Part shown: piece after piece, positions 1-64,000 of the stretch | Position numbering within the stretch: the stretch's first letter is position 1 | How the letters are laid out: each line of letters starts with the position of its first letter | Assembly: GCA_021781535.1 (NCBI GenBank) | Contig: JAJXWO010000003.1 | Span: 1-64,000, forward strand | DNA: 64,000 nucleotides | Reading direction: 5' to 3' | Source of the DNA: Deltaproteobacteria bacterium | GTDB taxonomy: Bacteria; Desulfobacterota; Desulfuromonadia; Geobacterales; Pseudopelobacteraceae | Notes under the pieces: model-generated | Seen by the model: the letters and a program-made list of their open reading frames with translations, nothing else | Told to the model about the DNA's origin: nothing | The model's database searches: none | Made by a program: the position numbers and the translations under genes

Positions 1-1
1 G

Positions 2-334
2 CTGGAGAGGAAACCCGGGCATGTCATTGCGCTGGCCGCAACAGGACAAATTCTGCTGGAGGAGGGTGACCTGCAAGGCGCAGAAGTGAAGCTGATGCAG
101 GCGGTGCAGGCAGATGAAGCCTATCTGCCCAGTTACTACCTTCTTGGCCTCCTGAAAGGCAGACAGGGTGACGTGGCTACGGCGCTGCAGTGGTTTAGTC
201 GGGCTGAACAGTTAAATCCCGGCGATTACAAGATCTTTGTCCATAAGGGGATTATGTACGACGAACGGAAAGACCTGTCTGCGGCAACCGCCAGCTACAA
301 AAAAGCATTGAAATTGGTCATAGAACAGCTCTGA
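2..334 (+). CDS. TPR-repeat protein, C-terminal part (5' end outside window)
   Basis: The reading frame is open from base 2, so this is the tail of a longer gene and the Met at base 86 is internal. About 110 residues are visible. They form helix-turn-helix pairs with tetratricopeptide spacing: Leu/Ala at the helix faces, then the 'YYLLGLLKGRQGDVATALQ' and 'GIMYDERKDLSAATASYKKAL' units, each with the G-(N/D)-x-x-x-A pattern. TPRs mediate protein-protein contacts; the partner and full domain layout cannot be seen here. The gene ends 42 bp before the convergent LysR gene. TPR assignment is firm, function unknown. Confidence 0.75.
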   Translation: MERKPGHVIALAATGQILLEEGDLQGAEVKLMQAVQADEAYLPSYYLLGLLKGRQGDVATALQWFSRAEQLNPGDYKIFVHKGIMYDERKDLSAATASYKKALKLVIEQL

Positions 335-375
335 GCGGATATAACACCCTTAAAGGCAACACTCTCATCACCAGG

Positions 376-1266
376 TCACTGCGCCACCCTCTGTCGCACC
401 GCTTCCATAAACACTTCTGCTGCCGGAGACAGGCTATTTCCCCGGCGCCAGGCGAGATAAAAGCTGCGGCGTATTTCTATTCCGGGAATATCTATCACCG
501 TAAGCGTGCCATCGGCCACTTCTCTTCCGACCGCCAGGGCTGACAAAAAAGCACACCCCGCGCCACCCAGAATCGCCCGCCTGAGTGCTTCGCTGCTGCC
601 AAGCTGGGCAACCACCCGCATGCTGCGCAGATCGAGCCCCGCCTTCTGTAAGGCGTCATCCACCGCCAGCCGTGTGCCTGACCCCGGCTCTCTCACCAGC
701 AGCGGAAGTTGCGGCAGTTGCTGGATAGTCACGGCCGCTTCAGGGATCACTCCGGGCAACGCAACCAGTATTATCCGCTCGGCCCCAACCTCTTGGTAAC
801 AGATTGTATCGGCATCAAACTGCCCCCCCACCACTGCAAGCTCGATTTTTTCATCCTGCAGCAGGCGAATCACCTCATGGGTATCCCCCTGCATCACCTC
901 CAGGCGCACACCCGGCCGGGCAGCAGCAAATTCACCAAGAAGGTCAGGGATTAAACAGGCAGCCGGGATGGTGCTGGCCCCAACGCGCAGGATGGCCTGT
1001 TCAAGGCCTTGAAAGCGCCTGACAGCAACGATCGATTCTTCACACAAACTGCAAATCCGTGCAGCGTGTTCGTAAAACAGCCGTCCTGCTTCAGTCAGGA
1101 TAACCTGGCAGACAGAACGATCAAACAACCGCGCCCCAAGCTCATCTTCAAGGGCGCGAATATGCTGACTGGCAGTGGACTGGGCCAGGCTGACGGACTC
1201 GCCGCCTTTTGAAAAACTGCGCGTGTCGGCAACCGCCAAAAAAACCTGCAACTGTTTTAATGTCAT
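376..1266 (-). CDS. LysR-family transcriptional regulator
   Basis: A 296-residue protein of typical LysR length. Residues 1-60 form the winged helix-turn-helix (MTLKQLQVFLAVADTRSFSK, then SLAQSTASQHIRALEDELG and ARLFDR). Residues about 90-290 are the periplasmic-binding-like effector domain. It is read divergently from the rhodanese gene at 1388 across 121 bp, the classical arrangement for a LysR regulator controlling both its own gene and the neighbour. The effector is unknown. The nearby sulfur-handling genes (rhodanese, CoA-disulfide-reductase-like) make a sulfur-related signal possible, but this is inference only. Confidence 0.9.
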   Translation of the reverse strand: MTLKQLQVFLAVADTRSFSKGGESVSLAQSTASQHIRALEDELGARLFDRSVCQVILTEAGRLFYEHAARICSLCEESIVAVRRFQGLEQAILRVGASTIPAACLIPDLLGEFAAARPGVRLEVMQGDTHEVIRLLQDEKIELAVVGGQFDADTICYQEVGAERIILVALPGVIPEAAVTIQQLPQLPLLVREPGSGTRLAVDDALQKAGLDLRSMRVVAQLGSSEALRRAILGGAGCAFLSALAVGREVADGTLTVIDIPGIEIRRSFYLAWRRGNSLSPAAEVFMEAVRQRVAQ

Positions 1267-1323
1267 GGCATCTCCATCGTTTTATTCGATACATTCTATC
1301 GTATACATACCAGATTATCTATT

Positions 1324-1351
1324 TGCCAGACAAGCATTCAATTGCTATTAA
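1324..1351 (+). promoter_or_regulatory. Possible sigma70 promoter for the rhodanese gene in the LysR-rhodanese divergent region
   Basis: TTGCCA (1324-1329) and TATTAA (1346-1351) are 16 bp apart, about 36 bp upstream of the rhodanese start. The region is AT-rich. Just upstream (1288-1308) the imperfect repeated GATAC/CGTAT sequence could be a LysR operator, but no clean T-N11-A dyad is convincing. An AAAGGAG ribosome site lies at about 1374-1380. Confidence 0.3.
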
Positions 1352-1387
1352 CCATATATATTTTTTTGCATATAAAGGAGACACACC

Positions 1388-1804
1388 ATGTTTAAAAAGA
1401 TCGTCCTGACTTTGGCACTAACCCTGATGTCCGTCACGCCCGTACTGGCAGCGAATTATATTGAGCCCCAGGAGCTGAAGGAGTTGCTGGATAAAAAGCA
1501 GCCGGTAATTCTGGTGGATATTCAGCCTGCAGCCGATTTCGAGAAACACCACCTGCCCGGTTCTATCGAAACCAACGCCTTCCCGGCCGTAAAAGATGAA
1601 GAAAAGGTCCGCCTGGACAAGACGGTGGCCGTTATCAAGGCTTCCAACGCACCGGTTGTCGTCCTCTGCCCTCGCGGTAAATCAGGCGCAAAAAACAGCT
1701 ACAACTACCTTGAATCAAAAGGGGTGCCTGAAGAGCGCATGCAGATTCTGGAGGATGGTATTGCCGGATGGCCCTACAAAGAGCTGTTCGTAACCGGACG
1801 CTAA
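1388..1804 (+). CDS. Secreted single-domain rhodanese-like protein
   Basis: A 138-residue protein with an N-terminal signal peptide (KK near the start, hydrophobic core, cleavage after VLA-A about residue 21), so it is exported. One rhodanese domain fills the rest. The catalytic loop is CPRGKSG near residue 97, with the Cys that would carry persulfide sulfur; DIQPAADFEKHHLPGSI is the usual CH2A-like segment. An AAAGGAG ribosome site precedes the ATG by 7 bp. The DUF3047 gene follows closely and is probably co-transcribed. It may handle sulfane sulfur in the periplasm; donor and acceptor are unknown. Confidence 0.88.
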   Translation: MFKKIVLTLALTLMSVTPVLAANYIEPQELKELLDKKQPVILVDIQPAADFEKHHLPGSIETNAFPAVKDEEKVRLDKTVAVIKASNAPVVVLCPRGKSGAKNSYNYLESKGVPEERMQILEDGIAGWPYKELFVTGR

Positions 1805-1842
1805 CCGGCACGGCTTTGAGACACAACCTGGTAAAGAAATAC

Positions 1843-2478
1843 ATGGTTGCATGCGTGTCGAGTGCTCTGCTGCTGACCTCCCTGCCGGCTTACTCCGACG
1901 GTATTGCCGTATCCCGCTTCGGATCTGAGGGGCTCAAGGGGTGGGTAAGCAAGAGTTTTAAAGGCACGACCGATTACCACATCGTGCAGGAGAATGGTCA
2001 CGCCGTCGTAAAAGCTCACGCCAGAGCGGCGGCATCCGGCTTGACGAAAAAGATACCATTCAGTCCGGTAACATATCGCTATCTGAAATGGAGCTGGAAA
2101 ATTGCCGCTACGGTAACAGGCGGCAATGAAAGGAGTAAAAAGGGAGATGATTACGCCGCGCGGGTTTATGTGATCTTTCCGGGCCGTTTCTTCTGGCAGA
2201 TGCGCGCTCTCAACTACACATGGGCCAACAAACTGCCGAAAGATGAATTCTTCGCCAACGCTTTTACCAGCAAAGCCATGATGATTGCCGTTGAATCAGG
2301 CTCATCACGAGCCGGAACGTGGGTTACCGAAGAGCGGGACATCCTGGCCGACTACCGCCGGGCCTTTGGCGAGGACCCGCCTGAGGCCGGCGCCATTGCG
2401 ATCATGACCGATACTGACAACACCGGAGGCGATGCAACCGCGTGGTACGGCGACATAACACTCTCAACGGTTCCGTGA
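1843..2478 (+). CDS. DUF3047 family exported protein
   Basis: The start at 1843 was chosen because it begins a plausible signal peptide (MVACVSSALLLTSLPAYS). The frame is open upstream to 1768, inside the rhodanese gene, and a TTG at 1816 would add a Lys-Lys n-region, so TTG 1816 is a real alternative. The mature part (about 190 residues) ends with the family-typical MTDTDNTGGDATAWYGDI segment and contains the YLKWSWK and DDYAARVYVIF motifs of DUF3047. The fold is presumably beta-rich. Family function is unknown. It lies 38 bp after the rhodanese gene, so the two periplasmic proteins are likely made together. Confidence 0.8.
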   Translation: MVACVSSALLLTSLPAYSDGIAVSRFGSEGLKGWVSKSFKGTTDYHIVQENGHAVVKAHARAAASGLTKKIPFSPVTYRYLKWSWKIAATVTGGNERSKKGDDYAARVYVIFPGRFFWQMRALNYTWANKLPKDEFFANAFTSKAMMIAVESGSSRAGTWVTEERDILADYRRAFGEDPPEAGAIAIMTDTDNTGGDATAWYGDITLSTVP

Positions 2479-2527
2479 GAGTCCCGGCCAATTCGCCCTC
2501 ACGCATACACAGGCAGTCCCGGGACAT

Positions 2528-4360
2528 TCAGATAGGCGGCGGCAGGTTTGCCAGGACAGGACGGCCAAAGAAATAGCCTTGTGCCCAGTCTATTTCCAAA
2601 TCACACAGAATATCGGCTGTCTCGGCATCTTCAACAAACTCGGCTATCGAGACCAGCTGCAGATCTTTTGAGATATCACTGATACGTTTGACAATCTGCC
2701 TGACCCGCTTTTCCTTTACCTGTTTGACCAAGCTTCCCTCTATTTTAAGAAACGAAACGGGGAGATCGGCAAGATACTGGAATGACGAATAGCCGCTGCC
2801 AAAGTCATCAATGGCTAACCGCATGCCAAAATCGATAAACGGGGCAAGCTTGGCTTTGACTGCGCTTATGTCACCGAGCAATTGCCTCTCGGTAATTTCC
2901 AGCACTATTGGTTTGACAGGGCCCACATCCACCCCGCATGACAGACAGGCCGCCTGGGCTTCTGCAAAGAGCTCCTGAATCAAACTTTGATGAAGCAAAA
3001 GGTCTGCCGAAATATTTACGAAATGTACCAAAGGAAAGCCACCGGCAGCGACATTGAGCGCACAGCGATGCATGGTTTGTTTGATTATCTGGTAATCCAC
3101 CATGTGGGTCAATTGCAATTCCATAGCTGCTGCAATAAAATCGGTAGCCGTAATGACGTTTCCGGCTTCATCAATTAATCGGGCTAACACTTCTTCAGCA
3201 ACCTGTTTTCCGGTTTTCAGATCAACAATCATCTGACTTGCCGGCACCAGCTTGTTGGCTGCAATGGCAGAGGTAAGTTTTGAAGCGATGGAATAAACTT
3301 CCCGTTTATCCTTGGCTTCCACGACGCAGTTCCGGCCGGTTTTTTTGGCTTCATACAGTGCGGCATCCGCTGCTTTTAGCAAAAATTCCGGCGTATCTCC
3401 GTCGCGAGGATAGCTGGCAATCCCGATGCTTGCAGATGTATTAATTTCCTGGGTATTAAGCTGAATTGAGAAGTTCTCAATTTTTTGCCTCAACCGTTCG
3501 GCAATTTTAAGTGCACCGTTCTCATCGGTGTCAGGCAGGATAGCCAAAAACTCCTCGCCGCCCCACCTGCTCAACCAATCAGTTGTGCGTAGTGTTTCCA
3601 GTGCAATTTTACTGATCCCGAGCAGGATATCATCACCGAAATCATGGCCATAATTGTCATTAAGCATCTTGAACCGGTCCAGATCAAACAGAATCATGCT
3701 GAAATGTTTTGCCGTTCTTTTTGCGTAGGCATGCTCACGATTAATAATTTCGTGTAATGCCCGCCGGTTAAGCAGGCCGGTCAAGGGGTCAATTGATGCC
3801 CGTGTTTCCAGCGAGATTTTCATCCTCGCTTGATGCAGTGCCACTGTGGCCAACTGGGCAAAGGCAACAAAAGGCTCCATACCGATCATTTCAAAGTAGT
3901 TTTCCGTATCGGTAAAGATCACAACAAGGGCCCTGAACGGATTACTCGGGTCACCAATCGGCAGGGCCAAGCCTTCTTGAAAACCGTACCGAAGCGCATT
4001 TTCCCGCCAGAGCGCAAAGCTCGGATCAGAATTGACTTTTATAAACACCGGTTCGTTCTTTGTCAGAGCCCGCCTGCTGGGGCATTTCATCATTTCCGGA
4101 GAAAGATCAAGCGCCACATTCAGGGCATATTCGGAAGCATTCCCTACCGAGTAAGATGGCCTGATTGTTTCAGATTCCGGATTTCCCAGATACATCCATG
4201 CAAGGCATATACGTTCAGATGCGGCGACAAGCGCATCACAGGCCGCCCTCAACACTTCATCCGGTGTATTTTCCTGAGCAAGGCTTTTTGTCGCGATCAA
4301 CAGCGCTTTATATATAGACAATTTTTCTTGTACCGCTTCCATAACACTGATCCAGTTCAC
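2528..4360 (-). CDS. GAF-GGDEF-EAL cyclic-di-GMP turnover protein
   Basis: A 610-residue soluble protein with no membrane segments. Residues about 15-180 form a GAF-like sensor domain. Residues about 185-350 are a diguanylate cyclase domain with intact GGEEF (267-271) and an RxxD inhibitory I-site (R258-D261) exactly five residues before it, so it should make c-di-GMP and be product-inhibited. Residues about 360-605 are an EAL-type domain. It keeps the DDFGSGYSS loop, LKIEG, AEFVED and AQGYFFGRP, but the name motif reads EVL (390-392), so hydrolase activity is plausible but not assured. An alternative start is Met7 (4342). It is convergent with the DUF3047 gene. Confidence 0.92.
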   Translation of the reverse strand: MNWISVMEAVQEKLSIYKALLIATKSLAQENTPDEVLRAACDALVAASERICLAWMYLGNPESETIRPSYSVGNASEYALNVALDLSPEMMKCPSRRALTKNEPVFIKVNSDPSFALWRENALRYGFQEGLALPIGDPSNPFRALVVIFTDTENYFEMIGMEPFVAFAQLATVALHQARMKISLETRASIDPLTGLLNRRALHEIINREHAYAKRTAKHFSMILFDLDRFKMLNDNYGHDFGDDILLGISKIALETLRTTDWLSRWGGEEFLAILPDTDENGALKIAERLRQKIENFSIQLNTQEINTSASIGIASYPRDGDTPEFLLKAADAALYEAKKTGRNCVVEAKDKREVYSIASKLTSAIAANKLVPASQMIVDLKTGKQVAEEVLARLIDEAGNVITATDFIAAAMELQLTHMVDYQIIKQTMHRCALNVAAGGFPLVHFVNISADLLLHQSLIQELFAEAQAACLSCGVDVGPVKPIVLEITERQLLGDISAVKAKLAPFIDFGMRLAIDDFGSGYSSFQYLADLPVSFLKIEGSLVKQVKEKRVRQIVKRISDISKDLQLVSIAEFVEDAETADILCDLEIDWAQGYFFGRPVLANLPPPI

Positions 4361-4585
4361 GCTTCAGAGTAGCCTGTTTTTTTTATGATCGTACACGCCT
4401 GCAAGAAACATCGTCAAGGCGTTTTGTGGTTTTTTTTGATACTATGAATGTCCTTACGCTAAACGACCGTATGTTCTTACGAATTTAATGGAAACACATG
4501 CGGACTGTCTTTTTAAATGTGACCGCAGTATTTGCCAAACACATATGGACAATGATATATTCCAATACCAAGCACTTCGAAAAAA

Positions 4586-7500
4586 ATGAAAGATCACCAT
4601 CCAATGACTTTTGACCAGACCCGCTGGACCCGTCTGCCGGTTAACGGCACTGCAGTATGGATCTGCCCCGATCGCCCTTCCTGGTTTGTTCCTACTGTCG
4701 CCGGAGACCGGCTGCTGCAAGAGACATACAGCAGCGGGAAGCGCCATGCGCCTGCAGCGGAGCATGTTTTTCTGCAACGCCTCCCGGATCCTCCGGAAAG
4801 CAACTATACGGGCCGTGCATCTCTGATGACCGAGACTCCAGACCTGAGGGAATTGTGGCTACACATTACAGAGCGCTGCAACCTCGCCTGCTCCCATTGT
4901 CTGTTCTGTTCCGGTCCTGACGCGCTTCGCGATCTGTCCCTGAGCCTGCTCATGCGGCATCTTCATGATGCGGCAGCGCAGGGGTGCCTCAGATTTGCCC
5001 TGACCGGCGGCGAGCCATTGCTACACCCTGACTTCATCCCCCTGGTCAACCATATTCTGAGCATTCCCGCCAGTCGGATTGCCATTCTTTCCAACGGTCT
5101 GTTGCTGGAAAAACGTCTGCAACCGGACTGGCCACGAGAGAGGATTCACCTGCAGATCAGCCTGGACGGCAGACAGGAACATCACGACAGCCTGCGGGGC
5201 AAAGGCAGTTTTGAACAACTGGAGCACCAGTTGATCTGGCTGCGGCTGCAGGGGTGGCAGTTTACCCTCAGTTGCTGTGTAACCATCGACAATGCCGATG
5301 ATCTGGCCTGGCTGGTGGACTACGCTGCGGATCAGGGAGCTGTGTCACTCCACCTGATGTGGCATTTCATCCGCGGCAGGGGCAGTAAGGATCAGCACTC
5401 GGTACCGCTGGACCTGTTCGGCCCGGTACTGAAGGCCATGCAACGGGCTGAAGTACGTGGAATCACCATTGATAACATTGAAAGCTTGAAGGGGCAGATT
5501 TTTTCCCCTCCCGGCACGCTCCACGACGGCTCCAGCGCAGGATGGGAGGCGGCCGCCATTGGCCCGGATGGACGACTCTACCCCTCTGCCGCCACCATCG
5601 GCATTGAGGAGCTGGGCACCCCGCTGGATGACGGTCTCCTCGCGGCCTGGAGCCAGAGCCCGGTTTTATCCGACATCCGGCAGACCAGTGCGGCCGGCCT
5701 GGCCGCCCCCTGGCGGTATCTGTTGGGGGGCGGGGATCTCGACCACAGCTACCATCATCGCGGCACCTTCATCGGCAACGACCCTTACCAGCCCCTGCTG
5801 GAACAGCTGGCTCTGCATCTGATCACGCAAGCCGCACTCCGCCTGCCTGAACCGGACGGCCCCGCCCTGCGGCTGAAAATGGGTGAACTGCTGGCAAGCT
5901 GCGGTAGCCATGGTCCGGTAGCCGTCTGCCATACCAACTGCCTGCTGTCGCTGGACGAGACAGCAAACAGCCGCAACAGGATAGGCGCCTATTATGCCGC
6001 TGCTGCCGGTGACAAGCGGAGTGAGATTCTGAACCCGGTTCATTATGATGGCACCCTGATCGACCATATCCCGGCAGCATACCGCTTCCGCGGTTATGGC
6101 TGCGGCAGTCCGGTGATGGATGCTGAACCGGCTGCCGGAGAGCGGGTGGTTGACCTGGGCTGCGGTAGTGGAGTGGAATGCTTCATCGCCGCCCGGCTGG
6201 TTGGCGCACAGGGAAATGTTACCGGTATAGACATGCTGGAACCGATGCTGGAACTGGCACGCACGGGAGCTGTTGAGGTCAGACAGTCGTTAGGATACGA
6301 CAACATGCGCTTTTTGAAGGGGTTTCTTGAAGAGTTGCCGCTGCCGGATAACGATGCAAACCTCGTCGTCTCCAACTGCGTATTGAACCTGTCGAGCGAC
6401 AAACGCCTCACCTTCAGCGAAATTCTGCGCGTATTGGCGCCCGGTGGCCGTCTGGTGGCGGCGGATGTCGTTTGTGAGACCGAGCCGGACGCATCAATCC
6501 TGAATGACGAGACCTTGCGAGGTGAGTGCATCAGCGGCGCCATGACCCAGAAAGACCTTCTGGGAATAATGGAAGAAAGTGGCTTCATCACCTTCAGGGT
6601 ATTAAAACGGCTGCCCTACCGGGTTGTGAACGGCCATCCTTTTTTCTCCCTGACCTTTGTCGCCAACAAACCGGAGCACCCCGAATCTGCACGCGTCAGC
6701 GTATTCTACCCCGGACCGGCGAAAGCTCTGCTGACCCCTGGCGGGCAATGGCTCCGCCCTGGACAAACGTCCATGGTTACCCCACGCGATGCCGAGATCA
6801 TCGGTGACCAGCTCTGGCAGCTTGATGAGCAGGGGTTGGTTACGAACGTGGCCATTGCAACCGGGGCCAGTTGCTGCATCCCCCCTGAGGCCCAGAGTGC
6901 ACCGCCACCTGCACCGCCGCAGACGCCACACTCCGAGGGCTGTCTCGTCTGTGGCGCACCGCTCATTTACCACACTGTCGAACGGGAAAGCCTCTGCCAC
7001 TACTGCGGCAAACCTCTCCCAGCGAATGCCCGCTGCCGGGAAGGCCACTTCGTTTGTGACCGCTGCCATACCGGCACTGCCCGTGAGGTTATCGAGCACC
7101 TCTGCGCGACGACCGCAGCGATCGACCCGGTTACCCTCTTCAGGGAGATTCGGCAGCATCCGGCCATTCCGCTGCATGGCCCCCAGTATCATGCCCTGGT
7201 ACCGGGCGTACTGCTTGCCTGCCTGCGTAATACGGGGCATCCGATTACACAGGAGCAACTCAGATCCGCCATCCTGCGTGGCAGCGAAGTGAGCGGCGGC
7301 AGTTGCGGATTCATGGGAATCTGCGGCGCGGCGGCAGGAGTCGGTATCGCCTTCAGTGTCCTTCTGGAAGCCACCCCACTCAAAGCATCATCTCGCCAGA
7401 CCGTACAGAAAATCGTCCAAAAGGTGCTTGCAGAGATTGCCGGACACGAAGCAGCCCGCTGTTGCCAACGGGATTGCTGGATAGCTCTGCAGTGCGGCTT

Positions 7501-7615
7501 TACGATTGCTCGTGAATTGTGGGATCTTGACCTGCCACAGGTTGAACCATTCGCCTGCTCCCAGGTTTCACGCAACAAGGAATGCCTTGGGGTGAGCTGC
7601 CCGTTGTGGCCGTAG
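4586..7615 (+). CDS. Three-part fusion: radical SAM + ArsM-type methyltransferase + zinc-ribbon/DUF5714
   Basis: A 1009-residue protein. Residues 1-75 resemble a small PqqD-like N-terminal domain. Residues about 88-330 are radical SAM: CNLACSHC (Cys98, 102, 105) binds the 4Fe-4S cluster and GGEP (141-144) contacts SAM. Residues about 465-695 match arsenite methyltransferases: YGCGSP (Cys506), VVDLGCGSGVEC (521-532, Cys532), SNCVLNL (Cys598) and GECISGA (Cys648), the positions equivalent to the four conserved ArsM cysteines. Residues about 785-1005 hold a CxxC-CxxC ribbon (Cys786-827), then HGPQYHALVPG and GGSCGFMGICGAAAGVG of DUF5714. No strong ribosome site is visible; Met7 is an alternative start. 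Arsenic or another soft-metal/chalcogen substrate is inferred, not proven. Confidence 0.85.
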   Translation: MKDHHPMTFDQTRWTRLPVNGTAVWICPDRPSWFVPTVAGDRLLQETYSSGKRHAPAAEHVFLQRLPDPPESNYTGRASLMTETPDLRELWLHITERCNLACSHCLFCSGPDALRDLSLSLLMRHLHDAAAQGCLRFALTGGEPLLHPDFIPLVNHILSIPASRIAILSNGLLLEKRLQPDWPRERIHLQISLDGRQEHHDSLRGKGSFEQLEHQLIWLRLQGWQFTLSCCVTIDNADDLAWLVDYAADQGAVSLHLMWHFIRGRGSKDQHSVPLDLFGPVLKAMQRAEVRGITIDNIESLKGQIFSPPGTLHDGSSAGWEAAAIGPDGRLYPSAATIGIEELGTPLDDGLLAAWSQSPVLSDIRQTSAAGLAAPWRYLLGGGDLDHSYHHRGTFIGNDPYQPLLEQLALHLITQAALRLPEPDGPALRLKMGELLASCGSHGPVAVCHTNCLLSLDETANSRNRIGAYYAAAAGDKRSEILNPVHYDGTLIDHIPAAYRFRGYGCGSPVMDAEPAAGERVVDLGCGSGVECFIAARLVGAQGNVTGIDMLEPMLELARTGAVEVRQSLGYDNMRFLKGFLEELPLPDNDANLVVSNCVLNLSSDKRLTFSEILRVLAPGGRLVAADVVCETEPDASILNDETLRGECISGAMTQKDLLGIMEESGFITFRVLKRLPYRVVNGHPFFSLTFVANKPEHPESARVSVFYPGPAKALLTPGGQWLRPGQTSMVTPRDAEIIGDQLWQLDEQGLVTNVAIATGASCCIPPEAQSAPPPAPPQTPHSEGCLVCGAPLIYHTVERESLCHYCGKPLPANARCREGHFVCDRCHTGTAREVIEHLCATTAAIDPVTLFREIRQHPAIPLHGPQYHALVPGVLLACLRNTGHPITQEQLRSAILRGSEVSGGSCGFMGICGAAAGVGIAFSVLLEATPLKASSRQTVQKIVQKVLAEIAGHEAARCCQRDCWIALQCGFTIARELWDLDLPQVEPFACSQVSRNKECLGVSCPLWP

Positions 7616-7680
7616 CTATCCCATCATGTGAAGTACCGACTTTGTCAGAATATGATTAATAAACATACTTTGGAGGAATA

Positions 7681-9339
7681 ATGGTAAAACATCTTATAAT
7701 TGGCGGCGTTGCATCCGGCATGTCTGCTGCTGCACGACTGAGACGTCTTGACGAGAACGCGGAAATTATCGTTCTTGAGCGTGGAGGATATGTTTCGTAT
7801 GCAAACTGTGGCCTTCCCTACTATATCGGTGACGAGATCAGCGATCGTGATGAGCTTCTGCTGCAGACACCCGAATCATTCAAGCGGCGCTTCAATGTCG
7901 AGGTGCGGATACACAACGAAGCGGTTGCCATACATCCGGATGCGAAAACAGTAACCATAAAAAATATCCTTACCGGAGCTCAATATCAGGAAACCTACGA
8001 CACCCTGCTGCTGGCGCCCGGTGGCTCGCCGGTCAGGCCGACAATTCCCGGCTGTGAACATCCGGCGATAAAAACCCTCTGGACGATACCGGACACGGAT
8101 GAAATCAGGGAGATAGTTGACAGCGGCACCGTCAGCACCGCTCTGGTGGTTGGTGGGGGGTTTATCGGACTGGAGATGGCCGAAAATCTCCGGATCCGCG
8201 GCATACGCGTGGCACTGGTTGAGATGGCGCCACAGGTGATGAATGTCATTGACCCAGAAATGGCGGCTCTTGTGCATCGTGAGCTGCGAAAGAACAATAT
8301 CGAACTGTATCTGAACGAAACGGTGACCGGGTTTGAGCCGCTCTCCGGAGGAGGGGTACTGGCGCAACTTGGAAGCGGGACGCATCTTGAAGCGGATCTG
8401 GTGCTGCTCTCCATCGGTGTAAAACCGAATACCGGTTTTCTTGCCGATTCCGGCATTCAGCTTGGCGCCCGCGGGCATATAATCGTCGACAAGCATCTCC
8501 GGACAAACAAGCCCGACATTTACGCCGCCGGCGATGCCATTGAAGTCGTAAACCCGTTTACCGGCAAGAAAACCGCCGTGCCACTGGCAGGCCCGGCCAA
8601 CAAGCAGGGGCGAATCGCCGCTGACACCATCAATGGCATCACGACACGCTGCTATGCCAGCACTATGGGGACCGCCATTGCGAAAGTATTCGATCTGGCG
8701 GTCGGGGTGACCGGCGCTACCGAGAAGTTCTGCCGGGACGAAAGCATCCCGTATAAGAGTGTCATAACCCATTCGGGGCACCATGCCGGCTACTACCCCG
8801 GTGCGGCCATGCTCTCGTTCAAACTCCTCTTTTCCCCGGAAACCCGTCGTGTCCTCGGTGCCCAAGTCATCGGGAACGAAGGGGTGGATAAACGGATTGA
8901 CGTGATTGCAACGGCCATCAAGGGGAACATGACCGTAGATGACCTGACCGAGATCGAGCACGCCTACGCGCCACCCTATTCATCCGCCAAGGACCCGGTC
9001 AACATGATAGGATTTGTCGCACAGAACATCCTCGATGGACTCGTCCGGAGCATACCTTTTGACGGCGTCAAGCGTGCCGTTGATGAGGGGGCATTCCTCC
9101 TTGATGTGCGCTCACCCGATGAATTCATGACAGGTTCTATTCACGGGGCGGTCAACATACCGGTCGACATTCTGCGCCACAAGCTTTCCAGGCTGCCGCA
9201 TGACAAAACCATTCTGGTCTTCTGCAAGATCGGATTGCGCGGCTACATCGCCAGCCGCATTCTCACCGCATACGGTTTCACTAAATGTATCAATCTCTCC
9301 GGAGGATTGGATACATACAACGCTGTTTACGGTCTTTGA
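7681..9339 (+). CDS. CoA-disulfide/persulfide reductase-like flavoprotein with C-terminal rhodanese domain
   Basis: A 552-residue protein. The N-terminal FAD-binding GGVASGMSAAARLRR is followed by SYANCGLPYYIG, whose single redox Cys43 is diagnostic of the CoA-disulfide reductase/NADH oxidase/Npsr group. The NAD-binding segment is VVGGGFIGLEMAENL (about 160-175). A dimerisation domain follows, then a rhodanese domain from about residue 465 with catalytic Cys515 (FCKIGLRG). Fusions of this type (CoADR-Rhd) reduce CoA persulfide or polysulfide with NAD(P)H. A strong GGAGG ribosome site lies 5 bp upstream. It sits 65 bp after the radical SAM fusion and may be co-expressed with it. Confidence 0.9.
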   Translation: MVKHLIIGGVASGMSAAARLRRLDENAEIIVLERGGYVSYANCGLPYYIGDEISDRDELLLQTPESFKRRFNVEVRIHNEAVAIHPDAKTVTIKNILTGAQYQETYDTLLLAPGGSPVRPTIPGCEHPAIKTLWTIPDTDEIREIVDSGTVSTALVVGGGFIGLEMAENLRIRGIRVALVEMAPQVMNVIDPEMAALVHRELRKNNIELYLNETVTGFEPLSGGGVLAQLGSGTHLEADLVLLSIGVKPNTGFLADSGIQLGARGHIIVDKHLRTNKPDIYAAGDAIEVVNPFTGKKTAVPLAGPANKQGRIAADTINGITTRCYASTMGTAIAKVFDLAVGVTGATEKFCRDESIPYKSVITHSGHHAGYYPGAAMLSFKLLFSPETRRVLGAQVIGNEGVDKRIDVIATAIKGNMTVDDLTEIEHAYAPPYSSAKDPVNMIGFVAQNILDGLVRSIPFDGVKRAVDEGAFLLDVRSPDEFMTGSIHGAVNIPVDILRHKLSRLPHDKTILVFCKIGLRGYIASRILTAYGFTKCINLSGGLDTYNAVYGL

Positions 9340-9387
9340 TCAAAGATCCGCATTTAGCGCAGCAAAAACAGATACAGGAGGGTACTG

Positions 9388-9885
9388 ATGAGAACGGCTA
9401 TCCTGACATTGAGTGACAAGGGTTCGCGCGGCGAACGGGTTGACGAAAGCGGCCCGGCATTGGTCGTCTGGCTGACCGAGCGGGGCGTACAGGTTGTCCA
9501 GACACGTGTCATTGCCGATGAGTTTGAGCAGATTGTAGCGGTGTTGACGGAATGGGCTGATGCCGACGCGGCCGACCTGGTCCTGACCACCGGCGGCACC
9601 GGCGTGTCGCCCCGTGACATAACTCCCGAGGCAACGCTGCAGGTAGTTGAGCGATCCATCCCGGGCCTCGGCGAACTGATGCGCCTCAAGAGCCTTGAGA
9701 AAACACCGATGGCTTCCCTGTCCCGTGCCGTAGCCGGTATTCGGCACCAGACACTGATCATCAATCTCCCCGGCAGCCCCAAAGGTGCCGTGGAAAACCT
9801 GGAAGCGGTCTGGCCGGCTATCGGCCACGCCGTCGAAAAGATCCGTGGCGGACAAGTTGATTGCGGTGGCAGGTTTTCGAAATAG
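9388..9885 (+). CDS. mogA: Molybdopterin adenylyltransferase MogA
   Basis: A 165-residue protein matching MogA in length. It has the MoCF-binding motif TTGGTGVSPRDITPEAT (about residues 70-86) and the conserved NLPGSPKGAVENL segment near the end. The enzyme adenylylates molybdopterin before molybdate insertion. It stands apart from the mobB-moaA-MOSC operon at 60 kb. A GGAGG ribosome site (AGGAGGGTACTG) precedes the ATG. The stop codon abuts the next gene, so it is probably read in one message with the RlmI-like methyltransferase. Confidence 0.93.
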   Translation: MRTAILTLSDKGSRGERVDESGPALVVWLTERGVQVVQTRVIADEFEQIVAVLTEWADADAADLVLTTGGTGVSPRDITPEATLQVVERSIPGLGELMRLKSLEKTPMASLSRAVAGIRHQTLIINLPGSPKGAVENLEAVWPAIGHAVEKIRGGQVDCGGRFSK

Positions 9886-9900
9886 ATGAAGGAGATTCCG

Positions 9901-11109
9901 GTGAAAACGAAGCAAGCATCGCATATTGTCGGCCCCGAAACCATCCGAATGCTGGAACTGGGGCACCCGTGGGTGGTGGCTGATGCCTATACCCGTAAGT
10001 GGCCCGCCGGCAATTCCGGGCAGACCATAGAGCTGAGCGACAGCCAGGGTCGTTTTCTGGCCACGGCTCTCCTTGATCCCGGCGAGCGGATTGTTGCCCG
10101 GGTGCTGGACCGAAAACGGATACAGCTTGATCGTCACTGGCTGACGGAGCGGTTGCGAAGCGCCATAGAATTACGCAGTCGCCATGCAGACCTGAGCGAT
10201 TCCAACGCCTATCGTGTGGTGAACGCCGAGGGAGATGGCCTACCCGGCCTGACCGTTGACCGCTATGCCGGTTACCTGATGCTGCAACTCTATAGTGCCG
10301 CCTGGCGACCACACCTGAAGCTGATCACCCAGATTCTTCAGGAGGTGCTCTCGCCGCACGGTATCTACGAAAAAAGCCGTCCGCAGAAAACCCGCGAACT
10401 GGAAGCGGTCAGCGACAGTAAAAAGTACGGGCGACTGCTGGGGGGAAAAGCTGCCCCGCAGCGTCTTGAAGTCACGGAGAACGGCCTCACCTTTCTCGTG
10501 ACTCTGGAGCAGGGATTGAACACCGGGCTGTTTTTGGACCAGCGCCGCAACCGCCGCGATCTGATGGGGCGGGTCAAGGGAAAACGGGTGCTCAATCTGT
10601 TCTCCTACACCGGCGCATTTTCGGTAGCGGCAGCAGCTTCCGGCGCCGCACAGGTAACAAGTGTGGACGCCTCACCCGGTTATACCGACTGGGCCAGAGA
10701 CAATTTCGCGGCCAACCGCCTCAACCCCGCGCAGCATGAATTCATCGTTGGTGACTGCCTTGCCGTACTTGGCAAACTGGCACAGGGTGGAAAAACATTT
10801 GACCTTATCCTGATGGACCCGCCCTCGTTTTCCACCACAGCCAAGAGCCGTTTTACCACCCGCGGCGGCACCTCGGACCTGGTTGCAGCCGCTCTGCCGC
10901 TGTTGACCGGTAACGGGCTGTTGATTACTTCGTCCAACCACCAGAAGGTGGATATTGCCGAATACCTCAAAGAACTGCGCCGGGGAGCACTTCAGGCCGG
11001 TAGTGACGTGCGGGTGGTCTCAGTGCTCGGGCAGCCGGAAGATTTCCCCTATCCGGTCACATTCCCGGAAGGGCGCTATCTCAAATATGTAACCTGCGTA
11101 AAGGGATGA
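9901..11109 (+). CDS. RlmI/RlmK-like class I SAM-dependent rRNA methyltransferase
   Basis: The start is placed at GTG 9901 because AAGGAG at 9889-9894 lies 6 bp before it; the in-frame ATG at 9886 overlaps this ribosome site. About 402 residues. The N-terminal PUA-like domain ([15 protein letters not shown]) is followed by an RlmI-like insert and a Rossmann methyltransferase domain: [20 protein letters not shown] (SAM-binding motif I), [13 protein letters not shown] and the catalytic-type MDPPSF loop. The family methylates cytosine C5 in 23S rRNA. Which base is modified cannot be told from sequence. Confidence 0.87.
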
Positions 11110-11116
11110 GCATGCC

Positions 11117-11440
11117 ATGACCACGGAAATACGCGAAGCAGACATAAAGGTCGAGTTCTACCGGGCCTCCGGTCCGGGAGGGCAGCATAGGAATACAACC
11201 GATTCGGCCGTGCGCATCCGCCATCTGCCGACCGGGATCGTTGCCCAGGCTTCGGAAAACCGGAGCCAGTTTCAAAACCGTGAGGTTGCCATGGAACGCT
11301 TGCGAATCGCGCTGGAACGACGCGAGCGCATAGTCAAAAAAAGGGTTGCCACCCGCGTACCGAAGCGGGCGAAAGAAGGTCGTCTCACCGAAAAGCGGAT
11401 GCTGTCCGATAAAAAACGTTTGCGCACAACGCTGGATTAG
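11117..11440 (+). CDS. Short peptide-chain-release-factor-like protein with GGQ motif
   Basis: 107 residues, only the RF-1 catalytic domain. [16 protein letters not shown] (about 19-35) carries the GGQ loop that triggers peptidyl-tRNA hydrolysis. The C-terminal half is strongly basic ([22 protein letters not shown]), as in ribosome-rescue hydrolases such as ArfB, but it is shorter and lacks the codon-recognition domains of RF1/RF2. It starts 7 bp after the RlmI-like gene. A role in stalled-ribosome rescue is likely; it could also be a factor acting on other substrates. Confidence 0.83.
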
Positions 11441-11527
11441 CCTCTACTTGCAGAGAACCTCCCATAATTCGTTTGACTCGCCCATGATACCACTGTAATT
11501 TATCAGAGTTTATATCAGGAGCTTGTG

Positions 11528-12232
11528 ATGGTTCGCGCATACCTCTATCTTGCGGTTTTTATCCCGCTGACACTTCTTTTTTCAGTTAGTGCCATTATCT
11601 CGACGTTGTTTGATGCATCCGGTCGCCTCTATGCGTGGCATGCCCGCCTGTGGGCCCGCCTGGGACTGGCGATGAACGGCATTACGGTCACGCTGACCGG
11701 AACAGAACACCTTCCGGACGGTCCGGTTATTTTCATGAGCAATCACCAGAGCAATTTTGATATTTTGTCGCTTCTTGCCGCCATTCCGAATCAGATCCAT
11801 TGGATTGCAAAAAAGGAACTCTTTGAGATTCCCGTTTTTGGTCCCTCAATGCGGCGCGGTGGCTATATTCCGCTGGATCGCGGCGACGGACGCAAGGCAT
11901 TGCAGAGCATGGATGAGGCTGCGGCTATGATTCGTCACGGCAAGAGTGTCGTGCTGTTTCCCGAGGGAACCCGTACGCCGGACGGCAACCTTCTGCCGTT
12001 TAAACGCGGCGGCTTCATTCTCGCCCGCAAAGCAGCTGTACCGGTGATTCCGGTCACCATCAACGGCAGCGGCAGAATCAATCCGGCCAATCAGATCAAG
12101 CTCTATAGCGGCGATATAACCATTACCCTGCATCCCCCCGTTGTCGCACCTTCCGAACTCCGCCGAACCGAGTCGGAAACATGGATGATGGAAACGGTGC
12201 GCGACCGGATTGAATCCACTCTGGAGCATTGA
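11528..12232 (+). CDS. plsC: 1-acyl-sn-glycerol-3-phosphate acyltransferase
   Basis: ATG 11528 is preferred over GTG 11525 because AGGAG (11517-11521) then sits 6 bp away. 234 residues. An N-terminal membrane helix (YLYLAVFIPLTLLFSVSA) anchors it to the inner membrane. Motif I is NHQSNFD (HX4D), with motifs RGGYIPLDRG, FPEGTRTPDG and VPVIPVTI in the family order. It converts lysophosphatidic acid to phosphatidic acid. It begins a run with two small membrane proteins and RNase J; gene junctions are 0-20 bp, suggesting one message. Confidence 0.9.
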   Translation: MVRAYLYLAVFIPLTLLFSVSAIISTLFDASGRLYAWHARLWARLGLAMNGITVTLTGTEHLPDGPVIFMSNHQSNFDILSLLAAIPNQIHWIAKKELFEIPVFGPSMRRGGYIPLDRGDGRKALQSMDEAAAMIRHGKSVVLFPEGTRTPDGNLLPFKRGGFILARKAAVPVIPVTINGSGRINPANQIKLYSGDITITLHPPVVAPSELRRTESETWMMETVRDRIESTLEH

Positions 12233-12415
12233 ATGAACATCGGCTATCAGTATATACTGTTGATCATAGCAGGATTGGCCGGTATAGCTTGGGGACTGCC
12301 TGCGGCACACCGCCTGAAAAGCCCTTTTGACATCGCTGCAGCAGTCGCCGTGCTCGGCGGTGTCATTGTGTTCGCACTGGGTGTGCTTTTGACATTTGTC
12401 CCCAATTTTTTTTAG
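12233..12415 (+). CDS. Small two-helix membrane protein, unknown function
   Basis: A 60-residue protein whose ATG directly follows the plsC stop codon. Two hydrophobic helices (about residues 6-22 and 33-55) are separated by a short charged loop (HRLKSPFD). It has no recognised family motif. The tight packing between plsC and the next gene argues that it is real and translationally coupled. A TTTTTTT run follows near its stop. Confidence 0.6.
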   Translation: MNIGYQYILLIIAGLAGIAWGLPAAHRLKSPFDIAAAVAVLGGVIVFALGVLLTFVPNFF

Positions 12416-12431
12416 TCCGTCAGGTGATGTA

Positions 12432-12833
12432 ATGAACAATCAGGTAAAAAGTGCCATCTTCAATAGTATGATCATCATTTTCTTCAGCCTGCTGATCCTT
12501 TATGCGAGTGTCTGGTGGCGTATGAACAGCCAGTATTCCCAAGGGGAAGCGGCGCTCCGCAGGGGCGACTTCCCGGGCGCTATTGCCGGATTTGAGTCCG
12601 CTCTCCACATGTATATCCCCTTCAATCCGACAATCGAAAAAGCCGCAGAACAGCTATGGCACATTGGTGAAACCAATGAACGTCTGGGAGATATCAACCG
12701 TGCCCTGATTGCGTATCGCTCTCTGCGGAGTTCATTCTACGCCGATCATTGGCTGGTTACCCCCGGCAAGTCATGGATCGAAAAATGCGATAAAAAGATA
12801 GCTGCGTTGATACCCTTGCAACATGAGAGATGA
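12432..12833 (+). CDS. Membrane-anchored TPR-like protein, unknown function
   Basis: Met at 12432 is taken as the start because AGGTGA lies about 7 bp upstream; the frame opens earlier at 12396 inside the previous gene. 133 residues: one N-terminal membrane helix (about 10-25), then an outside or periplasmic part with two TPR-like helix pairs (GEAALRRGDFPGAIAGFESAL and AEQLWHIGETNERLGDINRALIAYRSL). No catalytic motif is seen. It is adjacent to RNase J (4 bp), suggesting co-transcription. Confidence 0.7.
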   Translation: MNNQVKSAIFNSMIIIFFSLLILYASVWWRMNSQYSQGEAALRRGDFPGAIAGFESALHMYIPFNPTIEKAAEQLWHIGETNERLGDINRALIAYRSLRSSFYADHWLVTPGKSWIEKCDKKIAALIPLQHER

Positions 12834-12836
12834 CCT

Positions 12837-14510
12837 ATGGATGAATTAGAATCACCTGCGGCGCTGCAGATTGTCGCCCTCGGCGGCTTAGGCGAAATCG
12901 GCATGAACATGATGGCCTACCAGTACGGCAACGATATCATGATTGTCGATTGCGGCCTGATGTTTCCTTCTCCCGACATGCTCGGAATCGATTATGTAAT
13001 CCCTGATATCAGCTGGCTTCGTGAACGGTCCGAAGATGTCCAGGCGATCTGCCTGACCCACGGACACGAGGATCATATCGGTGCCCTCCCCTTTGTCCTG
13101 CAGGAGTTGAATGTGCCTGTTTACGGCACTGCTCTGACGCTCGGCCTCGTGAGCGCCAAGCTGGAGGAGTATAAGCTGGACAAATCCGTCGAACTGGTAA
13201 CCGTAAAGCCTCGTGACACCGTGCGCATCGGTCCTTTTCAGGTCGAATTCCTGAGGGTGGCCCACTCCATCGTTGACGGCTGCGCCCTGGCGATAACCTC
13301 TCCGGAGGGAGTCATAATCCACACCGGCGATTTCAAGATAGATCACACCCCGGTCGACGGGCAACTGACCGATCTTGCCAGCCTGTCGCGCTACGGCGAA
13401 GCGGGGGTTCTGGCACTGTTATCAGATTCAACCAATGTGGAGCGCGAGGGATATACCCTTTCCGAAAAATATGTCGGTGAAGCGTTTGCCGATATATTCC
13501 CGAAATGCAGGGGACGGATCATCGTGGCAGCATTCTCCAGCAGCATCCACCGTGTCCAGCAGGTTGCCGATGTCGCTACTCTGTGCGGAAGAAAGATCCT
13601 GCTGAATGGCCGCTCAATGGTCAAAAATGTTCAGATCGCCCGTGAACTGGGCTATCTGTCCATCGACGACGCACAGTTGATGGACCTGAGGGAGCTCCCG
13701 CACCTCCCGCCTGAGCAGGTCTGCATTATTTCCACCGGCAGCCAGGGGGAACCGATGAGCGCCCTGACTCGAATAGCGATGGACGACCATAAACAGATAA
13801 AGCTCGAAAAGGGCGATACGGTCATCCTCTCCTCGCGTGTCATCCCCGGTAATGAGCGTACTATTTCAGAACTGATCAACCATCTCTACCGCCGCGGCGC
13901 CGAAGTCTTTCATGAAAAAGTTTCCGAAGTGCATGTTTCCGGCCACGCAAGCCAGGAAGAGCTTAAGCTGATGCTCAACACCGTGCAACCGCGCTTCTTC
14001 ATTCCGATCCATGGAGAATATCGCCATCTGTTCAAACATATCCAGCTGGCCCGTAAGGTCGGCATTCCTGAAGAACGCTGCCTCCTGGCAACCAATGGCG
14101 AAGTGGTTTCTTTTTATTCGGACACTGCTGCAATCGTTGAGAATATTGAATCCGGCAGGGTCTTTGTGGATGGCAAAGGGGTTGGCGACGTCGGCAGAAT
14201 CGTTCTGAGAGATCGCAAGCACCTGTCCGAGGATGGCATGATCGTCGTCATTATCGGGATGAACATGTCTACGGGTGCCCTGATCTACGGCCCTGACATT
14301 GTCTCACGCGGCTTTGTTTTTGAGGATGAAAATCAGGAATATCTGGAAAATGCCCGCACGGTCGTAACGTGTGCTCTGGAAGAACTTAACGCCGAAATGC
14401 GCTGTGACGGTGAAGAAGTTAAGAGTGCAGTCCACCAGGCTCTGCGCCGTTTCTGCAAAAAAACCATTGAGAGGCGGCCGGTGATACTGCCGGTAATTAT
14501 GGAGATGTAA
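12837..14510 (+). CDS. rnj: Ribonuclease J
   Basis: 557 residues, the usual RNase J length. It is a metallo-beta-lactamase fold with the zinc site HGHEDH (75-80), the beta-CASP domain (VAAFSSSIHRVQQ, STGSQGEPMSAL) and HVSGHASQEELKLML, followed by a C-terminal domain. The enzyme is both an endonuclease and a 5'-3' exonuclease in mRNA decay and rRNA maturation. Together with RNase Y at 22.7 kb, this genome carries two enzymes of the Gram-positive-type decay pathway. A strong hairpin terminator follows. Confidence 0.95.
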   Translation: MDELESPAALQIVALGGLGEIGMNMMAYQYGNDIMIVDCGLMFPSPDMLGIDYVIPDISWLRERSEDVQAICLTHGHEDHIGALPFVLQELNVPVYGTALTLGLVSAKLEEYKLDKSVELVTVKPRDTVRIGPFQVEFLRVAHSIVDGCALAITSPEGVIIHTGDFKIDHTPVDGQLTDLASLSRYGEAGVLALLSDSTNVEREGYTLSEKYVGEAFADIFPKCRGRIIVAAFSSSIHRVQQVADVATLCGRKILLNGRSMVKNVQIARELGYLSIDDAQLMDLRELPHLPPEQVCIISTGSQGEPMSALTRIAMDDHKQIKLEKGDTVILSSRVIPGNERTISELINHLYRRGAEVFHEKVSEVHVSGHASQEELKLMLNTVQPRFFIPIHGEYRHLFKHIQLARKVGIPEERCLLATNGEVVSFYSDTAAIVENIESGRVFVDGKGVGDVGRIVLRDRKHLSEDGMIVVIIGMNMSTGALIYGPDIVSRGFVFEDENQEYLENARTVVTCALEELNAEMRCDGEEVKSAVHQALRRFCKKTIERRPVILPVIMEM

Positions 14511-14532
14511 GCGTTTTAGAATAACGTTCAGA

Positions 14533-14565
14533 CAAGAGGGGGACCGGCACGCCGTCCCCCTCTTG
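14533..14565. terminator. Bidirectional intrinsic terminator between rnj and the chemoreceptor gene
   Basis: A perfect 12-bp inverted repeat (14533-14544 and 14554-14565, CAAGAGGGGGAC with its complement) around a 9-base loop, followed by TTGTTTTCC on the plus strand. The two flanking genes converge here, so it can serve both. Confidence 0.85.
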
Positions 14566-14588
14566 TTGTTTTCCTGTTCGGGCCGTCA

Positions 14589-15707
14589 TTATCCGCGGGA
14601 TATTTCTTCCAGATTGCTGGCAATCACTGTTGCCGTCGCCGCCTGTTCTTCCGAGGCGGTAGCAATCTGGGCTATCATGTTCTTGATCTCTTCAATTGAT
14701 TGGACAATCGAGTTCAGCGATTGTTCAGCCTTATGCGACAGCGCCTCCCCCTTTTCCGCCTCAGCCTTGCCCCGATCAATTGATTCAACCGCCAGCCGGG
14801 TACCGTTCTGGATCTCGCCAACCATAGTGCTGATCTGCTTGGTAGAAGTCATGGTCCGTTCTGCCAGCCGGCGAACCTCATCGGCCACCACCGCAAATCC
14901 TCGCCCCATTTCACCGGCTCTGGCAGCCTCAATGGCGGCATTCAAGGCCAGCAGGTTGGTCTGATCGGCAATTTCGTTGATGACATTGACAAACTCGCCG
15001 ATCTTTTCCGACGTTGCTCCCAGGTTACCGACGATAACCGCCGATGACCTGACAACCTCAGCAACCTTCTGCATCTCTTGAACCGCCTGATTGACAACTT
15101 TTTGCCCTTCATAGGCATTTTCGGATACCTGGGAAGCCGAATCGGATGCATTACTGGTGTTGCCGGCCACCTCGTTGACGGTCATGCTCATTTCTTCCAT
15201 CGCGGTTGCGATCTGATGAACACGCTCCTCCAGGTAATTTTTCCGTTCAATTTCTTTATATTGATGATCTTTTATCATCTTCTCTGCAGTGATGTCACTC
15301 CAGCAGGCCATAAAACAGAGCACCGTGCTGCCGTCAGCACTGTCCCAGATCGGATATGCAGTGGTTCTGAGGGTAATCGAACCGATCGGGATTTCAGCCG
15401 TGTGGGGCAGATCGGTGCGAGGGTTCGAAAATAACCGTTTCACGCGACCGGGATCTTTGTGGTACTGGTGAATGGAGTTATCAGAAGCGTTGCCCACATC
15501 AGCCCCACCCAATCCGGCATTTAACTCTGAGCGATGCCTCTGCAACAGCTCTTTTGCCCGTGTGTTCATGTAAAATATTTTGTTTTCAGGCGTAGCATCA
15601 CAGAGCATGACAATATTATCCACATTATCAATCATTTGCATCAGCTTCCTGATTTCAGCATCTTTCTCGACCAACTCCGCTTTACCGCCGTTCCCAAAGA
15701 AGCCCAT
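14589..15707 (-). CDS. Cytoplasmic PAS-containing methyl-accepting chemotaxis protein
   Basis: The start is set at 15707 ([12 protein letters not shown]), preceded by GAGGAG; the frame is open further upstream without a ribosome site. 372 residues. It has no transmembrane segment or signal peptide. Residues about 15-135 form a PAS domain. The rest is the long helical signalling hairpin whose tip reads [19 protein letters not shown] and [18 protein letters not shown], the CheA/CheW contact region. It senses an internal cue, perhaps redox or a small ligand, for chemotaxis or a chemosensory-like pathway. There are no che genes next to it. Confidence 0.9.
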
Positions 15708-15803
15708 ATATTTTCTCCTCTTAATTGTTTTTCGCGCAGAGACAGTAACATATTTATGCATTATTGCAAGATTGACTGCGGACCGCACATACGCTTTCGC
15801 ACC

Positions 15804-16868
15804 TCATCTTTCCGAAAACCGCTCCTTAATTGCAAGCACTCCCGGCAGGATTGTTAAAAAATGTCCCACAAGTATCGGGTCAAAATGAGTCCCGCTGTTC
15901 ACCCGTATGTCCGTGACAGCCTCATCCACAGACCAGGCTTTTTTGTAGGGACGGACAGAGGTAAGCGCGTCGAAGACATCGACAATTGCCGCGATACGAC
16001 CCTCCATGGGAATGCGTTCACCGGCAAGTTTCCGGGGGTAGCCACTTCCATCCCATTTTTCATGATGCGTCAGCGCTATGATCCGGGCTGTTTCGAGCAG
16101 TTCATTGTTTGAACCGGACAGGATGTCGGCACCGATGGTGGTATGAGTCTCCATCGTTGCCCGTTCTTCCGGCGTCAACCGCGCCGGTTTCAGCAAAATG
16201 GTGTCGGAAATGCCGATTTTCCCCAGATCATGCATGGTACTGGTATACAGCATCAGGTTGCAGCGTTCCTCACTCCATCCGATCTCCTTGGCCAGCAGGG
16301 AGGCACTGTGGCTCATACGCAGGATATGCTGCCCGGTTTCATTATCGCGATACTCCGAAGCCCGCCCGAGCCGTTGCACGATTTCCAGGCGTGACTGAAC
16401 CACTTCGACAGTACGTTTTCGTACCATTTCTTCGAGAACCCCCTGCTGGTCAAACCTGAACCGCAGCGCCAAGTGGGCATCGAGCAGATTTCTGACCCTG
16501 GCAAGAAGTTCATACCGGTCAAATGGCTTGCTGAGAAAGTCACGGGCGCCTTCGTTGAGAGCCCGCATCAGGAAGTCCCGCCCGGACTGGGCGGTCAGGA
16601 CAAGAATCGGAGGGAGCAATGGATCGCCCAGTTCCTTCAATTGCGCCATCACCTCATAGCCATTCAGGTGCGGCATATTAATATCCAGAAGAATCAGTGC
16701 CGTCACGTCAGCACGATAGGCATCCCGTACCTGACGGGGATCAGCAATGCACACCAGGTTTGTATACCCCTCGGCCCTCAGCATTTTATCGAGCAGCTTC
16801 AGGTTGGCCGGCTCGTCGTCAACGATCAGTATCCTGCTGTTATAGGTAGTTTCAACAGATACCGTCAT
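15804..16868 (-). CDS. Response regulator with HD-GYP phosphodiesterase domain
   Basis: 354 residues. The receiver domain (about 12-130) has phospho-acceptor Asp62 in LILLDINMP and the acidic pocket VDDEP. The HD-GYP domain (about 165-345) has MHDLGKIGISD and ALTHHEKWDGSGYP, with the metal-binding His/Asp set, so it should degrade c-di-GMP when phosphorylated. Its start overlaps the end of the hybrid kinase gene by 4 bp (ATGA), so it is translationally coupled and is the likely output of that kinase. Confidence 0.93.
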   Translation of the reverse strand: MTVSVETTYNSRILIVDDEPANLKLLDKMLRAEGYTNLVCIADPRQVRDAYRADVTALILLDINMPHLNGYEVMAQLKELGDPLLPPILVLTAQSGRDFLMRALNEGARDFLSKPFDRYELLARVRNLLDAHLALRFRFDQQGVLEEMVRKRTVEVVQSRLEIVQRLGRASEYRDNETGQHILRMSHSASLLAKEIGWSEERCNLMLYTSTMHDLGKIGISDTILLKPARLTPEERATMETHTTIGADILSGSNNELLETARIIALTHHEKWDGSGYPRKLAGERIPMEGRIAAIVDVFDALTSVRPYKKAWSVDEAVTDIRVNSGTHFDPILVGHFLTILPGVLAIKERFSER

Positions 16869-18670
16869 GTATTTTCCTCCGAAGCATGTGTCTCCAGTAA
16901 TGCCTCAACCGCTGCAACAAAACGCTGCAGGTTGATCGGTTTGGTCAGATAGTCGTCAAAACCGGCCTCTTTCAGTCGGTGCACCTGGTCCGCCATGACG
17001 CTGGCGGTTACCGCTATTACCGGTATAGCCCGTGTTTGTGGGTTTTGCCGCAGGAGGCCAAGGGCTTCAAAGCCATCCATGCCGGGCAGGTTGATATCCA
17101 TCAGAATCAAGTGAGGTCGGCCGGTACGGACCAGCTCCAAGCCCGCTTCTGCAGATTCCGCGGTGAGCAGCACTATACCGCCGAGACCGGATATTATTTT
17201 TTTCATGAGCCGCATATTAGCCAGATTGTCTTCGACATACAGCACTCTGCGTTCGCGGTCGGACGAAACCGGCAGAGGTGCCGTTGGAGCAGCTGGAGAC
17301 ATTTCCATCTCTTCCATTTGCTCTGCCTGGAGCAATTCCACCCAGAACAGGCTACCGCTCTCAAGGCTGGTTTCAAAACCGATTGCCCCTCCCATTGCCT
17401 CGGTCAACTGTTTTGCCAGAACCAGACCGATGCCGGTACCTTCAATCAGCCCATCATAGGCGGCAGCACGTTCAAAGGGCTTAAACAGGGATGGTAAAAA
17501 CTCCGGTTCAATGCCGGGTCCGGTGTCACGCACCCAGATCCGCAGACAATTGTCCGGTGCCAGATCGCACCCTATTTCAACCATCCCGCCGTCGTGATTG
17601 TACTTGATTCCATTAGAAACCAGATTGGTCAACACCTGGCGCAGCCTGATGCGATCTGCCTTGACACGTGCCGGCGTCCCTGGGGCCAGTATAACGCTAA
17701 CGCCGTACTGTTCAGCCATGGGCCTGAGCAGGGAGATGCATTCGAGACACAATTCCCGAGGGTCCAGGCCCTCCAGAGAGAGTAACAACCGGCCACTCTC
17801 GATTCTGGCAAGGTCCAGCACTTCATTGATCAATGTAAGAAGATGGTGCCCCGCTTTACTGATCTCGTGCAGACTATCCTGTTGGTCATCGGAAAGCGGG
17901 TTGTTGCGATCATCTTCCAACAGTTGCGTAAAACCGATAATGGCGTTCATCGGGGTCCGCAGTTCATGGCTCATGCGTGAAAGAAACTCACTTTTGGCCC
18001 GGTTGGCACTCTCCGCGGTCTCCAAAGCCATCCGCATGGCTGCTTCAGTAGCCCGCAACTCGGTCAGTTCAACAGCAAAGGATCCCACTTCTTCCACAAC
18101 GCCATCCGCACCGCGATCAAGTGGAAAAACGTTCAGGTCGAACGTTCGCTGCCGTCCGGTCAAATCCGGAAAAGTGATCTCGAATTGTGCATGTTTCCCT
18201 TCCTTTCTGACCGCATCAATCTCAGCGTTCATGACGGCAGCGACATCTGACGGGTAGAGCTGGCTGTTGCTCACCATCATGTCATCAACGGAAAGTCCGA
18301 AAAAACTGCGGAACCTGTCACTACAGGCAACGATTAATCCATCCCGGTTCCGTATCGCTACCAATACCGGAATGTTGGCAAGAACTCCGTCGAGCCTGCT
18401 GGCAAGAAGGTTTTGTGACGAAAGGTAACACCGCTTGATCCACACAAAACCGGCGATAACGCCCGTAACCAACAGTAAAAGTGAAACGAGCAGGGCGTAC
18501 CATTCGTCCCGTTGTCCCGACACAGGCAGCTCCCGATTATAAAAGCCGGACACCGCAATTGCCACCAACAGCAGTACGCCCCCATTGAGAAGAAAGAACA
18601 GCAGCAATCTGCCGGACAACGCTACCGCAGTCTTTTTTTGTTCACACACGGGTGAAGCATTACATGTCAT
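16865..18670 (-). CDS. Membrane PAS hybrid histidine kinase with C-terminal receiver
   Basis: 601 residues. There are two membrane helices (about 20-42 and 58-78) with a very short periplasmic stretch, a PAS domain (about 92-205), and HisKA with SHELRTPMNAIIGF (His235). The HATPase has N, G1 and G2 boxes (LVSNGIKYN, DTGPGIE, EGTGIGLVLAKQL). A C-terminal receiver (VEDNLANMRL, LILMDINLPG) makes it a hybrid. No Hpt domain is encoded nearby, so transfer to the HD-GYP regulator would need direct or external relay. It overlaps both neighbours by 4 bp in a three-gene operon. Confidence 0.92.
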   Translation of the reverse strand: MTCNASPVCEQKKTAVALSGRLLLFFLLNGGVLLLVAIAVSGFYNRELPVSGQRDEWYALLVSLLLLVTGVIAGFVWIKRCYLSSQNLLASRLDGVLANIPVLVAIRNRDGLIVACSDRFRSFFGLSVDDMMVSNSQLYPSDVAAVMNAEIDAVRKEGKHAQFEITFPDLTGRQRTFDLNVFPLDRGADGVVEEVGSFAVELTELRATEAAMRMALETAESANRAKSEFLSRMSHELRTPMNAIIGFTQLLEDDRNNPLSDDQQDSLHEISKAGHHLLTLINEVLDLARIESGRLLLSLEGLDPRELCLECISLLRPMAEQYGVSVILAPGTPARVKADRIRLRQVLTNLVSNGIKYNHDGGMVEIGCDLAPDNCLRIWVRDTGPGIEPEFLPSLFKPFERAAAYDGLIEGTGIGLVLAKQLTEAMGGAIGFETSLESGSLFWVELLQAEQMEEMEMSPAAPTAPLPVSSDRERRVLYVEDNLANMRLMKKIISGLGGIVLLTAESAEAGLELVRTGRPHLILMDINLPGMDGFEALGLLRQNPQTRAIPVIAVTASVMADQVHRLKEAGFDDYLTKPINLQRFVAAVEALLETHASEENT

Positions 18671-20277
18671 GGAGACCCTTTCCTTGCCGGTAGCAGGCCA
18701 GAAACGCCCCCTTCATGATGATATGCCTGTCCTTCTTCCAGTGGCAGTTCCAGCCAGAAGTCGCTCCCCACGCCGGAGATGCTGGTCGCTCCCACCGTTC
18801 CTCCCATCGCCTCCACAAGCTGTTTGGTGATGGCCAGGCCAATACCGGTACCTTCCACTTCACCCAGTTCCTGCCCAAGCCGGTGAAACGGCTGAAACAG
18901 CTCAGAGAGCTGATCCGATGCGATACCGACGCCGGTGTCATGCACATGAATACGGATACGCCCCTCGACCGAAGACACATCATATTCCAGGCGTATCTGT
19001 CCATTAGGACGGTTATACTTGACTGCATTACTAAGCAGATTGACCAGAATCTGCTTCAGGCGCGTTCGATCGGCATACACCATACATCCTGAAACAGCCG
19101 GCAGGATGAAGCAAATTCCCCGGTTCGCGGCCTGTGGGGTTGCCAGCGACAGGCATTCATTCATCAGCTCATCCAATGGAACCGGTCTCGGCATGAGAAC
19201 CAGCTTGCCGGATTCGATTCTGGCCAGATCCAGCACTTCGTCCACAAGTTCCAGCAGGTGGCCTCCGGCATCGGTTATCTCCTGTACCGAATCAAGCTGG
19301 TCCGGGTTTAATGTTTGATCAGCCTCCAGAATTTGACCAAAGCCGAGGATCGCATTCAATGGGGTACGCAGTTCATGACTCATGTTGGATAGAAACAGGG
19401 ATTTTGCCCGGTTGGCAGCTTGTGCTTCATCGCGTGCTGTGATCAGGCCTGTTTCCATCGCTTTACGTCGGCTCAAGTCGCGAAAAACGGCAACGACGCC
19501 ACAGCCATTGCCGCCGTCACTGCAACCAATCGGACTCACGGACAGGCTGACCGGCAGATAGCTGCCATCCTTGCAAAAGAGATTATTATCATCCGTCTTG
19601 CGCGCCAGACCATCTTTCAGGGTGTCGCAGACCGGACATTCTCCCTCCGGTACGCGAGCGGTGCGATCAACCGAGCAGTGAAAGAGCTGATGGGTATTTT
19701 TCCCCAACACCTCATCTTGCTCATAGCCAAGCATGGCCAGGGCGGCCGGATTGATAAAGGTGCACACACCCTGACAATCCACACCGAAAACCCCTTCGCC
19801 CAGTGCCTCAAGCAAGGCATGGGTTCGTCCCAGCTCCAAAGTCAACTGTTCATGGGCTTGCTTGAACGCCGTAATATCGGTACGGATCGAGATATAGCGC
19901 CATGGCCGTCCCTGGTTATCCATGATCGGCACGATAGTGGCCTCAACCCAATAATAACCGCCATCTTTCCTGCGGTTGCAGACGGTTCCCTGCCAGACAC
20001 GGCCTTGAGTTATAGTGCCCCACATGTCCCGATACAAAGTGTCGGAATGAACGCCTGATTTGACAATTCGATGGTTCTGGCCGATCAGTTCGCCGCGGTT
20101 GTAGCCGCTGATCACACAGAACGTGTCGTTAACCTCGACAATCGTGCCGTGCTCGTCAGTTGCACTGACAATCGCGTGCTGGTCAATGGCATGGCGCAAC
20201 TGTTCGTAACGGCTGGTATTGAGTTCTAGAGCACCAACCTGCTGTTGCCGGGAACTGTCGTTCATCTCTTCACGCAT
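18667..20277 (-). CDS. Soluble double-PAS sensor histidine kinase
   Basis: 536 residues and no membrane segments. The start is at 20277, with AAGGTG 6 bp upstream. Two PAS/PAC units (about 25-150 and 155-285) precede HisKA (SHELRTPLNAILGF, about 305) and an HATPase (LLSNAVKYN, DTGVGIA, EGTGIGLAITKQLVE). Unlike its downstream partner it has no receiver. The two kinases share nearly the same catalytic-core wording and probably arose by duplication. It is the first gene of the operon leading to the hybrid kinase and the HD-GYP regulator. Confidence 0.9.
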   Translation of the reverse strand: MREEMNDSSRQQQVGALELNTSRYEQLRHAIDQHAIVSATDEHGTIVEVNDTFCVISGYNRGELIGQNHRIVKSGVHSDTLYRDMWGTITQGRVWQGTVCNRRKDGGYYWVEATIVPIMDNQGRPWRYISIRTDITAFKQAHEQLTLELGRTHALLEALGEGVFGVDCQGVCTFINPAALAMLGYEQDEVLGKNTHQLFHCSVDRTARVPEGECPVCDTLKDGLARKTDDNNLFCKDGSYLPVSLSVSPIGCSDGGNGCGVVAVFRDLSRRKAMETGLITARDEAQAANRAKSLFLSNMSHELRTPLNAILGFGQILEADQTLNPDQLDSVQEITDAGGHLLELVDEVLDLARIESGKLVLMPRPVPLDELMNECLSLATPQAANRGICFILPAVSGCMVYADRTRLKQILVNLLSNAVKYNRPNGQIRLEYDVSSVEGRIRIHVHDTGVGIASDQLSELFQPFHRLGQELGEVEGTGIGLAITKQLVEAMGGTVGATSISGVGSDFWLELPLEEGQAYHHEGGVSGLLPARKGSP

Positions 20278-20692
20278 AAAAGCACCTTTTTAAAACCTTC
20301 TTTCATAACACCTGCATGTTGAAACTATTATCAGACGGCGTTAGTACGGGTGCCATCCGCTCTTGCCGGTACAATTGCACTCAGCATGAAGCACGGCCCC
20401 ATAGGTATAACTAGCTGATCTAGCTTGCTAACATACAGAGACCAACAAGATCATTCATATCCGGTATTATGCATACCTTTGGAGGAAGATCAACCTAAAA
20501 CACACTAATTAATGTGGTTATATATTGATCAAAACAAACCGGCACTGAAGGATATAAAACAGGCATATTCCCGAAATATTAGAGGAGTAAAACATCTGCA
20601 TGGAAATCATTACTTTTGCAGAAAATACGAGAGGGGACAGGCAAAATGCCTGTCCCCTCTTGTATTCGGCTATGCATATAAAAATTAAGAGG
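20278..20692. other. Intergenic region between kinase operon promoter side and tyrS 3' end
   Basis: 415 bp with no credible gene. It must hold the promoter of the kinase operon (minus strand), though no consensus -35/-10 pair stands out. GGAGGAAGATC at about 20481 looks like an orphan ribosome site with no good start codon after it. The tyrS terminator lies at its right end. Confidence 0.5.
20630..20660 (-). terminator. Intrinsic terminator of the tyrS operon
   Basis: A perfect 14-bp inverted repeat (20630-20643 with 20647-20660, AGAGGGGACAGGCA and its complement) around three bases. On the minus strand it is followed by a T-rich run (CGTATTTTC). It ends the tyrS message. Confidence 0.8.
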
Positions 20693-21904
20693 TTACGAAA
20701 CCAGAATCCGCGCAAAGCGGCGCTTGCCGATCTGGACGATATACTCTCCGGCAGCGGTAAGCTCCAGGTTGGTGTCACTGACTTTATCATTATTCAACTT
20801 CACCCCCCCCTGGTCAATAGCGCGGCGCCCCTCACCGTTTGACTTGGTCAGTCCGGCCTCAGTCATGGCTCTGGCCAGCAGGATTGAACCATCGGCCAGC
20901 ACGAAGCTCACCTGCGGCATATCTTCAGGGATCTCGTTATCCTTAAAGCGTTTGACAAAGTTCTCCTCCGCAATTTCTCCGGCGCCAGTACCGTGGAAGC
21001 GGGACACGATTTCTCGCCCCAGACGTTTCTTGGCCGCCATCGGATGAAGCGAATGGTCCGCAAGATCACTTTTCAGTTGTTCCAGCCCGGCCAGAGTCAT
21101 GTCGGAAAGAAGTTCGTAGTAGCGCAGCATCAGATCATCCGATATGGACATGATTTTACCGAATATTTCGTCAGCCGCCTCGTTGATGCCGATATAATTG
21201 CCAAGTGATTTGGACATTTTATTGATACCATCCAGGCCTTCCAAGAGCGGCATGGTCAGGACGCACTGCGGTGACTGGCCCCATTCCCGCTGCAGCTCAC
21301 GTCCCATCAACAGGTTAAATTTCTGGTCAGTTCCGCCCAACTCCACGTCCGCCTTCATCGCGACAGAGTCATACCCCTGAATCAGTGGATAGAGAAATTC
21401 GTGAATGGCAATCGGCTGCTGGGTCGTATACCGTTTGTGGAAGTCATCCCGCTCAAGCATCCGGGCTACGGTATACTTGGAAGCCAGCCCGATCATGCCG
21501 CCGCAGCCGAGCTCGTTCAACCAGGTGGAGTTGAATACGACCTTCGTTTTCACCGGATCGAGGATTTTGAATACCTGTTCCTTGTAGGTTTCGGCATTCC
21601 TGAGGACATCATTGCGCGTCAGCACCTTGCGTGTTTCGGATTTGCCCGTCGGGTCGCCGATCATGCCGGTAAAATCGCCGATCAGAAAATTGACCTCGTG
21701 CCCTAACTGCTGGAACTGGCGTAATTTCTGGATCAGTACGGTGTGTCCCAGATGCAGGTCGGGTGCGGTCGGATCAAAGCCCGCCTTAATAATCAATGGC
21801 ACTCCGGTTGAGATCGACTTTGCCAGTTTCTCTGCCAGTTCCTTTTCAACAAGAACTTCAACCGTGCCGCGTTTTATGATGGCCATCTGTTCTGCTACGG
21901 ACAT
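20693..21904 (-). CDS. tyrS: Tyrosyl-tRNA synthetase
   Basis: 403 residues, class I synthetase. It has the HLGH signature (51-54) in the Rossmann fold, KMSKS (about 230) and a C-terminal S4 RNA-binding domain ([16 protein letters not shown]). It attaches tyrosine to tRNA-Tyr. An AAGGAG ribosome site precedes the ATG. It is the last gene of the run rny-ymdB-tyrS, 22 bp after ymdB, and is closed by the terminator at 20630. No T-box leader is seen. Confidence 0.96.
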
Positions 21905-21926
21905 ATCAGCAACTCCTTGAAGCTGT

Positions 21927-22712
21927 TTAGCAGGAAATATTTATGCGTTCAATACTCACAGCCTTGCCACTGATCTCGTCAACCCCGATCACAACGGCAT
22001 TAAGGCGGATGTCTTTCTTTGCCACTTCAAATTTGGCAGGCAACTGGGTCAGGAAACGGTGAATTGTCTCTTCTTTCCCCATCCCGATCACAGAATCAAA
22101 ACTGCCGGTCATGCCGGCATCGGTAAGAAATGCCGTCCCGTGCGGGAGAATCCGCTCATCAGCAGTCTGAACGTGGGTATGAGTCCCGACCAGTGCGCTG
22201 ACCCTGCCATCAAGGTACCATCCCAATGCCGATTTTTCTGAAGTTGCTTCGGCATGAAAATCCACAAAAATGATCGACGTCTCTTTTTTCAGCCACTCTA
22301 TTTCTTTATCTGCAGTCAGAAACGGGCATTCCAGAGTTTTCATATAAACCCGCCCCTCCAGATTGAGGACGCCGACTTTTACCCCCCCAGGCGTTGTCAG
22401 AATAACACTTCCGACCCCCGGGGCCCCGGCCGGATAGTTGGACGGACGGATAATGCGCTGATCAGCCAGGACCAGAGGAACCTGCTCTTTCTTGTCCCAG
22501 ATATGATTGCCGCTTGTCAGCAGGTGGATACCCTGAGTAAACAACTCTTTGGCAACCTCGACCGTCAGCCCGAATCCACCAGCGGCATTTTCACCATTGG
22601 CGATCACGATATCGATCGTGTGCCGGTCCACCAGGCGGTGCAACTCACGCGACAACGCCTGGCGGCCAGGTTTACCAATGATATCGCCTATGAATAATAT
22701 GTTAACGGGCAT
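21927..22712 (-). CDS. ymdB: YmdB-type metallophosphoesterase
   Basis: Met at 22712 ([17 protein letters not shown]) fits the family N-terminus; the frame runs upstream to 22742 inside rny. 261 residues. Metal ligands are visible in [24 protein letters not shown] and [11 protein letters not shown]. This is the Bacillus YmdB family (phosphodiesterase, 2',3'-cAMP in vitro), unrelated to the E. coli macrodomain protein of the same name. It overlaps the 3' end of rny by 11 bp; the rny-ymdB pairing is widely conserved. Confidence 0.92.
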
Positions 22713-24273
22713 ATTCAACAGAACGGGTTTCACGGATAACATTTACTTTGATCTGACCGGGATAGGTCATTTCAGCTTCAATTTTTTTAGCAATATCGCG
22801 GGCCATGACAACCGACTGATCATCGTTAACCTGCTCGCTGGAAACCATGACGCGAATCTCGCGTCCGGCCTGGATCGCAAATGACGATTGGACACCGGCG
22901 AACGATGTTGCGATGCGCTCCAGATCACCGAGCCGTTTGACATAGGTTTCCATCATCTCGCGGCGGGCTCCGGGGCGGGCTCCGGAAAGAGCATCCGCTG
23001 CCTGCACAAGAATTGCCAGCACCGAATTCGGTTTCTCATCTTCGTGATGGGCCATGATGGCATGAACAATTTTAGGTGTTTCACCGTATTTACGGGCGAG
23101 TTCGGCGCCGATAACCGCGTGTGAACCTTCAACTTCGTGGTCGACCGCTTTGCCCAGATCGTGCAAAAGGCCGGCGCGTTTGGCCTGTTTGACGTTGATT
23201 CCCAGTTCAGCGGCCATGATACCGCAGAGGAACGCAACCTCCAGTGAGTGAAGGTACACGTTCTGAGTGTAGGAGGTGCGATATTTAAGGCGGCCAATCA
23301 ATTTGAGCACTTCCGGATGGATACCATGGACACCAAGGTCGAAAGCAGCCTGTTCGCCAGCTTCTTTTATTGAATGTTCCACTTCTTCGGTTGACTTTGC
23401 CACGACTTCTTCGATGCGGCCGGGGTGGATGCGCCCATCAGCCAGAAGCTTTTCCAATGACAAACGGGCGACTTCACGGCGTACCGGATTAAAGCCGGAC
23501 AAAATTACCGCCTCAGGTGTATCATCAATAATCAGGTCAATCCCTGTTGCCGCCTCAAGAGCACGAATATTCCGCCCCTCCCGACCGATAATACGTCCTT
23601 TCATCTCGTCAGACGGCAACGGCACAACAGAGACGGTACGCTCAGCCACATATTCGCCAGCGTAACGCTGAATGGCAAGTGCCATGATTTCTTTCGCTTT
23701 TTTGTCGCCTGTTTCACGGGCTTCTTCTTCAATAGCCCTGATTATCTTGGCGGCGTCATGCTTTGCCTCTGTTTCCATTGCATTCATCAGTTCTTTTTTG
23801 GCTTCCGCAGCCGACATGCCGGAAATTTGTTCAAGCCGAGCATTTTGAACATCCGTCGCTTTTTTCAGTTCTTCGTCGCGCTGAAGGAGAACCTGCTCTT
23901 TTTGCGATACTGCCTGCTCTTTTTTGAGGACATCCATCTCCTTCTGATCGATCAAACCCGCTTTTTTATCGAGGTTTTCTTCTTTCAGAACCAATCTTTT
24001 TTCAAGAATTTGAAGATCCTTGTTTTTTTCGTTTGTTTTGCGTTCATGCTCTTCCTTGGCCTGAAGAGCGGCATCTTTGGCCTTGAGGAGTGCTTCCTTG
24101 GTAATGGTATCAGCTTCTCGGCGGGCATCGTCGAGCACCTTGCCGGCAAGCTCTTCGGCCTGTTTCAGGATTGATCCTGTATCCTTCTTGTTGAGCTTGT
24201 TACCGGCAAAATAGGATCCGGCTGCGACAACCATCAGAGAAATGGCAATGCCAATTATTACTTCAATACCCAT
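22702..24273 (-). CDS. rny: Ribonuclease Y
   Basis: 523 residues. An N-terminal membrane anchor ([19 protein letters not shown]) is followed by a long charged coiled coil (about 35-200), a KH domain ([19 protein letters not shown]) and an HD domain ([21 protein letters not shown]). It is a membrane-bound endonuclease that starts mRNA decay. A very good AGGAGG ribosome site lies 7-8 bp upstream. It sits between 5-FCL and ymdB. Confidence 0.96.
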
Positions 24274-24320
24274 TTTATCAACCTCCTGTATATAAATCCG
24301 GGCCGCCTGGCGAACTCCGG

Positions 24321-24902
24321 TTACTTCTCTGCCCCCGTTCTGCGGGTGCGAACAATTCGTTTGTCAGTGACGACAATTTCCATTGGTATATCGTGAACAT
24401 CTGCCGGAATTCTTCCCTCCGTCAGCTGGAAGTCATGGCACAACCCGACCAGATGGGCGTTGCACTCCGGGTGCTGCAGAAAACGGTCATAGAACCCTTT
24501 TCCATAGCCGATCCGGTGCCCTGTCAGGTCAAAAGCTACCCCCGGGACGATAATAAGGTCCGCTTCGTCTGCCTGGTGATCGGTCCCGGTCGGACACGGT
24601 TCCAGAATTCCAAATGCCCCTTCCTGTAACGCTTCAATCCGTTCGACATGGCGAAACACCATCTGGTGGCCGCAGACGGCCGGAAACAGCACTCGCTTCC
24701 CCGCCTGAAATGCGGCAGCCAGAATCAGTCCGGTATCGGTTTCGTTATGGGCAGGCGCATACATCGCGATGCATTCAGACCGCTCGTACTCATCGAGTGA
24801 GAGCAGATTATGCTGTGCCGCGCGACTTGATGAAAGCCACGCATCATGACTGAGTGCACGACGCAGTGTCAGCAAATGCGAACGAAGCGAACGCTTGGGC
24901 AT
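24321..24902 (-). CDS. 5-formyltetrahydrofolate cyclo-ligase
   Basis: 193 residues of the 5-FCL/YgfA family. It has basic N-terminal [28 protein letters not shown], and the nucleotide/phosphate loop [17 protein letters not shown]. It converts 5-formyl-THF to 5,10-methenyl-THF with ATP. The order zapA, 6S RNA, 5-FCL is conserved widely in proteobacteria, and here the 6S candidate lies immediately upstream, so the gene is probably expressed from the 6S transcript as in E. coli. Confidence 0.93.
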
Positions 24903-24960
24903 ATAAATACTTTCGATACGGCGAGTGCGGAGTGGCCCGAAGCGGAATCGGGAAGGTCGA

Positions 24961-25170
24961 CCAGGGAGGCTGAAGAGGTGAAATGCCGTGAGTGCTGTCA
25001 GGTAAAGGCAATGATTACGATCATGCTACTCAAGAAGCTATTTCCCTTTCGGTGAGGATATATTCAACGGGCGTAACATTATTCCAATCAGACATGAAAA
25101 TGACAGAGCCTGACGAGCCCGACCGGCAGTGAATTTATGCGAATATATGATCAAGTCTCCCTGAGAGACC
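24961..25170 (-). ncRNA. ssrS: Candidate 6S RNA (ssrS) between zapA and 5-FCL
   Basis: The 276-bp gap between zapA and 5-FCL holds no gene and is the conserved ssrS location. On the minus strand, CAGGGAG near 25163 can pair with CUCCCUG near 24963 to close a long hairpin, and GUCAGG/CCUGAC pairs inside it. The segment with GUAGCAUGAUCG, then GCCUUUACCUG and CAC..CACCU, parallels the E. coli 6S order GAGCAUGCUCG, GCCUUAAAACUG, CAC..CACCU. 6S binds RNA polymerase holoenzyme. Ends are approximate. Confidence 0.55.
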
Positions 25171-25178
25171 ATGTAAAA

Positions 25179-25451
25179 TCAGACCGTTTCCAGCGCCGCG
25201 ATTATTCTGCTGATTCTGTTATCGAACGCAGCATCCTGTTCGTGCCTCGAGCGCAGCTCAAGCAATTCTTCCGAAGTATTCAGCAGGGCAAGCGTCAGCA
25301 CCAGTTGAGCATCACCGTTTCTAAGAGCAGCGCCGATTTCTTGGAGCTTGCCATTTACAAATGTTTCGACCGCCTTTACTTTTGCTTCAGGAGCCGAACT
25401 CCGTACTGAAAGTTCACGACCAAGGATTGTCACTGCATGGCTTGTTTTCAT
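25179..25451 (-). CDS. zapA: Cell division protein ZapA
   Basis: 90 residues. The N-terminal globular ZapA head (HAVTILGRELSVRSSAPE) is followed by a long helix forming the coiled-coil stalk (LTLALLNTSEELLELRSRHE). It binds FtsZ and bundles protofilaments at the division ring. It lies 20 bp after the zapB-like gene and just upstream of the 6S candidate. Confidence 0.9.
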   Translation of the reverse strand: MKTSHAVTILGRELSVRSSAPEAKVKAVETFVNGKLQEIGAALRNGDAQLVLTLALLNTSEELLELRSRHEQDAAFDNRISRIIAALETV

Positions 25452-25471
25452 ACAATGACCACGATCATGCC

Positions 25472-25648
25472 CTAAATCCCGTCCAGCTTGCCAAGGATTG
25501 CATCGACACGCGACTTGATTTCTTCACGGTCGCCTGAAAAACGCCGGATTTCTTCATTCAAGCGCGCATTCTCTTCTTTCAGGGCGCTATACTTTTCAAC
25601 AATGTCGCCGATTTTCTTTTCGAGTAAATCTATGAGTTCCTGATCCAT
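25472..25648 (-). CDS. zapB: Small coiled-coil division protein, ZapB-like
   Basis: Met at 25648 gives a 58-residue, almost wholly helical and charged protein (LLEKKIGDIVEKYSALKEEN...), with Leu/Ile heptads throughout and a ZapB-like look. Upstream in-frame Met codons are unlikely, because a near-consensus promoter lies inside that stretch (25676-25704). An AAAGGAAA ribosome site is present. Pairing with zapA supports a division-ring role. ZapB of E. coli is longer (about 80 residues). Confidence 0.75.
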   Translation of the reverse strand: MDQELIDLLEKKIGDIVEKYSALKEENARLNEEIRRFSGDREEIKSRVDAILGKLDGI

Positions 25649-25675
25649 GAGTTCCGTTTCCTTTCGAGGGGGTTC

Positions 25676-25704
25676 ACTATACGAAGTAGCACACACAAAG
25701 TCAA
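25676..25704 (-). promoter_or_regulatory. Near-consensus sigma70 promoter for zapB-zapA-6S operon
   Basis: TTGACT (25704-25699) and TATAGT (25681-25676) on the minus strand with an exact 17-bp spacer. The expected transcript start is about 20 bp upstream of the zapB ATG at 25648, which supports the short zapB reading. Confidence 0.75.
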
Positions 25705-25766
25705 GGCCTAATTGATTGAAATCGCAGAGTTCCATGATAGTTTCCCCCTTACGGTGCCCTGATTTT

Positions 25767-26848
<1,082 letters not shown>

Positions 26849-26849
<1 letters not shown>

Positions 26850-27205
26850 CACATCTCCCTTTTCAATGCAGTGATCGCCTGACGGAAATGATACAACGCC
26901 AGTGCCGCCGGGCAACCATGTTCGATGTTCATAACCAGTGAATAGTACTGATCAATACAACCAATGATCAAGTGCCCCTTGCTGGAGGTGACAACGACGT
27001 CCTCCACTTCCCCGATATCCGCAGTACTCTGCATTTCCTTGAGGCGCGCCAGGATAATACCCTTGTGGGCGGCTATAAAACGGATGTCATACGGATCACA
27101 GTGACAGTACTCCATAACCGCCTCACCTTCCCAATCCACCAGGATGGCGCCGATCGACCGGGGCACCCGATTCACCAGATCCTTTAAAATGATATCAAAT
27201 GACAT
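26849..27205 (-). CDS. Roadblock/LC7-domain protein
   Basis: 118 residues, a single Roadblock/LC7 domain: VNRVPRSIGAILVDWEGEAV, central HKGIILARLKEMQ helix, and VVVTSSKGHLIIGCIDQYYSLVM strands. The family includes MglB-type regulators of small GTPases. Here the gene is stop/start-coupled to ftsY, a GTPase of another family. No MglA-like GTPase is in the window. Function is unknown; a link to a cell-polarity switch is possible. Confidence 0.85.
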
Positions 27206-27229
27206 GACATACTCCTGATTCAGGTATAA

Positions 27230-27352
27230 TCAGCATACATCTTCTTTCGCACCCGCAGTACCGTAAAAATCCTGCAGACTCTCCGGCTTCCAAGCGCTAT
27301 TCCCCTGCGGGTAGAGGGCTGAGGCAGTCCCCGGCCATCTTTGCCGTTTTTT
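27230..27352. other. Structured intergenic element of unknown class (leader or small RNA candidate)
   Basis: In the 347-bp gap between the roadblock gene and the OmpH-like gene. ACCCGCAG (27251-27258) and CTGCGGGT (27305-27312) form a perfect 8-bp inverted repeat. A CCCT/AGGG hairpin uses part of the same bases, so alternative folds are possible. On the plus strand CGGC-7nt-GCCG (27332-27346) is followed by six T, a terminator shape, and TATAAT lies at 27225-27230 just before. On the minus strand it would be the leader of roadblock-ftsY. No known riboswitch signature was recognised. Confidence 0.4.
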
Positions 27353-27441
27353 GCATATATAGCATAATTTGCCTGCAAAAGGTGAGTAGCAAATGAGCAT
27401 CGAACGTGGTAAAAGCAACAGGTGTGACCGGAAACATGTTA

Positions 27442-27460
27442 TTGTCTCTATTGGAGACAA
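27442..27460. promoter_or_regulatory. 19-bp dyad upstream of the OmpH-like gene
   Basis: TTGTCTC-TATTG-GAGACAA, perfect 7-bp arms with a 5-bp spacer, 93 bp before the start codon. It may be an operator or a transcript hairpin. A second small dyad (TGTCC-TTCAC-GGACA) lies at about 27512. The binding factor is unknown. Confidence 0.35.
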
Positions 27461-27552
27461 AAGGCAATACTTCAATAAATCGATTTTATTTATCTGCGTG
27501 ACCACCTGTACTGTCCTTCACGGACAAATTATTGCTTTTGAAAGGATTATCA

Positions 27553-28194
27553 ATGAGACTACTGCCCCTGTTGCTGCTGAGTGCCGCCATGCTCTGCAGC
27601 TTTGCCGCCACCCCTTCATCAGCCGCCAACCAGCCACCTCCCCTCCCCGCAGAGTCTTCCGCCAAGACATCGCCCGGTCCGACACCAGCCCCCCCGGCAG
27701 CGCTGCCAGCTACGCCGCCCGCCCTTCCGACCGTTGCAGTCAAGATCGGCGTCATTGACATGGAACGTATTTCCAGTGAATCGGCTATGGGAAAGGCGGC
27801 CAAGAGCACGATCATTGAACAACAGCAGAAATTTCAAAAAAAACTGGACGGTAAGAAACATCAGCTTGAAAAAATGAAGGCACATCTCGAGCAAATAATG
27901 CCTTCTCTGCAACCGGCACAGCGTGAAGCAAAGGCAAGGGAATTTCAAAAGAAGGTTGAAGAGTTGCAAAAGTTCGGCATGGGTGCCGAAAAGGAGCTTA
28001 TGGCCACCAAGGAAAAGTTGACCAAGGAGCTCATTGCCGCCATAGAACAGGCTGCCGTCGAGATCGGCACGGCCAGGAAACTGGCAGCGGTCGTGGTCAA
28101 ACAAGAGGTGCTCTTCCTTGACAGCGGTGTTGACGTTCAGGACATCAGCGAAGACGTTGTGAAGCAGGTAAACGGAAAGCCTCATCAGAAGTAA
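27553..28194 (+). CDS. OmpH/Skp-like periplasmic protein with Pro-rich linker
   Basis: Met 27553 follows AAAGGA by 7 bp. 213 residues. A signal peptide (MRLLPLLLLSAAMLCSFAA) is followed by a Pro/Ala-rich linker (about 25-60) not typical of Skp. Then IGVIDMERISSES starts an OmpH-like domain with a long Lys/Glu-rich coiled coil (about 85-170) and a C-terminal strand region (VVVKQEVLFLDSGVDVQDISEDVV). Skp-like proteins chaperone outer-membrane proteins. No bamA or lpxD is adjacent, so it is an orphan paralogue. Confidence 0.82.
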   Translation: MRLLPLLLLSAAMLCSFAATPSSAANQPPPLPAESSAKTSPGPTPAPPAALPATPPALPTVAVKIGVIDMERISSESAMGKAAKSTIIEQQQKFQKKLDGKKHQLEKMKAHLEQIMPSLQPAQREAKAREFQKKVEELQKFGMGAEKELMATKEKLTKELIAAIEQAAVEIGTARKLAAVVVKQEVLFLDSGVDVQDISEDVVKQVNGKPHQK

Positions 28195-28213
28195 TCCGAT
28201 ACGGTAGGAACAG

Positions 28214-28241
28214 GTAAGGGTGGCGGGATTGCCGCCCTTAC
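28214..28241 (+). terminator. Terminator-like hairpin after the OmpH-like gene
   Basis: An 11-bp stem with one G-U pair (GTAAGGGTGGC with GCCGCCCTTAC) and a 6-base loop, 20 bp after the stop codon. No T-tract follows, so intrinsic termination is uncertain. Confidence 0.45.
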
Positions 28242-28328
28242 ACTGTTCGCAGCCACCGGACAACCTCCGGAAACACCATCCCGCCTCAAACGACATGCCA
28301 CAGTCCATAACCAGTAACGGCTATCAAT

Positions 28329-31300
28329 CTAGTGCAGCCGCACCGAAACAACCCGTGATGCCCCCGGTTCTTCCATCGTGATGCCATAGAGCGTATCGGC
28401 TACCTGCATGGTGGCCTTATTATGGGTGATGATGATGAATTGCGATATTGCGCTCATCTCTCTGACCATCTCGTTAAAGCGACCGATATTGGCGTCATCC
28501 AGCGGCGCGTCGACCTCATCCAGCAGGCAGAATGGTGTCGGTTTGATCAGGAAGATCGAAAAAATCAGCGCTACGGCAGTCAGCGCCTTTTCACCTCCCG
28601 AAAGTAACGTCACATTCTGCAGCTTCTTGCCGGGAGGCTGCACAATTATATCGATGCCGGTTTCCAGCAGATTTTCTTCATCCGTGAGGTGCAGCTCGGC
28701 CCGGCCACCACAGAAAAGGCGCGGAAAGACCTCCTGAAATTTGGCATTGATCAGATTGTAGGTTTCCTGAAAACGCTGGCGGGTGGTGCGGTTGATACGC
28801 TGAATGGCCTGCTGCAGTCCGCGCAGCGATTCTTCCAGATCATCCCTCTGAGCGGTCAAAAAAGTGAAACGCTCCTCCATCCCGGCGCACTCCTCAATCG
28901 CCATCAGGTTAACCTCGCCCATTTCGTCCAACAGGCGCTGCAACTCTATCTGGCGAAGTTTTCCGGATGCTTCGTCAAATTCGGTTGATTCCAGTTTAGC
29001 CACAGCCTCAGGCATGGCAATGCGGCTCCGCTCCAGCAAAGACTGTTCCAGATGTTCGGCCTGCATGGTCAACGTCGAAAAGCGAAGATTAAGGTCGGCC
29101 TGCAACTGCCGAACAGCGTCATTCTCTTCGCGGACGCTTTTGAGACGTGCCTCGATCATATTCAAGGCGGCACCCGCTTCTTCAAAGCGCCCGCGTATAC
29201 CGGCCAACCGCCCCTCAGACTCCACCTGCTCCCGAACGAGACTTTCCAGGCGTTCTGTCGCGGCGCTCATCTCCGTCTGAAGCTGAAGCCTGGCAGCATT
29301 GCCGGATTCGATTTCCTGCCGGTCGGCTGCCATGCGGCGCACGATCTCTTCCGTCTGACGCTCCAGATCGGACAACGCACGCAAACCGGCGTCATGCTGT
29401 TCCTTGATGGTAGCCGTCTGCACCCGGATGGCAGTTACCTTTTCCCGGGCGGCGCTCAACAGCCCACGGCGCGCGTCAAGCTCCCCCTTCAAACGGAACG
29501 TTTCCTGTTCCAGCTCTTTTGAGGCATCGCCGGTCTGCACCAGTTGTTCCCCGGCCAGCTTCAACTCAGCCTCCAGAGCCGTCCGCTCCTCATCAAGATT
29601 TTCTGCTTCCAGGGCTTGAACTTCCAGCCGTTCCGCGATGCGAGCTTCTTCATCAACCGCCTGCTGGCGGTCTTTGAGCAGTCCGGTCAGCTTCAACTCG
29701 GCCTGATGCAGGTGCATTCCGCCACTCTTTACCCCATCGGCCACTTCCTGGCTCTGGCGGCGCAGATCATCGCGCTGCGTGCCGAGGGAGGCGGTTTCCT
29801 CTTCCAGCCGCGCCACCGCCAGCTCCAACTCTCTGATTTCGCGCTTCTTGTGAATCAATCCCTTTCCCACCTGTTCGCTCGACCCACCGCTGACGATCCC
29901 ACCTCGGGCAACCATATCTCCGGATCGAGTGACAAAACTCAACCCAGGGTGGTGACGGGCCAAACTGAGCGCCCCGCCAAGATCTTCAACCAGCATGACG
30001 CTGGTCAGCAAATTCCTGATCAATCCGGTAAAAGGGCCGTCAATCTGCACCAGTTCCATCAGAGGAGTGGTGCCTGTCACCATGGGTGCCACCGCCACAC
30101 ACTCCAAAGGCAGAGCAATCTCGGCCCGGCCAGCGTTTGTTGCTTTCAAAAATTCCAGCGACTCAATGGCATCCCGATCATTGGAACAGAGAAGGCACTG
30201 CAAGCGTTCCGCCAGAGCCGACTCTAACGCCGCTTCCAGTTCGGGTGGCACCTGGATGGCATCCGCCAGCACTCCGCCAAAGCGGGAGCTGCGGGTGGCA
30301 TCCTTCATCAGTGTACGGGCCCCGAGACCAAAACCGGCAAACTGGGCTTCCAGTTCTTTAAGTGAATGGAGACGTGACGAACTGCGATTTAATCCATCCC
30401 GGCTGGTCTGCCACCTCTTTTCAACCTCGGGAAGCCGCCGCTTCAGATCATCCTCCTGGCTGCGCAAAGAAGAAACATTTAGCAGCAACTCTTCCTGTTC
30501 CTTCTGACCGGCGGCAATTTCCTTCTCCAGCGTGACCGCACGCTGCCGCTGCTGTTCACGCCGCTCGCCCAACTGCATTGCTTCACGTCCATGGCGGTCG
30601 AGCCGTTCACGGAGCGTAACCAGGCGTTTCTGGGCGTTCTCGGAGCGGCTCCTGAACTGGGCTGCTTCGGCCAGAGCAGTGAAAAGTTCCCGGCGACGAC
30701 TCTCCAGATTCCGGCCCAACTCCTCTTCAGACTGCTGATGGCCAGCCAATGCTTCTTCGGAGCGCTCCAGTTCCACCTGCATCCCGGCAGCATCCACCTC
30801 GCTCGTGTTGCGCCGGAGTTCAAGCAACTCCCGTTGGGCGCCGCACTCCTTCAGCCGCAGATCAAGCTCGGCAGCTTCTGCTGCCAGCCGCGCCAGCCGC
30901 CCGTCAAGACCGGCCAATTCCTTGCGCTGGAATTCCAGCCCATTGCCGGTTGTATTGAACTCGCTCCTGACGCGAAAAATCTCTTCCTGGGCAACTGTCA
31001 GCTGTTTTTCAGCCTCCAGCAATGCCACACGCGCCTCCTCCGCCTGGGCTTCGCCCACGGCGGAAGCGGCAAAAACCTCACGGATACGTTCATTGAGCGC
31101 CACAAGTTCCCGTTCGGCTTCTCCCCGTTGCCGCCGGACTTCACAATAGTCCCGCGCGGTAAAGAGCAATTCAATTTCACGCAGTTCGTCACGATACTCT
31201 CTAAATTTCTCGGCTTTTTTTGCCTGGCGCTGCAACGACGCCAACTGCCGCCGGATCTCTCCCAGCACATCCGCCAGGCGGGCCAGATTCTGGCGGGTAC

Positions 31301-31856
31301 CTTCGATCTTTTTAAGAGCCAGCTGTTTCCGCGACTTGAATTTGGTGACTCCGGCCGCCTCTTCAATCAGAAAGCGGCGTTCCTCAGGACGCGAATGCAG
31401 TATCTGGCCGATCTTGCCCTGTTCAATAATCGAATAAGCCCGGGTACCGACACCGGTATCCATAAAGAGTTCGGTTATATCCAGCAGACGGCAGGGGGTC
31501 TTGTTGATCAGATAATCACTCTCACCATCGCGGTACAGACGGCGGGTCAGCTGGATTTCCGCATAATCCAGATACTTGGCCGGAGCACGGCCATCCTCGG
31601 TGGAGAACACCAGTGACACCTCAGCCATTCCCAATGGCTTGCGGTTATCACTGCCGACAAAGATTACATCCTCCATCGCTTTGCCGCGCAGGTTCTTGGC
31701 GGACTGTTCCCCCATGCACCAGCGGATCGCGTCGACGATGTTCGACTTGCCGCAGCCGTTCGGACCGACCACGCCGGTTACATTCTGCTGGAAGTCCAGC
31801 ACAACCTTGTCGGCAAATGATTTGAAACCTGATATTTCGAGTCGTTTGATTTTCAT
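28329..31856 (-). CDS. smc: Chromosome segregation protein SMC
   Basis: A full-length 1175-residue SMC ATPase. Walker A is GPNGCGKSNIVDAI near residue 32. Two long coiled-coil arms (about 170-500 and 670-1010) flank a hinge rich in Gly (FVTRSGDMVARGGIVSGG, about 650). The C-terminal half of the ATPase has LLSGGEKALTAVAL and CLLDEVDAPLDDAN. It forms the condensin ring with ScpA/ScpB, which are not in this window. Transcribed toward the OmpH-like gene (convergent). Confidence 0.96.
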   Translation of the reverse strand: MKIKRLEISGFKSFADKVVLDFQQNVTGVVGPNGCGKSNIVDAIRWCMGEQSAKNLRGKAMEDVIFVGSDNRKPLGMAEVSLVFSTEDGRAPAKYLDYAEIQLTRRLYRDGESDYLINKTPCRLLDITELFMDTGVGTRAYSIIEQGKIGQILHSRPEERRFLIEEAAGVTKFKSRKQLALKKIEGTRQNLARLADVLGEIRRQLASLQRQAKKAEKFREYRDELREIELLFTARDYCEVRRQRGEAERELVALNERIREVFAASAVGEAQAEEARVALLEAEKQLTVAQEEIFRVRSEFNTTGNGLEFQRKELAGLDGRLARLAAEAAELDLRLKECGAQRELLELRRNTSEVDAAGMQVELERSEEALAGHQQSEEELGRNLESRRRELFTALAEAAQFRSRSENAQKRLVTLRERLDRHGREAMQLGERREQQRQRAVTLEKEIAAGQKEQEELLLNVSSLRSQEDDLKRRLPEVEKRWQTSRDGLNRSSSRLHSLKELEAQFAGFGLGARTLMKDATRSSRFGGVLADAIQVPPELEAALESALAERLQCLLCSNDRDAIESLEFLKATNAGRAEIALPLECVAVAPMVTGTTPLMELVQIDGPFTGLIRNLLTSVMLVEDLGGALSLARHHPGLSFVTRSGDMVARGGIVSGGSSEQVGKGLIHKKREIRELELAVARLEEETASLGTQRDDLRRQSQEVADGVKSGGMHLHQAELKLTGLLKDRQQAVDEEARIAERLEVQALEAENLDEERTALEAELKLAGEQLVQTGDASKELEQETFRLKGELDARRGLLSAAREKVTAIRVQTATIKEQHDAGLRALSDLERQTEEIVRRMAADRQEIESGNAARLQLQTEMSAATERLESLVREQVESEGRLAGIRGRFEEAGAALNMIEARLKSVREENDAVRQLQADLNLRFSTLTMQAEHLEQSLLERSRIAMPEAVAKLESTEFDEASGKLRQIELQRLLDEMGEVNLMAIEECAGMEERFTFLTAQRDDLEESLRGLQQAIQRINRTTRQRFQETYNLINAKFQEVFPRLFCGGRAELHLTDEENLLETGIDIIVQPPGKKLQNVTLLSGGEKALTAVALIFSIFLIKPTPFCLLDEVDAPLDDANIGRFNEMVREMSAISQFIIITHNKATMQVADTLYGITMEEPGASRVVSVRLH

Positions 31857-32013
31857 AATTTAGCGCACTGTAGCAGAGGGGAGGAAGGCATGTCCAGAGC
31901 GTTGTTGTACCGCTGCAGCAACGTTTCACCTGGGACAACAACCATGAATCGGCGTGAAGCACGCTGCAATAGCGACTCCGTATTAGGCACGTCACGCGTC
32001 ATGCCCATCCGAA

Positions 32014-32041
32014 TTGCTAAATTGTGCTGCTGTGTTATTAT
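32014..32041 (+). promoter_or_regulatory. Probable sigma70 promoter for the cytidylate-kinase-like gene
   Basis: TTGCTA (32014-32019), a 16-bp spacer, TATTAT (32036-32041). The transcript would start about 40 bp upstream of the ATG at 32086, which has AAGGAGG five bases before it. Confidence 0.55.
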
Positions 32042-32085
32042 TTTTATCGGACGCGCCATTTATTTATTATGTGAAGGAGGATGCC

Positions 32086-32784
32086 ATGTCAGAGAAACTG
32101 CTGGTGCCGTCGATTGAAATGCGACTCGGGTCGCTGTTGGAGCTAAACCGCAGAAAGAACGAGAGTGGTGCTTTAGAAGACAAAGAGCGTCCCACCATAA
32201 CCATTTCTCGTGAGTTCGGCTGCGAGGCCTATCCCGTGACCCAGTGCCTCAAGGAAATCATGGAGAAGAAGAGCGGCGAACCATGGACAATCATGGACAA
32301 AGCACTGCTGGAGGAGGTGGCAAAGCATCATCAGCTTTCGGAAGAAATTGTACGCAGACTTGGAGAAAAGAAAAGCCGTCTTCTGGATGAGGTCCTGGCG
32401 ACATTCTCACCACGGTGGAAAAGTGAAAAGGACCATTTTCGCCTGCTGTGCAAGCATGTATTCTCCCTGGCGGAAAAGGGAAACACGATTATTGTCGGGC
32501 GGGGGAGCGCTATCGTCACGCAGCAGTTGAAAAACTGCTATCATTTCCGCATGTATGCTTCTCAAGAGTTCAAGGTGGCTTCAATCGCCAGACGGCTCAA
32601 TATAACCAAAAGCGAAGCCGGGAATATCGTGGAAAAAAATCAGAAGCAGCGCAATGCCTTCATTCACGACTATTTCAACGTGGACCCCTGCGAACTTCGC
32701 TTCTATCACATGGTCTTCAACAACAACAAGAATACCCCGGAACGGATTGCGCAGATTATTGCAGAATATGTCACAACTGGGTGA
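32086..32784 (+). CDS. Cytidylate-kinase-like family protein
   Basis: ATG 32086 has a textbook AAGGAGG site; the open frame to 32014 is promoter DNA. 232 residues. The core matches the cytidylate-kinase-like P-loop family: ITISREFGCEAYPV (in place of a clear Walker A), ALLEEVAKHH, GNTIIVGRGSAIVTQQL, and the lid-like IARRLNITKSEA with EKNQKQRNAFIHDYF. Many members of this family have no tested substrate; a role in nucleotide or signal phosphorylation is possible. It is monocistronic, with its own promoter and terminator. Confidence 0.8.
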   Translation: MSEKLLVPSIEMRLGSLLELNRRKNESGALEDKERPTITISREFGCEAYPVTQCLKEIMEKKSGEPWTIMDKALLEEVAKHHQLSEEIVRRLGEKKSRLLDEVLATFSPRWKSEKDHFRLLCKHVFSLAEKGNTIIVGRGSAIVTQQLKNCYHFRMYASQEFKVASIARRLNITKSEAGNIVEKNQKQRNAFIHDYFNVDPCELRFYHMVFNNNKNTPERIAQIIAEYVTTG

Positions 32785-32807
32785 TGCAAACTGATTGAAC
32801 GTATCAT

Positions 32808-32841
32808 TTCAGAAGGCGGAGCCGAAGCGCCGCCTTCTGAA
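32808..32841 (+). terminator. Terminator after the cytidylate-kinase-like gene
   Basis: A perfect 12-bp inverted repeat (TTCAGAAGGCGG with its complement) around a 10-base loop, 24 bp after the stop codon, followed by AT-rich sequence without a long T-run. Confidence 0.7.
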
Positions 32842-33070
32842 CTATCAATATTTATTATATCTTACCACCACAAGAATATTTTCAGCACATGCCTCTTCAC
32901 ACCCCTGAACCGTACAACCCGGAATCCTCACGCTCGTCGCCGCTGAATTTCAGCGAATAATTTTGCTGCTTATGTACAAACCCGTATATATCCCTAAAAA
33001 TAAAATTATACTTGATATTAACGTCAAGTAGCCATAGCCTGAAAAAAATGACCGGTGCAGAGGTGAAAGC

Positions 33071-34882
33071 ATGGACAGCATGACGTATTGTTCCATACCT
33101 GACATGCTCAGGAACAATGCAAAAGAATTCAGCGGCAAGCTTGCCCTGAAATACCGCAAGCAGGGTGTCTTTGTTACACTGACATACGCCGCCTACTATG
33201 AACGAGTATTGATGGTAGCCAGGGGGCTTGGCAAAATGCACGTCAAACCGGGCGACCGGATCGGGATTCTCTCGGAAAACCGGGCCGGATGGGTCATCGC
33301 CGACATGGGGATTTTGTGTGCCGGCGGTATTACCGTTCCAATTTATCCGACCAATACCCCGGAGCAGATCGAGTATATGATCAACCATTCGGGGGTCAAG
33401 ATCCTGTTTGTATCCGGAAAATTCCAATACAGCAAGCTTCTGAAGGTAAAAAAATCCATGCCGGGGCTGGAGCTGGTTGTTTCATTCGAACGTTTCCTCG
33501 GTGATCCGTCATTGCCGGTCACCACCTTCTACCAGCTTTCCGAGATCGATTCACCCATAAGCGCGGAAGAAAAGAGAGACATCGAGGCGACAATCGACCG
33601 GATCGAACCGGGTGACATGGTGACGCTGATATACACTTCCGGAACCACCGGGATACCAAAGGGGGTCATGCTTTCCCACAACAACATACTTACCAACATT
33701 CAGTACCTGACGGAGCAGAGCGGGGCGGTCGGCAGGGATGACACACTGCTGAGTTTTCTCCCCCTGAGCCACATCCTTGAAAGGTCGGCCGGCTACTACA
33801 TGACGATCCTCAACGGCGCCTTGCTGGCGTTTGCCGACAGCATTGAAAAGGTTGCGGAGAATATGCTGGAAATCCGGCCAACCGTTATGGTGAGCGTCCC
33901 CCGCCTGTTTGAAAAAATTTATCACCGGATCTTCGACAACGCTCATCAGTTGCCTGCCATCAAAAAAGCCCTGTTCCACTGGGGGGTAGAAGTGGGCAAA
34001 AAATATGTCGCCGCAACCTATATAAACACGCGCCCCTCAGCACTGTTAAACATGAAATACTCACTGGCCGACCGTTTGATATACAGAAGAATCAGGGCAA
34101 AGTTTGGCGGCAACATGAAATTATTCTGTTCGGGCGGCGCCCCTCTGGACAAGACGATCAATGAATTTTTCTGGATCATCGGCATCCCGATTCTTGAAGG
34201 CTATGGCCTGACCGAAACAAGTCCGGTGCTCAGCTTCAACAGTTTCGACCACGTCCGCTTCGGGTCGGTGGGCACCGCGTTGAAGCAGACGGAATTCAAA
34301 ATTGCGGAAGACGGAGAAATCCTGGTCAGAGGACCACAGGTCATGCTTGGTTATTATAACGATCCGGTCGCCACGGCTGAAACCATTCAAGACGGCTGGC
34401 TCAAGACCGGCGACATCGGCTATATCGAAGACGGTTTTGTATATATCACCGACCGGAAAAAAGAGCTGATTATTACGGCAGGGGGCAAAAACATAGCTCC
34501 TCAACCGATCGAAAACGAGCTGAAGATGGACAAGTATGTGACCTCTGCTTTTGTGTACGGGGATCGCAAACCGTATCTGATCGCGTTGATTGTGCCGAAC
34601 CTGGAGCGTCTGCTGGAATTTGCCAAGGAAAAACATATCCACTACTACGAACTTGACGACCTCGTCATGCACGAACCGGTGCAGAGGCTGTTCGTGCAGA
34701 GGCTTGCCGATATCAACAATCGACTTGCCCGGTATGAGACCATCAAGAAGTTCGTGCTGCTGGTCCATGATTTTTCCATCGAGGGTGGCGAATTAACCCC
34801 GACATTGAAAATGAAACGCAAAATAATTTATGAAAAGTACAAGCATAAGATTGAAGACCTGTACGCTGATCACAGCAATTGA
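33071..34882 (+). CDS. Long-chain acyl-CoA synthetase (AMP-binding)
   Basis: 603 residues of the FAA1/FadD15-type acyl-CoA ligase group. AMP-binding motif YTSGTTGIPKGVMLSH (about 190-206), EGYGLTETSPV (about 378), the hinge GWLKTGDIGYIEDGF and the ITAGGKNIAPQPIEN segment with the catalytic Lys region. It activates fatty acids as acyl-AMP and then acyl-CoA. An AGAGGTGA ribosome site precedes the ATG. It stands alone, with about 230 bp of upstream DNA; it could feed acyl groups to the acyltransferases downstream. Confidence 0.92.
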   Translation: MDSMTYCSIPDMLRNNAKEFSGKLALKYRKQGVFVTLTYAAYYERVLMVARGLGKMHVKPGDRIGILSENRAGWVIADMGILCAGGITVPIYPTNTPEQIEYMINHSGVKILFVSGKFQYSKLLKVKKSMPGLELVVSFERFLGDPSLPVTTFYQLSEIDSPISAEEKRDIEATIDRIEPGDMVTLIYTSGTTGIPKGVMLSHNNILTNIQYLTEQSGAVGRDDTLLSFLPLSHILERSAGYYMTILNGALLAFADSIEKVAENMLEIRPTVMVSVPRLFEKIYHRIFDNAHQLPAIKKALFHWGVEVGKKYVAATYINTRPSALLNMKYSLADRLIYRRIRAKFGGNMKLFCSGGAPLDKTINEFFWIIGIPILEGYGLTETSPVLSFNSFDHVRFGSVGTALKQTEFKIAEDGEILVRGPQVMLGYYNDPVATAETIQDGWLKTGDIGYIEDGFVYITDRKKELIITAGGKNIAPQPIENELKMDKYVTSAFVYGDRKPYLIALIVPNLERLLEFAKEKHIHYYELDDLVMHEPVQRLFVQRLADINNRLARYETIKKFVLLVHDFSIEGGELTPTLKMKRKIIYEKYKHKIEDLYADHSN

Positions 34883-35054
34883 CAGGAGCACGATCGTCAC
34901 CGACCGGGAGGACTCTAATGGAACAGGTAGACCTGCTTGACCATGAAGCAGCTGATTTTGTCAGTCTTGCGTGAAGCGGGGTGGGCGGGAACATCTGGAA
35001 TGCAGGGACGTGATAAAGACGGCATGGACAGTACGGAAAAACTGTATGCCTGTG

Positions 35055-35082
35055 AAAAAACAGCGGGGGGCTCTTGCCCCCC
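35055..35082 (-). terminator. Intrinsic terminator of the exported Arg-rich protein gene
   Basis: GGGGGGC-TCTT-GCCCCCC (35065-35082), a perfect 7-bp stem with a tetraloop. On the minus strand it is followed by GCTG and six T (35060-35055), a classical rho-independent terminator 16 bp after the stop codon. Confidence 0.85.
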
Positions 35083-35097
35083 AACTAGTATAACGGC

Positions 35098-35655
35098 TCA
35101 ATCCCTGCCACGGTCATGTCGTCGCCCGTCACGTCTTTCTTCCATCCGTTCTTCCTTGTCACGCCAATGGTCACCTTTCCATTCTTCTTTATCGCGGCGA
35201 CGCTCATCTCTCCACTCTTCCCGCCGTTCATGCCCCGGACGGAAGTAACGCCCGCGAAAACGTTCCCTGTCATTTCGATACTCACGATACTCCCGGTCGC
35301 GATACGAGCGGATCTGTTCGATCCGACGATTGCGGATATCCGGCGGCAATCGCCGGTAGGGGACCTCAACCCACGGACCGTTGTAATACCGGGAGCGATG
35401 CCAGCTGTTGCCATAGTAGAGATAGTAAAAATCTGCATTGAAAATGATGTCGTACGGCGTATCTACTCCCACATAAAAACCCAGTCGTGGGGAGACAATA
35501 AAGAGCGGCGGTGCGGCGAAGAGGGTCGGTGGAGGGACGGAAACCCTCACCCCAGGGACCGGCACACCAATATTGACATTTAGATTCACTCCTGCCTGTG
35601 CAGACGATGCGACCGTAATGGCGGATATAGCACATATCAGCGCTGTTTTTTTCAT
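35098..35655 (-). CDS. Exported hypothetical protein with Arg/Asp/Glu-rich tail
   Basis: 185 residues. A signal peptide (MKKTALICAISAITVASSAQA) is followed by a Val/Pro-rich segment (VNIGVPVPGVRVSVPPP), an aromatic-rich part (YYLYYGNSWHRSRYYNGPWVEV) and, from about residue 110, a highly charged low-complexity tail of Arg, Asp, Glu and Trp. An AAGGAG ribosome site is clear. Similar small exported proteins are common in Geobacter-type genomes, but none has a known function as far as I can tell. The GC-rich tail may make the region prone to expansion. Confidence 0.75.
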   Translation of the reverse strand: MKKTALICAISAITVASSAQAGVNLNVNIGVPVPGVRVSVPPPTLFAAPPLFIVSPRLGFYVGVDTPYDIIFNADFYYLYYGNSWHRSRYYNGPWVEVPYRRLPPDIRNRRIEQIRSYRDREYREYRNDRERFRGRYFRPGHERREEWRDERRRDKEEWKGDHWRDKEERMEERRDGRRHDRGRD

Positions 35656-35719
35656 ACTGAATCTCCTTTTTTCTTTTTTACATCACTACGACAGTCGGCA
35701 CATTCAGTGCCTCTTGTTA

Positions 35720-36118
35720 CTACTTGATCAGATTAAACTGATCAACGATCCTTTGACGATAGGCAATAATGTCTTTTTCAAGCGACTGAAGAATCGACAC
35801 CTTCTGCCTGATACTTTTGAGATGGGTATCCAGCAGTTCGATCAACCGCGGCATGATTTTTTCCGGCACCTTTTGTTCCCTGTCAAAGAGCAGTGCCAGC
35901 TCCTTCATCTCTTCCAGTGAGAGCCCCAGTTCCTTAACCTTCAGGACGAACTTGAAGCGCTTGACATCCGCTTTTTCATAATACCTGACCCTCCCGTCAG
36001 TTCGCTTTGGCGGCTCAACCAGTCCCAGTTTTTCATACAGACGGATTGTTCTGGTTGTGACGCCCAGCATTTCGGCCAAGTCACAAATCTGCATATGGTC
36101 TTCATTACTCAGCCTCAT
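35720..36118 (-). CDS. MerR-family transcriptional regulator
   Basis: 132 residues. The MerR winged helix (LAEMLGVTTRTIRLYEKLGLVEPP, then RTDGRVRYYEKADVKRFKFV) is at residues about 12-60. A helical dimerisation stalk follows. There are no cysteines or obvious metal site in the C-terminal part, so a metal sensor is unlikely. AGAGGTGA precedes the ATG. It is divergent from the GDPD-glpD-acyltransferase genes and probably controls them or itself through the stretched promoter at 36144. Confidence 0.88.
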   Translation of the reverse strand: MRLSNEDHMQICDLAEMLGVTTRTIRLYEKLGLVEPPKRTDGRVRYYEKADVKRFKFVLKVKELGLSLEEMKELALLFDREQKVPEKIMPRLIELLDTHLKSIRQKVSILQSLEKDIIAYRQRIVDQFNLIK

Positions 36119-36143
36119 ACTTCACCTCTATGTCAATTACTAT

Positions 36144-36173
36144 CATTTAGAACCCGGGTGATTTTTTTGTCAA
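36144..36173 (-). promoter_or_regulatory. MerR-type promoter with stretched spacer and palindrome
   Basis: On the minus strand, TTGACA (36173-36168) and TAAATG (36149-36144) with an 18-bp spacer. Inside it sits the perfect 8-bp palindrome ACCCGGGT (36152-36159). Long spacers with a central dyad are typical of MerR-controlled promoters, so autoregulation is likely. Confidence 0.5.
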
Positions 36174-36274
36174 GATTTTTCAAACAGCAGCAAGAACAAA
36201 CAAGCAATTTGCACTCGTCGGCAACATCGGCTACACTCGGAAAATTATTTCCGGCGCGGACAGGGCAAAAAATC

Positions 36275-37057
36275 ATGCACACGGATACGCCTCACACTCT
36301 ACCACTTATAATCGGTCATCGCGGCGCATCACGCGATGCGCCCGAAAACACGCTGGAATCCTTCCGGCTGGCCCGGGAACAAGGAGCCGATGGCATTGAG
36401 GCCGATTTCCGTCTCTCCGCCGATGGCCAGATCATTTGCATGCACGATGAAACTACCGGCCGGACAACAGGCATTGATCTGAGTGTCTCCGGGACTCCAC
36501 TGGGACAACTGCACGCCCTTGATGCGGGGCTCTGGAAAGGTCCGGCCTGGTCCGGGGCCAGGATCCCCACATTGCCCGAAGTGTTGTCCGCCCTTCCGCA
36601 TGGCAGTTGGTTCTTCATTGAGATCAAGTGTGGAACAGAGATTATTCCCCCGCTGAAAAAGGTGCTGCAGACATCGGGGTGGTCCCCGGAACGGGTCAGA
36701 CTACTGTCGTTTAATGCCCCGCTCATTGCAGAACTGAAGCAAAACCTGCCCGACTGGCGCGCCTGCTGGCTCTGCGATTACCGGCATACTCTGCGGGACA
36801 ATATCTGGCACCCTTCCCGGGAAAAGGTCCTCGACACGCTCCTCCGCACCGGAGCCGACGGCCTTGCCAGCGCCGACCGGTCATTTCTGGATCGGAATCT
36901 GGTGAAAGCGCTTTCGGAACGCGGCAAAGAGATACACGTCTGGACAGTCGACCGGCTACCCGCAGCGGAGAATTTGTTCAATCTGGGGGTTAATTCCATC
37001 ATAACCAATCGTCCCGGCTGGCTACGGCGGAATCTTGAGAGGCTTCATACACCATGA
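36275..37057 (+). CDS. Glycerophosphodiester phosphodiesterase
   Basis: Met 36275 gives 260 residues and starts the domain promptly; the frame is open upstream but with no ribosome site. GDPD motifs: GHRGASRDAPENTLESF (catalytic His, Glu-Asn), GIEADFRLSADG (metal-binding Glu/Asp) and MHDET. A second acidic motif is FFIEIKCG. No signal peptide, so cytoplasmic. It splits glycerophosphodiesters to glycerol-3-phosphate, which the next gene product (GlpD) oxidises. It overlaps glpD by 4 bp (ATGA). Confidence 0.93.
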   Translation: MHTDTPHTLPLIIGHRGASRDAPENTLESFRLAREQGADGIEADFRLSADGQIICMHDETTGRTTGIDLSVSGTPLGQLHALDAGLWKGPAWSGARIPTLPEVLSALPHGSWFFIEIKCGTEIIPPLKKVLQTSGWSPERVRLLSFNAPLIAELKQNLPDWRACWLCDYRHTLRDNIWHPSREKVLDTLLRTGADGLASADRSFLDRNLVKALSERGKEIHVWTVDRLPAAENLFNLGVNSIITNRPGWLRRNLERLHTP

Positions 37058-38619
37058 CCCCTTCCCGTGCCGAGCTTCTGCAAAGAATTGACAATCCGCC
37101 TGATCCATGGGACATCATTGTAATTGGCGGCGGGGCTACCGGGCTTGGGGCCGCCGTTGATGCGGCCAGCCGCGGCTACCGCACCCTTTTGTTGGAACAG
37201 GGCGATTTTGCCTGCGGAACTTCGAGCCGCAGCACCAAGCTTATCCATGGTGGCGTGCGCTACTTGCAACAGGGCAATCTGGCACTCGTCCGCGAGGCGT
37301 TGCGTGAGCGGCATATCCTGTTGCAGAATGCCCCGCACCTGGTACATGGCTTTCCCTTTGCCATCCCGCTCTACAAATGGTGGGAGCGTCCCTTTTACGG
37401 CATCGGCATGGCGTTATACGATCTTTTATCGGGCGCTCACGGACTGCAACAGTCGCGACACCTTGGCCGGGAAGAAACCATTGATCTTGTTCCGACCGTC
37501 AGGCGACAAAATCTTCGCGGCGGCGTCGTCTACCATGACGGCCAGTTTGATGATGCCCGACTGGCAATCTGTCTGGCGCGAACCCTGGCCGACCTGGGGG
37601 GAACTCCGCTCAATTACATGAACGTCAGCGCTCTCGCCGCTACTCCCGGAGGGCTGGCCACCGTTACAGCAACGGAGCGTGAAAACGGCAGGGAATATGT
37701 CCTGTCCAGCCGGGCGGTGATCAACGCCACCGGCGTCCTGTGTGACCAGGTGCGGCGGATGGACGAGCCGGACTGCCCCCCGCTGATCACCCTGAGCCAG
37801 GGGGCACACCTGGTCCTTGATCGCTCATTTCTGCCCGGCAACTGCGCAGTCATGATTCCCCAGACCGATGACGGAAGAGTTTTTTTTGCAATTCCGTGGT
37901 ACGATCATGTCATTATCGGCACCACGGACACTCCGCAAAGTACGGTTAACCTGGAACCGGTACCATTGCCTGATGAGATTGACTTCCTGCTGGCCCATGC
38001 AGGACGGTGCCTCGAACGCCAACCGGCCCGCTCCGATATTCTCAGCAGTTTTGCAGGGCTCAGGCCATTGGTCAGAGGTAAAAGTGGTCAAAAAACCGCG
38101 CAACTGAGCCGTGAATACCTGCTGTCCGTTTCCGCATCGGGGCTCGTTACCATCACCGGCGGCAAATGGACCACCTATCGCAGCATGGCCGCGGTTGCAG
38201 TTGACGCTGCCGCAGCGCAGGGAGGGCTTGACCCGCGACCATCGGCCACCCGTTCATTGCATCTGCACGGGTGGGAGCCGCCCTCACCCCCAACGGGAGT
38301 GCGGAACGGCTATGGCTCAGACATAAGGCTGCTTGAACAGGTGGCGGCCGAACACCCGTCATTAAATGAACGCCTGCACCCCCGTCTCCCCTATACAGGC
38401 GCTGAGGTAATCTGGGCGGTGCGTTTCGAATGGGCGCGAAACGTGGAAGATGTTCTTGCCCGGCGTACCCGGGCACTCTTCCTGGATGCCGGAGCCAGCC
38501 GTGAAATGGCTCCGAAAGTAGCCGATCTGATGGCATCTGAACTGGGATACGGTCAGGCCTGGCGATCTCGGCAGCTGGAACGCTTTGACGCAACGGCAGC
38601 ACACTATCTTCCGGCCTGA
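37054..38619 (+). CDS. glpD: Aerobic-type glycerol-3-phosphate dehydrogenase (FAD)
   Basis: 521 residues. FAD-binding GGGATGLGAAVDAASRG is near residue 28; family motifs FACGTSSRSTKLIHGGVRYL, then GQFDDARL, and near the end ITGGKWTTYRSMA. A C-terminal GlpD cap domain follows (ARRTRALFLDAG). It is membrane-associated and passes electrons from glycerol-3-phosphate to quinone, giving dihydroxyacetone phosphate. Coupled to the GDPD upstream; the acyltransferase-hydrolase gene follows after 22 bp. Confidence 0.95.
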   Translation: MTPSRAELLQRIDNPPDPWDIIVIGGGATGLGAAVDAASRGYRTLLLEQGDFACGTSSRSTKLIHGGVRYLQQGNLALVREALRERHILLQNAPHLVHGFPFAIPLYKWWERPFYGIGMALYDLLSGAHGLQQSRHLGREETIDLVPTVRRQNLRGGVVYHDGQFDDARLAICLARTLADLGGTPLNYMNVSALAATPGGLATVTATERENGREYVLSSRAVINATGVLCDQVRRMDEPDCPPLITLSQGAHLVLDRSFLPGNCAVMIPQTDDGRVFFAIPWYDHVIIGTTDTPQSTVNLEPVPLPDEIDFLLAHAGRCLERQPARSDILSSFAGLRPLVRGKSGQKTAQLSREYLLSVSASGLVTITGGKWTTYRSMAAVAVDAAAAQGGLDPRPSATRSLHLHGWEPPSPPTGVRNGYGSDIRLLEQVAAEHPSLNERLHPRLPYTGAEVIWAVRFEWARNVEDVLARRTRALFLDAGASREMAPKVADLMASELGYGQAWRSRQLERFDATAAHYLPA

Positions 38620-38641
38620 GAGACCGCAAAAAGGGAGACTG

Positions 38642-40792
38642 ATGAATAATTCCGCCTATCTTGCCACTGGCCAGATGATTGCTCTCATGGAAAGCGTCTC
38701 CAGGATCAAGGTCAAAACCCACGGCCAGGAAACCCTTCCTGAAGGTTCGATCATTTTTGTCGTCAATCATTTTACTCGAATCGAAACCCTCCTGCTTCCC
38801 TACCACATCTATACGCACACCCATGTACCGGTGTGGTCGTTGGCTGACTACTCTTTATTTGAGGGCTCTCTGAGCAGTCTGCTTTTAAAAGTCGGAGCGG
38901 TCTCGACCAGAAATCCCGATCGTGATCGTCTCATTGTGAAAAGCCTTCTGACCGGCGAAGCCAACTGGATTATCTTTCCCGAAGGACACATGGTCAAGAA
39001 CAAGGAAACCGTTACCAGATCTTCAATCTTCGGTCTGCACCGGATCAGGCCACGGACAGCACATACCGGGGCTGCAAACCTGGCGCTACGGACCGAATTC
39101 TACCGAAAGCGGTTGAGGCACCTGCTGACACACAACCCGGCAGAAGCCGAACGATTGCAGAACATGTTTGAGATCGTCGACCTGGGCCCGGTTTTAGCCG
39201 GTAAAACATGGATTGTACCGATCAACCTGACCTATTATCCCCTCAGGGCCCGGGAAAACGTGCTCAGCACGCTGGCTGACCGTTTTGCCCACAACATCTC
39301 CGACCGGTTGCGGGAGGAACTGTTAACCGAAGGAACCATGTTCTTCGAAGGGGTGGATATCGATATCCGCTTTGGCCAGGGCATCTCCGTTTCCGAATCG
39401 CTCACATCGTCCCGGATCACACAGGACGTGCTCTCCCTTCGCCAGATCAACTTTGATGACCAGCTGCCATCACTGCCGGCAATGCGTCAGGAAGCTACCA
39501 AACTGATGCACCGGTTCATGGCGGACATTTACAATATGACGACGGTCAATCACGATCATCTTTTTGCTTCGCTGTTGAGAGCGCTTCCCTTTGACACCAT
39601 TTCGGAGGAGGACTTCAGGCGGCGTGTTTTTCTGTTGACTGATCTGGTCCCCGAAAAAGCAACGGTCCTCTGCCACCAGAGTCTTGAGTTTGGTCAGGTT
39701 GCCCTGCTGACTGACGACCGCTATCATAAATATCGGGATTTCCTGGAATTGGCGCTGGAGACCGGCGTTGTCAGTTGCGAGAAGGGGATTTTGTTTAGAA
39801 ATGCCGCCAGCCTCTCCGCTGTCAGCGAAATGCACCGAATACGCATTAAGAATCCGCTTGGCGTCGCGGCAAATGAAGTGCAATCGCTGTCATGCCTTAA
39901 ACGCCGGGTGCGCTTAATGGCGTGGTTGCCGGAACTGCTGGTCAGGCACCGGGTTGTTGATGTTCTGCAGCGGCAGGCTGCTGATCAGTTTGAAGCCGAT
40001 TATTCGCGCTACCACCACCCCGAAGAGTCCAAAGATCAGCATGTCGGCGCGCCGCTGCTGCTGAAAGGGACGTCACGACATCTGGGGATCGTGCTTGTGC
40101 ATGGCTTTCTGGCGGCCCCCCGTGAAGTTCGTGAACTTGCTGACTATCTGCATGACAAAGGCTACTGGGTATATTGCGTCCGCCTCCGCGGGCATGGGAC
40201 ATCTCCTGAAGACCTTGCGACACGCACAGGGAGCGACTGGATTGAATCGGTAGATCTTGGCTATGCCTTGATGAGTGCCATCTGCACGCGCGTCGTAATT
40301 GGCGGTTTTTCTTTCGGCGGCGGCCTGGTTCTTGATGCTGCCGCTCGTATTTCCAGATTGGCAGGAGTTTTTGCGGTATCGCCTCCATTTCGCCTGCAGG
40401 ACGTGTCCAGCCGCTTCGCACCTGCCGTCTCCACCTGGAACAAAGTCATGGATATAATTCACTGGAATGGGGCGGCAAAAGAGTATTTTGACATTACCCC
40501 TGAACGACCGCTTATCAACTATGCGCGGGTCCCGGTTGCAGCGCTGGCCGAACTGGAGCGTTTCATGAAAGATCTTGAGCCGCGCCTCGCGGACGTAACC
40601 ATACCGGCCCTGATCGTGCAGGCATACGGCGACCCGGTTGTTGATCACGAAGGGACGGCACTTCTGTTTAATCGCATCGGCTCTGCACACAAAAAATACG
40701 TCCCTTTCGATTTCAGCCGCCACGGAATTCTTGCCGGAGAAGGCTCAAAAAAAGTACACGCGGAGATCGCAGCATTTATCGACACACTGTGA
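38642..40792 (+). CDS. Acyltransferase (PlsB/PlsC-like) fused to alpha/beta-hydrolase
   Basis: Met 38642 has GGGAG 5 bp upstream. 716 residues. N-terminal glycerophosphate acyltransferase-like domain (about 1-260): NHFTRIE, where the usual HX4D reads HX4E (His43, Glu48), and FPEGHMVKN (112-120). A middle helical region (about 270-470) has no recognised motif. The C-terminal alpha/beta-hydrolase (about 478-716) has VLVHGFLAAPREV, nucleophile elbow GFSFGG (Ser about 557), Asp in YGDPVVD and His in SRHGILAG. It could both remove and transfer acyl chains. Confidence 0.85.
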   Translation: MNNSAYLATGQMIALMESVSRIKVKTHGQETLPEGSIIFVVNHFTRIETLLLPYHIYTHTHVPVWSLADYSLFEGSLSSLLLKVGAVSTRNPDRDRLIVKSLLTGEANWIIFPEGHMVKNKETVTRSSIFGLHRIRPRTAHTGAANLALRTEFYRKRLRHLLTHNPAEAERLQNMFEIVDLGPVLAGKTWIVPINLTYYPLRARENVLSTLADRFAHNISDRLREELLTEGTMFFEGVDIDIRFGQGISVSESLTSSRITQDVLSLRQINFDDQLPSLPAMRQEATKLMHRFMADIYNMTTVNHDHLFASLLRALPFDTISEEDFRRRVFLLTDLVPEKATVLCHQSLEFGQVALLTDDRYHKYRDFLELALETGVVSCEKGILFRNAASLSAVSEMHRIRIKNPLGVAANEVQSLSCLKRRVRLMAWLPELLVRHRVVDVLQRQAADQFEADYSRYHHPEESKDQHVGAPLLLKGTSRHLGIVLVHGFLAAPREVRELADYLHDKGYWVYCVRLRGHGTSPEDLATRTGSDWIESVDLGYALMSAICTRVVIGGFSFGGGLVLDAAARISRLAGVFAVSPPFRLQDVSSRFAPAVSTWNKVMDIIHWNGAAKEYFDITPERPLINYARVPVAALAELERFMKDLEPRLADVTIPALIVQAYGDPVVDHEGTALLFNRIGSAHKKYVPFDFSRHGILAGEGSKKVHAEIAAFIDTL

Positions 40793-40796
40793 TTAC

Positions 40797-42689
40797 CTAC
40801 CCTTTCTGACTCTCCAACTCGTCCCACCGCAGGAATAACGCTTCCAGCTGCTGCTCCAGCGCCGCCAGACGGGCATTAACAGCGGAAACCTCTCCTCCGG
40901 CACTTTTGTAAAAATCAGGATCGGCAAGGCGGGCATGCAGACCTTCCCGTTCCCTCTCTATGGCGGCAATCTGCTCCGGCAGAGCTTCCAGTTCGCGTTC
41001 ATCCTTGAATGAGAGCTTGCGGACCTTTTCCTTCTGCGGTTTTCCCTTTTCCGGGGCCGTTTTTTGAGCCGCCTGGGTTGCAGCCGCGGTTTCCATCGCC
41101 GCCTGATGCAGCCAATCGTCATAGCCACCGACAAACTCCCGTACCGAACCGTCGCCGGACAGCACCAGTGTACTCGACACCACGTTATTGAGGAATTCGC
41201 GGTCATGACTTACCAGCAGCAGCGTGCCGGGATACTCCATCAACAGGTCCTCCAGCAGATCGAGCGTCTCCGCATCAAGGTCGTTGGTCGGTTCATCCAG
41301 CACCAGAATATTGGACGGTTTGGTGAAGAGTTTGGCGAGCAGCAGCCGGTTGCGCTCACCGCCGGACAGGATGTTGACCGGTGAACGGGCCCGCTCCGGC
41401 GAGAAGAGGAAGTCCTGCAGATACCCGATGATATGGCGCGATTGACCATTGATGATCAGAGTATCATTCCCCTCCCCCACGTTTTCCTGCACACTCTTGT
41501 CCATATCAAGCTGTTCACGCAACTGGTCGAAATAGATCACCTCACGGCGGGTTCCCAGCTTGATCTCTCCCTGTTGCGGTTCCAGCTCACCCAGCAATAG
41601 GCGAAGCAGGGTCGTCTTGCCGGAGCCGTTCGGGCCGATGATGCCGATCCGGTCACCGCGCATGATGGTGGTGGAGAGATTCGCAACAATCGGCCGCCCC
41701 TCATAGGCAAAGGTCACACCGGTCGCCTCGGCAACAAGCGCCCCGGAGCGGTCTGCCACCTGCAGCTGTATTTTTGCTGTCCCCTGCCGTTCCTGCCGCT
41801 GACGGGATTCTTCACGCAGTTTCTTCAACGCCCGGACGCGCCCTTCATTGCGCGTACGACGGGCCTTGATCCCCTGCCTGACCCACACTTCTTCCTGGGC
41901 GAGCTTTTTATCAAACAGCGCCTGGCGGCTTATTTCTGCTTCCAGCAGCGCCTCGCGCCGTTCCACGAATTCATCGTAACCGCAGGAAAAGGCGTAGATC
42001 CGCCCCCGGTCAAGTTCCGCCACCCGATTGGCCAGCCGTCGGGCAAAAGCGCGGTCATGGGTCACGAACAGCACCGTTTTGACATTTTTGGCAAGAAATT
42101 CCTCCAGCCAGAGAATCGTATCGATATCAAGGTGGTTGGTCGGCTCGTCCAGGATCAGGATATCCGGGGTGGATATGAGAGCCCGCGCCAGCAGTACCCG
42201 GCGCTTGGTTCCTCCCGAGAGCTCGGTGAATTCCGCTTCGGCATCCAGGTCCAGCCGGTTCAGCACTCGCTCCACTTCCTGATGCAGGTTCCAGCCGTCA
42301 TTTTCTTCCAGCTCTTTTTGCAACGTTTCCAGCCGGGCCAGCAGCTTATCGCTACAGTCATGCGCCAGTTCGTGGCTGACGTGATGGTATTCGGCGAGTA
42401 CAGCGGCAGCATTCCCCATGCCGGAGGCAACCACATCAAAAACATTTCCGGCCAAATCCTGCGGCACATCCTGGGTCAGCGCAGCCACCTTGAGCCCCTG
42501 TTGCTTCAGTATATCGCCGCTTTCGGGGGGAAGTTCGCCGCCGATCAATTTCAGCAGTGTCGACTTGCCGCTGCCGTTGCGTCCCATCAAACAAAGCCGG
42601 TCGCCCGCCTCGATCTGCAGGTTGATGCCGTTGAATAGAGGGGGGCCTCCGAAGGCCAGGGTTATGTCACGCAGGGATATTAGTGCCAC
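40797..42689 (-). CDS. uup: ABC-F ATPase, Uup-like
   Basis: 630 residues with two ABC ATPase cassettes and no membrane domain. Walker A: MGRNGSGKSTLLKL and GPNGSGKTTLLRLL. Signatures: LSGGTKRRVLLARAL and LSGGERNRLLLAKLF, each followed by LDEPTN. The inter-domain linker is highly basic, and a C-terminal coiled coil (about 560-630) is like that of Uup. ABC-F proteins act on ribosomes, and Uup also affects DNA or ribosome intermediates. It is convergent with the acyltransferase-hydrolase fusion, 4 bp apart. Confidence 0.92.
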   Translation of the reverse strand: MALISLRDITLAFGGPPLFNGINLQIEAGDRLCLMGRNGSGKSTLLKLIGGELPPESGDILKQQGLKVAALTQDVPQDLAGNVFDVVASGMGNAAAVLAEYHHVSHELAHDCSDKLLARLETLQKELEENDGWNLHQEVERVLNRLDLDAEAEFTELSGGTKRRVLLARALISTPDILILDEPTNHLDIDTILWLEEFLAKNVKTVLFVTHDRAFARRLANRVAELDRGRIYAFSCGYDEFVERREALLEAEISRQALFDKKLAQEEVWVRQGIKARRTRNEGRVRALKKLREESRQRQERQGTAKIQLQVADRSGALVAEATGVTFAYEGRPIVANLSTTIMRGDRIGIIGPNGSGKTTLLRLLLGELEPQQGEIKLGTRREVIYFDQLREQLDMDKSVQENVGEGNDTLIINGQSRHIIGYLQDFLFSPERARSPVNILSGGERNRLLLAKLFTKPSNILVLDEPTNDLDAETLDLLEDLLMEYPGTLLLVSHDREFLNNVVSSTLVLSGDGSVREFVGGYDDWLHQAAMETAAATQAAQKTAPEKGKPQKEKVRKLSFKDERELEALPEQIAAIEREREGLHARLADPDFYKSAGGEVSAVNARLAALEQQLEALFLRWDELESQKG

Positions 42690-42765
42690 AGATACCTCAT
42701 TTGATAATTTTATGTTTTTTGAAATCGGGAATTGTCAGGTTGAACTGGTTTATGCATCTTAGATT

Positions 42766-45700
42766 TTAAACCGTACCCCCCACACCTTTAAACTTTTCAA
42801 CAAAAGCGACAATTTTTTGAAAAACGCTTTGTTTCTTGGTGAGGTACTGCGGATTAAGCGGGCTCATCTTTGGGAGAATCGCGTTTAACTCAGTACCGTT
42901 TTCACTGGCGAATTCTCGTTTTAGTGAAGCGGTGATATACCGTTTCGCAGCCTCTTCATTCAGGTTTTCATCAGTAATCAATATGACAACTTCACGCTGT
43001 TGTTCCGCCTGGGCATAAGCGAAGAAGGCATCTATGATGCTGGCTTTATCGCCAATCTGATCCAGGTCTGTTTGATTAATAAAATCAACCAGCAAGCTCT
43101 CTTTAGCGCGGTTGCCAAGGCTGGCGCGAATTACGCGGCGTACGTCTTCAACCAGTGCCGCTTTGTCCTTAATTTTCTTACTATTTTCAAAAATCAGTTC
43201 CAGAATGTAGTCCAGGTTGATCTCTTGTGACTTAAGCAGATCGACCTCAAAGACCACGTCATCCCAGTCAATAGTAGATTTTTCTTTTTCGTTGGCGGAT
43301 TTTTCGCGGCGCAGCCAGTCGCGAATATCGTTATAGGTTGAACGATAGTCCTGAATCTTACGCTCAGCAGGAAGCTTGATCGCTTGTAGCGTTACCAGAT
43401 CATCATCGTTTAGATAATGTTTGGCCTTAAATGCCTCAACCGTCGCAGGGTCGTTCATATCGACAGTTTGCAAGGCTTTCAGGCTGGCGAATTCATCGTA
43501 GTTTTGCAGCACGTTTTCAATGCGTAAATATTCACCAAATAATTTCGTAAACGCTTTTTTGTCGGATTCTTTAACAATCTCTTCCGGGTTGGGGAATCGC
43601 TTATTCAACTCCGTAACCACATCCATAAAGCCGCGCCGTGCCTCGCCGGTAACCAGATCGGTAAAGCCTTCCATGTATTCCTTATAGCTTTTTTCCAATA
43701 CCACGTTTTTGGTGTTTTTATCGCCAAACAGGGTAATGGCATCTATCGTGGCCTGCTCCAAATCGCGGAAAGTGACGATATTGCCAAAGGTTTTAGTAGC
43801 ATCGAAAATACGGTTGGTGCGCGAATAGGCCTGCATCAAGCCGTGATAACGCAGGTTTTTATCCACAAACAGGGTGTTCAGCGTGGGGGCATCAAAGCCG
43901 GTCAGAAACATACCCACCACAATCAGCAAATCAATTTCCTGATTCTTCACGCGCAATGCAAGATCGCGGTAGTAGTTTTGAAACGCATTACTATCCACGC
44001 TAAAGTTTGATTTAAACAGCGCGTTATAGTCAGCAATTGCCGCATTTAAAAACTCTTTGGCACTGCTGTCCATTGCAGAAACTTCAAAGCTTTCATCCGG
44101 AATATCGCCTAGAGCATCCTGTTCTTCATTGGCCGCAAAAGAGAAGATGGTGGCCACCTTTAGCGGCTTGTCACTCTCCTTTTGTAAACTTTTGAACGAT
44201 TCATAATACAGCTTGGCGGCATCAACACTGCTCACAGCGAACATGGCATTAAAGCCTTTGGCACCGGCTTGATGGCGATGGGTTTTTTGCCGGAAGTTAT
44301 TCAAGATGTACTGTGAAATCTCTCGAATACGATCAGGGTGCAACAAGGCTTGCTTATTTTCCGCCGCGCCCAGTTTTTTCTCGTCCTGCTCGCATTCAAT
44401 GGCTTTAAAGTGCGGGCGTACATCGTTGTAGTCCACCTTGAATTTGAGTACCTTTTCATCACGGATAGCGTCGGTAATGACATAGGAATGCAACTCACGA
44501 CCAAACACGCTGGCCGTGGTTTCAGCACCCAAGGCGTTTTGAGGAAAGATAGGCGTACCGGTAAAGCCAAACTGATAAAACTTTTTGAACTTCTTCTTCA
44601 GGTTCTTCTGCGCTTCACCAAATTGGCTGCGGTGGCATTCATCAAAAATAAAAACCACCTGCTTGTGGTAAATCGTCAAGTCGCTTTCACTTTTCATCAG
44701 GTTGTTGAGCTTCTGGATAGTGGTGACAATGATTTTGTTGTCATCTTTATCCAGATTGCGCTTGAGCCCGGCGGTGCTGTCAGAGCCGTTGACACTATCC
44801 GGCGAAAAGCGCTGGTACTCTTTCATGGTCTGGTAATCCAGATCTTTACGATCCACCACGAAGAACACCTTATCGATAAAATCCAGCTCAGTCGTCAAAC
44901 GCGCTGCCTTAAAACTGGTCAAGGTCTTACCAGAACCGGTAGTGTGCCAGATATAGCCACCACTTTCCGTATTGTTCCAGTTTTTGGCTTGATAAGCGCA
45001 ATTTATTTTCCACAAAATGCGCTCGGTGGCGGCAATCTGGTAAGGACGCATCACCAGCAGCGTATTGCTGACATCAAATACCGAATAATGCAGCAGCACA
45101 TTGAGCAGGGTATTTTTCTGGAAAAAGGTGGCAGTAAAGTCTTTCAGGTCTTTAATCAGGTTGTTGTCGGACTTCGCCCAGTTCATGGTGAAATCGAAAC
45201 TATTTTTGTTGCGCTGAGTGGTATTGGCAAAATACCGGCTGTCGGTGCCGTTGGAGATCACGAAAATTTGCAGATATTTAAACAGGGAATTCTCGCTGTT
45301 ATAACTCTCTTTGCTGTAACGATGCACCTGATTAAAGGCTTCACGAATCGCCACACCGCGCTTTTTCAGCTCGATCTGCACCAGCGGCAAGCCATTGACC
45401 AAAATTGTGACATCGTAGCGGTTGGCATGGCTGCCGGTTTGTTCAAACTGCCTGATAACCTGACACTTATTGCGGGCAATGTTCTTTTTGTCCAGCAGGT
45501 AGATGTTCTGAATATGGCCATCATCAAAGACAAAATCGTGGATATAGTCATCATGAATTTTGCGGGTTTTATCGACAATGCTATCACTGGGCTTATCCAG
45601 CCAGGTTTCCATAAATCGCAGCCACTCGCCGTCTAAAAACTGCATAGTATTCAGGGATTGAAGCTGCTCACGCACATTGGCCAGCATAGCCTCAGTGTTA

Positions 45701-45864
45701 TTTAAATCGGTAAGATATTCATAGCCCTGATTAACCAAGTCCTGAATAAATTCCCGCTCCAAATCGTATTCGCTTTGGTAGGTTTCACAGACCAGCCAAT
45801 CGCGGGTGTATTTGTCTAACACGATGAAGTTGTTCGACTCTGCGATGGTTTTATAGTCGGTCAT
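42766..45864 (-). CDS. hsdR: Type I restriction enzyme, HsdR subunit
   Basis: 1032 residues. N-terminal nuclease domain with the PD-(D/E)xK core [13 protein letters not shown] (about 170). Helicase motor: [16 protein letters not shown] (Walker A), [13 protein letters not shown] (DEAD-like DECH), FGFTGTPIF, and YSRTNRIFD in the second RecA lobe. The C-terminal helical domain binds the methylase core. It cuts DNA away from the site after ATP-driven translocation. Last gene of the hsd operon, starting just after hsdS. Lower GC than neighbours suggests transfer. Confidence 0.95.
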
Positions 45865-45866
45865 TG

Positions 45867-46988
45867 TTATGCCTCCTGCCGTGGAAAGGTAAGGAGCAAA
45901 TCGCGGTAATATTCATACTGCTTTTGGCGCAATTCAATTTCGCGCGGCAAACCCTCGGTGATTGAGTTGGTGAGTGCGTCGAATTTATCCAGGATGGCGA
46001 CGATGCGGGCTTGTTCAGCGAGGGGAGGAACTGGGATCTTGTATGATTCAAATTCCTTTGCACGGACATGAGGAACGCCTGCTCCTTTTCCCATGTTGTG
46101 TATTTTGGTCTGATCATTTTTTAACATATAATAAAGGAATTTACTGCTAAGCACTTTATTGTTGGGATGAATGCTGAACGCATCAGTCAGAAAAATAGGT
46201 TTGTTCCAGTAGCTTACAAGCCCTGCATATGCCCCAGACCTAGCAATAACGATTGTTTCTCCACTTCTATTGCTTTTGTCATGGTAATAGTTGTGACTGG
46301 GGCCATTTGCAACGACGGGGAATTCCCCCGGATTTGTTTCCTTTTCTGTGATTGCTGTGCCTCGGAGAATTTCCCCAACTTCCCCCAGCGTCTTCCACTC
46401 CACGTCCCCTTCTTCAAAACTCAACAACTGGTCGCGGTAGTAGGTGTATTGTTTTTTGCGGGCTGTAAGCTCGGCTGTAAGCTCGGCTGTAAGCTCGGTG
46501 AAGGTGTCCAGAATGCGGATGATTTCGGTTTGAATCTCAATCGATTTTTTGGGGTTTTCTGGGCAGGGGATGGGGATTTGAAAGGCCTCTAGGGTAGACA
46601 ACACGATATATGTCATCGCCGCACTGTTCGTTCTTTCCTCTAGATATTTCTTTAGGTCATTGCAAAGTACAAAATATAAAAATCTAACGTCTATATATTT
46701 TTCAAAACTTGTTAGTACATAAGTGCGTTGATAAGCTTCAAACTTGCCTATGTAATGCTTCACTTCGCCAACATTTGCATTTCCAGCAATCAGCAATGCC
46801 TCCGTGTCCCAACGGTATTTATTAATTCGGCTAGTCTCTTTGGCGGTAGTGAAAAACATAAATTCACCACCCTCAACCGCTGCATTCGCATTAAGTTTCC
46901 CCGTTTCAATTTTGCAGACGTCCCCTAGCGACTTCCACTCCACCGCAATCCCATCAAGCAGTTTCACCATAAAACTCAGACCACTCAT
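45867..46988 (-). CDS. hsdS: Type I restriction-modification specificity subunit HsdS
   Basis: 373 residues with two target-recognition domains (about 15-150 and 195-330), each followed by a conserved helix (ILDTFTEL... and [14 protein letters not shown]). The central helix carries a triple ELTA repeat (about 165-176) whose length should set the gap between the two half-sites. Each half begins with EWKSLG/EWKTLG, so the two halves look internally duplicated. Start overlaps the KilA-N gene by 4 bp; Met7 (46970) is an alternative. With HsdM and HsdR it forms the IC-type complex. Confidence 0.93.
46461..46496 (-). repeat. Three perfect 12-bp tandem repeats in the hsdS linker
   Basis: GGCTGTAAGCTC is repeated three times without a mismatch (46461-46472, 46473-46484, 46485-46496). 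On the coding strand each unit encodes Glu-Leu-Thr-Ala. Unit gain or loss keeps the frame and changes the spacing between recognition domains. Confidence 0.95.
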
Positions 46989-47815
46989 GCTTCACTACCC
47001 TGCAATTTTTTAACGCCCAGGTCATCGGTAAGTAAACGCATTTGCTGAATAGCGGTACGGTTCAATAGCCGTATTCTTTCTGATTGCGGCAGATCCTGTT
47101 GTATCAAATGAGCATTCAGGTTTTCAAGATTTGCAAGACACACCAGTTGTGTAACATTGCAATAATCCCTAATGTTCCCTTTTTGAGAAGGGTTTTCATC
47201 GCGCCACAGCTTGGCTGTCTTTCCAAATAGCGCCATATTCAGCAGATCAGCTTCTGAAGCATAGACAAGATGTATCTGTTGCTTGCTTAATTCAACAGGA
47301 ATCAGATTTTCTTTGATGGCATCAGTGTGAATTCGATAATTGATTTTGGTGAGTTGACGTTTTACATCCCACCCAAGCTGTTTCTGTTCTTCTTCTTTGA
47401 GTCGTTGGAACTCTTTTATGAGATAAAATTTCAGTTCAGGAGAAATCCATGTAGCAAATTCAAAAGCAATATCTTTGTGAGCGTAAGTACCTCCATATCG
47501 ACCTGCCTTGGAAATAATTCCAATGGCATTTGTTTTTTCAATCCATTGCTTGGCAGAGAGGACAAAGCCATTGCTGCCGCTTTCATTTTTAATGTAACTG
47601 AATTCCGTTAGATTAAAACTTGGGTTGTTCACTCGTTCCCAAATTCCTATAAACTCAATAGTGTAGCGGGTGCTCATCCAGTGAGAAATTACAACGCCTG
47701 TATGCTCGGCATTTTTATGTTTTGCCAAATCAGTCAGCGAGATATAATCTTCCTCCCCCTTGCTAAACAAGGTGACATCACTGCCTATGATTTCAATTTT
47801 CGTGTTTTTATCCAT
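46985..47815 (-). CDS. KilA-N-domain protein within the hsd operon
   Basis: 276 residues. N-terminal two-thirds match the KilA-N DNA-binding fold of phage and mobile elements: YISLTDLAKHKN, IEFIGIWERVNNPSFN and GGTYAHKDIAFEFATWISPELKFYLIKEFQRL (residues about 105-140). The C-terminal part is helical with no recognised domain. It sits between hsdM and hsdS and overlaps hsdS by 4 bp, so it is co-translated. It may regulate the system or act as an extra defence component; its role is unknown. Confidence 0.85.
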   Translation of the reverse strand: MDKNTKIEIIGSDVTLFSKGEEDYISLTDLAKHKNAEHTGVVISHWMSTRYTIEFIGIWERVNNPSFNLTEFSYIKNESGSNGFVLSAKQWIEKTNAIGIISKAGRYGGTYAHKDIAFEFATWISPELKFYLIKEFQRLKEEEQKQLGWDVKRQLTKINYRIHTDAIKENLIPVELSKQQIHLVYASEADLLNMALFGKTAKLWRDENPSQKGNIRDYCNVTQLVCLANLENLNAHLIQQDLPQSERIRLLNRTAIQQMRLLTDDLGVKKLQGSEA

Positions 47816-47851
47816 TACGCAATCTCCCCCAAACTCTTTTACTCCACCTCA

Positions 47852-48115
47852 TTAGTCCAAATTGTAGTAATCCACCTGATAGACTTTTTCGTCAGCGGCA
47901 GTTGTTGCAAAATTTGCAACAACTGCATCGCGCTGTAATTCACCTTCCTCAAACAGGTTTTTTATGTGGCGGGAAATGGTGGACTTGTCGCGTTCAAACA
48001 GCTCTGCCATCTGATCGAGAGAAAGCCACGCTGTTTCTGCATCAAAATGAGCATTGACGGATATTTTTCCATCGGCCGACGTGAAAATGATCAGATGCTT
48101 CTTTTCATCGCTCAT
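47852..48115 (-). pseudogene. RhuM-family remnant, truncated after 87 residues
   Basis: 87 residues matching only the N-terminus of RhuM family proteins (about 330 residues): ETAWLSLDQMAELFERDKST, ISRHIKNLFEEGELQ and the DYYNLD segment, where the family normally goes on with a 'VGYRVN' core. Here a stop codon (TAG) follows NLD and no continuation is found in another frame before the KilA-N start 36 bp on. It starts 2 bp after the hsdM stop. It may still encode a short winged-helix DNA-binding peptide. Confidence 0.75.
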
Positions 48116-48117
48116 GA

Positions 48118-49668
48118 CTACAGTTCCTCGCCTTCAATCTCAGCCACAATCGCATCAATATCCTTACGCAGCTGATCGATTTTAGCCACCGTGGTTTTCA
48201 GTTCGGCATTGAGCGCCGTGATATCCACCACTTCACGGGTGTCTTTGGCCTCCACATATGAGCTTACGGAGAGGTTGTAGCCGTTTTTGGCTATGGCATC
48301 GAAATCAATTGATTTCGCAAAATGGTCACTATCCTTCTTGCTGTCGAACGCCTCCATGATCCGGTCGATATGCTTGTCGGTGAGTACGTTGGTATTAGTC
48401 TCTTTTTTAAACAGCCCACTGGCATCAATAAACTGGGTTTTGGTGTCGGTTTTGTGTTTGGAGAGTACCAGGATATTGACGGCGATGGTGGTGCCAAAAA
48501 ACAGGTTGGGCGCAAGCGAGATCACTGTTTCAACGAAGTTGTTATCGATCAGATACTGGCGGATTTTCTGTTCCGCGCCGCCACGGTAGAAGATGCCAGG
48601 GAAACAGACAATGGCCGCGCGCCCTTTGCTGGAAAGGTAACTGAGCGCGTGCAGCACAAAGGCAAAATCGGCTTTGGATTTGGGTGCTAACACGCCAGCC
48701 GGGGCAAAGCGGTCATCATTGATGAGTGTGGGGTCATCGCTGCCGACCCAGTTCACCGAATAGGGTGGGTTAGAGACGATGGCATCAAAGGGTTTTTCAT
48801 CGCCGAAATGGGGATCTAACAGGGTATTCCCCAAAGCAATATCAAACTTGTCGTAGTTGATGTTATGTAAAAACATGTTCATACGGGCAAGGTTGTAGGT
48901 GGTGTGGTTGATCTCCTGACCGAAAAAGCCGTCTTCAATAATGTGGGCGTCAAAGTGCTTTTTGGCTTGCAGCAGCAAGGAACCTGAACCACAGGCCGGG
49001 TCATAAATCTTATTGACGCTGGTTTGCTTGTGCATGGCCAGTTGTGCAATCAACTTGGAAACGTGCTGCGGAGTGAAAAACTCGCCACCGGATTTACCGG
49101 CATTGGCGGCATAGTTGGAGATGAGAAATTCGTAGGCATCGCCGAAGAGATCGATCTTGTTATCCTGAAAATCTCCGAAGTTCAGCCCTGCCACACCTTT
49201 CAGAACCGCCGCCAGACGGCTGTTTTTGTCTTTGACGGAGTTGCCGAGCCGGTTACTGGTGGTGTCGAAATCGGCAAAAAGTCCTTTAATATCGTGTTCG
49301 GATGGATAGCCGCTTGCGGAGCTTTCGATGGCGGAGAAGATCTTAGCCAAATCGGTGTTCAGGTTTTCGTTGTCGTTGGCATTTTTGGCCACATTTGAAA
49401 AAAGCTGGCTTGGGGAGATAAAATAGCCTTTGGTTCTGACCGCATCGTCTTTTATTTCCGGGGTGATAACACTGTCTTTGAGGGCAGCATAGTTGACGCT
49501 ATCATCACCGGCTTCGATGTAGATGGAGAAGTTTTCGCTGATAAAGCGGTAGAACAGCGAGCCTAAAACGAATTGTTTGAAATCCCATCCATCAACGGAG
49601 CCGCGGACATCGTTGGCTATTTTCCAGATTTGGGCTCGCAGCTCGGCTCGTTGTTGGCTACTCGTCAT
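48118..49668 (-). CDS. hsdM: Type I restriction-modification methylase HsdM
   Basis: 516 residues. N-terminal helical domain (about 1-140), then an N6-adenine methylase: [13 protein letters not shown] (SAM-binding motif I) and NPPYSVNW (catalytic motif IV). C-terminal helices ([21 protein letters not shown]) contact HsdS. It methylates adenine in the bipartite site and protects host DNA. First gene of the operon, with about 210 bp of upstream DNA; an autogenous promoter is likely but not obvious. Confidence 0.95.
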
Positions 49669-49855
49669 TTATGCTACTCCTGTATGATTTCAGTTTAAAT
49701 GGCTATTGGCCTGACAGCAAGCTGGTACAAATTAAAGTACTTGTTGCAAGCGGAATTGCCGAAGACTTTTCAACCTATATATCAATATTTACCAGCCAAT
49801 TGTTCTAATATGGGAGTGAGCGTTCGTGGAATCACGGAGTGATTGTATGTGCTGT

Positions 49856-49894
49856 TGGGGAAATTTGAAAGTTCAACTTTCAATTTTCCCCAAT
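49856..49894. repeat. 39-bp near-perfect palindrome at the DUF1653 3' end
   Basis: Two 19-base arms (49856-49874 and 49876-49894) match at 18 positions around a single C. It overlaps the last codons of the minus-strand DUF1653 gene. No T-tract follows on either strand, so it may be a processing or termination hairpin or an operator for hsdM. Confidence 0.7.
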
Positions 49895-50098
49895 CCATTC
49901 AAAGCGCGGTATCTGCTGCCCATTTACCAGCACATGCTCAACAAACATGCCGAGCGGCCTGACCCACAGCGAGTGATCGTCGTACAGCTTACGATAGACG
50001 ACCATCTCCTTTTCGGTTTCGCTGTGACGGGCGACATCAATCACTTCATATTCGTTACCTTTGTAGTGCCGGTAACGACCGGGGCGTATTACTACCAT
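49880..50098 (-). CDS. DUF1653 family protein
   Basis: The start at 50098 (MVVIRPGRYRHYKGNEYEV) has GGAG five bases upstream. 72 residues, single DUF1653 domain with the family wording GRYRHYKGNEYEVIDVARHSET and VVYRKLYDDHSLWVRPLGMF, then FEWIGEN-like end. Probably a small beta-barrel fold; function unknown. It is common as a single gene across bacteria. Confidence 0.88.
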   Translation of the reverse strand: MVVIRPGRYRHYKGNEYEVIDVARHSETEKEMVVYRKLYDDHSLWVRPLGMFVEHVLVNGQQIPRFEWIGEN

Positions 50099-50113
50099 AG
50101 AAACTCCATAAAA

Positions 50114-50149
50114 CAAACGCTCCGCCAGTAATACCTGAAGGAGCGTTTG
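50114..50149 (-). terminator. Intrinsic terminator of the NifU-like gene
   Basis: A 10-bp inverted repeat, CAAACGCTCC with GGAGCGTTTG, around a 16-base loop. On the minus strand the second arm runs into GTTTTA. It lies 22 bp after the NifU-like stop codon and just before the DUF1653 gene. Confidence 0.65.
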
Positions 50150-50170
50150 AGCTGTTTATGAAAGTGCGGA

Positions 50171-50392
50171 TCAGACCTGAACGACTTCCTTGACACCCGG
50201 AATCTGTTCCTTCATGGCACGTTCGATTCCCATCTTGAGGGTCATCGTGGACATCGGGCAACTGCCGCAGGCGCCTTTCAGCCGTACCTTGACAATGCCG
50301 TCTTCAGTAACTTCAACCAGCTCCACATCCCCACCGTCTGCCTGCAGACCGGGACGTACCTGTTCAAGAACCCTCAGTACTTCTTCTTTCAT
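50171..50392 (-). CDS. NifU C-terminal-like iron-sulfur scaffold protein
   Basis: 73 residues, only the NifU C-terminal domain. Conserved [17 protein letters not shown] near the N-terminus and [16 protein letters not shown] with the CxxC pair that holds a bridging 4Fe-4S cluster between subunits. It helps build or deliver iron-sulfur clusters. It follows the aspartase gene by 39 bp, but a functional link is not obvious. An AAGGAG site precedes it. Confidence 0.92.
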
Positions 50393-50431
50393 CTGTTCAT
50401 TCTCCTTTGTATGTGGTGGTGCTCAACGAAT

Positions 50432-51829
50432 CTATTGTTTCGGCAGACCCGGTTCGGTCAGGTGCTCCGGCTGCATGATCTTGTCCAGCTCACTGGCAGC
50501 CATCAATTTCTGCTCCAAGACAATTTCACGGATGCTCTTACCACTGGCAACCGATTCCTTGGCGATGGCCGCCGAGGCGTTGTAGCCGATGTACGGAGCC
50601 AGCACCGTAACGAGGCCAAGCGAATCTTCCAAATAGCGCCGGCAGCGCGTTTCATGTGCCGTTATTCCATTTATACAGGATTCGGTGAATTTCTGCACGC
50701 AATTCTTGAGTATTCCCATTGAAAAAGTCAGGTTCCAGGATATAAGCGGCATCATCACATTCAGCTCCAGTTGGCCTGCCTGGGTCGCCAGCATGACCGC
50801 CTGATCGCATCCGATGACCTGGAAACAGACCATGTTGGTCATCTCGGCCATGGAGGGATTGATCTTACCCGGCATGATCGACGAGCCGGGCTGGATGGCG
50901 GGAAGGATTATTTCATCCAGACCGGTTCGAGGCCCCGAAGCCAGCAGTCGCAAGTCGTTGGCAATCCGCCCGAGGTTGACTGCGGTGCGGCGCAGTGCAG
51001 ACGAAAGAGCCAGAAAAGGGTCCATGTTCTGCATTGCCTCGAACAGGTTGGAACTGGCGACCAGAGGAAAGCCGGTGGCAATTGCCAGCTTTTCAACAAC
51101 AGCCGAGATGTAGGCCGGCTCGGCATTCAGGCCGGTCCCTACGGCGGTGCCTCCGATGCCCAGCTCCAAAAGAGCCGGGATACATGATTCCAACCCCTCA
51201 CGATTTTTGCGGATCGCAGCGGCATAGGCACCGAACTCCTGCCCCATTCGGATGGGAACCGCATCCTGCAGATGGGTGCGCCCCGATTTGAGAATATGAT
51301 CAAACTCCCTGGCCTTGGCGGCCAGAGCAGCCTCCACCCCTTCAAGCTGTTCCAGCAACGGATCGAGCATCTCAAGCGAGGCAAGGCGGATCGCTGTTGG
51401 AATGACATCGTTGGTCGATTGGGCCATATTGACGTGGTCATTGGGATGGAGGGTGGAAAAATCACCCCGCTGTCGCCCCAGAAGTTCCAGCGCCCGATTG
51501 GCCAGCACCTCGTTGGCGTTCATGTTGTGCGATGTTCCGGCCCCGGCCTGGAACGGATCGACCACGAACTGGTCGGCCAGCGCTCCGGCCAGCACCTCAT
51601 CAGCGGCGGCCACGATGGCATCACCAATCTCGGCCGGCAGTCTGCCCGTGAACATATTGGCCTGTGCCGCACACTTCTTGATGATCACCGTCCCCCAGAC
51701 AAAGGCGGGGTGGGGCTTCAACCCTGATATTGGAAAATTATGCACGGCCCTTGCTGTCTGCGCTCCGTAGTAGGCCTCTGCAGGAACCGGCATTTCGCCC
51801 ATGGAATCTTTTTCGATGCGTGTATTCAT
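50432..51829 (-). CDS. aspA: Aspartate ammonia-lyase (aspartase/fumarase family)
   Basis: 465 residues. Superfamily signature GSSIMPGKINP at about 315-325 includes the catalytic serine loop. FQAGAGTSHNMNANEVLANRALELLG (aspartase-like; fumarase FumC usually has GSGTQSNMN) favours AspA, which interconverts aspartate with fumarate and ammonia. Fumarase C is the alternative. The enzyme would supply fumarate for respiration. It lies between the NifU-like gene and an unknown gene. Confidence 0.83.
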   Translation of the reverse strand: MNTRIEKDSMGEMPVPAEAYYGAQTARAVHNFPISGLKPHPAFVWGTVIIKKCAAQANMFTGRLPAEIGDAIVAAADEVLAGALADQFVVDPFQAGAGTSHNMNANEVLANRALELLGRQRGDFSTLHPNDHVNMAQSTNDVIPTAIRLASLEMLDPLLEQLEGVEAALAAKAREFDHILKSGRTHLQDAVPIRMGQEFGAYAAAIRKNREGLESCIPALLELGIGGTAVGTGLNAEPAYISAVVEKLAIATGFPLVASSNLFEAMQNMDPFLALSSALRRTAVNLGRIANDLRLLASGPRTGLDEIILPAIQPGSSIMPGKINPSMAEMTNMVCFQVIGCDQAVMLATQAGQLELNVMMPLISWNLTFSMGILKNCVQKFTESCINGITAHETRCRRYLEDSLGLVTVLAPYIGYNASAAIAKESVASGKSIREIVLEQKLMAASELDKIMQPEHLTEPGLPKQ

Positions 51830-52099
51830 GGCTCACCTCAATAAATTCAGTCAGCATATTGTAGTACTATATAGGGATTCACATAAGGTTTTCAACTGTT
51901 TATCACGCATCACGTTTCCAGCATCCAGACAGCCACACTATTGCGAAGAAATCTGCACAAGGCCAAAGCAACAAAAAGCAGCGAAACTGTTGCCCCCCTG
52001 TTTTTTTTATTGTTCTGCATTATCCGCGCTGGTATGATGCCGCCTGCTATTTGGGGCGAACAGACGAATACTTCTCAGACTGAAGGAGACAGACCGCAC

Positions 52100-52435
52100 A
52101 TGTCATCATCATTAATTGACGTACCTAAAGATGTTGAAGTACTTGACCAGCTTATTGAAAAAACTCTGAGTAACGGGATGGTGGTAGAGGTCTATCTTGT
52201 CAAACTTCCTCACCAGTATGAAGCGGCCCTCTTTATTGGCGGACATTACAAGCCGGGGCCTCCTCTTCCCCGCCCCCTTGACAACCCGACCGAAGCAGCA
52301 GCCTACTGGATGGGAGTGCGGCCAAAAGCGGGGTTGAGCCAGGAAGAAGGGGATGAGATTCTGGGGGCGGTAAACGTCCAGAACAAGATGCACCACTGCT
52401 TTTTTGTCGATAAATGGGGTGTTGCAGAAGATTAG
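52100..52435 (+). CDS. Conserved-looking hypothetical protein
   Basis: Met 52100 follows GAAGGAGAC about 10 bp upstream; the frame is open to 51941 but that stretch has no start signal. 111 residues, mostly soluble, no signal peptide or membrane helix. Segments such as LVKLPHQYEAALFIGGHYKPGPPLP and AAYWMGVRPKAGLSQEEG look globular. No family recognised. It is a single gene between divergent-looking neighbours. Confidence 0.6.
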   Translation: MSSSLIDVPKDVEVLDQLIEKTLSNGMVVEVYLVKLPHQYEAALFIGGHYKPGPPLPRPLDNPTEAAAYWMGVRPKAGLSQEEGDEILGAVNVQNKMHHCFFVDKWGVAED

Positions 52436-52553
52436 AAATTGATTTTGGCAACAGATACGGCTTCTGTGTACAAACAGCTGCCTGAGGGCGTTTCCTTGGA
52501 TCTCCGGGATTCATCCCGCAGATCCCCACATCAGCAATCAAGGGCATTATGCA

Positions 52554-52763
52554 ATGAAATACCCCACTACATCCATCCTCGTCCTCCGTAGAGAGCTGAG
52601 AGCCTCCATGGGGGATCGTAACAAACTGAGCAAGTTGCACTCAGTTGTTACTGAAGCCGTTAATAACTCCTATGGCGAAGAGAAACAACTTCTGCTCACC
52701 TTCAGGCAGGAAGTAAAAGATGCCCTTAATTGCAGAATGCCTGACAACTGGGGAGCACGATAG
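52554..52763 (+). CDS. Small hypothetical protein
   Basis: 69 residues with a basic N-terminal part (ILVLRRELRAS) and a likely helical remainder (LSKLHSVVTEAVNNSYGEE). AAGGGC is about 9 bp before the ATG. It lies 118 bp after the previous gene and ends near the convergent ABC-F gene. No family recognised; it could be real or spurious. Confidence 0.4.
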   Translation: MKYPTTSILVLRRELRASMGDRNKLSKLHSVVTEAVNNSYGEEKQLLLTFRQEVKDALNCRMPDNWGAR

Positions 52764-52819
52764 CACCATATTTCATCGCATGCGGTGTCCGCCGCATCCG
52801 GTGATGAGCGGGCAGAATC

Positions 52820-54781
52820 TCAGCCTGACAGTCGTTCCCACTCTTCATACAACTCTTCCAGCCGTGCATTAAGGGCCGAATGACGTTCCCCTCCCTGCAG
52901 CCCCTGCTCAGGGTCATCGAAAAAACCGGGTGTGTTCATCGCGATTTCCAGCTGAGCCAGCTCCTTTTCAACACCGGCAATCAGCGATTCCACCTCACCC
53001 AATCGCTTCTGGCGCGCGTGGTCGTCGCGCTTGCGACGCTTCTCCTCTTCCCGGTCCTTAAGCCGCACGTCCTTGGTGTGGGGCGGCAATGGCGCCGGCG
53101 AAGCATCTGCCATGCCTGCTGCCTGGGGGGAAACCGGCCCAGAGGTGGCGACGGCAGATTTTGAACCCGCCGCACCGGGGAATTCTCCCTTTTTCTCCAG
53201 ATAGTATTCGTAATCCCCGAAATAATTTTCAACGCCGCCGCTGTCAACCTCCACGACCCTCGTTGCCAGAGCGTTGACAAAATAACGGTCATGCGAGACA
53301 AACACTACCGTGCCATCGAAGCTCTTGAGGGCATCCAACAGCACTTCCTTGCTGTTCAGGTCAAGGTGGTTGGTCGGTTCATCCATCAGCAGCAGGTTGG
53401 ACGGTCGCAGCAGCATCTTGGCCAGAGCCAGACGGTTCCGCTCCCCGCCGGAAAGGACGCTGACTTTTTTGTGGATGTCATCGCCCGAAAAGAGAAAAGC
53501 GCCCAGGATGTCGCGCAAGCGGGGTACCATGTCGTAGGGCGCATCCGCATAAAGTTCGTCATAGGCAGAACGGCTCTGGTCCAGAACATTGGCCTGATCC
53601 TGGGCGAAATAATCCATGGTGACATTGTGGCCGATAATCCGCTCGCCACCCTGATAGTCTCCTCCCGCCAGCACCGCCATCAGGGTCGATTTTCCGGCGC
53701 CGTTGTGCCCTACCAGCGCGACCCGCTCACCCTTTTCGATCGTCAGGTCAATCCGGTCCAGGACGGTGTGATCACCGAAGGAGCGGGTCAACCCCTTCAG
53801 TTCGATGACGTTCTTGCCGCTCTTGGGAGCCTCCGGGAACTGGAAACGAATCCTTTTCCGCTCGGGGGGGAGGACGATCCGCTCCACCTTTTCCAGCTGC
53901 TTGATCCGGGACTGCACCAGAGAGGCCTTGTTGGCCTGGTAGCGGAAGCGGCGGATGAAATCCTCGGTTTTCTCAACCTCTTCATCCTGGCGGCGCTTGG
54001 CATCCCGCAGTGCCGCGACCCGTTCCTCCCGCTGCACAAGATACTTTGAGTAGGTGCAATGATAGTCCGCTATCGTATGATTCCAGACCTCGGCAATGCG
54101 GCTGCAGACGCTGTCCATGAAAAAGCGGTCATGGGAGACAAGGATGACTGAGCCGGGATAGGCACAGAGATATTCCTCCAGCCAGTTACGCGCTTCAATA
54201 TCCAGATGGTTGGTCGGTTCGTCCAGCAGCAGCACATCGGGCTTCTGCAGCAGCAGGCGGGCAAGAGCAATGCGCATCTGCCAGCCGCCGGAGAATTCGC
54301 CGCAGTCACGGTGCCAGTCGGACTGGGCAAAACCAAGCCCCTTCAGCACGGTGCCGATTTCAGCTTCCATTGTATAGCCGCCGCCATGGCGGAACTGTTC
54401 CTGGACCTCGCCGTATCGTGACAGGATTTGATCGTGTTCAGGCAAATCATGGGGCAGCCGCTCCAGTTCAAGCCCGATACGGTGCAGTTCCTCCTCCATC
54501 GCCAGCAGCTCCGCCAGTGCGCCGCGGGCTTCATGAAACAGCGATTGACCGGCTGTTACAATCCCGTCCTGCGGCAGATAGGATGCTTTTGCCCCCCGCG
54601 CAAACTGGATCTCACCCGCCGACGGTTCGGTCAAGCCGGCGATGATCTTCATCAGGGTTGATTTGCCGGCGCCATTCTCGCCGACGAGCGCCACCCGTTC
54701 TCCTTTTTTCAGGTGCCAGGAGATGTTGGTGAAGAGCGGATTACCGGCGAAGTCTTTTGATAGGTTGAGTAGCTGGAGCAT
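52820..54781 (-). CDS. ABC-F ATPase
   Basis: 653 residues with two ABC cassettes and no membrane domain: Walker A GENGAGKSTLMKII and GHNGAGKSTLMAVL, signatures FSGGWQMRIALARLL and LSGGERNRLALAKML, each with LDEPTNHLDI/LMDEPTNHLDL. The inter-cassette linker is basic (RREDE... KRRQDEEVEKTEDFIRRFRYQ). A Ser/Ala/Pro stretch leads to a C-terminal coiled coil (about 575-650). It is a YheS/YdiF-like translation-associated ABC-F, second in the window besides Uup. Confidence 0.9.
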   Translation of the reverse strand: MLQLLNLSKDFAGNPLFTNISWHLKKGERVALVGENGAGKSTLMKIIAGLTEPSAGEIQFARGAKASYLPQDGIVTAGQSLFHEARGALAELLAMEEELHRIGLELERLPHDLPEHDQILSRYGEVQEQFRHGGGYTMEAEIGTVLKGLGFAQSDWHRDCGEFSGGWQMRIALARLLLQKPDVLLLDEPTNHLDIEARNWLEEYLCAYPGSVILVSHDRFFMDSVCSRIAEVWNHTIADYHCTYSKYLVQREERVAALRDAKRRQDEEVEKTEDFIRRFRYQANKASLVQSRIKQLEKVERIVLPPERKRIRFQFPEAPKSGKNVIELKGLTRSFGDHTVLDRIDLTIEKGERVALVGHNGAGKSTLMAVLAGGDYQGGERIIGHNVTMDYFAQDQANVLDQSRSAYDELYADAPYDMVPRLRDILGAFLFSGDDIHKKVSVLSGGERNRLALAKMLLRPSNLLLMDEPTNHLDLNSKEVLLDALKSFDGTVVFVSHDRYFVNALATRVVEVDSGGVENYFGDYEYYLEKKGEFPGAAGSKSAVATSGPVSPQAAGMADASPAPLPPHTKDVRLKDREEEKRRKRDDHARQKRLGEVESLIAGVEKELAQLEIAMNTPGFFDDPEQGLQGGERHSALNARLEELYEEWERLSG

Positions 54782-54982
54782 AAGCAGCGTTGTAGCACAT
54801 TAAATGGGGCGGCGGCAAGTAGAGGAGAAGCGGCGCAGTCATTATATAAGTGAAGCGTCATCTTGAAAAGGCAACCTGGCAGTGGTGGAGGTTCTGCTTG
54901 TTCTATTACTCAAAGCTGTTAGAATATCTGCATTATGGTGCTGGCGAAACCTGATGCCGGCAGAGAAAAGGATGATCATACC

Positions 54983-55978
54983 ATGACCGGAAGAGTCACT
55001 TTCACACAGAGGCTGTTCGTCTTTCTTGGCACCCTCGCGGTATTGTGCTGCTGCCTCACCGGGTGCAATCGTACTCCAGACGTATCAGACACGGTCCAGG
55101 GATATGTCGAAGGGGAATTTGTCTATATTGCCGCTCCCCAGCCAGGAAGACTGGAGACGCTTTTCGCGCAGCGCGGCATGCAGATCAAGGCTGGCGACCC
55201 ACTCTTTGAACTGGAGAATGTTCAGGAAAAAACGGCCCGGGATGAAACAAAATTGCGGCTGGCCCAGATCCGGGCCCAGGTGGCCGATGAAAAAAAAGGA
55301 AAACGGCCGACAGAGATTGAAGCAAGCACCGCACAGCTGAATCAGGCACGGGCGGCACTGCAGCTTTCGGAGAAAGAGCTGGCGCGTCAGGAAAAACTGC
55401 TTAAAGCCAGGGTGGTTCCGCTTGAGGGGGTCGACAAGGCTCGCTCCGTGCATACCCAGGATCGACAGCGCGTGCTCCAGCTGGAAGCCGAACTCCGCAC
55501 GGCACGGTTGGGCGCGCGCAAAGACCAGATAGCAGCGGTTGAGGCAGGTGCGCGCTCACTGGAAGCGGTGCTGACGAGGAACGAATGGGATCTTGCCCAA
55601 ATGCGGCAGACGGCGCCGCAGGCAGGCCTGATTTTTGATACATTGTACCGCACAGGTGAATGGGTTCCTGCGGGGCGGCCGGTGGTTGTCCTGTTACCTC
55701 CACAGAATATCAAGGTCCGGGTATTTGTGCCGCAACCGCTCCTTGCGAAAATCCATCCGGGCGACACGGCGCAGGTGACTATAGACGGGGTACAGACGCC
55801 GTTTTCCGGTACCGTGACGTTTATTTCCCCCCAGGCAGAGTACACCCCCCCGGTCATCTTCAGCCAGAAAAACCGGCAGAAACTGGTCTACATGGTTGAA
55901 CTGGCCTTCGACACGACGACAGCCGCCCGGCTGCATCCGGGACAGCCGGTGGATGTCAGGTTCGGGTCGGGATCATGA
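54983..55978 (+). CDS. HlyD-family periplasmic adaptor lipoprotein
   Basis: Met 54983 begins a signal peptide ending in a lipobox (LTGC, Cys about 28), with AAAGGATG upstream; the Met at 54935 is less likely. 331 residues. After the lipidated Cys come a barrel-sandwich half (VEGEFVYIAAPQPGRLETLF), a coiled-coil hairpin (about 85-205, rich in Leu/Ala/Arg/Glu), and the other half with VRVFVPQPLLAKIHPGDTAQV. It links an inner-membrane transporter to an outer-membrane channel. Overlaps the ATPase gene by 4 bp. Confidence 0.88.
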   Translation: MTGRVTFTQRLFVFLGTLAVLCCCLTGCNRTPDVSDTVQGYVEGEFVYIAAPQPGRLETLFAQRGMQIKAGDPLFELENVQEKTARDETKLRLAQIRAQVADEKKGKRPTEIEASTAQLNQARAALQLSEKELARQEKLLKARVVPLEGVDKARSVHTQDRQRVLQLEAELRTARLGARKDQIAAVEAGARSLEAVLTRNEWDLAQMRQTAPQAGLIFDTLYRTGEWVPAGRPVVVLLPPQNIKVRVFVPQPLLAKIHPGDTAQVTIDGVQTPFSGTVTFISPQAEYTPPVIFSQKNRQKLVYMVELAFDTTTAARLHPGQPVDVRFGSGS

Positions 55979-56901
55979 CGACCGGCTTTGCCATTGATGT
56001 ACGGGGGATGACCAAGCGCTTCGGGGATCACACCGTGGTCAACGGCATAGATCTGCAGGTCAAGCACGGTGAGGTATATGGTTTCCTCGGGCCGAACGGC
56101 AGCGGCAAAACCACCTTTATCCGCATGCTCTGCGGGCTGCTTGCCGCCGATGCGGGAGAAGGTACCTGCCTCGGACTCGATGTTATTCAGGAGAGTGAGT
56201 CCATCAAGCGCCAGGTCGGCTACATGACGCAGCACTTCAGCTTCTATGAAGACCTGAGTATTGTTGAAAACCTTGATTTCGTGGCGCGCATGTACGCTCT
56301 GAAGAACCGGCGTGATGTTGTCCGGGACAGCATCGAACGACTGGGACTTGCCGGACGGCAAAAACAGCTTGCCGGTGAGCTTTCCGGCGGGTGGAAACAG
56401 CGCCTCGCCCTCGCTGCATGCCTGATTCATGACCCGAAGCTGCTGCTGCTCGACGAGCCGACTGCCGGCGTCGATCCGAAGGCGCGGCGGGACTTCTGGG
56501 AGCAGATACGCGATCTTGCCGGACAGGGCCTGACTTTTCTGATCTCAACGCACTATATGGATGAAGCCGAGCGGTGCGACCGGCTCGCCTACCTCTCGTA
56601 TGGTAATCTGCTGGTCCATGGAACGGCGAGCGAGGTAATCGCCGGAGCGCACCTGACGACCTGGTCGGTCAGCGGGCCGGATCTGCATGAGATCACCCGA
56701 CAGCTGCGGAGAACGCCGGGAGTGCAGCAGGCGGTTGCTTTCGGCTCCATGCTGCATGTGAGCGGCACGGACGCCATCAGCCTCGAGCAGGCAATTGCCC
56801 CGTTCCGCACGGAACTCCATACCTGGCAGCAGATCAAACCGGGTCTTGAGGATGTCTTTATCCACCTGATGGACACTTCAAAAGACAACTTCTCACCATG
56901 A
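55975..56901 (+). CDS. ABC transporter ATP-binding protein (YbhF-like)
   Basis: 308 residues, single ATPase. Walker A GPNGSGKTTFIRML, Q-loop MTQHFSFYEDLS, signature LSGGWKQRLALAACL, Walker B LLLLDEPTAGVDP and ISTHYMDEAERCD. A C-terminal extension (about 220-308) resembles the DUF4162-like tail of ABC-2 exporters. It powers the permease encoded 7 bp downstream. Unlike E. coli YbhF it is one cassette, not two. Confidence 0.93.
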   Translation: MTTGFAIDVRGMTKRFGDHTVVNGIDLQVKHGEVYGFLGPNGSGKTTFIRMLCGLLAADAGEGTCLGLDVIQESESIKRQVGYMTQHFSFYEDLSIVENLDFVARMYALKNRRDVVRDSIERLGLAGRQKQLAGELSGGWKQRLALAACLIHDPKLLLLDEPTAGVDPKARRDFWEQIRDLAGQGLTFLISTHYMDEAERCDRLAYLSYGNLLVHGTASEVIAGAHLTTWSVSGPDLHEITRQLRRTPGVQQAVAFGSMLHVSGTDAISLEQAIAPFRTELHTWQQIKPGLEDVFIHLMDTSKDNFSP

Positions 56902-56908
56902 GGCTACT

Positions 56909-58054
56909 ATGAAAACGCGTATTCCGATATCTTTTGCGCGCTTTTGGGCGATTATCATTAAGGAATTCGTCCAGATGCGCCGGGATCGCCTTACGTTCGG
57001 CATGATTATCGGCATTCCGGTGATTCAGCTCATGCTTTTCGGGTATGCGATAAACGGCGACCCAAAACACCTTCCCACCGCAGTACTTCTTGCCGACAGC
57101 AGCCAGCAGGGGCGTTCCATGCTGGCTGCTCTCAAGAACAGCGACTACTTCAACTTTGTCCGTGAAATTCATACCGTGGGTGAAGCGGATGCCGCGCTCG
57201 CGCGTGGCGAAGTCCAGTTTATCGTAACCATTCCGGAAAATTTCAGCAGGGACCTGCTGCGCGGCGACAAGCCTGCCGTCCTGATTGAAGCGGATGCGAC
57301 CGATCCGTCTGCTACCGGCAACGCCATCGCCTCCTTGCGCGCAGTCCTTGGCAGGGGGCTGCAGCATGATCTCAAAGGGCCGCTGGCGTATCTGGCAGGA
57401 GGAGACGACAGCCCCATAGATGTACGTGTCCATGCCCGGTACAACCCGGAAGGGATCTCGCAGTACAATATTGTCCCGGGGCTGATGGGGGTCGTCTTGA
57501 CGATGACCATGGTGATGATAACCGGCCTGGCCATTACCCGCGAGCGGGAGCGGGGCACCATGGAAAACCTCCTCTCCATGCCGACCAGACCGGTCGAGGT
57601 GCTGCTCGGTAAAATCATTCCCTATATTTTTGTCGGCTACATCCAGATCGGGTTGATCCTCATCGCGGCCCGATTTCTGTTCCAGGTACCGATGATCGGC
57701 AGCGTCCCGCTGCTGATGTTATCAGCTTCGGTATTTATTGCCGCCAACCTGGCAATGGGCATCACATTTTCGACTCTGGCAAAAAACCAGCTCCAGGCCG
57801 TGCAGATGACTTTCTTCTTCTTTCTCCCATCCATACTGCTTTCGGGGTTCATGTTCCCGTTCCGCGGCATGCCCGGATGGGCACAGGCCATTGGTGAACT
57901 ATTACCGCTCACTCATTTCCTGCGCATTGTCCGGGGAATCCTCCTGAAAGGTAACGGCTTTGAAGAGGTGATCCTGCAACTCTGGCAGATCGCGCTGTTT
58001 GCCGTTATCGTGCTGGCCATCGCCATAAAACGCTACCGGAAAACCCTGGATTAA
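56909..58054 (+). CDS. ABC-2 type transporter permease (YbhS/YbhR-like)
   Basis: 381 residues. One N-terminal helix (about 25-45), then a large extracytoplasmic domain (about 45-175), and five or six C-terminal helices (ITREREREGTMENLLSMP cytoplasmic coupling-type loop near 215; LIAARFLFQVPMIGS, HFLRIVRGILLKGNG). It exports drugs or other hydrophobic molecules with the HlyD lipoprotein and ATPase. Only one permease is present, so a homodimer is likely. The next gene converges 3 bp beyond its stop. Confidence 0.9.
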   Translation: MKTRIPISFARFWAIIIKEFVQMRRDRLTFGMIIGIPVIQLMLFGYAINGDPKHLPTAVLLADSSQQGRSMLAALKNSDYFNFVREIHTVGEADAALARGEVQFIVTIPENFSRDLLRGDKPAVLIEADATDPSATGNAIASLRAVLGRGLQHDLKGPLAYLAGGDDSPIDVRVHARYNPEGISQYNIVPGLMGVVLTMTMVMITGLAITRERERGTMENLLSMPTRPVEVLLGKIIPYIFVGYIQIGLILIAARFLFQVPMIGSVPLLMLSASVFIAANLAMGITFSTLAKNQLQAVQMTFFFFLPSILLSGFMFPFRGMPGWAQAIGELLPLTHFLRIVRGILLKGNGFEEVILQLWQIALFAVIVLAIAIKRYRKTLD

Positions 58055-58057
58055 CGG

Positions 58058-58588
58058 TCAGGCCGGGTACGGTATCCCCAAGCGTGTGGCTGCTTCCCGG
58101 TAAACCTGTTGGGCTCCCGCATTGAACTGGGCGAAAATGATCCGTTCCAGCTCCGGATACAATCCGCCGGCGTTCAGTGCCGCCTCGAGAGCAATGACCG
58201 CCGCCGCGCGCATCGGATAGCCGTAGACCCCGGCACTGATGGCGGGAAAGGCGATGCTTTTCAGGCCGTGCAGATGCGCGACCTCGAAACAGCGGCGATA
58301 CGCTTTCTGCAGCAATTCCGGTTCGCCGTGCGCGCCGTCCTTCCAAACCGGCCCAACGGTATGGATGACGTGCCGGGCTGGGAGCTGGTATCCCCCCGTA
58401 ATCTTGGCATCTCCGGTATCGCAGCCGTGAAGTCCGGCGCATTCCCGGACGAGTTCAGGACCGGCGGCCCGGTGAATGGCGCCATCCACTCCCCCGCCGC
58501 CCAGCAAGGTATTGTTGGCGGCATTCACAATGGCATCCACGGCCAGGGTCGTGATGTCTCCCTGAATAATTTCGATGGTTGCTGACAT
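58058..58588 (-). CDS. Macrodomain protein, O-acetyl-ADP-ribose deacetylase-like
   Basis: The start at 58588 ([13 protein letters not shown]) follows GGGGGAGA; the frame is open further upstream without a good signal. 176 residues, single macro domain: [37 protein letters not shown] and [15 protein letters not shown] ligand-binding loops. It removes ADP-ribose or O-acetyl groups. It ends next to the permease gene. E. coli YmdB is the closest known relative in type, different from the YmdB at 22 kb. Confidence 0.92.
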
Positions 58589-58689
58589 ATTCTCCCCCTT
58601 CACCCTCATATTTTTGTCCCGCAATCTGGTCCCCACACCGCTTTCTGGTTCTCTGGTAGCAGGTTTCAGATATTTTCCGCAACAAAAAC

Positions 58690-58731
58690 AAAACGGCCCG
58701 TTGTCACGAGTGCGTGGCAACGGGCCGTTTT
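58690..58731 (-). terminator. Strong terminator of the 4Fe-4S/YgbA-like genes
   Basis: A perfect 14-bp inverted repeat (AAAACGGCCCGTTG at 58690-58703 with 58718-58731), extended by CAC/GTG inside, with a short loop. On the minus strand it is followed by TTTTGTTTTTG. The A/T symmetry also allows it to act on the plus strand. Confidence 0.88.
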
Positions 58732-58752
58732 CATTTCACAGGACTGAAAGAG

Positions 58753-59505
58753 TTACCCCTTGATCTGCCCCTGAATTCCGATCGTAACTTCCTTATACGG
58801 GATCTGCTTGCCGGAGGCCGCCAGCGCCTGACGCGCCGCCATTCCGATGCCGCCGCAGCAGGGGACTTCCATCTTCAGCACGGTGATGCTCTTGATGTCG
58901 GATTTGCTGAACAGCTCGGTCAGCTTCTGGGTGTAGAAGTTGTTGTCGTCAAGCTTGGGACAGCCCATCACGACCGCTTTCCCTTTGAGAAAGTCTTCGT
59001 GGTATCCAGCATAGGCCACCGGGACGCAGTCGGCGGTGATCAGCAGGTCAGCACCTTGGAAATAGGACGCAGTGGTGGACACCAGGTGCAGTTGCACCGG
59101 CCATTGCCCCAACTGGCTCTGCTGGCTGCCGCTCGGGGCGGATTCAGCCACTGTCACCGGTGGAGTAAAACTCATGGCGCGAGAGCCGGGACAACCGCCA
59201 CCGCCATGATGATGAGCTGTTGCCGGAGCTTGGGGGGCACGCTGGTGAACCGGCGCTGGCGTGCCCTGGGCAGCCAGATGCTGTTCAACCGCGGCCTCAT
59301 CAAACTCGTCGGTATCGCGTTCTTCAATCCGGATTGCATCCCGCGGGCATTCGCCCAGGCAAGCGCCCAAACCGTCACAGAGGTTGTCCGCCGCCAGCTC
59401 CGCCTTGCCGTTGACGATCTTGATCGCCCCCTCGGCACACGAAGGGACACAGAGTCCGCAGCCATCACATTTTTCCTGGTCAATTTTTACGATTTTTCTC
59501 AGCAT
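58753..59505 (-). CDS. 4Fe-4S ferredoxin-domain protein with His/Gly-rich linker
   Basis: 250 residues. The first 60 residues hold two 4Fe-4S motifs (CDGCGLCVPSC and CDGLGACLGECP). A Pro/Ala/Gln/His linker contains HHHGGGGCPGSRAM (about 98-111). The C-terminal part (about 130-250) has further cysteines (ADCVPVAYAGYHEDF, VMGCPKLDD, MEVPCCGGIG). It likely moves electrons. Similar proteins often sit beside hcp-type nitrosative-stress genes. AAGGAG precedes the ATG. Confidence 0.85.
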   Translation of the reverse strand: MLRKIVKIDQEKCDGCGLCVPSCAEGAIKIVNGKAELAADNLCDGLGACLGECPRDAIRIEERDTDEFDEAAVEQHLAAQGTPAPVHQRAPQAPATAHHHGGGGCPGSRAMSFTPPVTVAESAPSGSQQSQLGQWPVQLHLVSTTASYFQGADLLITADCVPVAYAGYHEDFLKGKAVVMGCPKLDDNNFYTQKLTELFSKSDIKSITVLKMEVPCCGGIGMAARQALAASGKQIPYKEVTIGIQGQIKG

Positions 59506-59568
59506 GGTACATCTCCTTTGTAATAATTCGGCTTTTTTGAATGTAATAGAGCGTCAAAATACGCCTGA

Positions 59569-59913
59569 TTAGAAAAAATAATGCCAGAGGTAATCCAGCC
59601 TGCCTCTCATCATCAGTTTCCGCCCTGCATAGGACATGATCTCCCGCACCTTTTCGCGGTGCAAAGAATCATAACAGTGAATTCGGCACCGTTTGCAGGT
59701 CGGTTTTTCGGCTTCAAGCGGGCATTTCAGTCTTTTGGATATGGCATACTCCAGAAAAGATGCACATTCCGGGCAGAGGCTGCGCCCCCCCATGCCTGCC
59801 GGCAGAGTGGCCGGGGTGAGTCCGATGGTGTGGTGTTTACCGGCGCAATAGATCTCGACAAACTTCCCGATCAGCCTGATATCCTTTTTTTGTAGCCTGG
59901 TACCTGTTTCCAT
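59569..59913 (-). CDS. YgbA-like (nitrous-oxide-stimulated promoter) protein
   Basis: 114 residues with the cysteine/histidine pattern of the YgbA family: FVEIYCAGKHH, LCPECASFLEYA, CPLEAEKPTCKRCRIHCYD and IMSYAGRKLM. Eight or so Cys/His suggest a metal or iron-sulfur site. E. coli ygbA is induced by nitric oxide through NsrR. Here it is 63 bp upstream of the ferredoxin gene, and a dyad at 59949 may control both. Function is unknown. Confidence 0.82.
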   Translation of the reverse strand: METGTRLQKKDIRLIGKFVEIYCAGKHHTIGLTPATLPAGMGGRSLCPECASFLEYAISKRLKCPLEAEKPTCKRCRIHCYDSLHREKVREIMSYAGRKLMMRGRLDYLWHYFF

Positions 59914-59948
59914 GAGTGCGATACTCCTCCATATTTACTTCATCATAC

Positions 59949-59962
59949 ATGACACAGGTCAA
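59949..59962 (-). promoter_or_regulatory. FNR/HcpR-like dyad upstream of the YgbA-like gene
   Basis: On the minus strand TTGAC-CTGT-GTCAT, with only one mismatch in the arms, 36 bp upstream of the 59913 start. TTGAC-N4-GTCAA is a CRP/FNR-family type of site, proposed for HcpR regulators in delta-proteobacteria. Confidence 0.45.
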
Positions 59963-60043
59963 TTTTTTCAGCTTTTCCTTTACGCAGGGTAGCGGTTTGC
60001 TATACTATCATCGTACACATATGTCACGCCGTGCGAGGTACCC

Positions 60044-60556
60044 GTGATCACCAAAGCCGTCTCATTTGTCGCCGTTTCAGGAACCGGCAAGACCACGCTG
60101 CTGGAAAAAGTCATTGCGGAGTTGAAACTGCGCGGCTATCGGATCGGGGCCATCAAGCATGACGCGCACCGCTTCGACATTGACCACCCCGGCAAGGACA
60201 GCCATCGCCTGACCTCTGCGGGGGCCGACACCATGGTGATTTCGTCTCCGGAGAAGCTGGCTCTGGTCAAAAGGCACGCTGAACCACCCTCCATTGAAGA
60301 ATTGATTACCACCTATTTCAGCGATGTGGACCTGATCCTGACCGAAGGCTTCAAAAAGAGCAGCCTCCCCAAGATCGAGGTGCATCGCAGGGAGTGGAGC
60401 AGTACTCTCATCTGCCGGGGCAACGAGCACGATCCCACCCTGATTGCAGTGGCCTCCGACGAACCTCTGGAGCTTGACGTGACGCTCCTCGAGCTGAACA
60501 ACCCGGCTCAAATTGCCGATTTCATCGAGAGCACCATCATTCATGCAACTGACTGA
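60044..60556 (+). CDS. mobB: Molybdopterin-guanine dinucleotide biosynthesis protein MobB
   Basis: 170 residues, GTG start with GAGGT upstream. P-loop near the N-terminus VAVSGTGKTTLLEK, then AIKHDAHRFDIDHPGKDS and TEGFKKSSLPKIEVHR, all typical of MobB, a GTPase that helps attach GMP to molybdenum cofactor. Overlaps moaA by 14 bp, starting the Moco operon. Confidence 0.93.
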   Translation: MITKAVSFVAVSGTGKTTLLEKVIAELKLRGYRIGAIKHDAHRFDIDHPGKDSHRLTSAGADTMVISSPEKLALVKRHAEPPSIEELITTYFSDVDLILTEGFKKSSLPKIEVHRREWSSTLICRGNEHDPTLIAVASDEPLELDVTLLELNNPAQIADFIESTIIHATD

Positions 60557-61523
60557 CTCCATCGGGAGAAACATAAACTACCTGCGGTTGTCGGTAACAG
60601 ATCGCTGCAATATGCGCTGTTTCTACTGTATGCCCGCAGCGGGCATCGCCAAGAAAACGCATGACGCCATGCTTTCCTACGAGGAACTACTCCTGATCGC
60701 GGAAACTGCCGTGTCGCTGGGGATCGAGAAGATCCGCATCACCGGTGGGGAGCCGCTGGTACGGTCCGGCATTATCGATTTTCTGGCAAAACTTGCCACA
60801 ATTCCCGGACTCAGACACGTGGCCCTGACGACCAACGGCCTGCTGCTGGAAGATCTTGCCGTCGGCCTGTACAAGAGCGGAGTACAGCGGCTAAACATCA
60901 GCCTCGACTCCCTTTCCCCCCATACTTTTAGCGACATCACCCGTGGCGGTGACCTGAATAAAGTGTTGGCCGGCCTGGATGCCGCAGAGCGGGCCGGCTT
61001 CCCTCCCCCCAAAATCAATGTTGTCGTCATGCGCGGGGTTAACGACAGTGAAATTCTTAACTTTGCCACCATGACCCTGTCCCATGGCAATTCCATCCGT
61101 TTCATCGAATACATGCCGGTAGTCAAAGAAGATGGGTGGCAGCGTTTCTGCATCTCCGGAGAAGAGATCCTGCAGCGCATTGCTGCCAGTTATCGACTGG
61201 AGCCGCTTGACAAGGGTGCCTTTGCCGGGCCTTCGCGGGATTTTCGCATCCCCGGCGCACGGGGTAGTATCGGCATCATCACCGCAGTATCCGGTCATTT
61301 CTGCAGCGACTGCAACCGCATCCGGGTCACGTCTGCCGGCCAGGCAAAGGGGTGCCTGTTTTCTGACGAAAGAACGGACCTTGTGCCTTATCTGCGCCCC
61401 CCTGACCGGGAGCAACTGGCGGAAGTGCTGCGAAAGATAGTGGCGACCAAACCGGAGCACCACTCCATCACCACTGAAGGGTACGCACACCAGAATTTTA
61501 CCATGTCACAAATCGGGGGGTAA
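60543..61523 (+). CDS. moaA: GTP 3',8-cyclase MoaA
   Basis: Met 60543 (MQLTDSIGRNINYLRLS) gives 326 residues. Radical SAM cluster CNMRCFYC near residue 22, GGEP (about 74), and the C-terminal second cluster CSDCNRIRVTSAGQAKGC, with the conserved Gly-Gly tail (QIGG). It makes the first intermediate of molybdopterin from GTP, with MoaC. It overlaps mobB and is 6 bp before the MOSC gene. Confidence 0.96.
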   Translation: MQLTDSIGRNINYLRLSVTDRCNMRCFYCMPAAGIAKKTHDAMLSYEELLLIAETAVSLGIEKIRITGGEPLVRSGIIDFLAKLATIPGLRHVALTTNGLLLEDLAVGLYKSGVQRLNISLDSLSPHTFSDITRGGDLNKVLAGLDAAERAGFPPPKINVVVMRGVNDSEILNFATMTLSHGNSIRFIEYMPVVKEDGWQRFCISGEEILQRIAASYRLEPLDKGAFAGPSRDFRIPGARGSIGIITAVSGHFCSDCNRIRVTSAGQAKGCLFSDERTDLVPYLRPPDREQLAEVLRKIVATKPEHHSITTEGYAHQNFTMSQIGG

Positions 61524-61529
61524 TATACT

Positions 61530-61961
61530 ATGGCTCACGTCGAGGCGGTCTGTATCAGCGCAAACAAAGGCGAGCGCAAGACACCGGTAGCAGAGGTTAC
61601 TTTACGTGTAAACCACGGCATCGTCGGTGATGCCCATGCCGGAGACTGGCACCGCCAGGTAAGCCTGCTGGCAACGGAGAGTATTGACAAGATGCGGGCC
61701 ATGGGACTTGATGTGACGGCGGGAGACTTTGCCGAGAACATCACCACCACCGGCATCGATCTGGTGTCGCTGCCGGTCGGCACCCGCCTGCTGATAGGAG
61801 AAACCCTGATGGAGGTCACCCAGATCGGCAAGGAGTGCCACACCCGCTGTGCCATTTATTACCAGGCCGGCGACTGCGTCATGCCGAAGGAAGGAATTTT
61901 TGCCATCGTTATTACGGAAGGAATCATCAGGCCGGGAGATGGGATAAAGACCGCACCCTGA
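61530..61961 (+). CDS. MOSC-domain protein
   Basis: 143 residues, single MOSC domain: VNHGIVGDAHAGDWHRQVSLL and GDFAENITTTGIDLVSLPVG, with the cofactor-binding Cys in GKECHTRCAIY and the tail ITEGIIRPGDGI. It would transfer sulfur to or bind molybdenum cofactor. Third gene of the Moco operon. Confidence 0.9.
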   Translation: MAHVEAVCISANKGERKTPVAEVTLRVNHGIVGDAHAGDWHRQVSLLATESIDKMRAMGLDVTAGDFAENITTTGIDLVSLPVGTRLLIGETLMEVTQIGKECHTRCAIYYQAGDCVMPKEGIFAIVITEGIIRPGDGIKTAP

Positions 61962-62051
61962 TCCCGGCTGATTTTTTCTTTGCCTCTCCTTGCTTATTCC
62001 TAGTATTATGCGCTGGTTTCATATCTCCCTCTTCCGGATACCAACATACAC

Positions 62052-64000
62052 ATGGATGAATCAAAAAAAGAAAAACTGATTAAAGAGCTGCAGGGGATGG
62101 GGCTGGGAACCATCGGCGTCTTCATTCTGCTCGCGTTTCTGACCTATAATTCCACTGATGTTTCCTGGAACAGTTACTCCAACATAGGGAGTATCAACAA
62201 CCTTGGAGGCCGGCTGGGAGCCCAGATAGCCGATCTGTTCTTTATCAGCTTCGGCCTGGCCTCATACCTGATTCCACTGGCACTGCTCTACATGGCCTAT
62301 ACCCTTTTCCGCTTTAAAGAGATCCGCCTGCGCTCATACAAACTGGCAGCTGCTTTTGGACTGCTCTTCTCTCTGGCAACCCTGTTTGCCTTTTTCCGCG
62401 ACAAAACCTTTTTATTCGGCCAACAGGTGGCGACCGGCGGCGCGGTCGGTGTAGTAGTTGCCCGCGCCTTCAAAAATACTGTCGGCGTCACTGGCGCCCT
62501 GCTCCTGCTTTTGCCGCTGCTGGCAGCCTCGATTATGATTCTTTCGAAATTTTCCTTTATCCTGTTTGCCGGATGGTGGGTGGAAAACCTCAAGCATAAA
62601 TGGGCCGCCTGGCAAAAGCGGCGCACCAGTGCCCACGCCGAGCGGACCCGCGTCAAAGCAAAAGAGGACGGGCTCCCCGCGGCTGCGGCCAGCGGCCCGG
62701 TTATCAAACCGCTGGCGCCGCCTCCTCCGCGGCCAAACATTCTCAAGAAGGAAAAGGATAAAAAGAAGGAAGACGCAAAAACGGCCGCAGTACAGGAAAC
62801 CTTTGAGTTTATCAAAGCGGAAGGGGATTTTCATACCCCCCCCTTCTCGCTGCTGGATATTCCACCTGCCACTGAAAAAACTCTCGACCGGGATGCGCTG
62901 ACCATGAATGCGCGCTTGTTGGAGAAAAAACTCAAAGATTACAACATTGACGGCGAAGTTGTGGAAATCTGCCCGGGCCCGGTCATCACGATGTACGAGT
63001 TTTCACCGGCCCCGGGAATCAAGATCAGCCGCATTGCCGGGCTTACCGATGACCTGACCATGGCGCTGCAGGCGATGTCGATCCGCATCGTGGCACCGAT
63101 TCCCGGCAAGGGGGTGGTCGGCATCGAGGTCCCGAACCGCGACCGCGACATGGTTTTCCTGCGAGAGATTTTCAACTGCGAGCATTTTTCCCACAGCAAG
63201 ATGAAGCTGCCGCTGGCCCTGGGGAAAGACATTGCCGGATTGCCGGTCGTCACCGACCTGGCCAAGGCGCCGCACCTGCTGGTGGCCGGTTCAACCGGCT
63301 CCGGCAAGTCAGTCTCGATCAACACCATGATCCTTTCACTGCTCTACACTTCCACCCCCAAGGACGTGCGCATGATCATGGTTGACCCCAAGATGCTGGA
63401 GTTCTCCATGTACGAAGGGATTCCGCACCTGCTGCTGCCGGTCGTAACCGAGCCGAAGAAGGCCTCACTGGCGCTGAAATGGGCGGTAAACGAGATGGAG
63501 CGCCGCTATCAGTTGCTCTCCGACAAGGGCGTGCGCAACATTGATTCCTACAACAAGAAACTGGCTGGAGAACTCATCGAGCAGGAGGAGCTCGACGCAC
63601 TCTCCGACGCCGAAATCATCGAGGAGCTTGAAGAGGTTGTTGAAGAGGGTGATGACGTCATCGATCCGATTCCGCTGATCGTTGATGACGGTGAGATTCT
63701 GGAACACAGCCATCTTCCCTATATCGTGGTGATCGTGGACGAGCTGGCCGACCTGATGATGGTCGCCGGTCGTGAAGTCGAGGAGCATATCGCCCGTCTG
63801 GCCCAGAAAGCACGTGCCTCCGGCATCCACCTGATCCTCGCCACCCAGCGCCCTTCCGTAGATGTCATCACCGGCCTGATCAAGGCCAACCTGCCGTCGC
63901 GCATCTCATTTCAGGTCACCTCGAAAGTCGATTCGCGCACCATCCTGGACACCAACGGCGCTGAAAGCCTGCTCGGCAACGGTGATATGCTCTATATGCC
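62052..64000 (+). CDS. ftsK: DNA translocase FtsK, N-terminal part (3' end outside window)
   Basis: The frame is open from ATG 62052 to the window end (649 codons plus 2 bases). Four N-terminal membrane helices are visible (for example [48 protein letters not shown], then [14 protein letters not shown]). A Lys/Pro-rich linker follows, then the motor with [16 protein letters not shown] (Walker A, about 63289-63336) and [14 protein letters not shown] (Walker B). It pumps DNA at the division septum. An acidic insert (about 63590-63700) precedes Walker B. Confidence 0.95.

Follow-up and report, generated by a model that had tools for sequence, protein, structure and literature searches.

Can a single polypeptide take the place of the arsenite methyltransferase ArsM and the radical SAM enzyme ArsS? 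In arsenosugar biosynthesis arsenic is adenosylated by radical SAM enzymes, and in the making of arsinothricin such enzymes transfer an aminocarboxypropyl group, as described in passages of PMC12159101 and PMC8552651; in Synechocystis SsArsS works with SsArsM (same passages of PMC8552651). The question is raised by a gene at 4586..7615 (+ strand, 1009 codons in a single open frame) of the window, i.e. the whole stretch of 64,000 nucleotides analysed here. A sequence-only reading had described its product as a fusion of radical SAM, ArsM-like methyltransferase and DUF5714 parts, and had suggested a channelled pathway, perhaps to an organoarsenical or a related organo-selenium/sulfur product.

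Domain layout and invariant cysteines

Based on the open frame and on Pfam matches, the predicted protein with radical SAM, ArsM-like methyltransferase, zinc ribbon and DUF5714 is genuine. Its true start may lie at 4604 (Met at residue 7), since several homologues begin at the corresponding Met. A promoter-like site that is a consensus match only (TTGCCA-18-TATATT, 4532..4561, + strand) is found just 5' of the gene, with five such sites in the region vs 2.6 in shuffles. The radical SAM core (PF04055) spans residues 94-239 (4865..5302) and is followed by the C-terminal part of the radical SAM module with a SPASM-maturase-like fold (residues 255-470, 5348..5995), the ArsM-like methyltransferase identified by profile, structure and alignment matches (484-697, 6035..6676), a further stretch (698-785, 6677..6940), a zinc-ribbon-like region (786-828, 6941..7069) and DUF5714 (PF18978, 836-1008, 7091..7609), all on the + strand. 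DUF5714 passes the Pfam gathering score with 192.8 bits (cut-off 26.2). Orthologues with the identical domain order, for which the sequence-only reading had suggested a search, occur in many genomes; the fusion is therefore neither a chance frame nor an assembly join.

Cysteine conservation was analysed in 38 aligned rows, comprising 20 from the window and named genomes and 18 from the phylum (20 phylum loci were fetched, and G256 and G198 were dropped as a longer opposite frame had been picked). The radical SAM motif CX3CX2C (Cys98/102/105, 4877-4900), expected to be complete, is present and invariant in 38/38 rows, as are Cys439, Cys452, Cys506, Cys532, Cys598 and Cys648. The proposed zinc-ribbon/DUF5714 tail is borne out as well: in all 36 rows that reach this region the seven cysteines (786/789/804/807/817/824/827) and two histidines (821/828) of the ribbon are invariant, together with Cys907, 913, 959, 960, 991, 1000 and 1005 of DUF5714. 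Cys763, in the stretch after the methyltransferase, and Cys840 are each kept in 34/36 rows.

The fold of residues 12-420 is that of the SPASM/RiPP radical SAM maturases CteB, anSMEcpe, SuiB and SkfB. The auxiliary Fe-S clusters of SPASM proteins are held by a seven-cysteine pattern. Apart from Cys439 and Cys452, no auxiliary-cluster cysteines are kept in the 38 rows of the fusion, and these two are the only invariant cysteines between residues 106 and 470; the SPASM clusters therefore seem to be lost. With the ArsS model TIGR04167 the module scores 46.5 bits (cut-off 300), over positions 6-148 only, and hhalign with ArsS aligns a core of just 141 columns, outside which the invariant C-terminal cysteines of ArsS fall. 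By these profile comparisons the module and ArsS are not orthologous.

The middle domain has the ArsM fold, and among solved structures ArsM and AS3MT match it best. As judged from these comparisons it is a member of the ArsM superfamily, in agreement with the sequence-only reading, although it scores 188.4 bits where the curated cut-off of the arsenite methyltransferase model NF008823 is 263. This model is nevertheless the best NCBIfam match of the whole protein (E 1.7e-55), the second being an arsinothricin ArsM model (E 2.3e-44); Pfam assigns residues 517-666 to the class I methyltransferase family Methyltransf_31. The claim that all four cysteines of arsenite methyltransferases are kept holds for three of them: in HMMER alignments to 4kw7/4fr0 Cys506, Cys598 and Cys648 align with CmArsM Cys72, Cys174 and Cys224. 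Cys532, by position counted from the HMMER alignment, falls on Val98 and thus is not the equivalent of Cys44, which is missing, there being no cysteine between residues 452 and 506 of the fusion in the 38-row alignment. At the corresponding place a stand-alone ArsM from the same genus (L051, genome G010) carries an N-terminal cysteine pair that is absent from the fusion.

The nearest NCBIfam model of the tail is the double selenoprotein MbdU (NF045648; residues 780-1007, E 2.6e-39), with a score of 135.4 bits that lies under the curated cut-off of 600. Comparison of DUF5714 with C_GCAxxG_C_C (PF09719) by hhalign gave a probability of 16% (E 0.0015, 96 columns) and of 10% with a second alignment, and no solved structural relative of DUF5714 was found.

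Complementary occurrence of the fusion and ArsS

Ten of the 58 near relatives, the own genome among them, carry full or partial copies of the fusion (G000, G006, G011 with two copies, G013, G016, G021, G024, G026, G027 and G029; in G021, G024 and G026 the gene was recovered only in part, on single contigs). Named genomes were scanned as well and gave 24 loci: L021-L042 hold the fusion whole or in part, L043 is the second piece of one fusion locus and L044 is DUF5714 alone; the hosts include Geobacteraceae, Desulfuromonadaceae, Desulfobacteraceae, Desulfobulbaceae and Desulfogranum japonicum. In the phylum sample a profile of residues 255-470 gave 26 matches at E 1e-6, of which the 23 below 1e-50 were counted (G082, G087 and G130 were dropped), corresponding to 23/297 genomes in 15 families, own genome counted. 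DUF5714 is present in all 23, in the fusion's own open frame in 20. Identity of the homologues goes down to 41% among named genomes and 38% among phylum rows. The fusion is old.

ArsS and the fusion largely exclude each other. TIGR04167 scores above its cut-off in 46/58 near relatives, distributed as 1/10 with the fusion (G006) and 45/48 without it; a Fisher test on these numbers ignores kinship. Among 13 further fusion genomes from the named-genome scan ArsS occurs in one (G066), so two fusion genomes carry both, and the genome of L044 has no ArsS above cut-off. In the phylum sample, which shares a few genomes including the window's own with the near relatives, ArsS is found in 0/23 fusion genomes vs 86/274 others (6.7 expected, hypergeometric P 2.7e-4; the 86 were counted at E 1e-60, and 85 of them exceed the curated cut-off). 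At the level of families, the fusion occurs in 15 and ArsS in 46, and the two meet in just one family, that of the window.

To what extent kinship shapes this pattern can be gauged from a one-marker tree of a 1175-residue SMC-like protein (28329-31856) with 30 relatives, the genomes whose loci were returned; fusion-bearing G024 is missing from it and the bootstrap had not settled. On this tree the state 'fusion without ArsS' needs four changes, which equals the number forced by well-supported branches. Closely placed genomes that differ in this state are G009/G016, G005/G011+G021 and, less well supported, G018/G000+G026+G029. An independent-pairs test on the near relatives has only three supported pairs, and on average the absence of ArsS goes with the fusion in 2.7/3 of them (p 0.25). 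The exchange between fusion and ArsS has thus probably happened several times, as judged from this tree and these counts. The phylum pattern is the stronger part of the evidence, with families rather than genomes as its independent units, and kinship-free statistics are weak within the genus.

Separate methyltransferases were also surveyed. A stand-alone ArsM of at least 140 bits is present in only 11 of the 45 ArsS-bearing, fusion-free relatives. Most of these relatives have no clear ArsM, and ArsS here may therefore not always act on methylated arsenic. Among the matches listed for the 10 fusion relatives there is no separate ArsM of at least 100 bits.

Gene neighbourhood and pathway partners

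For the neighbourhood analysis 23 fusion loci were set against 20 ArsS loci, the latter our choice from the 46 relatives above cut-off, with the ArsS frame recovered as one cluster in 17/20. Counts of neighbours are lower bounds because many fusion loci stop at contig ends. VTT-domain proteins are found at 7/23 fusion and 13/20 ArsS loci, a cluster joining DUF3047 and Fe-S proteins at 10/23 and 12/20, TIGR04283/TIGR04282-type proteins at 5/23 and 11/20, a mercuric-reductase-like disulfide oxidoreductase at 2/23 and 10/20, and MsrA and MsrB each at 2/23 and 3/20. LysR regulators (8/23 and 2/20) and a rhodanese cluster (8/23 and 0/20) are more frequent beside the fusion. The fusion loci hence share both the ArsS neighbourhood and its pathway partners, i.e. 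TIGR04283, TIGR04282, VTT and DUF3047 proteins.

In five loci (L023, L026, L027, L028 and L039) a TIGR04283-type neighbour, if read from its first possible start, has a frame that overlaps the fusion at its 3' end. TIGR04283 and TIGR04282 score above the NCBIfam cut-offs in L026 and in the distant loci L104, L114, L117 and L118. In the phylum sample TIGR04282 is present in 20/23 fusion and 80/86 ArsS genomes vs 31/188 genomes with neither enzyme, and it lies less than 10 kb from the fusion in 8/23 (G111, G140, G146, G225, G278, G285, G297 and G358). The 'arsenosugar' names of TIGR04282 and TIGR04283 are annotations.

At the window locus a CoA-disulfide-reductase-like protein with a rhodanese domain is encoded 65 bases downstream of the fusion (7681..9339, + strand), and such a gene likewise lies downstream in L021, L029 and L037. 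Upstream are genes for a DUF3047 protein (1768..2478, + strand), homologues of which occur in ArsS loci, a rhodanese-like protein (1388..1804, + strand) that belongs to the rhodanese cluster counted above, and a LysR regulator (376..1266, - strand) that matches the NCBIfam model 'selenium metabolism-associated' with 255.5 bits (cut-off 250). No glycosyltransferase gene adjoins the fusion in the window; such genes lie on other contigs of the own genome, with TIGR04283 on contig C18 next to a VTT gene, its match barely above cut-off (185.6 vs 182 bits), and TIGR04282 on C84 and C123.

Proposed role and relation to known systems

Taken together, the literature and the replacement pattern suggest that the protein most likely methylates arsenic and then adenosylates it by radical chemistry, both in one chain. 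On balance we favour the view that it is a fused, separately evolved replacement of the ArsM + ArsS pair that starts arsenosugar-type biosynthesis. ArsS exclusion and shared neighbours thus speak for the earlier idea of ArsM and ArsS-like work in one chain, while the 'ArsS-type' label, taken as homology, is not supported for the radical SAM module. Arsenic as the substrate, like each of the reactions, we infer from these comparisons. The methyltransferase domain would bind As(III) via Cys506/598/648 and methylate it with SAM to mono- and dimethylarsenite, and the methylated arsenic would then reach the radical SAM module without leaving the chain. There the [4Fe-4S] cluster at Cys98/102/105 would cleave a second SAM, and the 5'-deoxyadenosyl radical would form the C-As bond as in ArsS. 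The Cys439/452 pair, in a SPASM-like fold otherwise without cluster cysteines, may bind arsenic in dithiolate form, and the thiols of the zinc ribbon and DUF5714 might keep it trivalent or pass it on. TIGR04283 and TIGR04282 enzymes, adjoining or elsewhere in the genome, could then convert the adenosyl product to an arsenosugar.

Several observations weigh against this role: the radical SAM module looks like a peptide-modifying type and not like ArsS, Cys44 is absent, the window locus lacks a glycosyltransferase, two fusion genomes have ArsS, a selenium-named LysR lies upstream, most ArsS-bearing relatives have no clear ArsM, the independent-pairs test gives p 0.25, the pathway names of TIGR04282 and TIGR04283 are annotations, and TIGR04282 is missing from 3/23 fusion genomes but present in 31/188 with neither enzyme.

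Other explanations were weighed as well. If selenium (or antimony, tellurium or another thiophile) were the substrate element, the fusion would make an organoselenium compound, consistent with the LysR match, with MbdU as the nearest model of the DUF5714 region and with the selenoproteins (TGA codons) in the ArsS family. We consider this unlikely, as the three arsenic-binding ArsM cysteines are invariant in 38/38 rows and the selenium link of the loci may reflect selenoproteins only. The radical SAM module could also act on a peptide or other organic substrate, the ArsM-like part methylating the product and the link to ArsS loci reflecting a common redox/lipid environment. We consider this explanation improbable: the apparent loss of the SPASM clusters, with only Cys439/Cys452 invariant up to residue 470, argues against it, and it leaves the ArsS exclusion unexplained. 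Neighbour frames at the fusion loci were listed from 70 codons up, and a short precursor-peptide gene could lie below that size.

An ArsL/arsinothricin-type enzyme in place of an ArsS-type one would fit the single CX3CX2C cluster and the ArsM partner, both of which ArsL likewise has according to a passage of PMC8552651, as well as the arsinothricin ArsM model as second match; neighbours and phyletic pattern track the arsenosugar enzymes, however, which makes an ArsL-type activity improbable. Plain detoxification, in which the methyltransferase yields methylarsenicals for volatilisation or export and the remaining domains only supply electrons or bind metal, agrees with the ArsM fold and cysteines and with the redox neighbours. 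It would render useless a complete radical SAM motif that is invariant in 38/38 rows, and we think it very improbable.

Returning to the replacement of ArsM and ArsS, its most far-reaching form is a one-chain organoarsenical synthase with an origin separate from ArsS, in which a peptide-maturase-type (SPASM) radical SAM module without auxiliary clusters, fused to ArsM and a thiol-rich DUF5714, serves to make methyl-As and adenosyl-As bonds without release of trivalent arsenic, and which was repeatedly exchanged for ArsS in the phylum's arsenosugar-type loci. We put this forward tentatively, with slightly less than even confidence. If true, C-As bond formation by radical SAM chemistry would have arisen a further time, in another radical SAM lineage; anaerobic bacteria without ArsS (Geobacter relatives and others of the phylum) would be expected to make arsenosugar-type products, part of the makers would be overlooked by ArsS-only annotation, DUF5714 would gain a testable role, and the fusion would offer a single protein in which to study how a toxic metalloid passes from one SAM enzyme to the next. 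In the open literature searched, no fused ArsM/radical SAM enzyme was among the matches listed, no mention of DUF5714 or of TIGR04283 was found, and arsenosugar, biosynthesis and Geobacter were not found together.

Among known systems, MbdU, credited to a 2025 paper with a 2023 forerunner (passages of PMC13188914), resembles the fusion in its zinc ribbon and DUF5714 region, while the radical SAM and ArsM parts are unmatched by its model. ArsRM of Brevundimonas is a known bifunctional ArsM protein (PMC10190100, in part); by name its partner is an ArsR regulator and not a radical SAM enzyme. The ArsM selenoprotein fusions (NF041536, NF041537 and NF047649) likewise join ArsM to a further thiol/selenol domain (PMC13188914, in part), with partners that differ by name (DUF2284, AhpD and UXPK-star). 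With ArsM itself (CmArsM, NF008823) the fusion shares fold, core sequence and the equivalents of Cys72/174/224, but it is under the cut-off, has no Cys44 equivalent and carries its methyltransferase sandwiched between other domains. It departs from the SPASM maturases CteB, anSMEcpe, SuiB and SkfB in lacking the auxiliary-cluster cysteine set and in being joined to ArsM. The Cys-rich C-terminal half of ArsS (TIGR04167), with its invariant cysteines, is not in the fusion, yet the two have in common the CX3CX2C motif, the core fold, their gene neighbours and a complementary occurrence.

Regulator, copy number and a distant locus

Upstream of the fusion gene, the window encodes a LysR regulator (376-1266, minus strand) that matches the NCBIfam selenium-metabolism-associated model with 255.5 bits against a cut-off of 250. 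In the comparison of fusion and ArsS loci from relatives, the LysR cluster is present at 8 of the 23 fusion loci versus 2 of the 20 ArsS loci. One sampled genome (G011) carries two copies of the fusion, located on contigs C38 and C13, each with about 70% identity to the window protein. Elsewhere in the window, translations reveal a run of large ORFs on the minus strand (approximately 42766-49668), which we take to resemble a type I restriction-modification locus.

Genes neighbouring the fusion

Fatty-acid-hydroxylase genes, OlsE-like with scores below the cut-off, lie near the fusion at two loci (L029:7130-7963 and L118:9632-10426). Together with glycosyltransferases, they might hint at an arsenolipid.

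At another locus a single fused gene adjoining the fusion gene combines a disulfide oxidoreductase with a VTT domain (L103:2647-4950). A pair resembling the 2-hydroxyglutaryl-CoA dehydratase D-component and its BcrAD/BadFG ATPase is located 5' of the fusion at two loci (L024:1679-3744 and L022:5412-7490).

DUF5714 and possible stand-alone counterparts

DUF5714 also occurs as a separate gene, adjoining one for a radical SAM protein that carries a zinc ribbon of the HMPTM type (L100:1465-3514). In two genomes a C_GCAxxG_C_C gene immediately adjoins the ArsS gene (G006:C15:71531-71911 and G009:C34:2122-2502); such a gene is a possible stand-alone equivalent of the DUF5714 domain.
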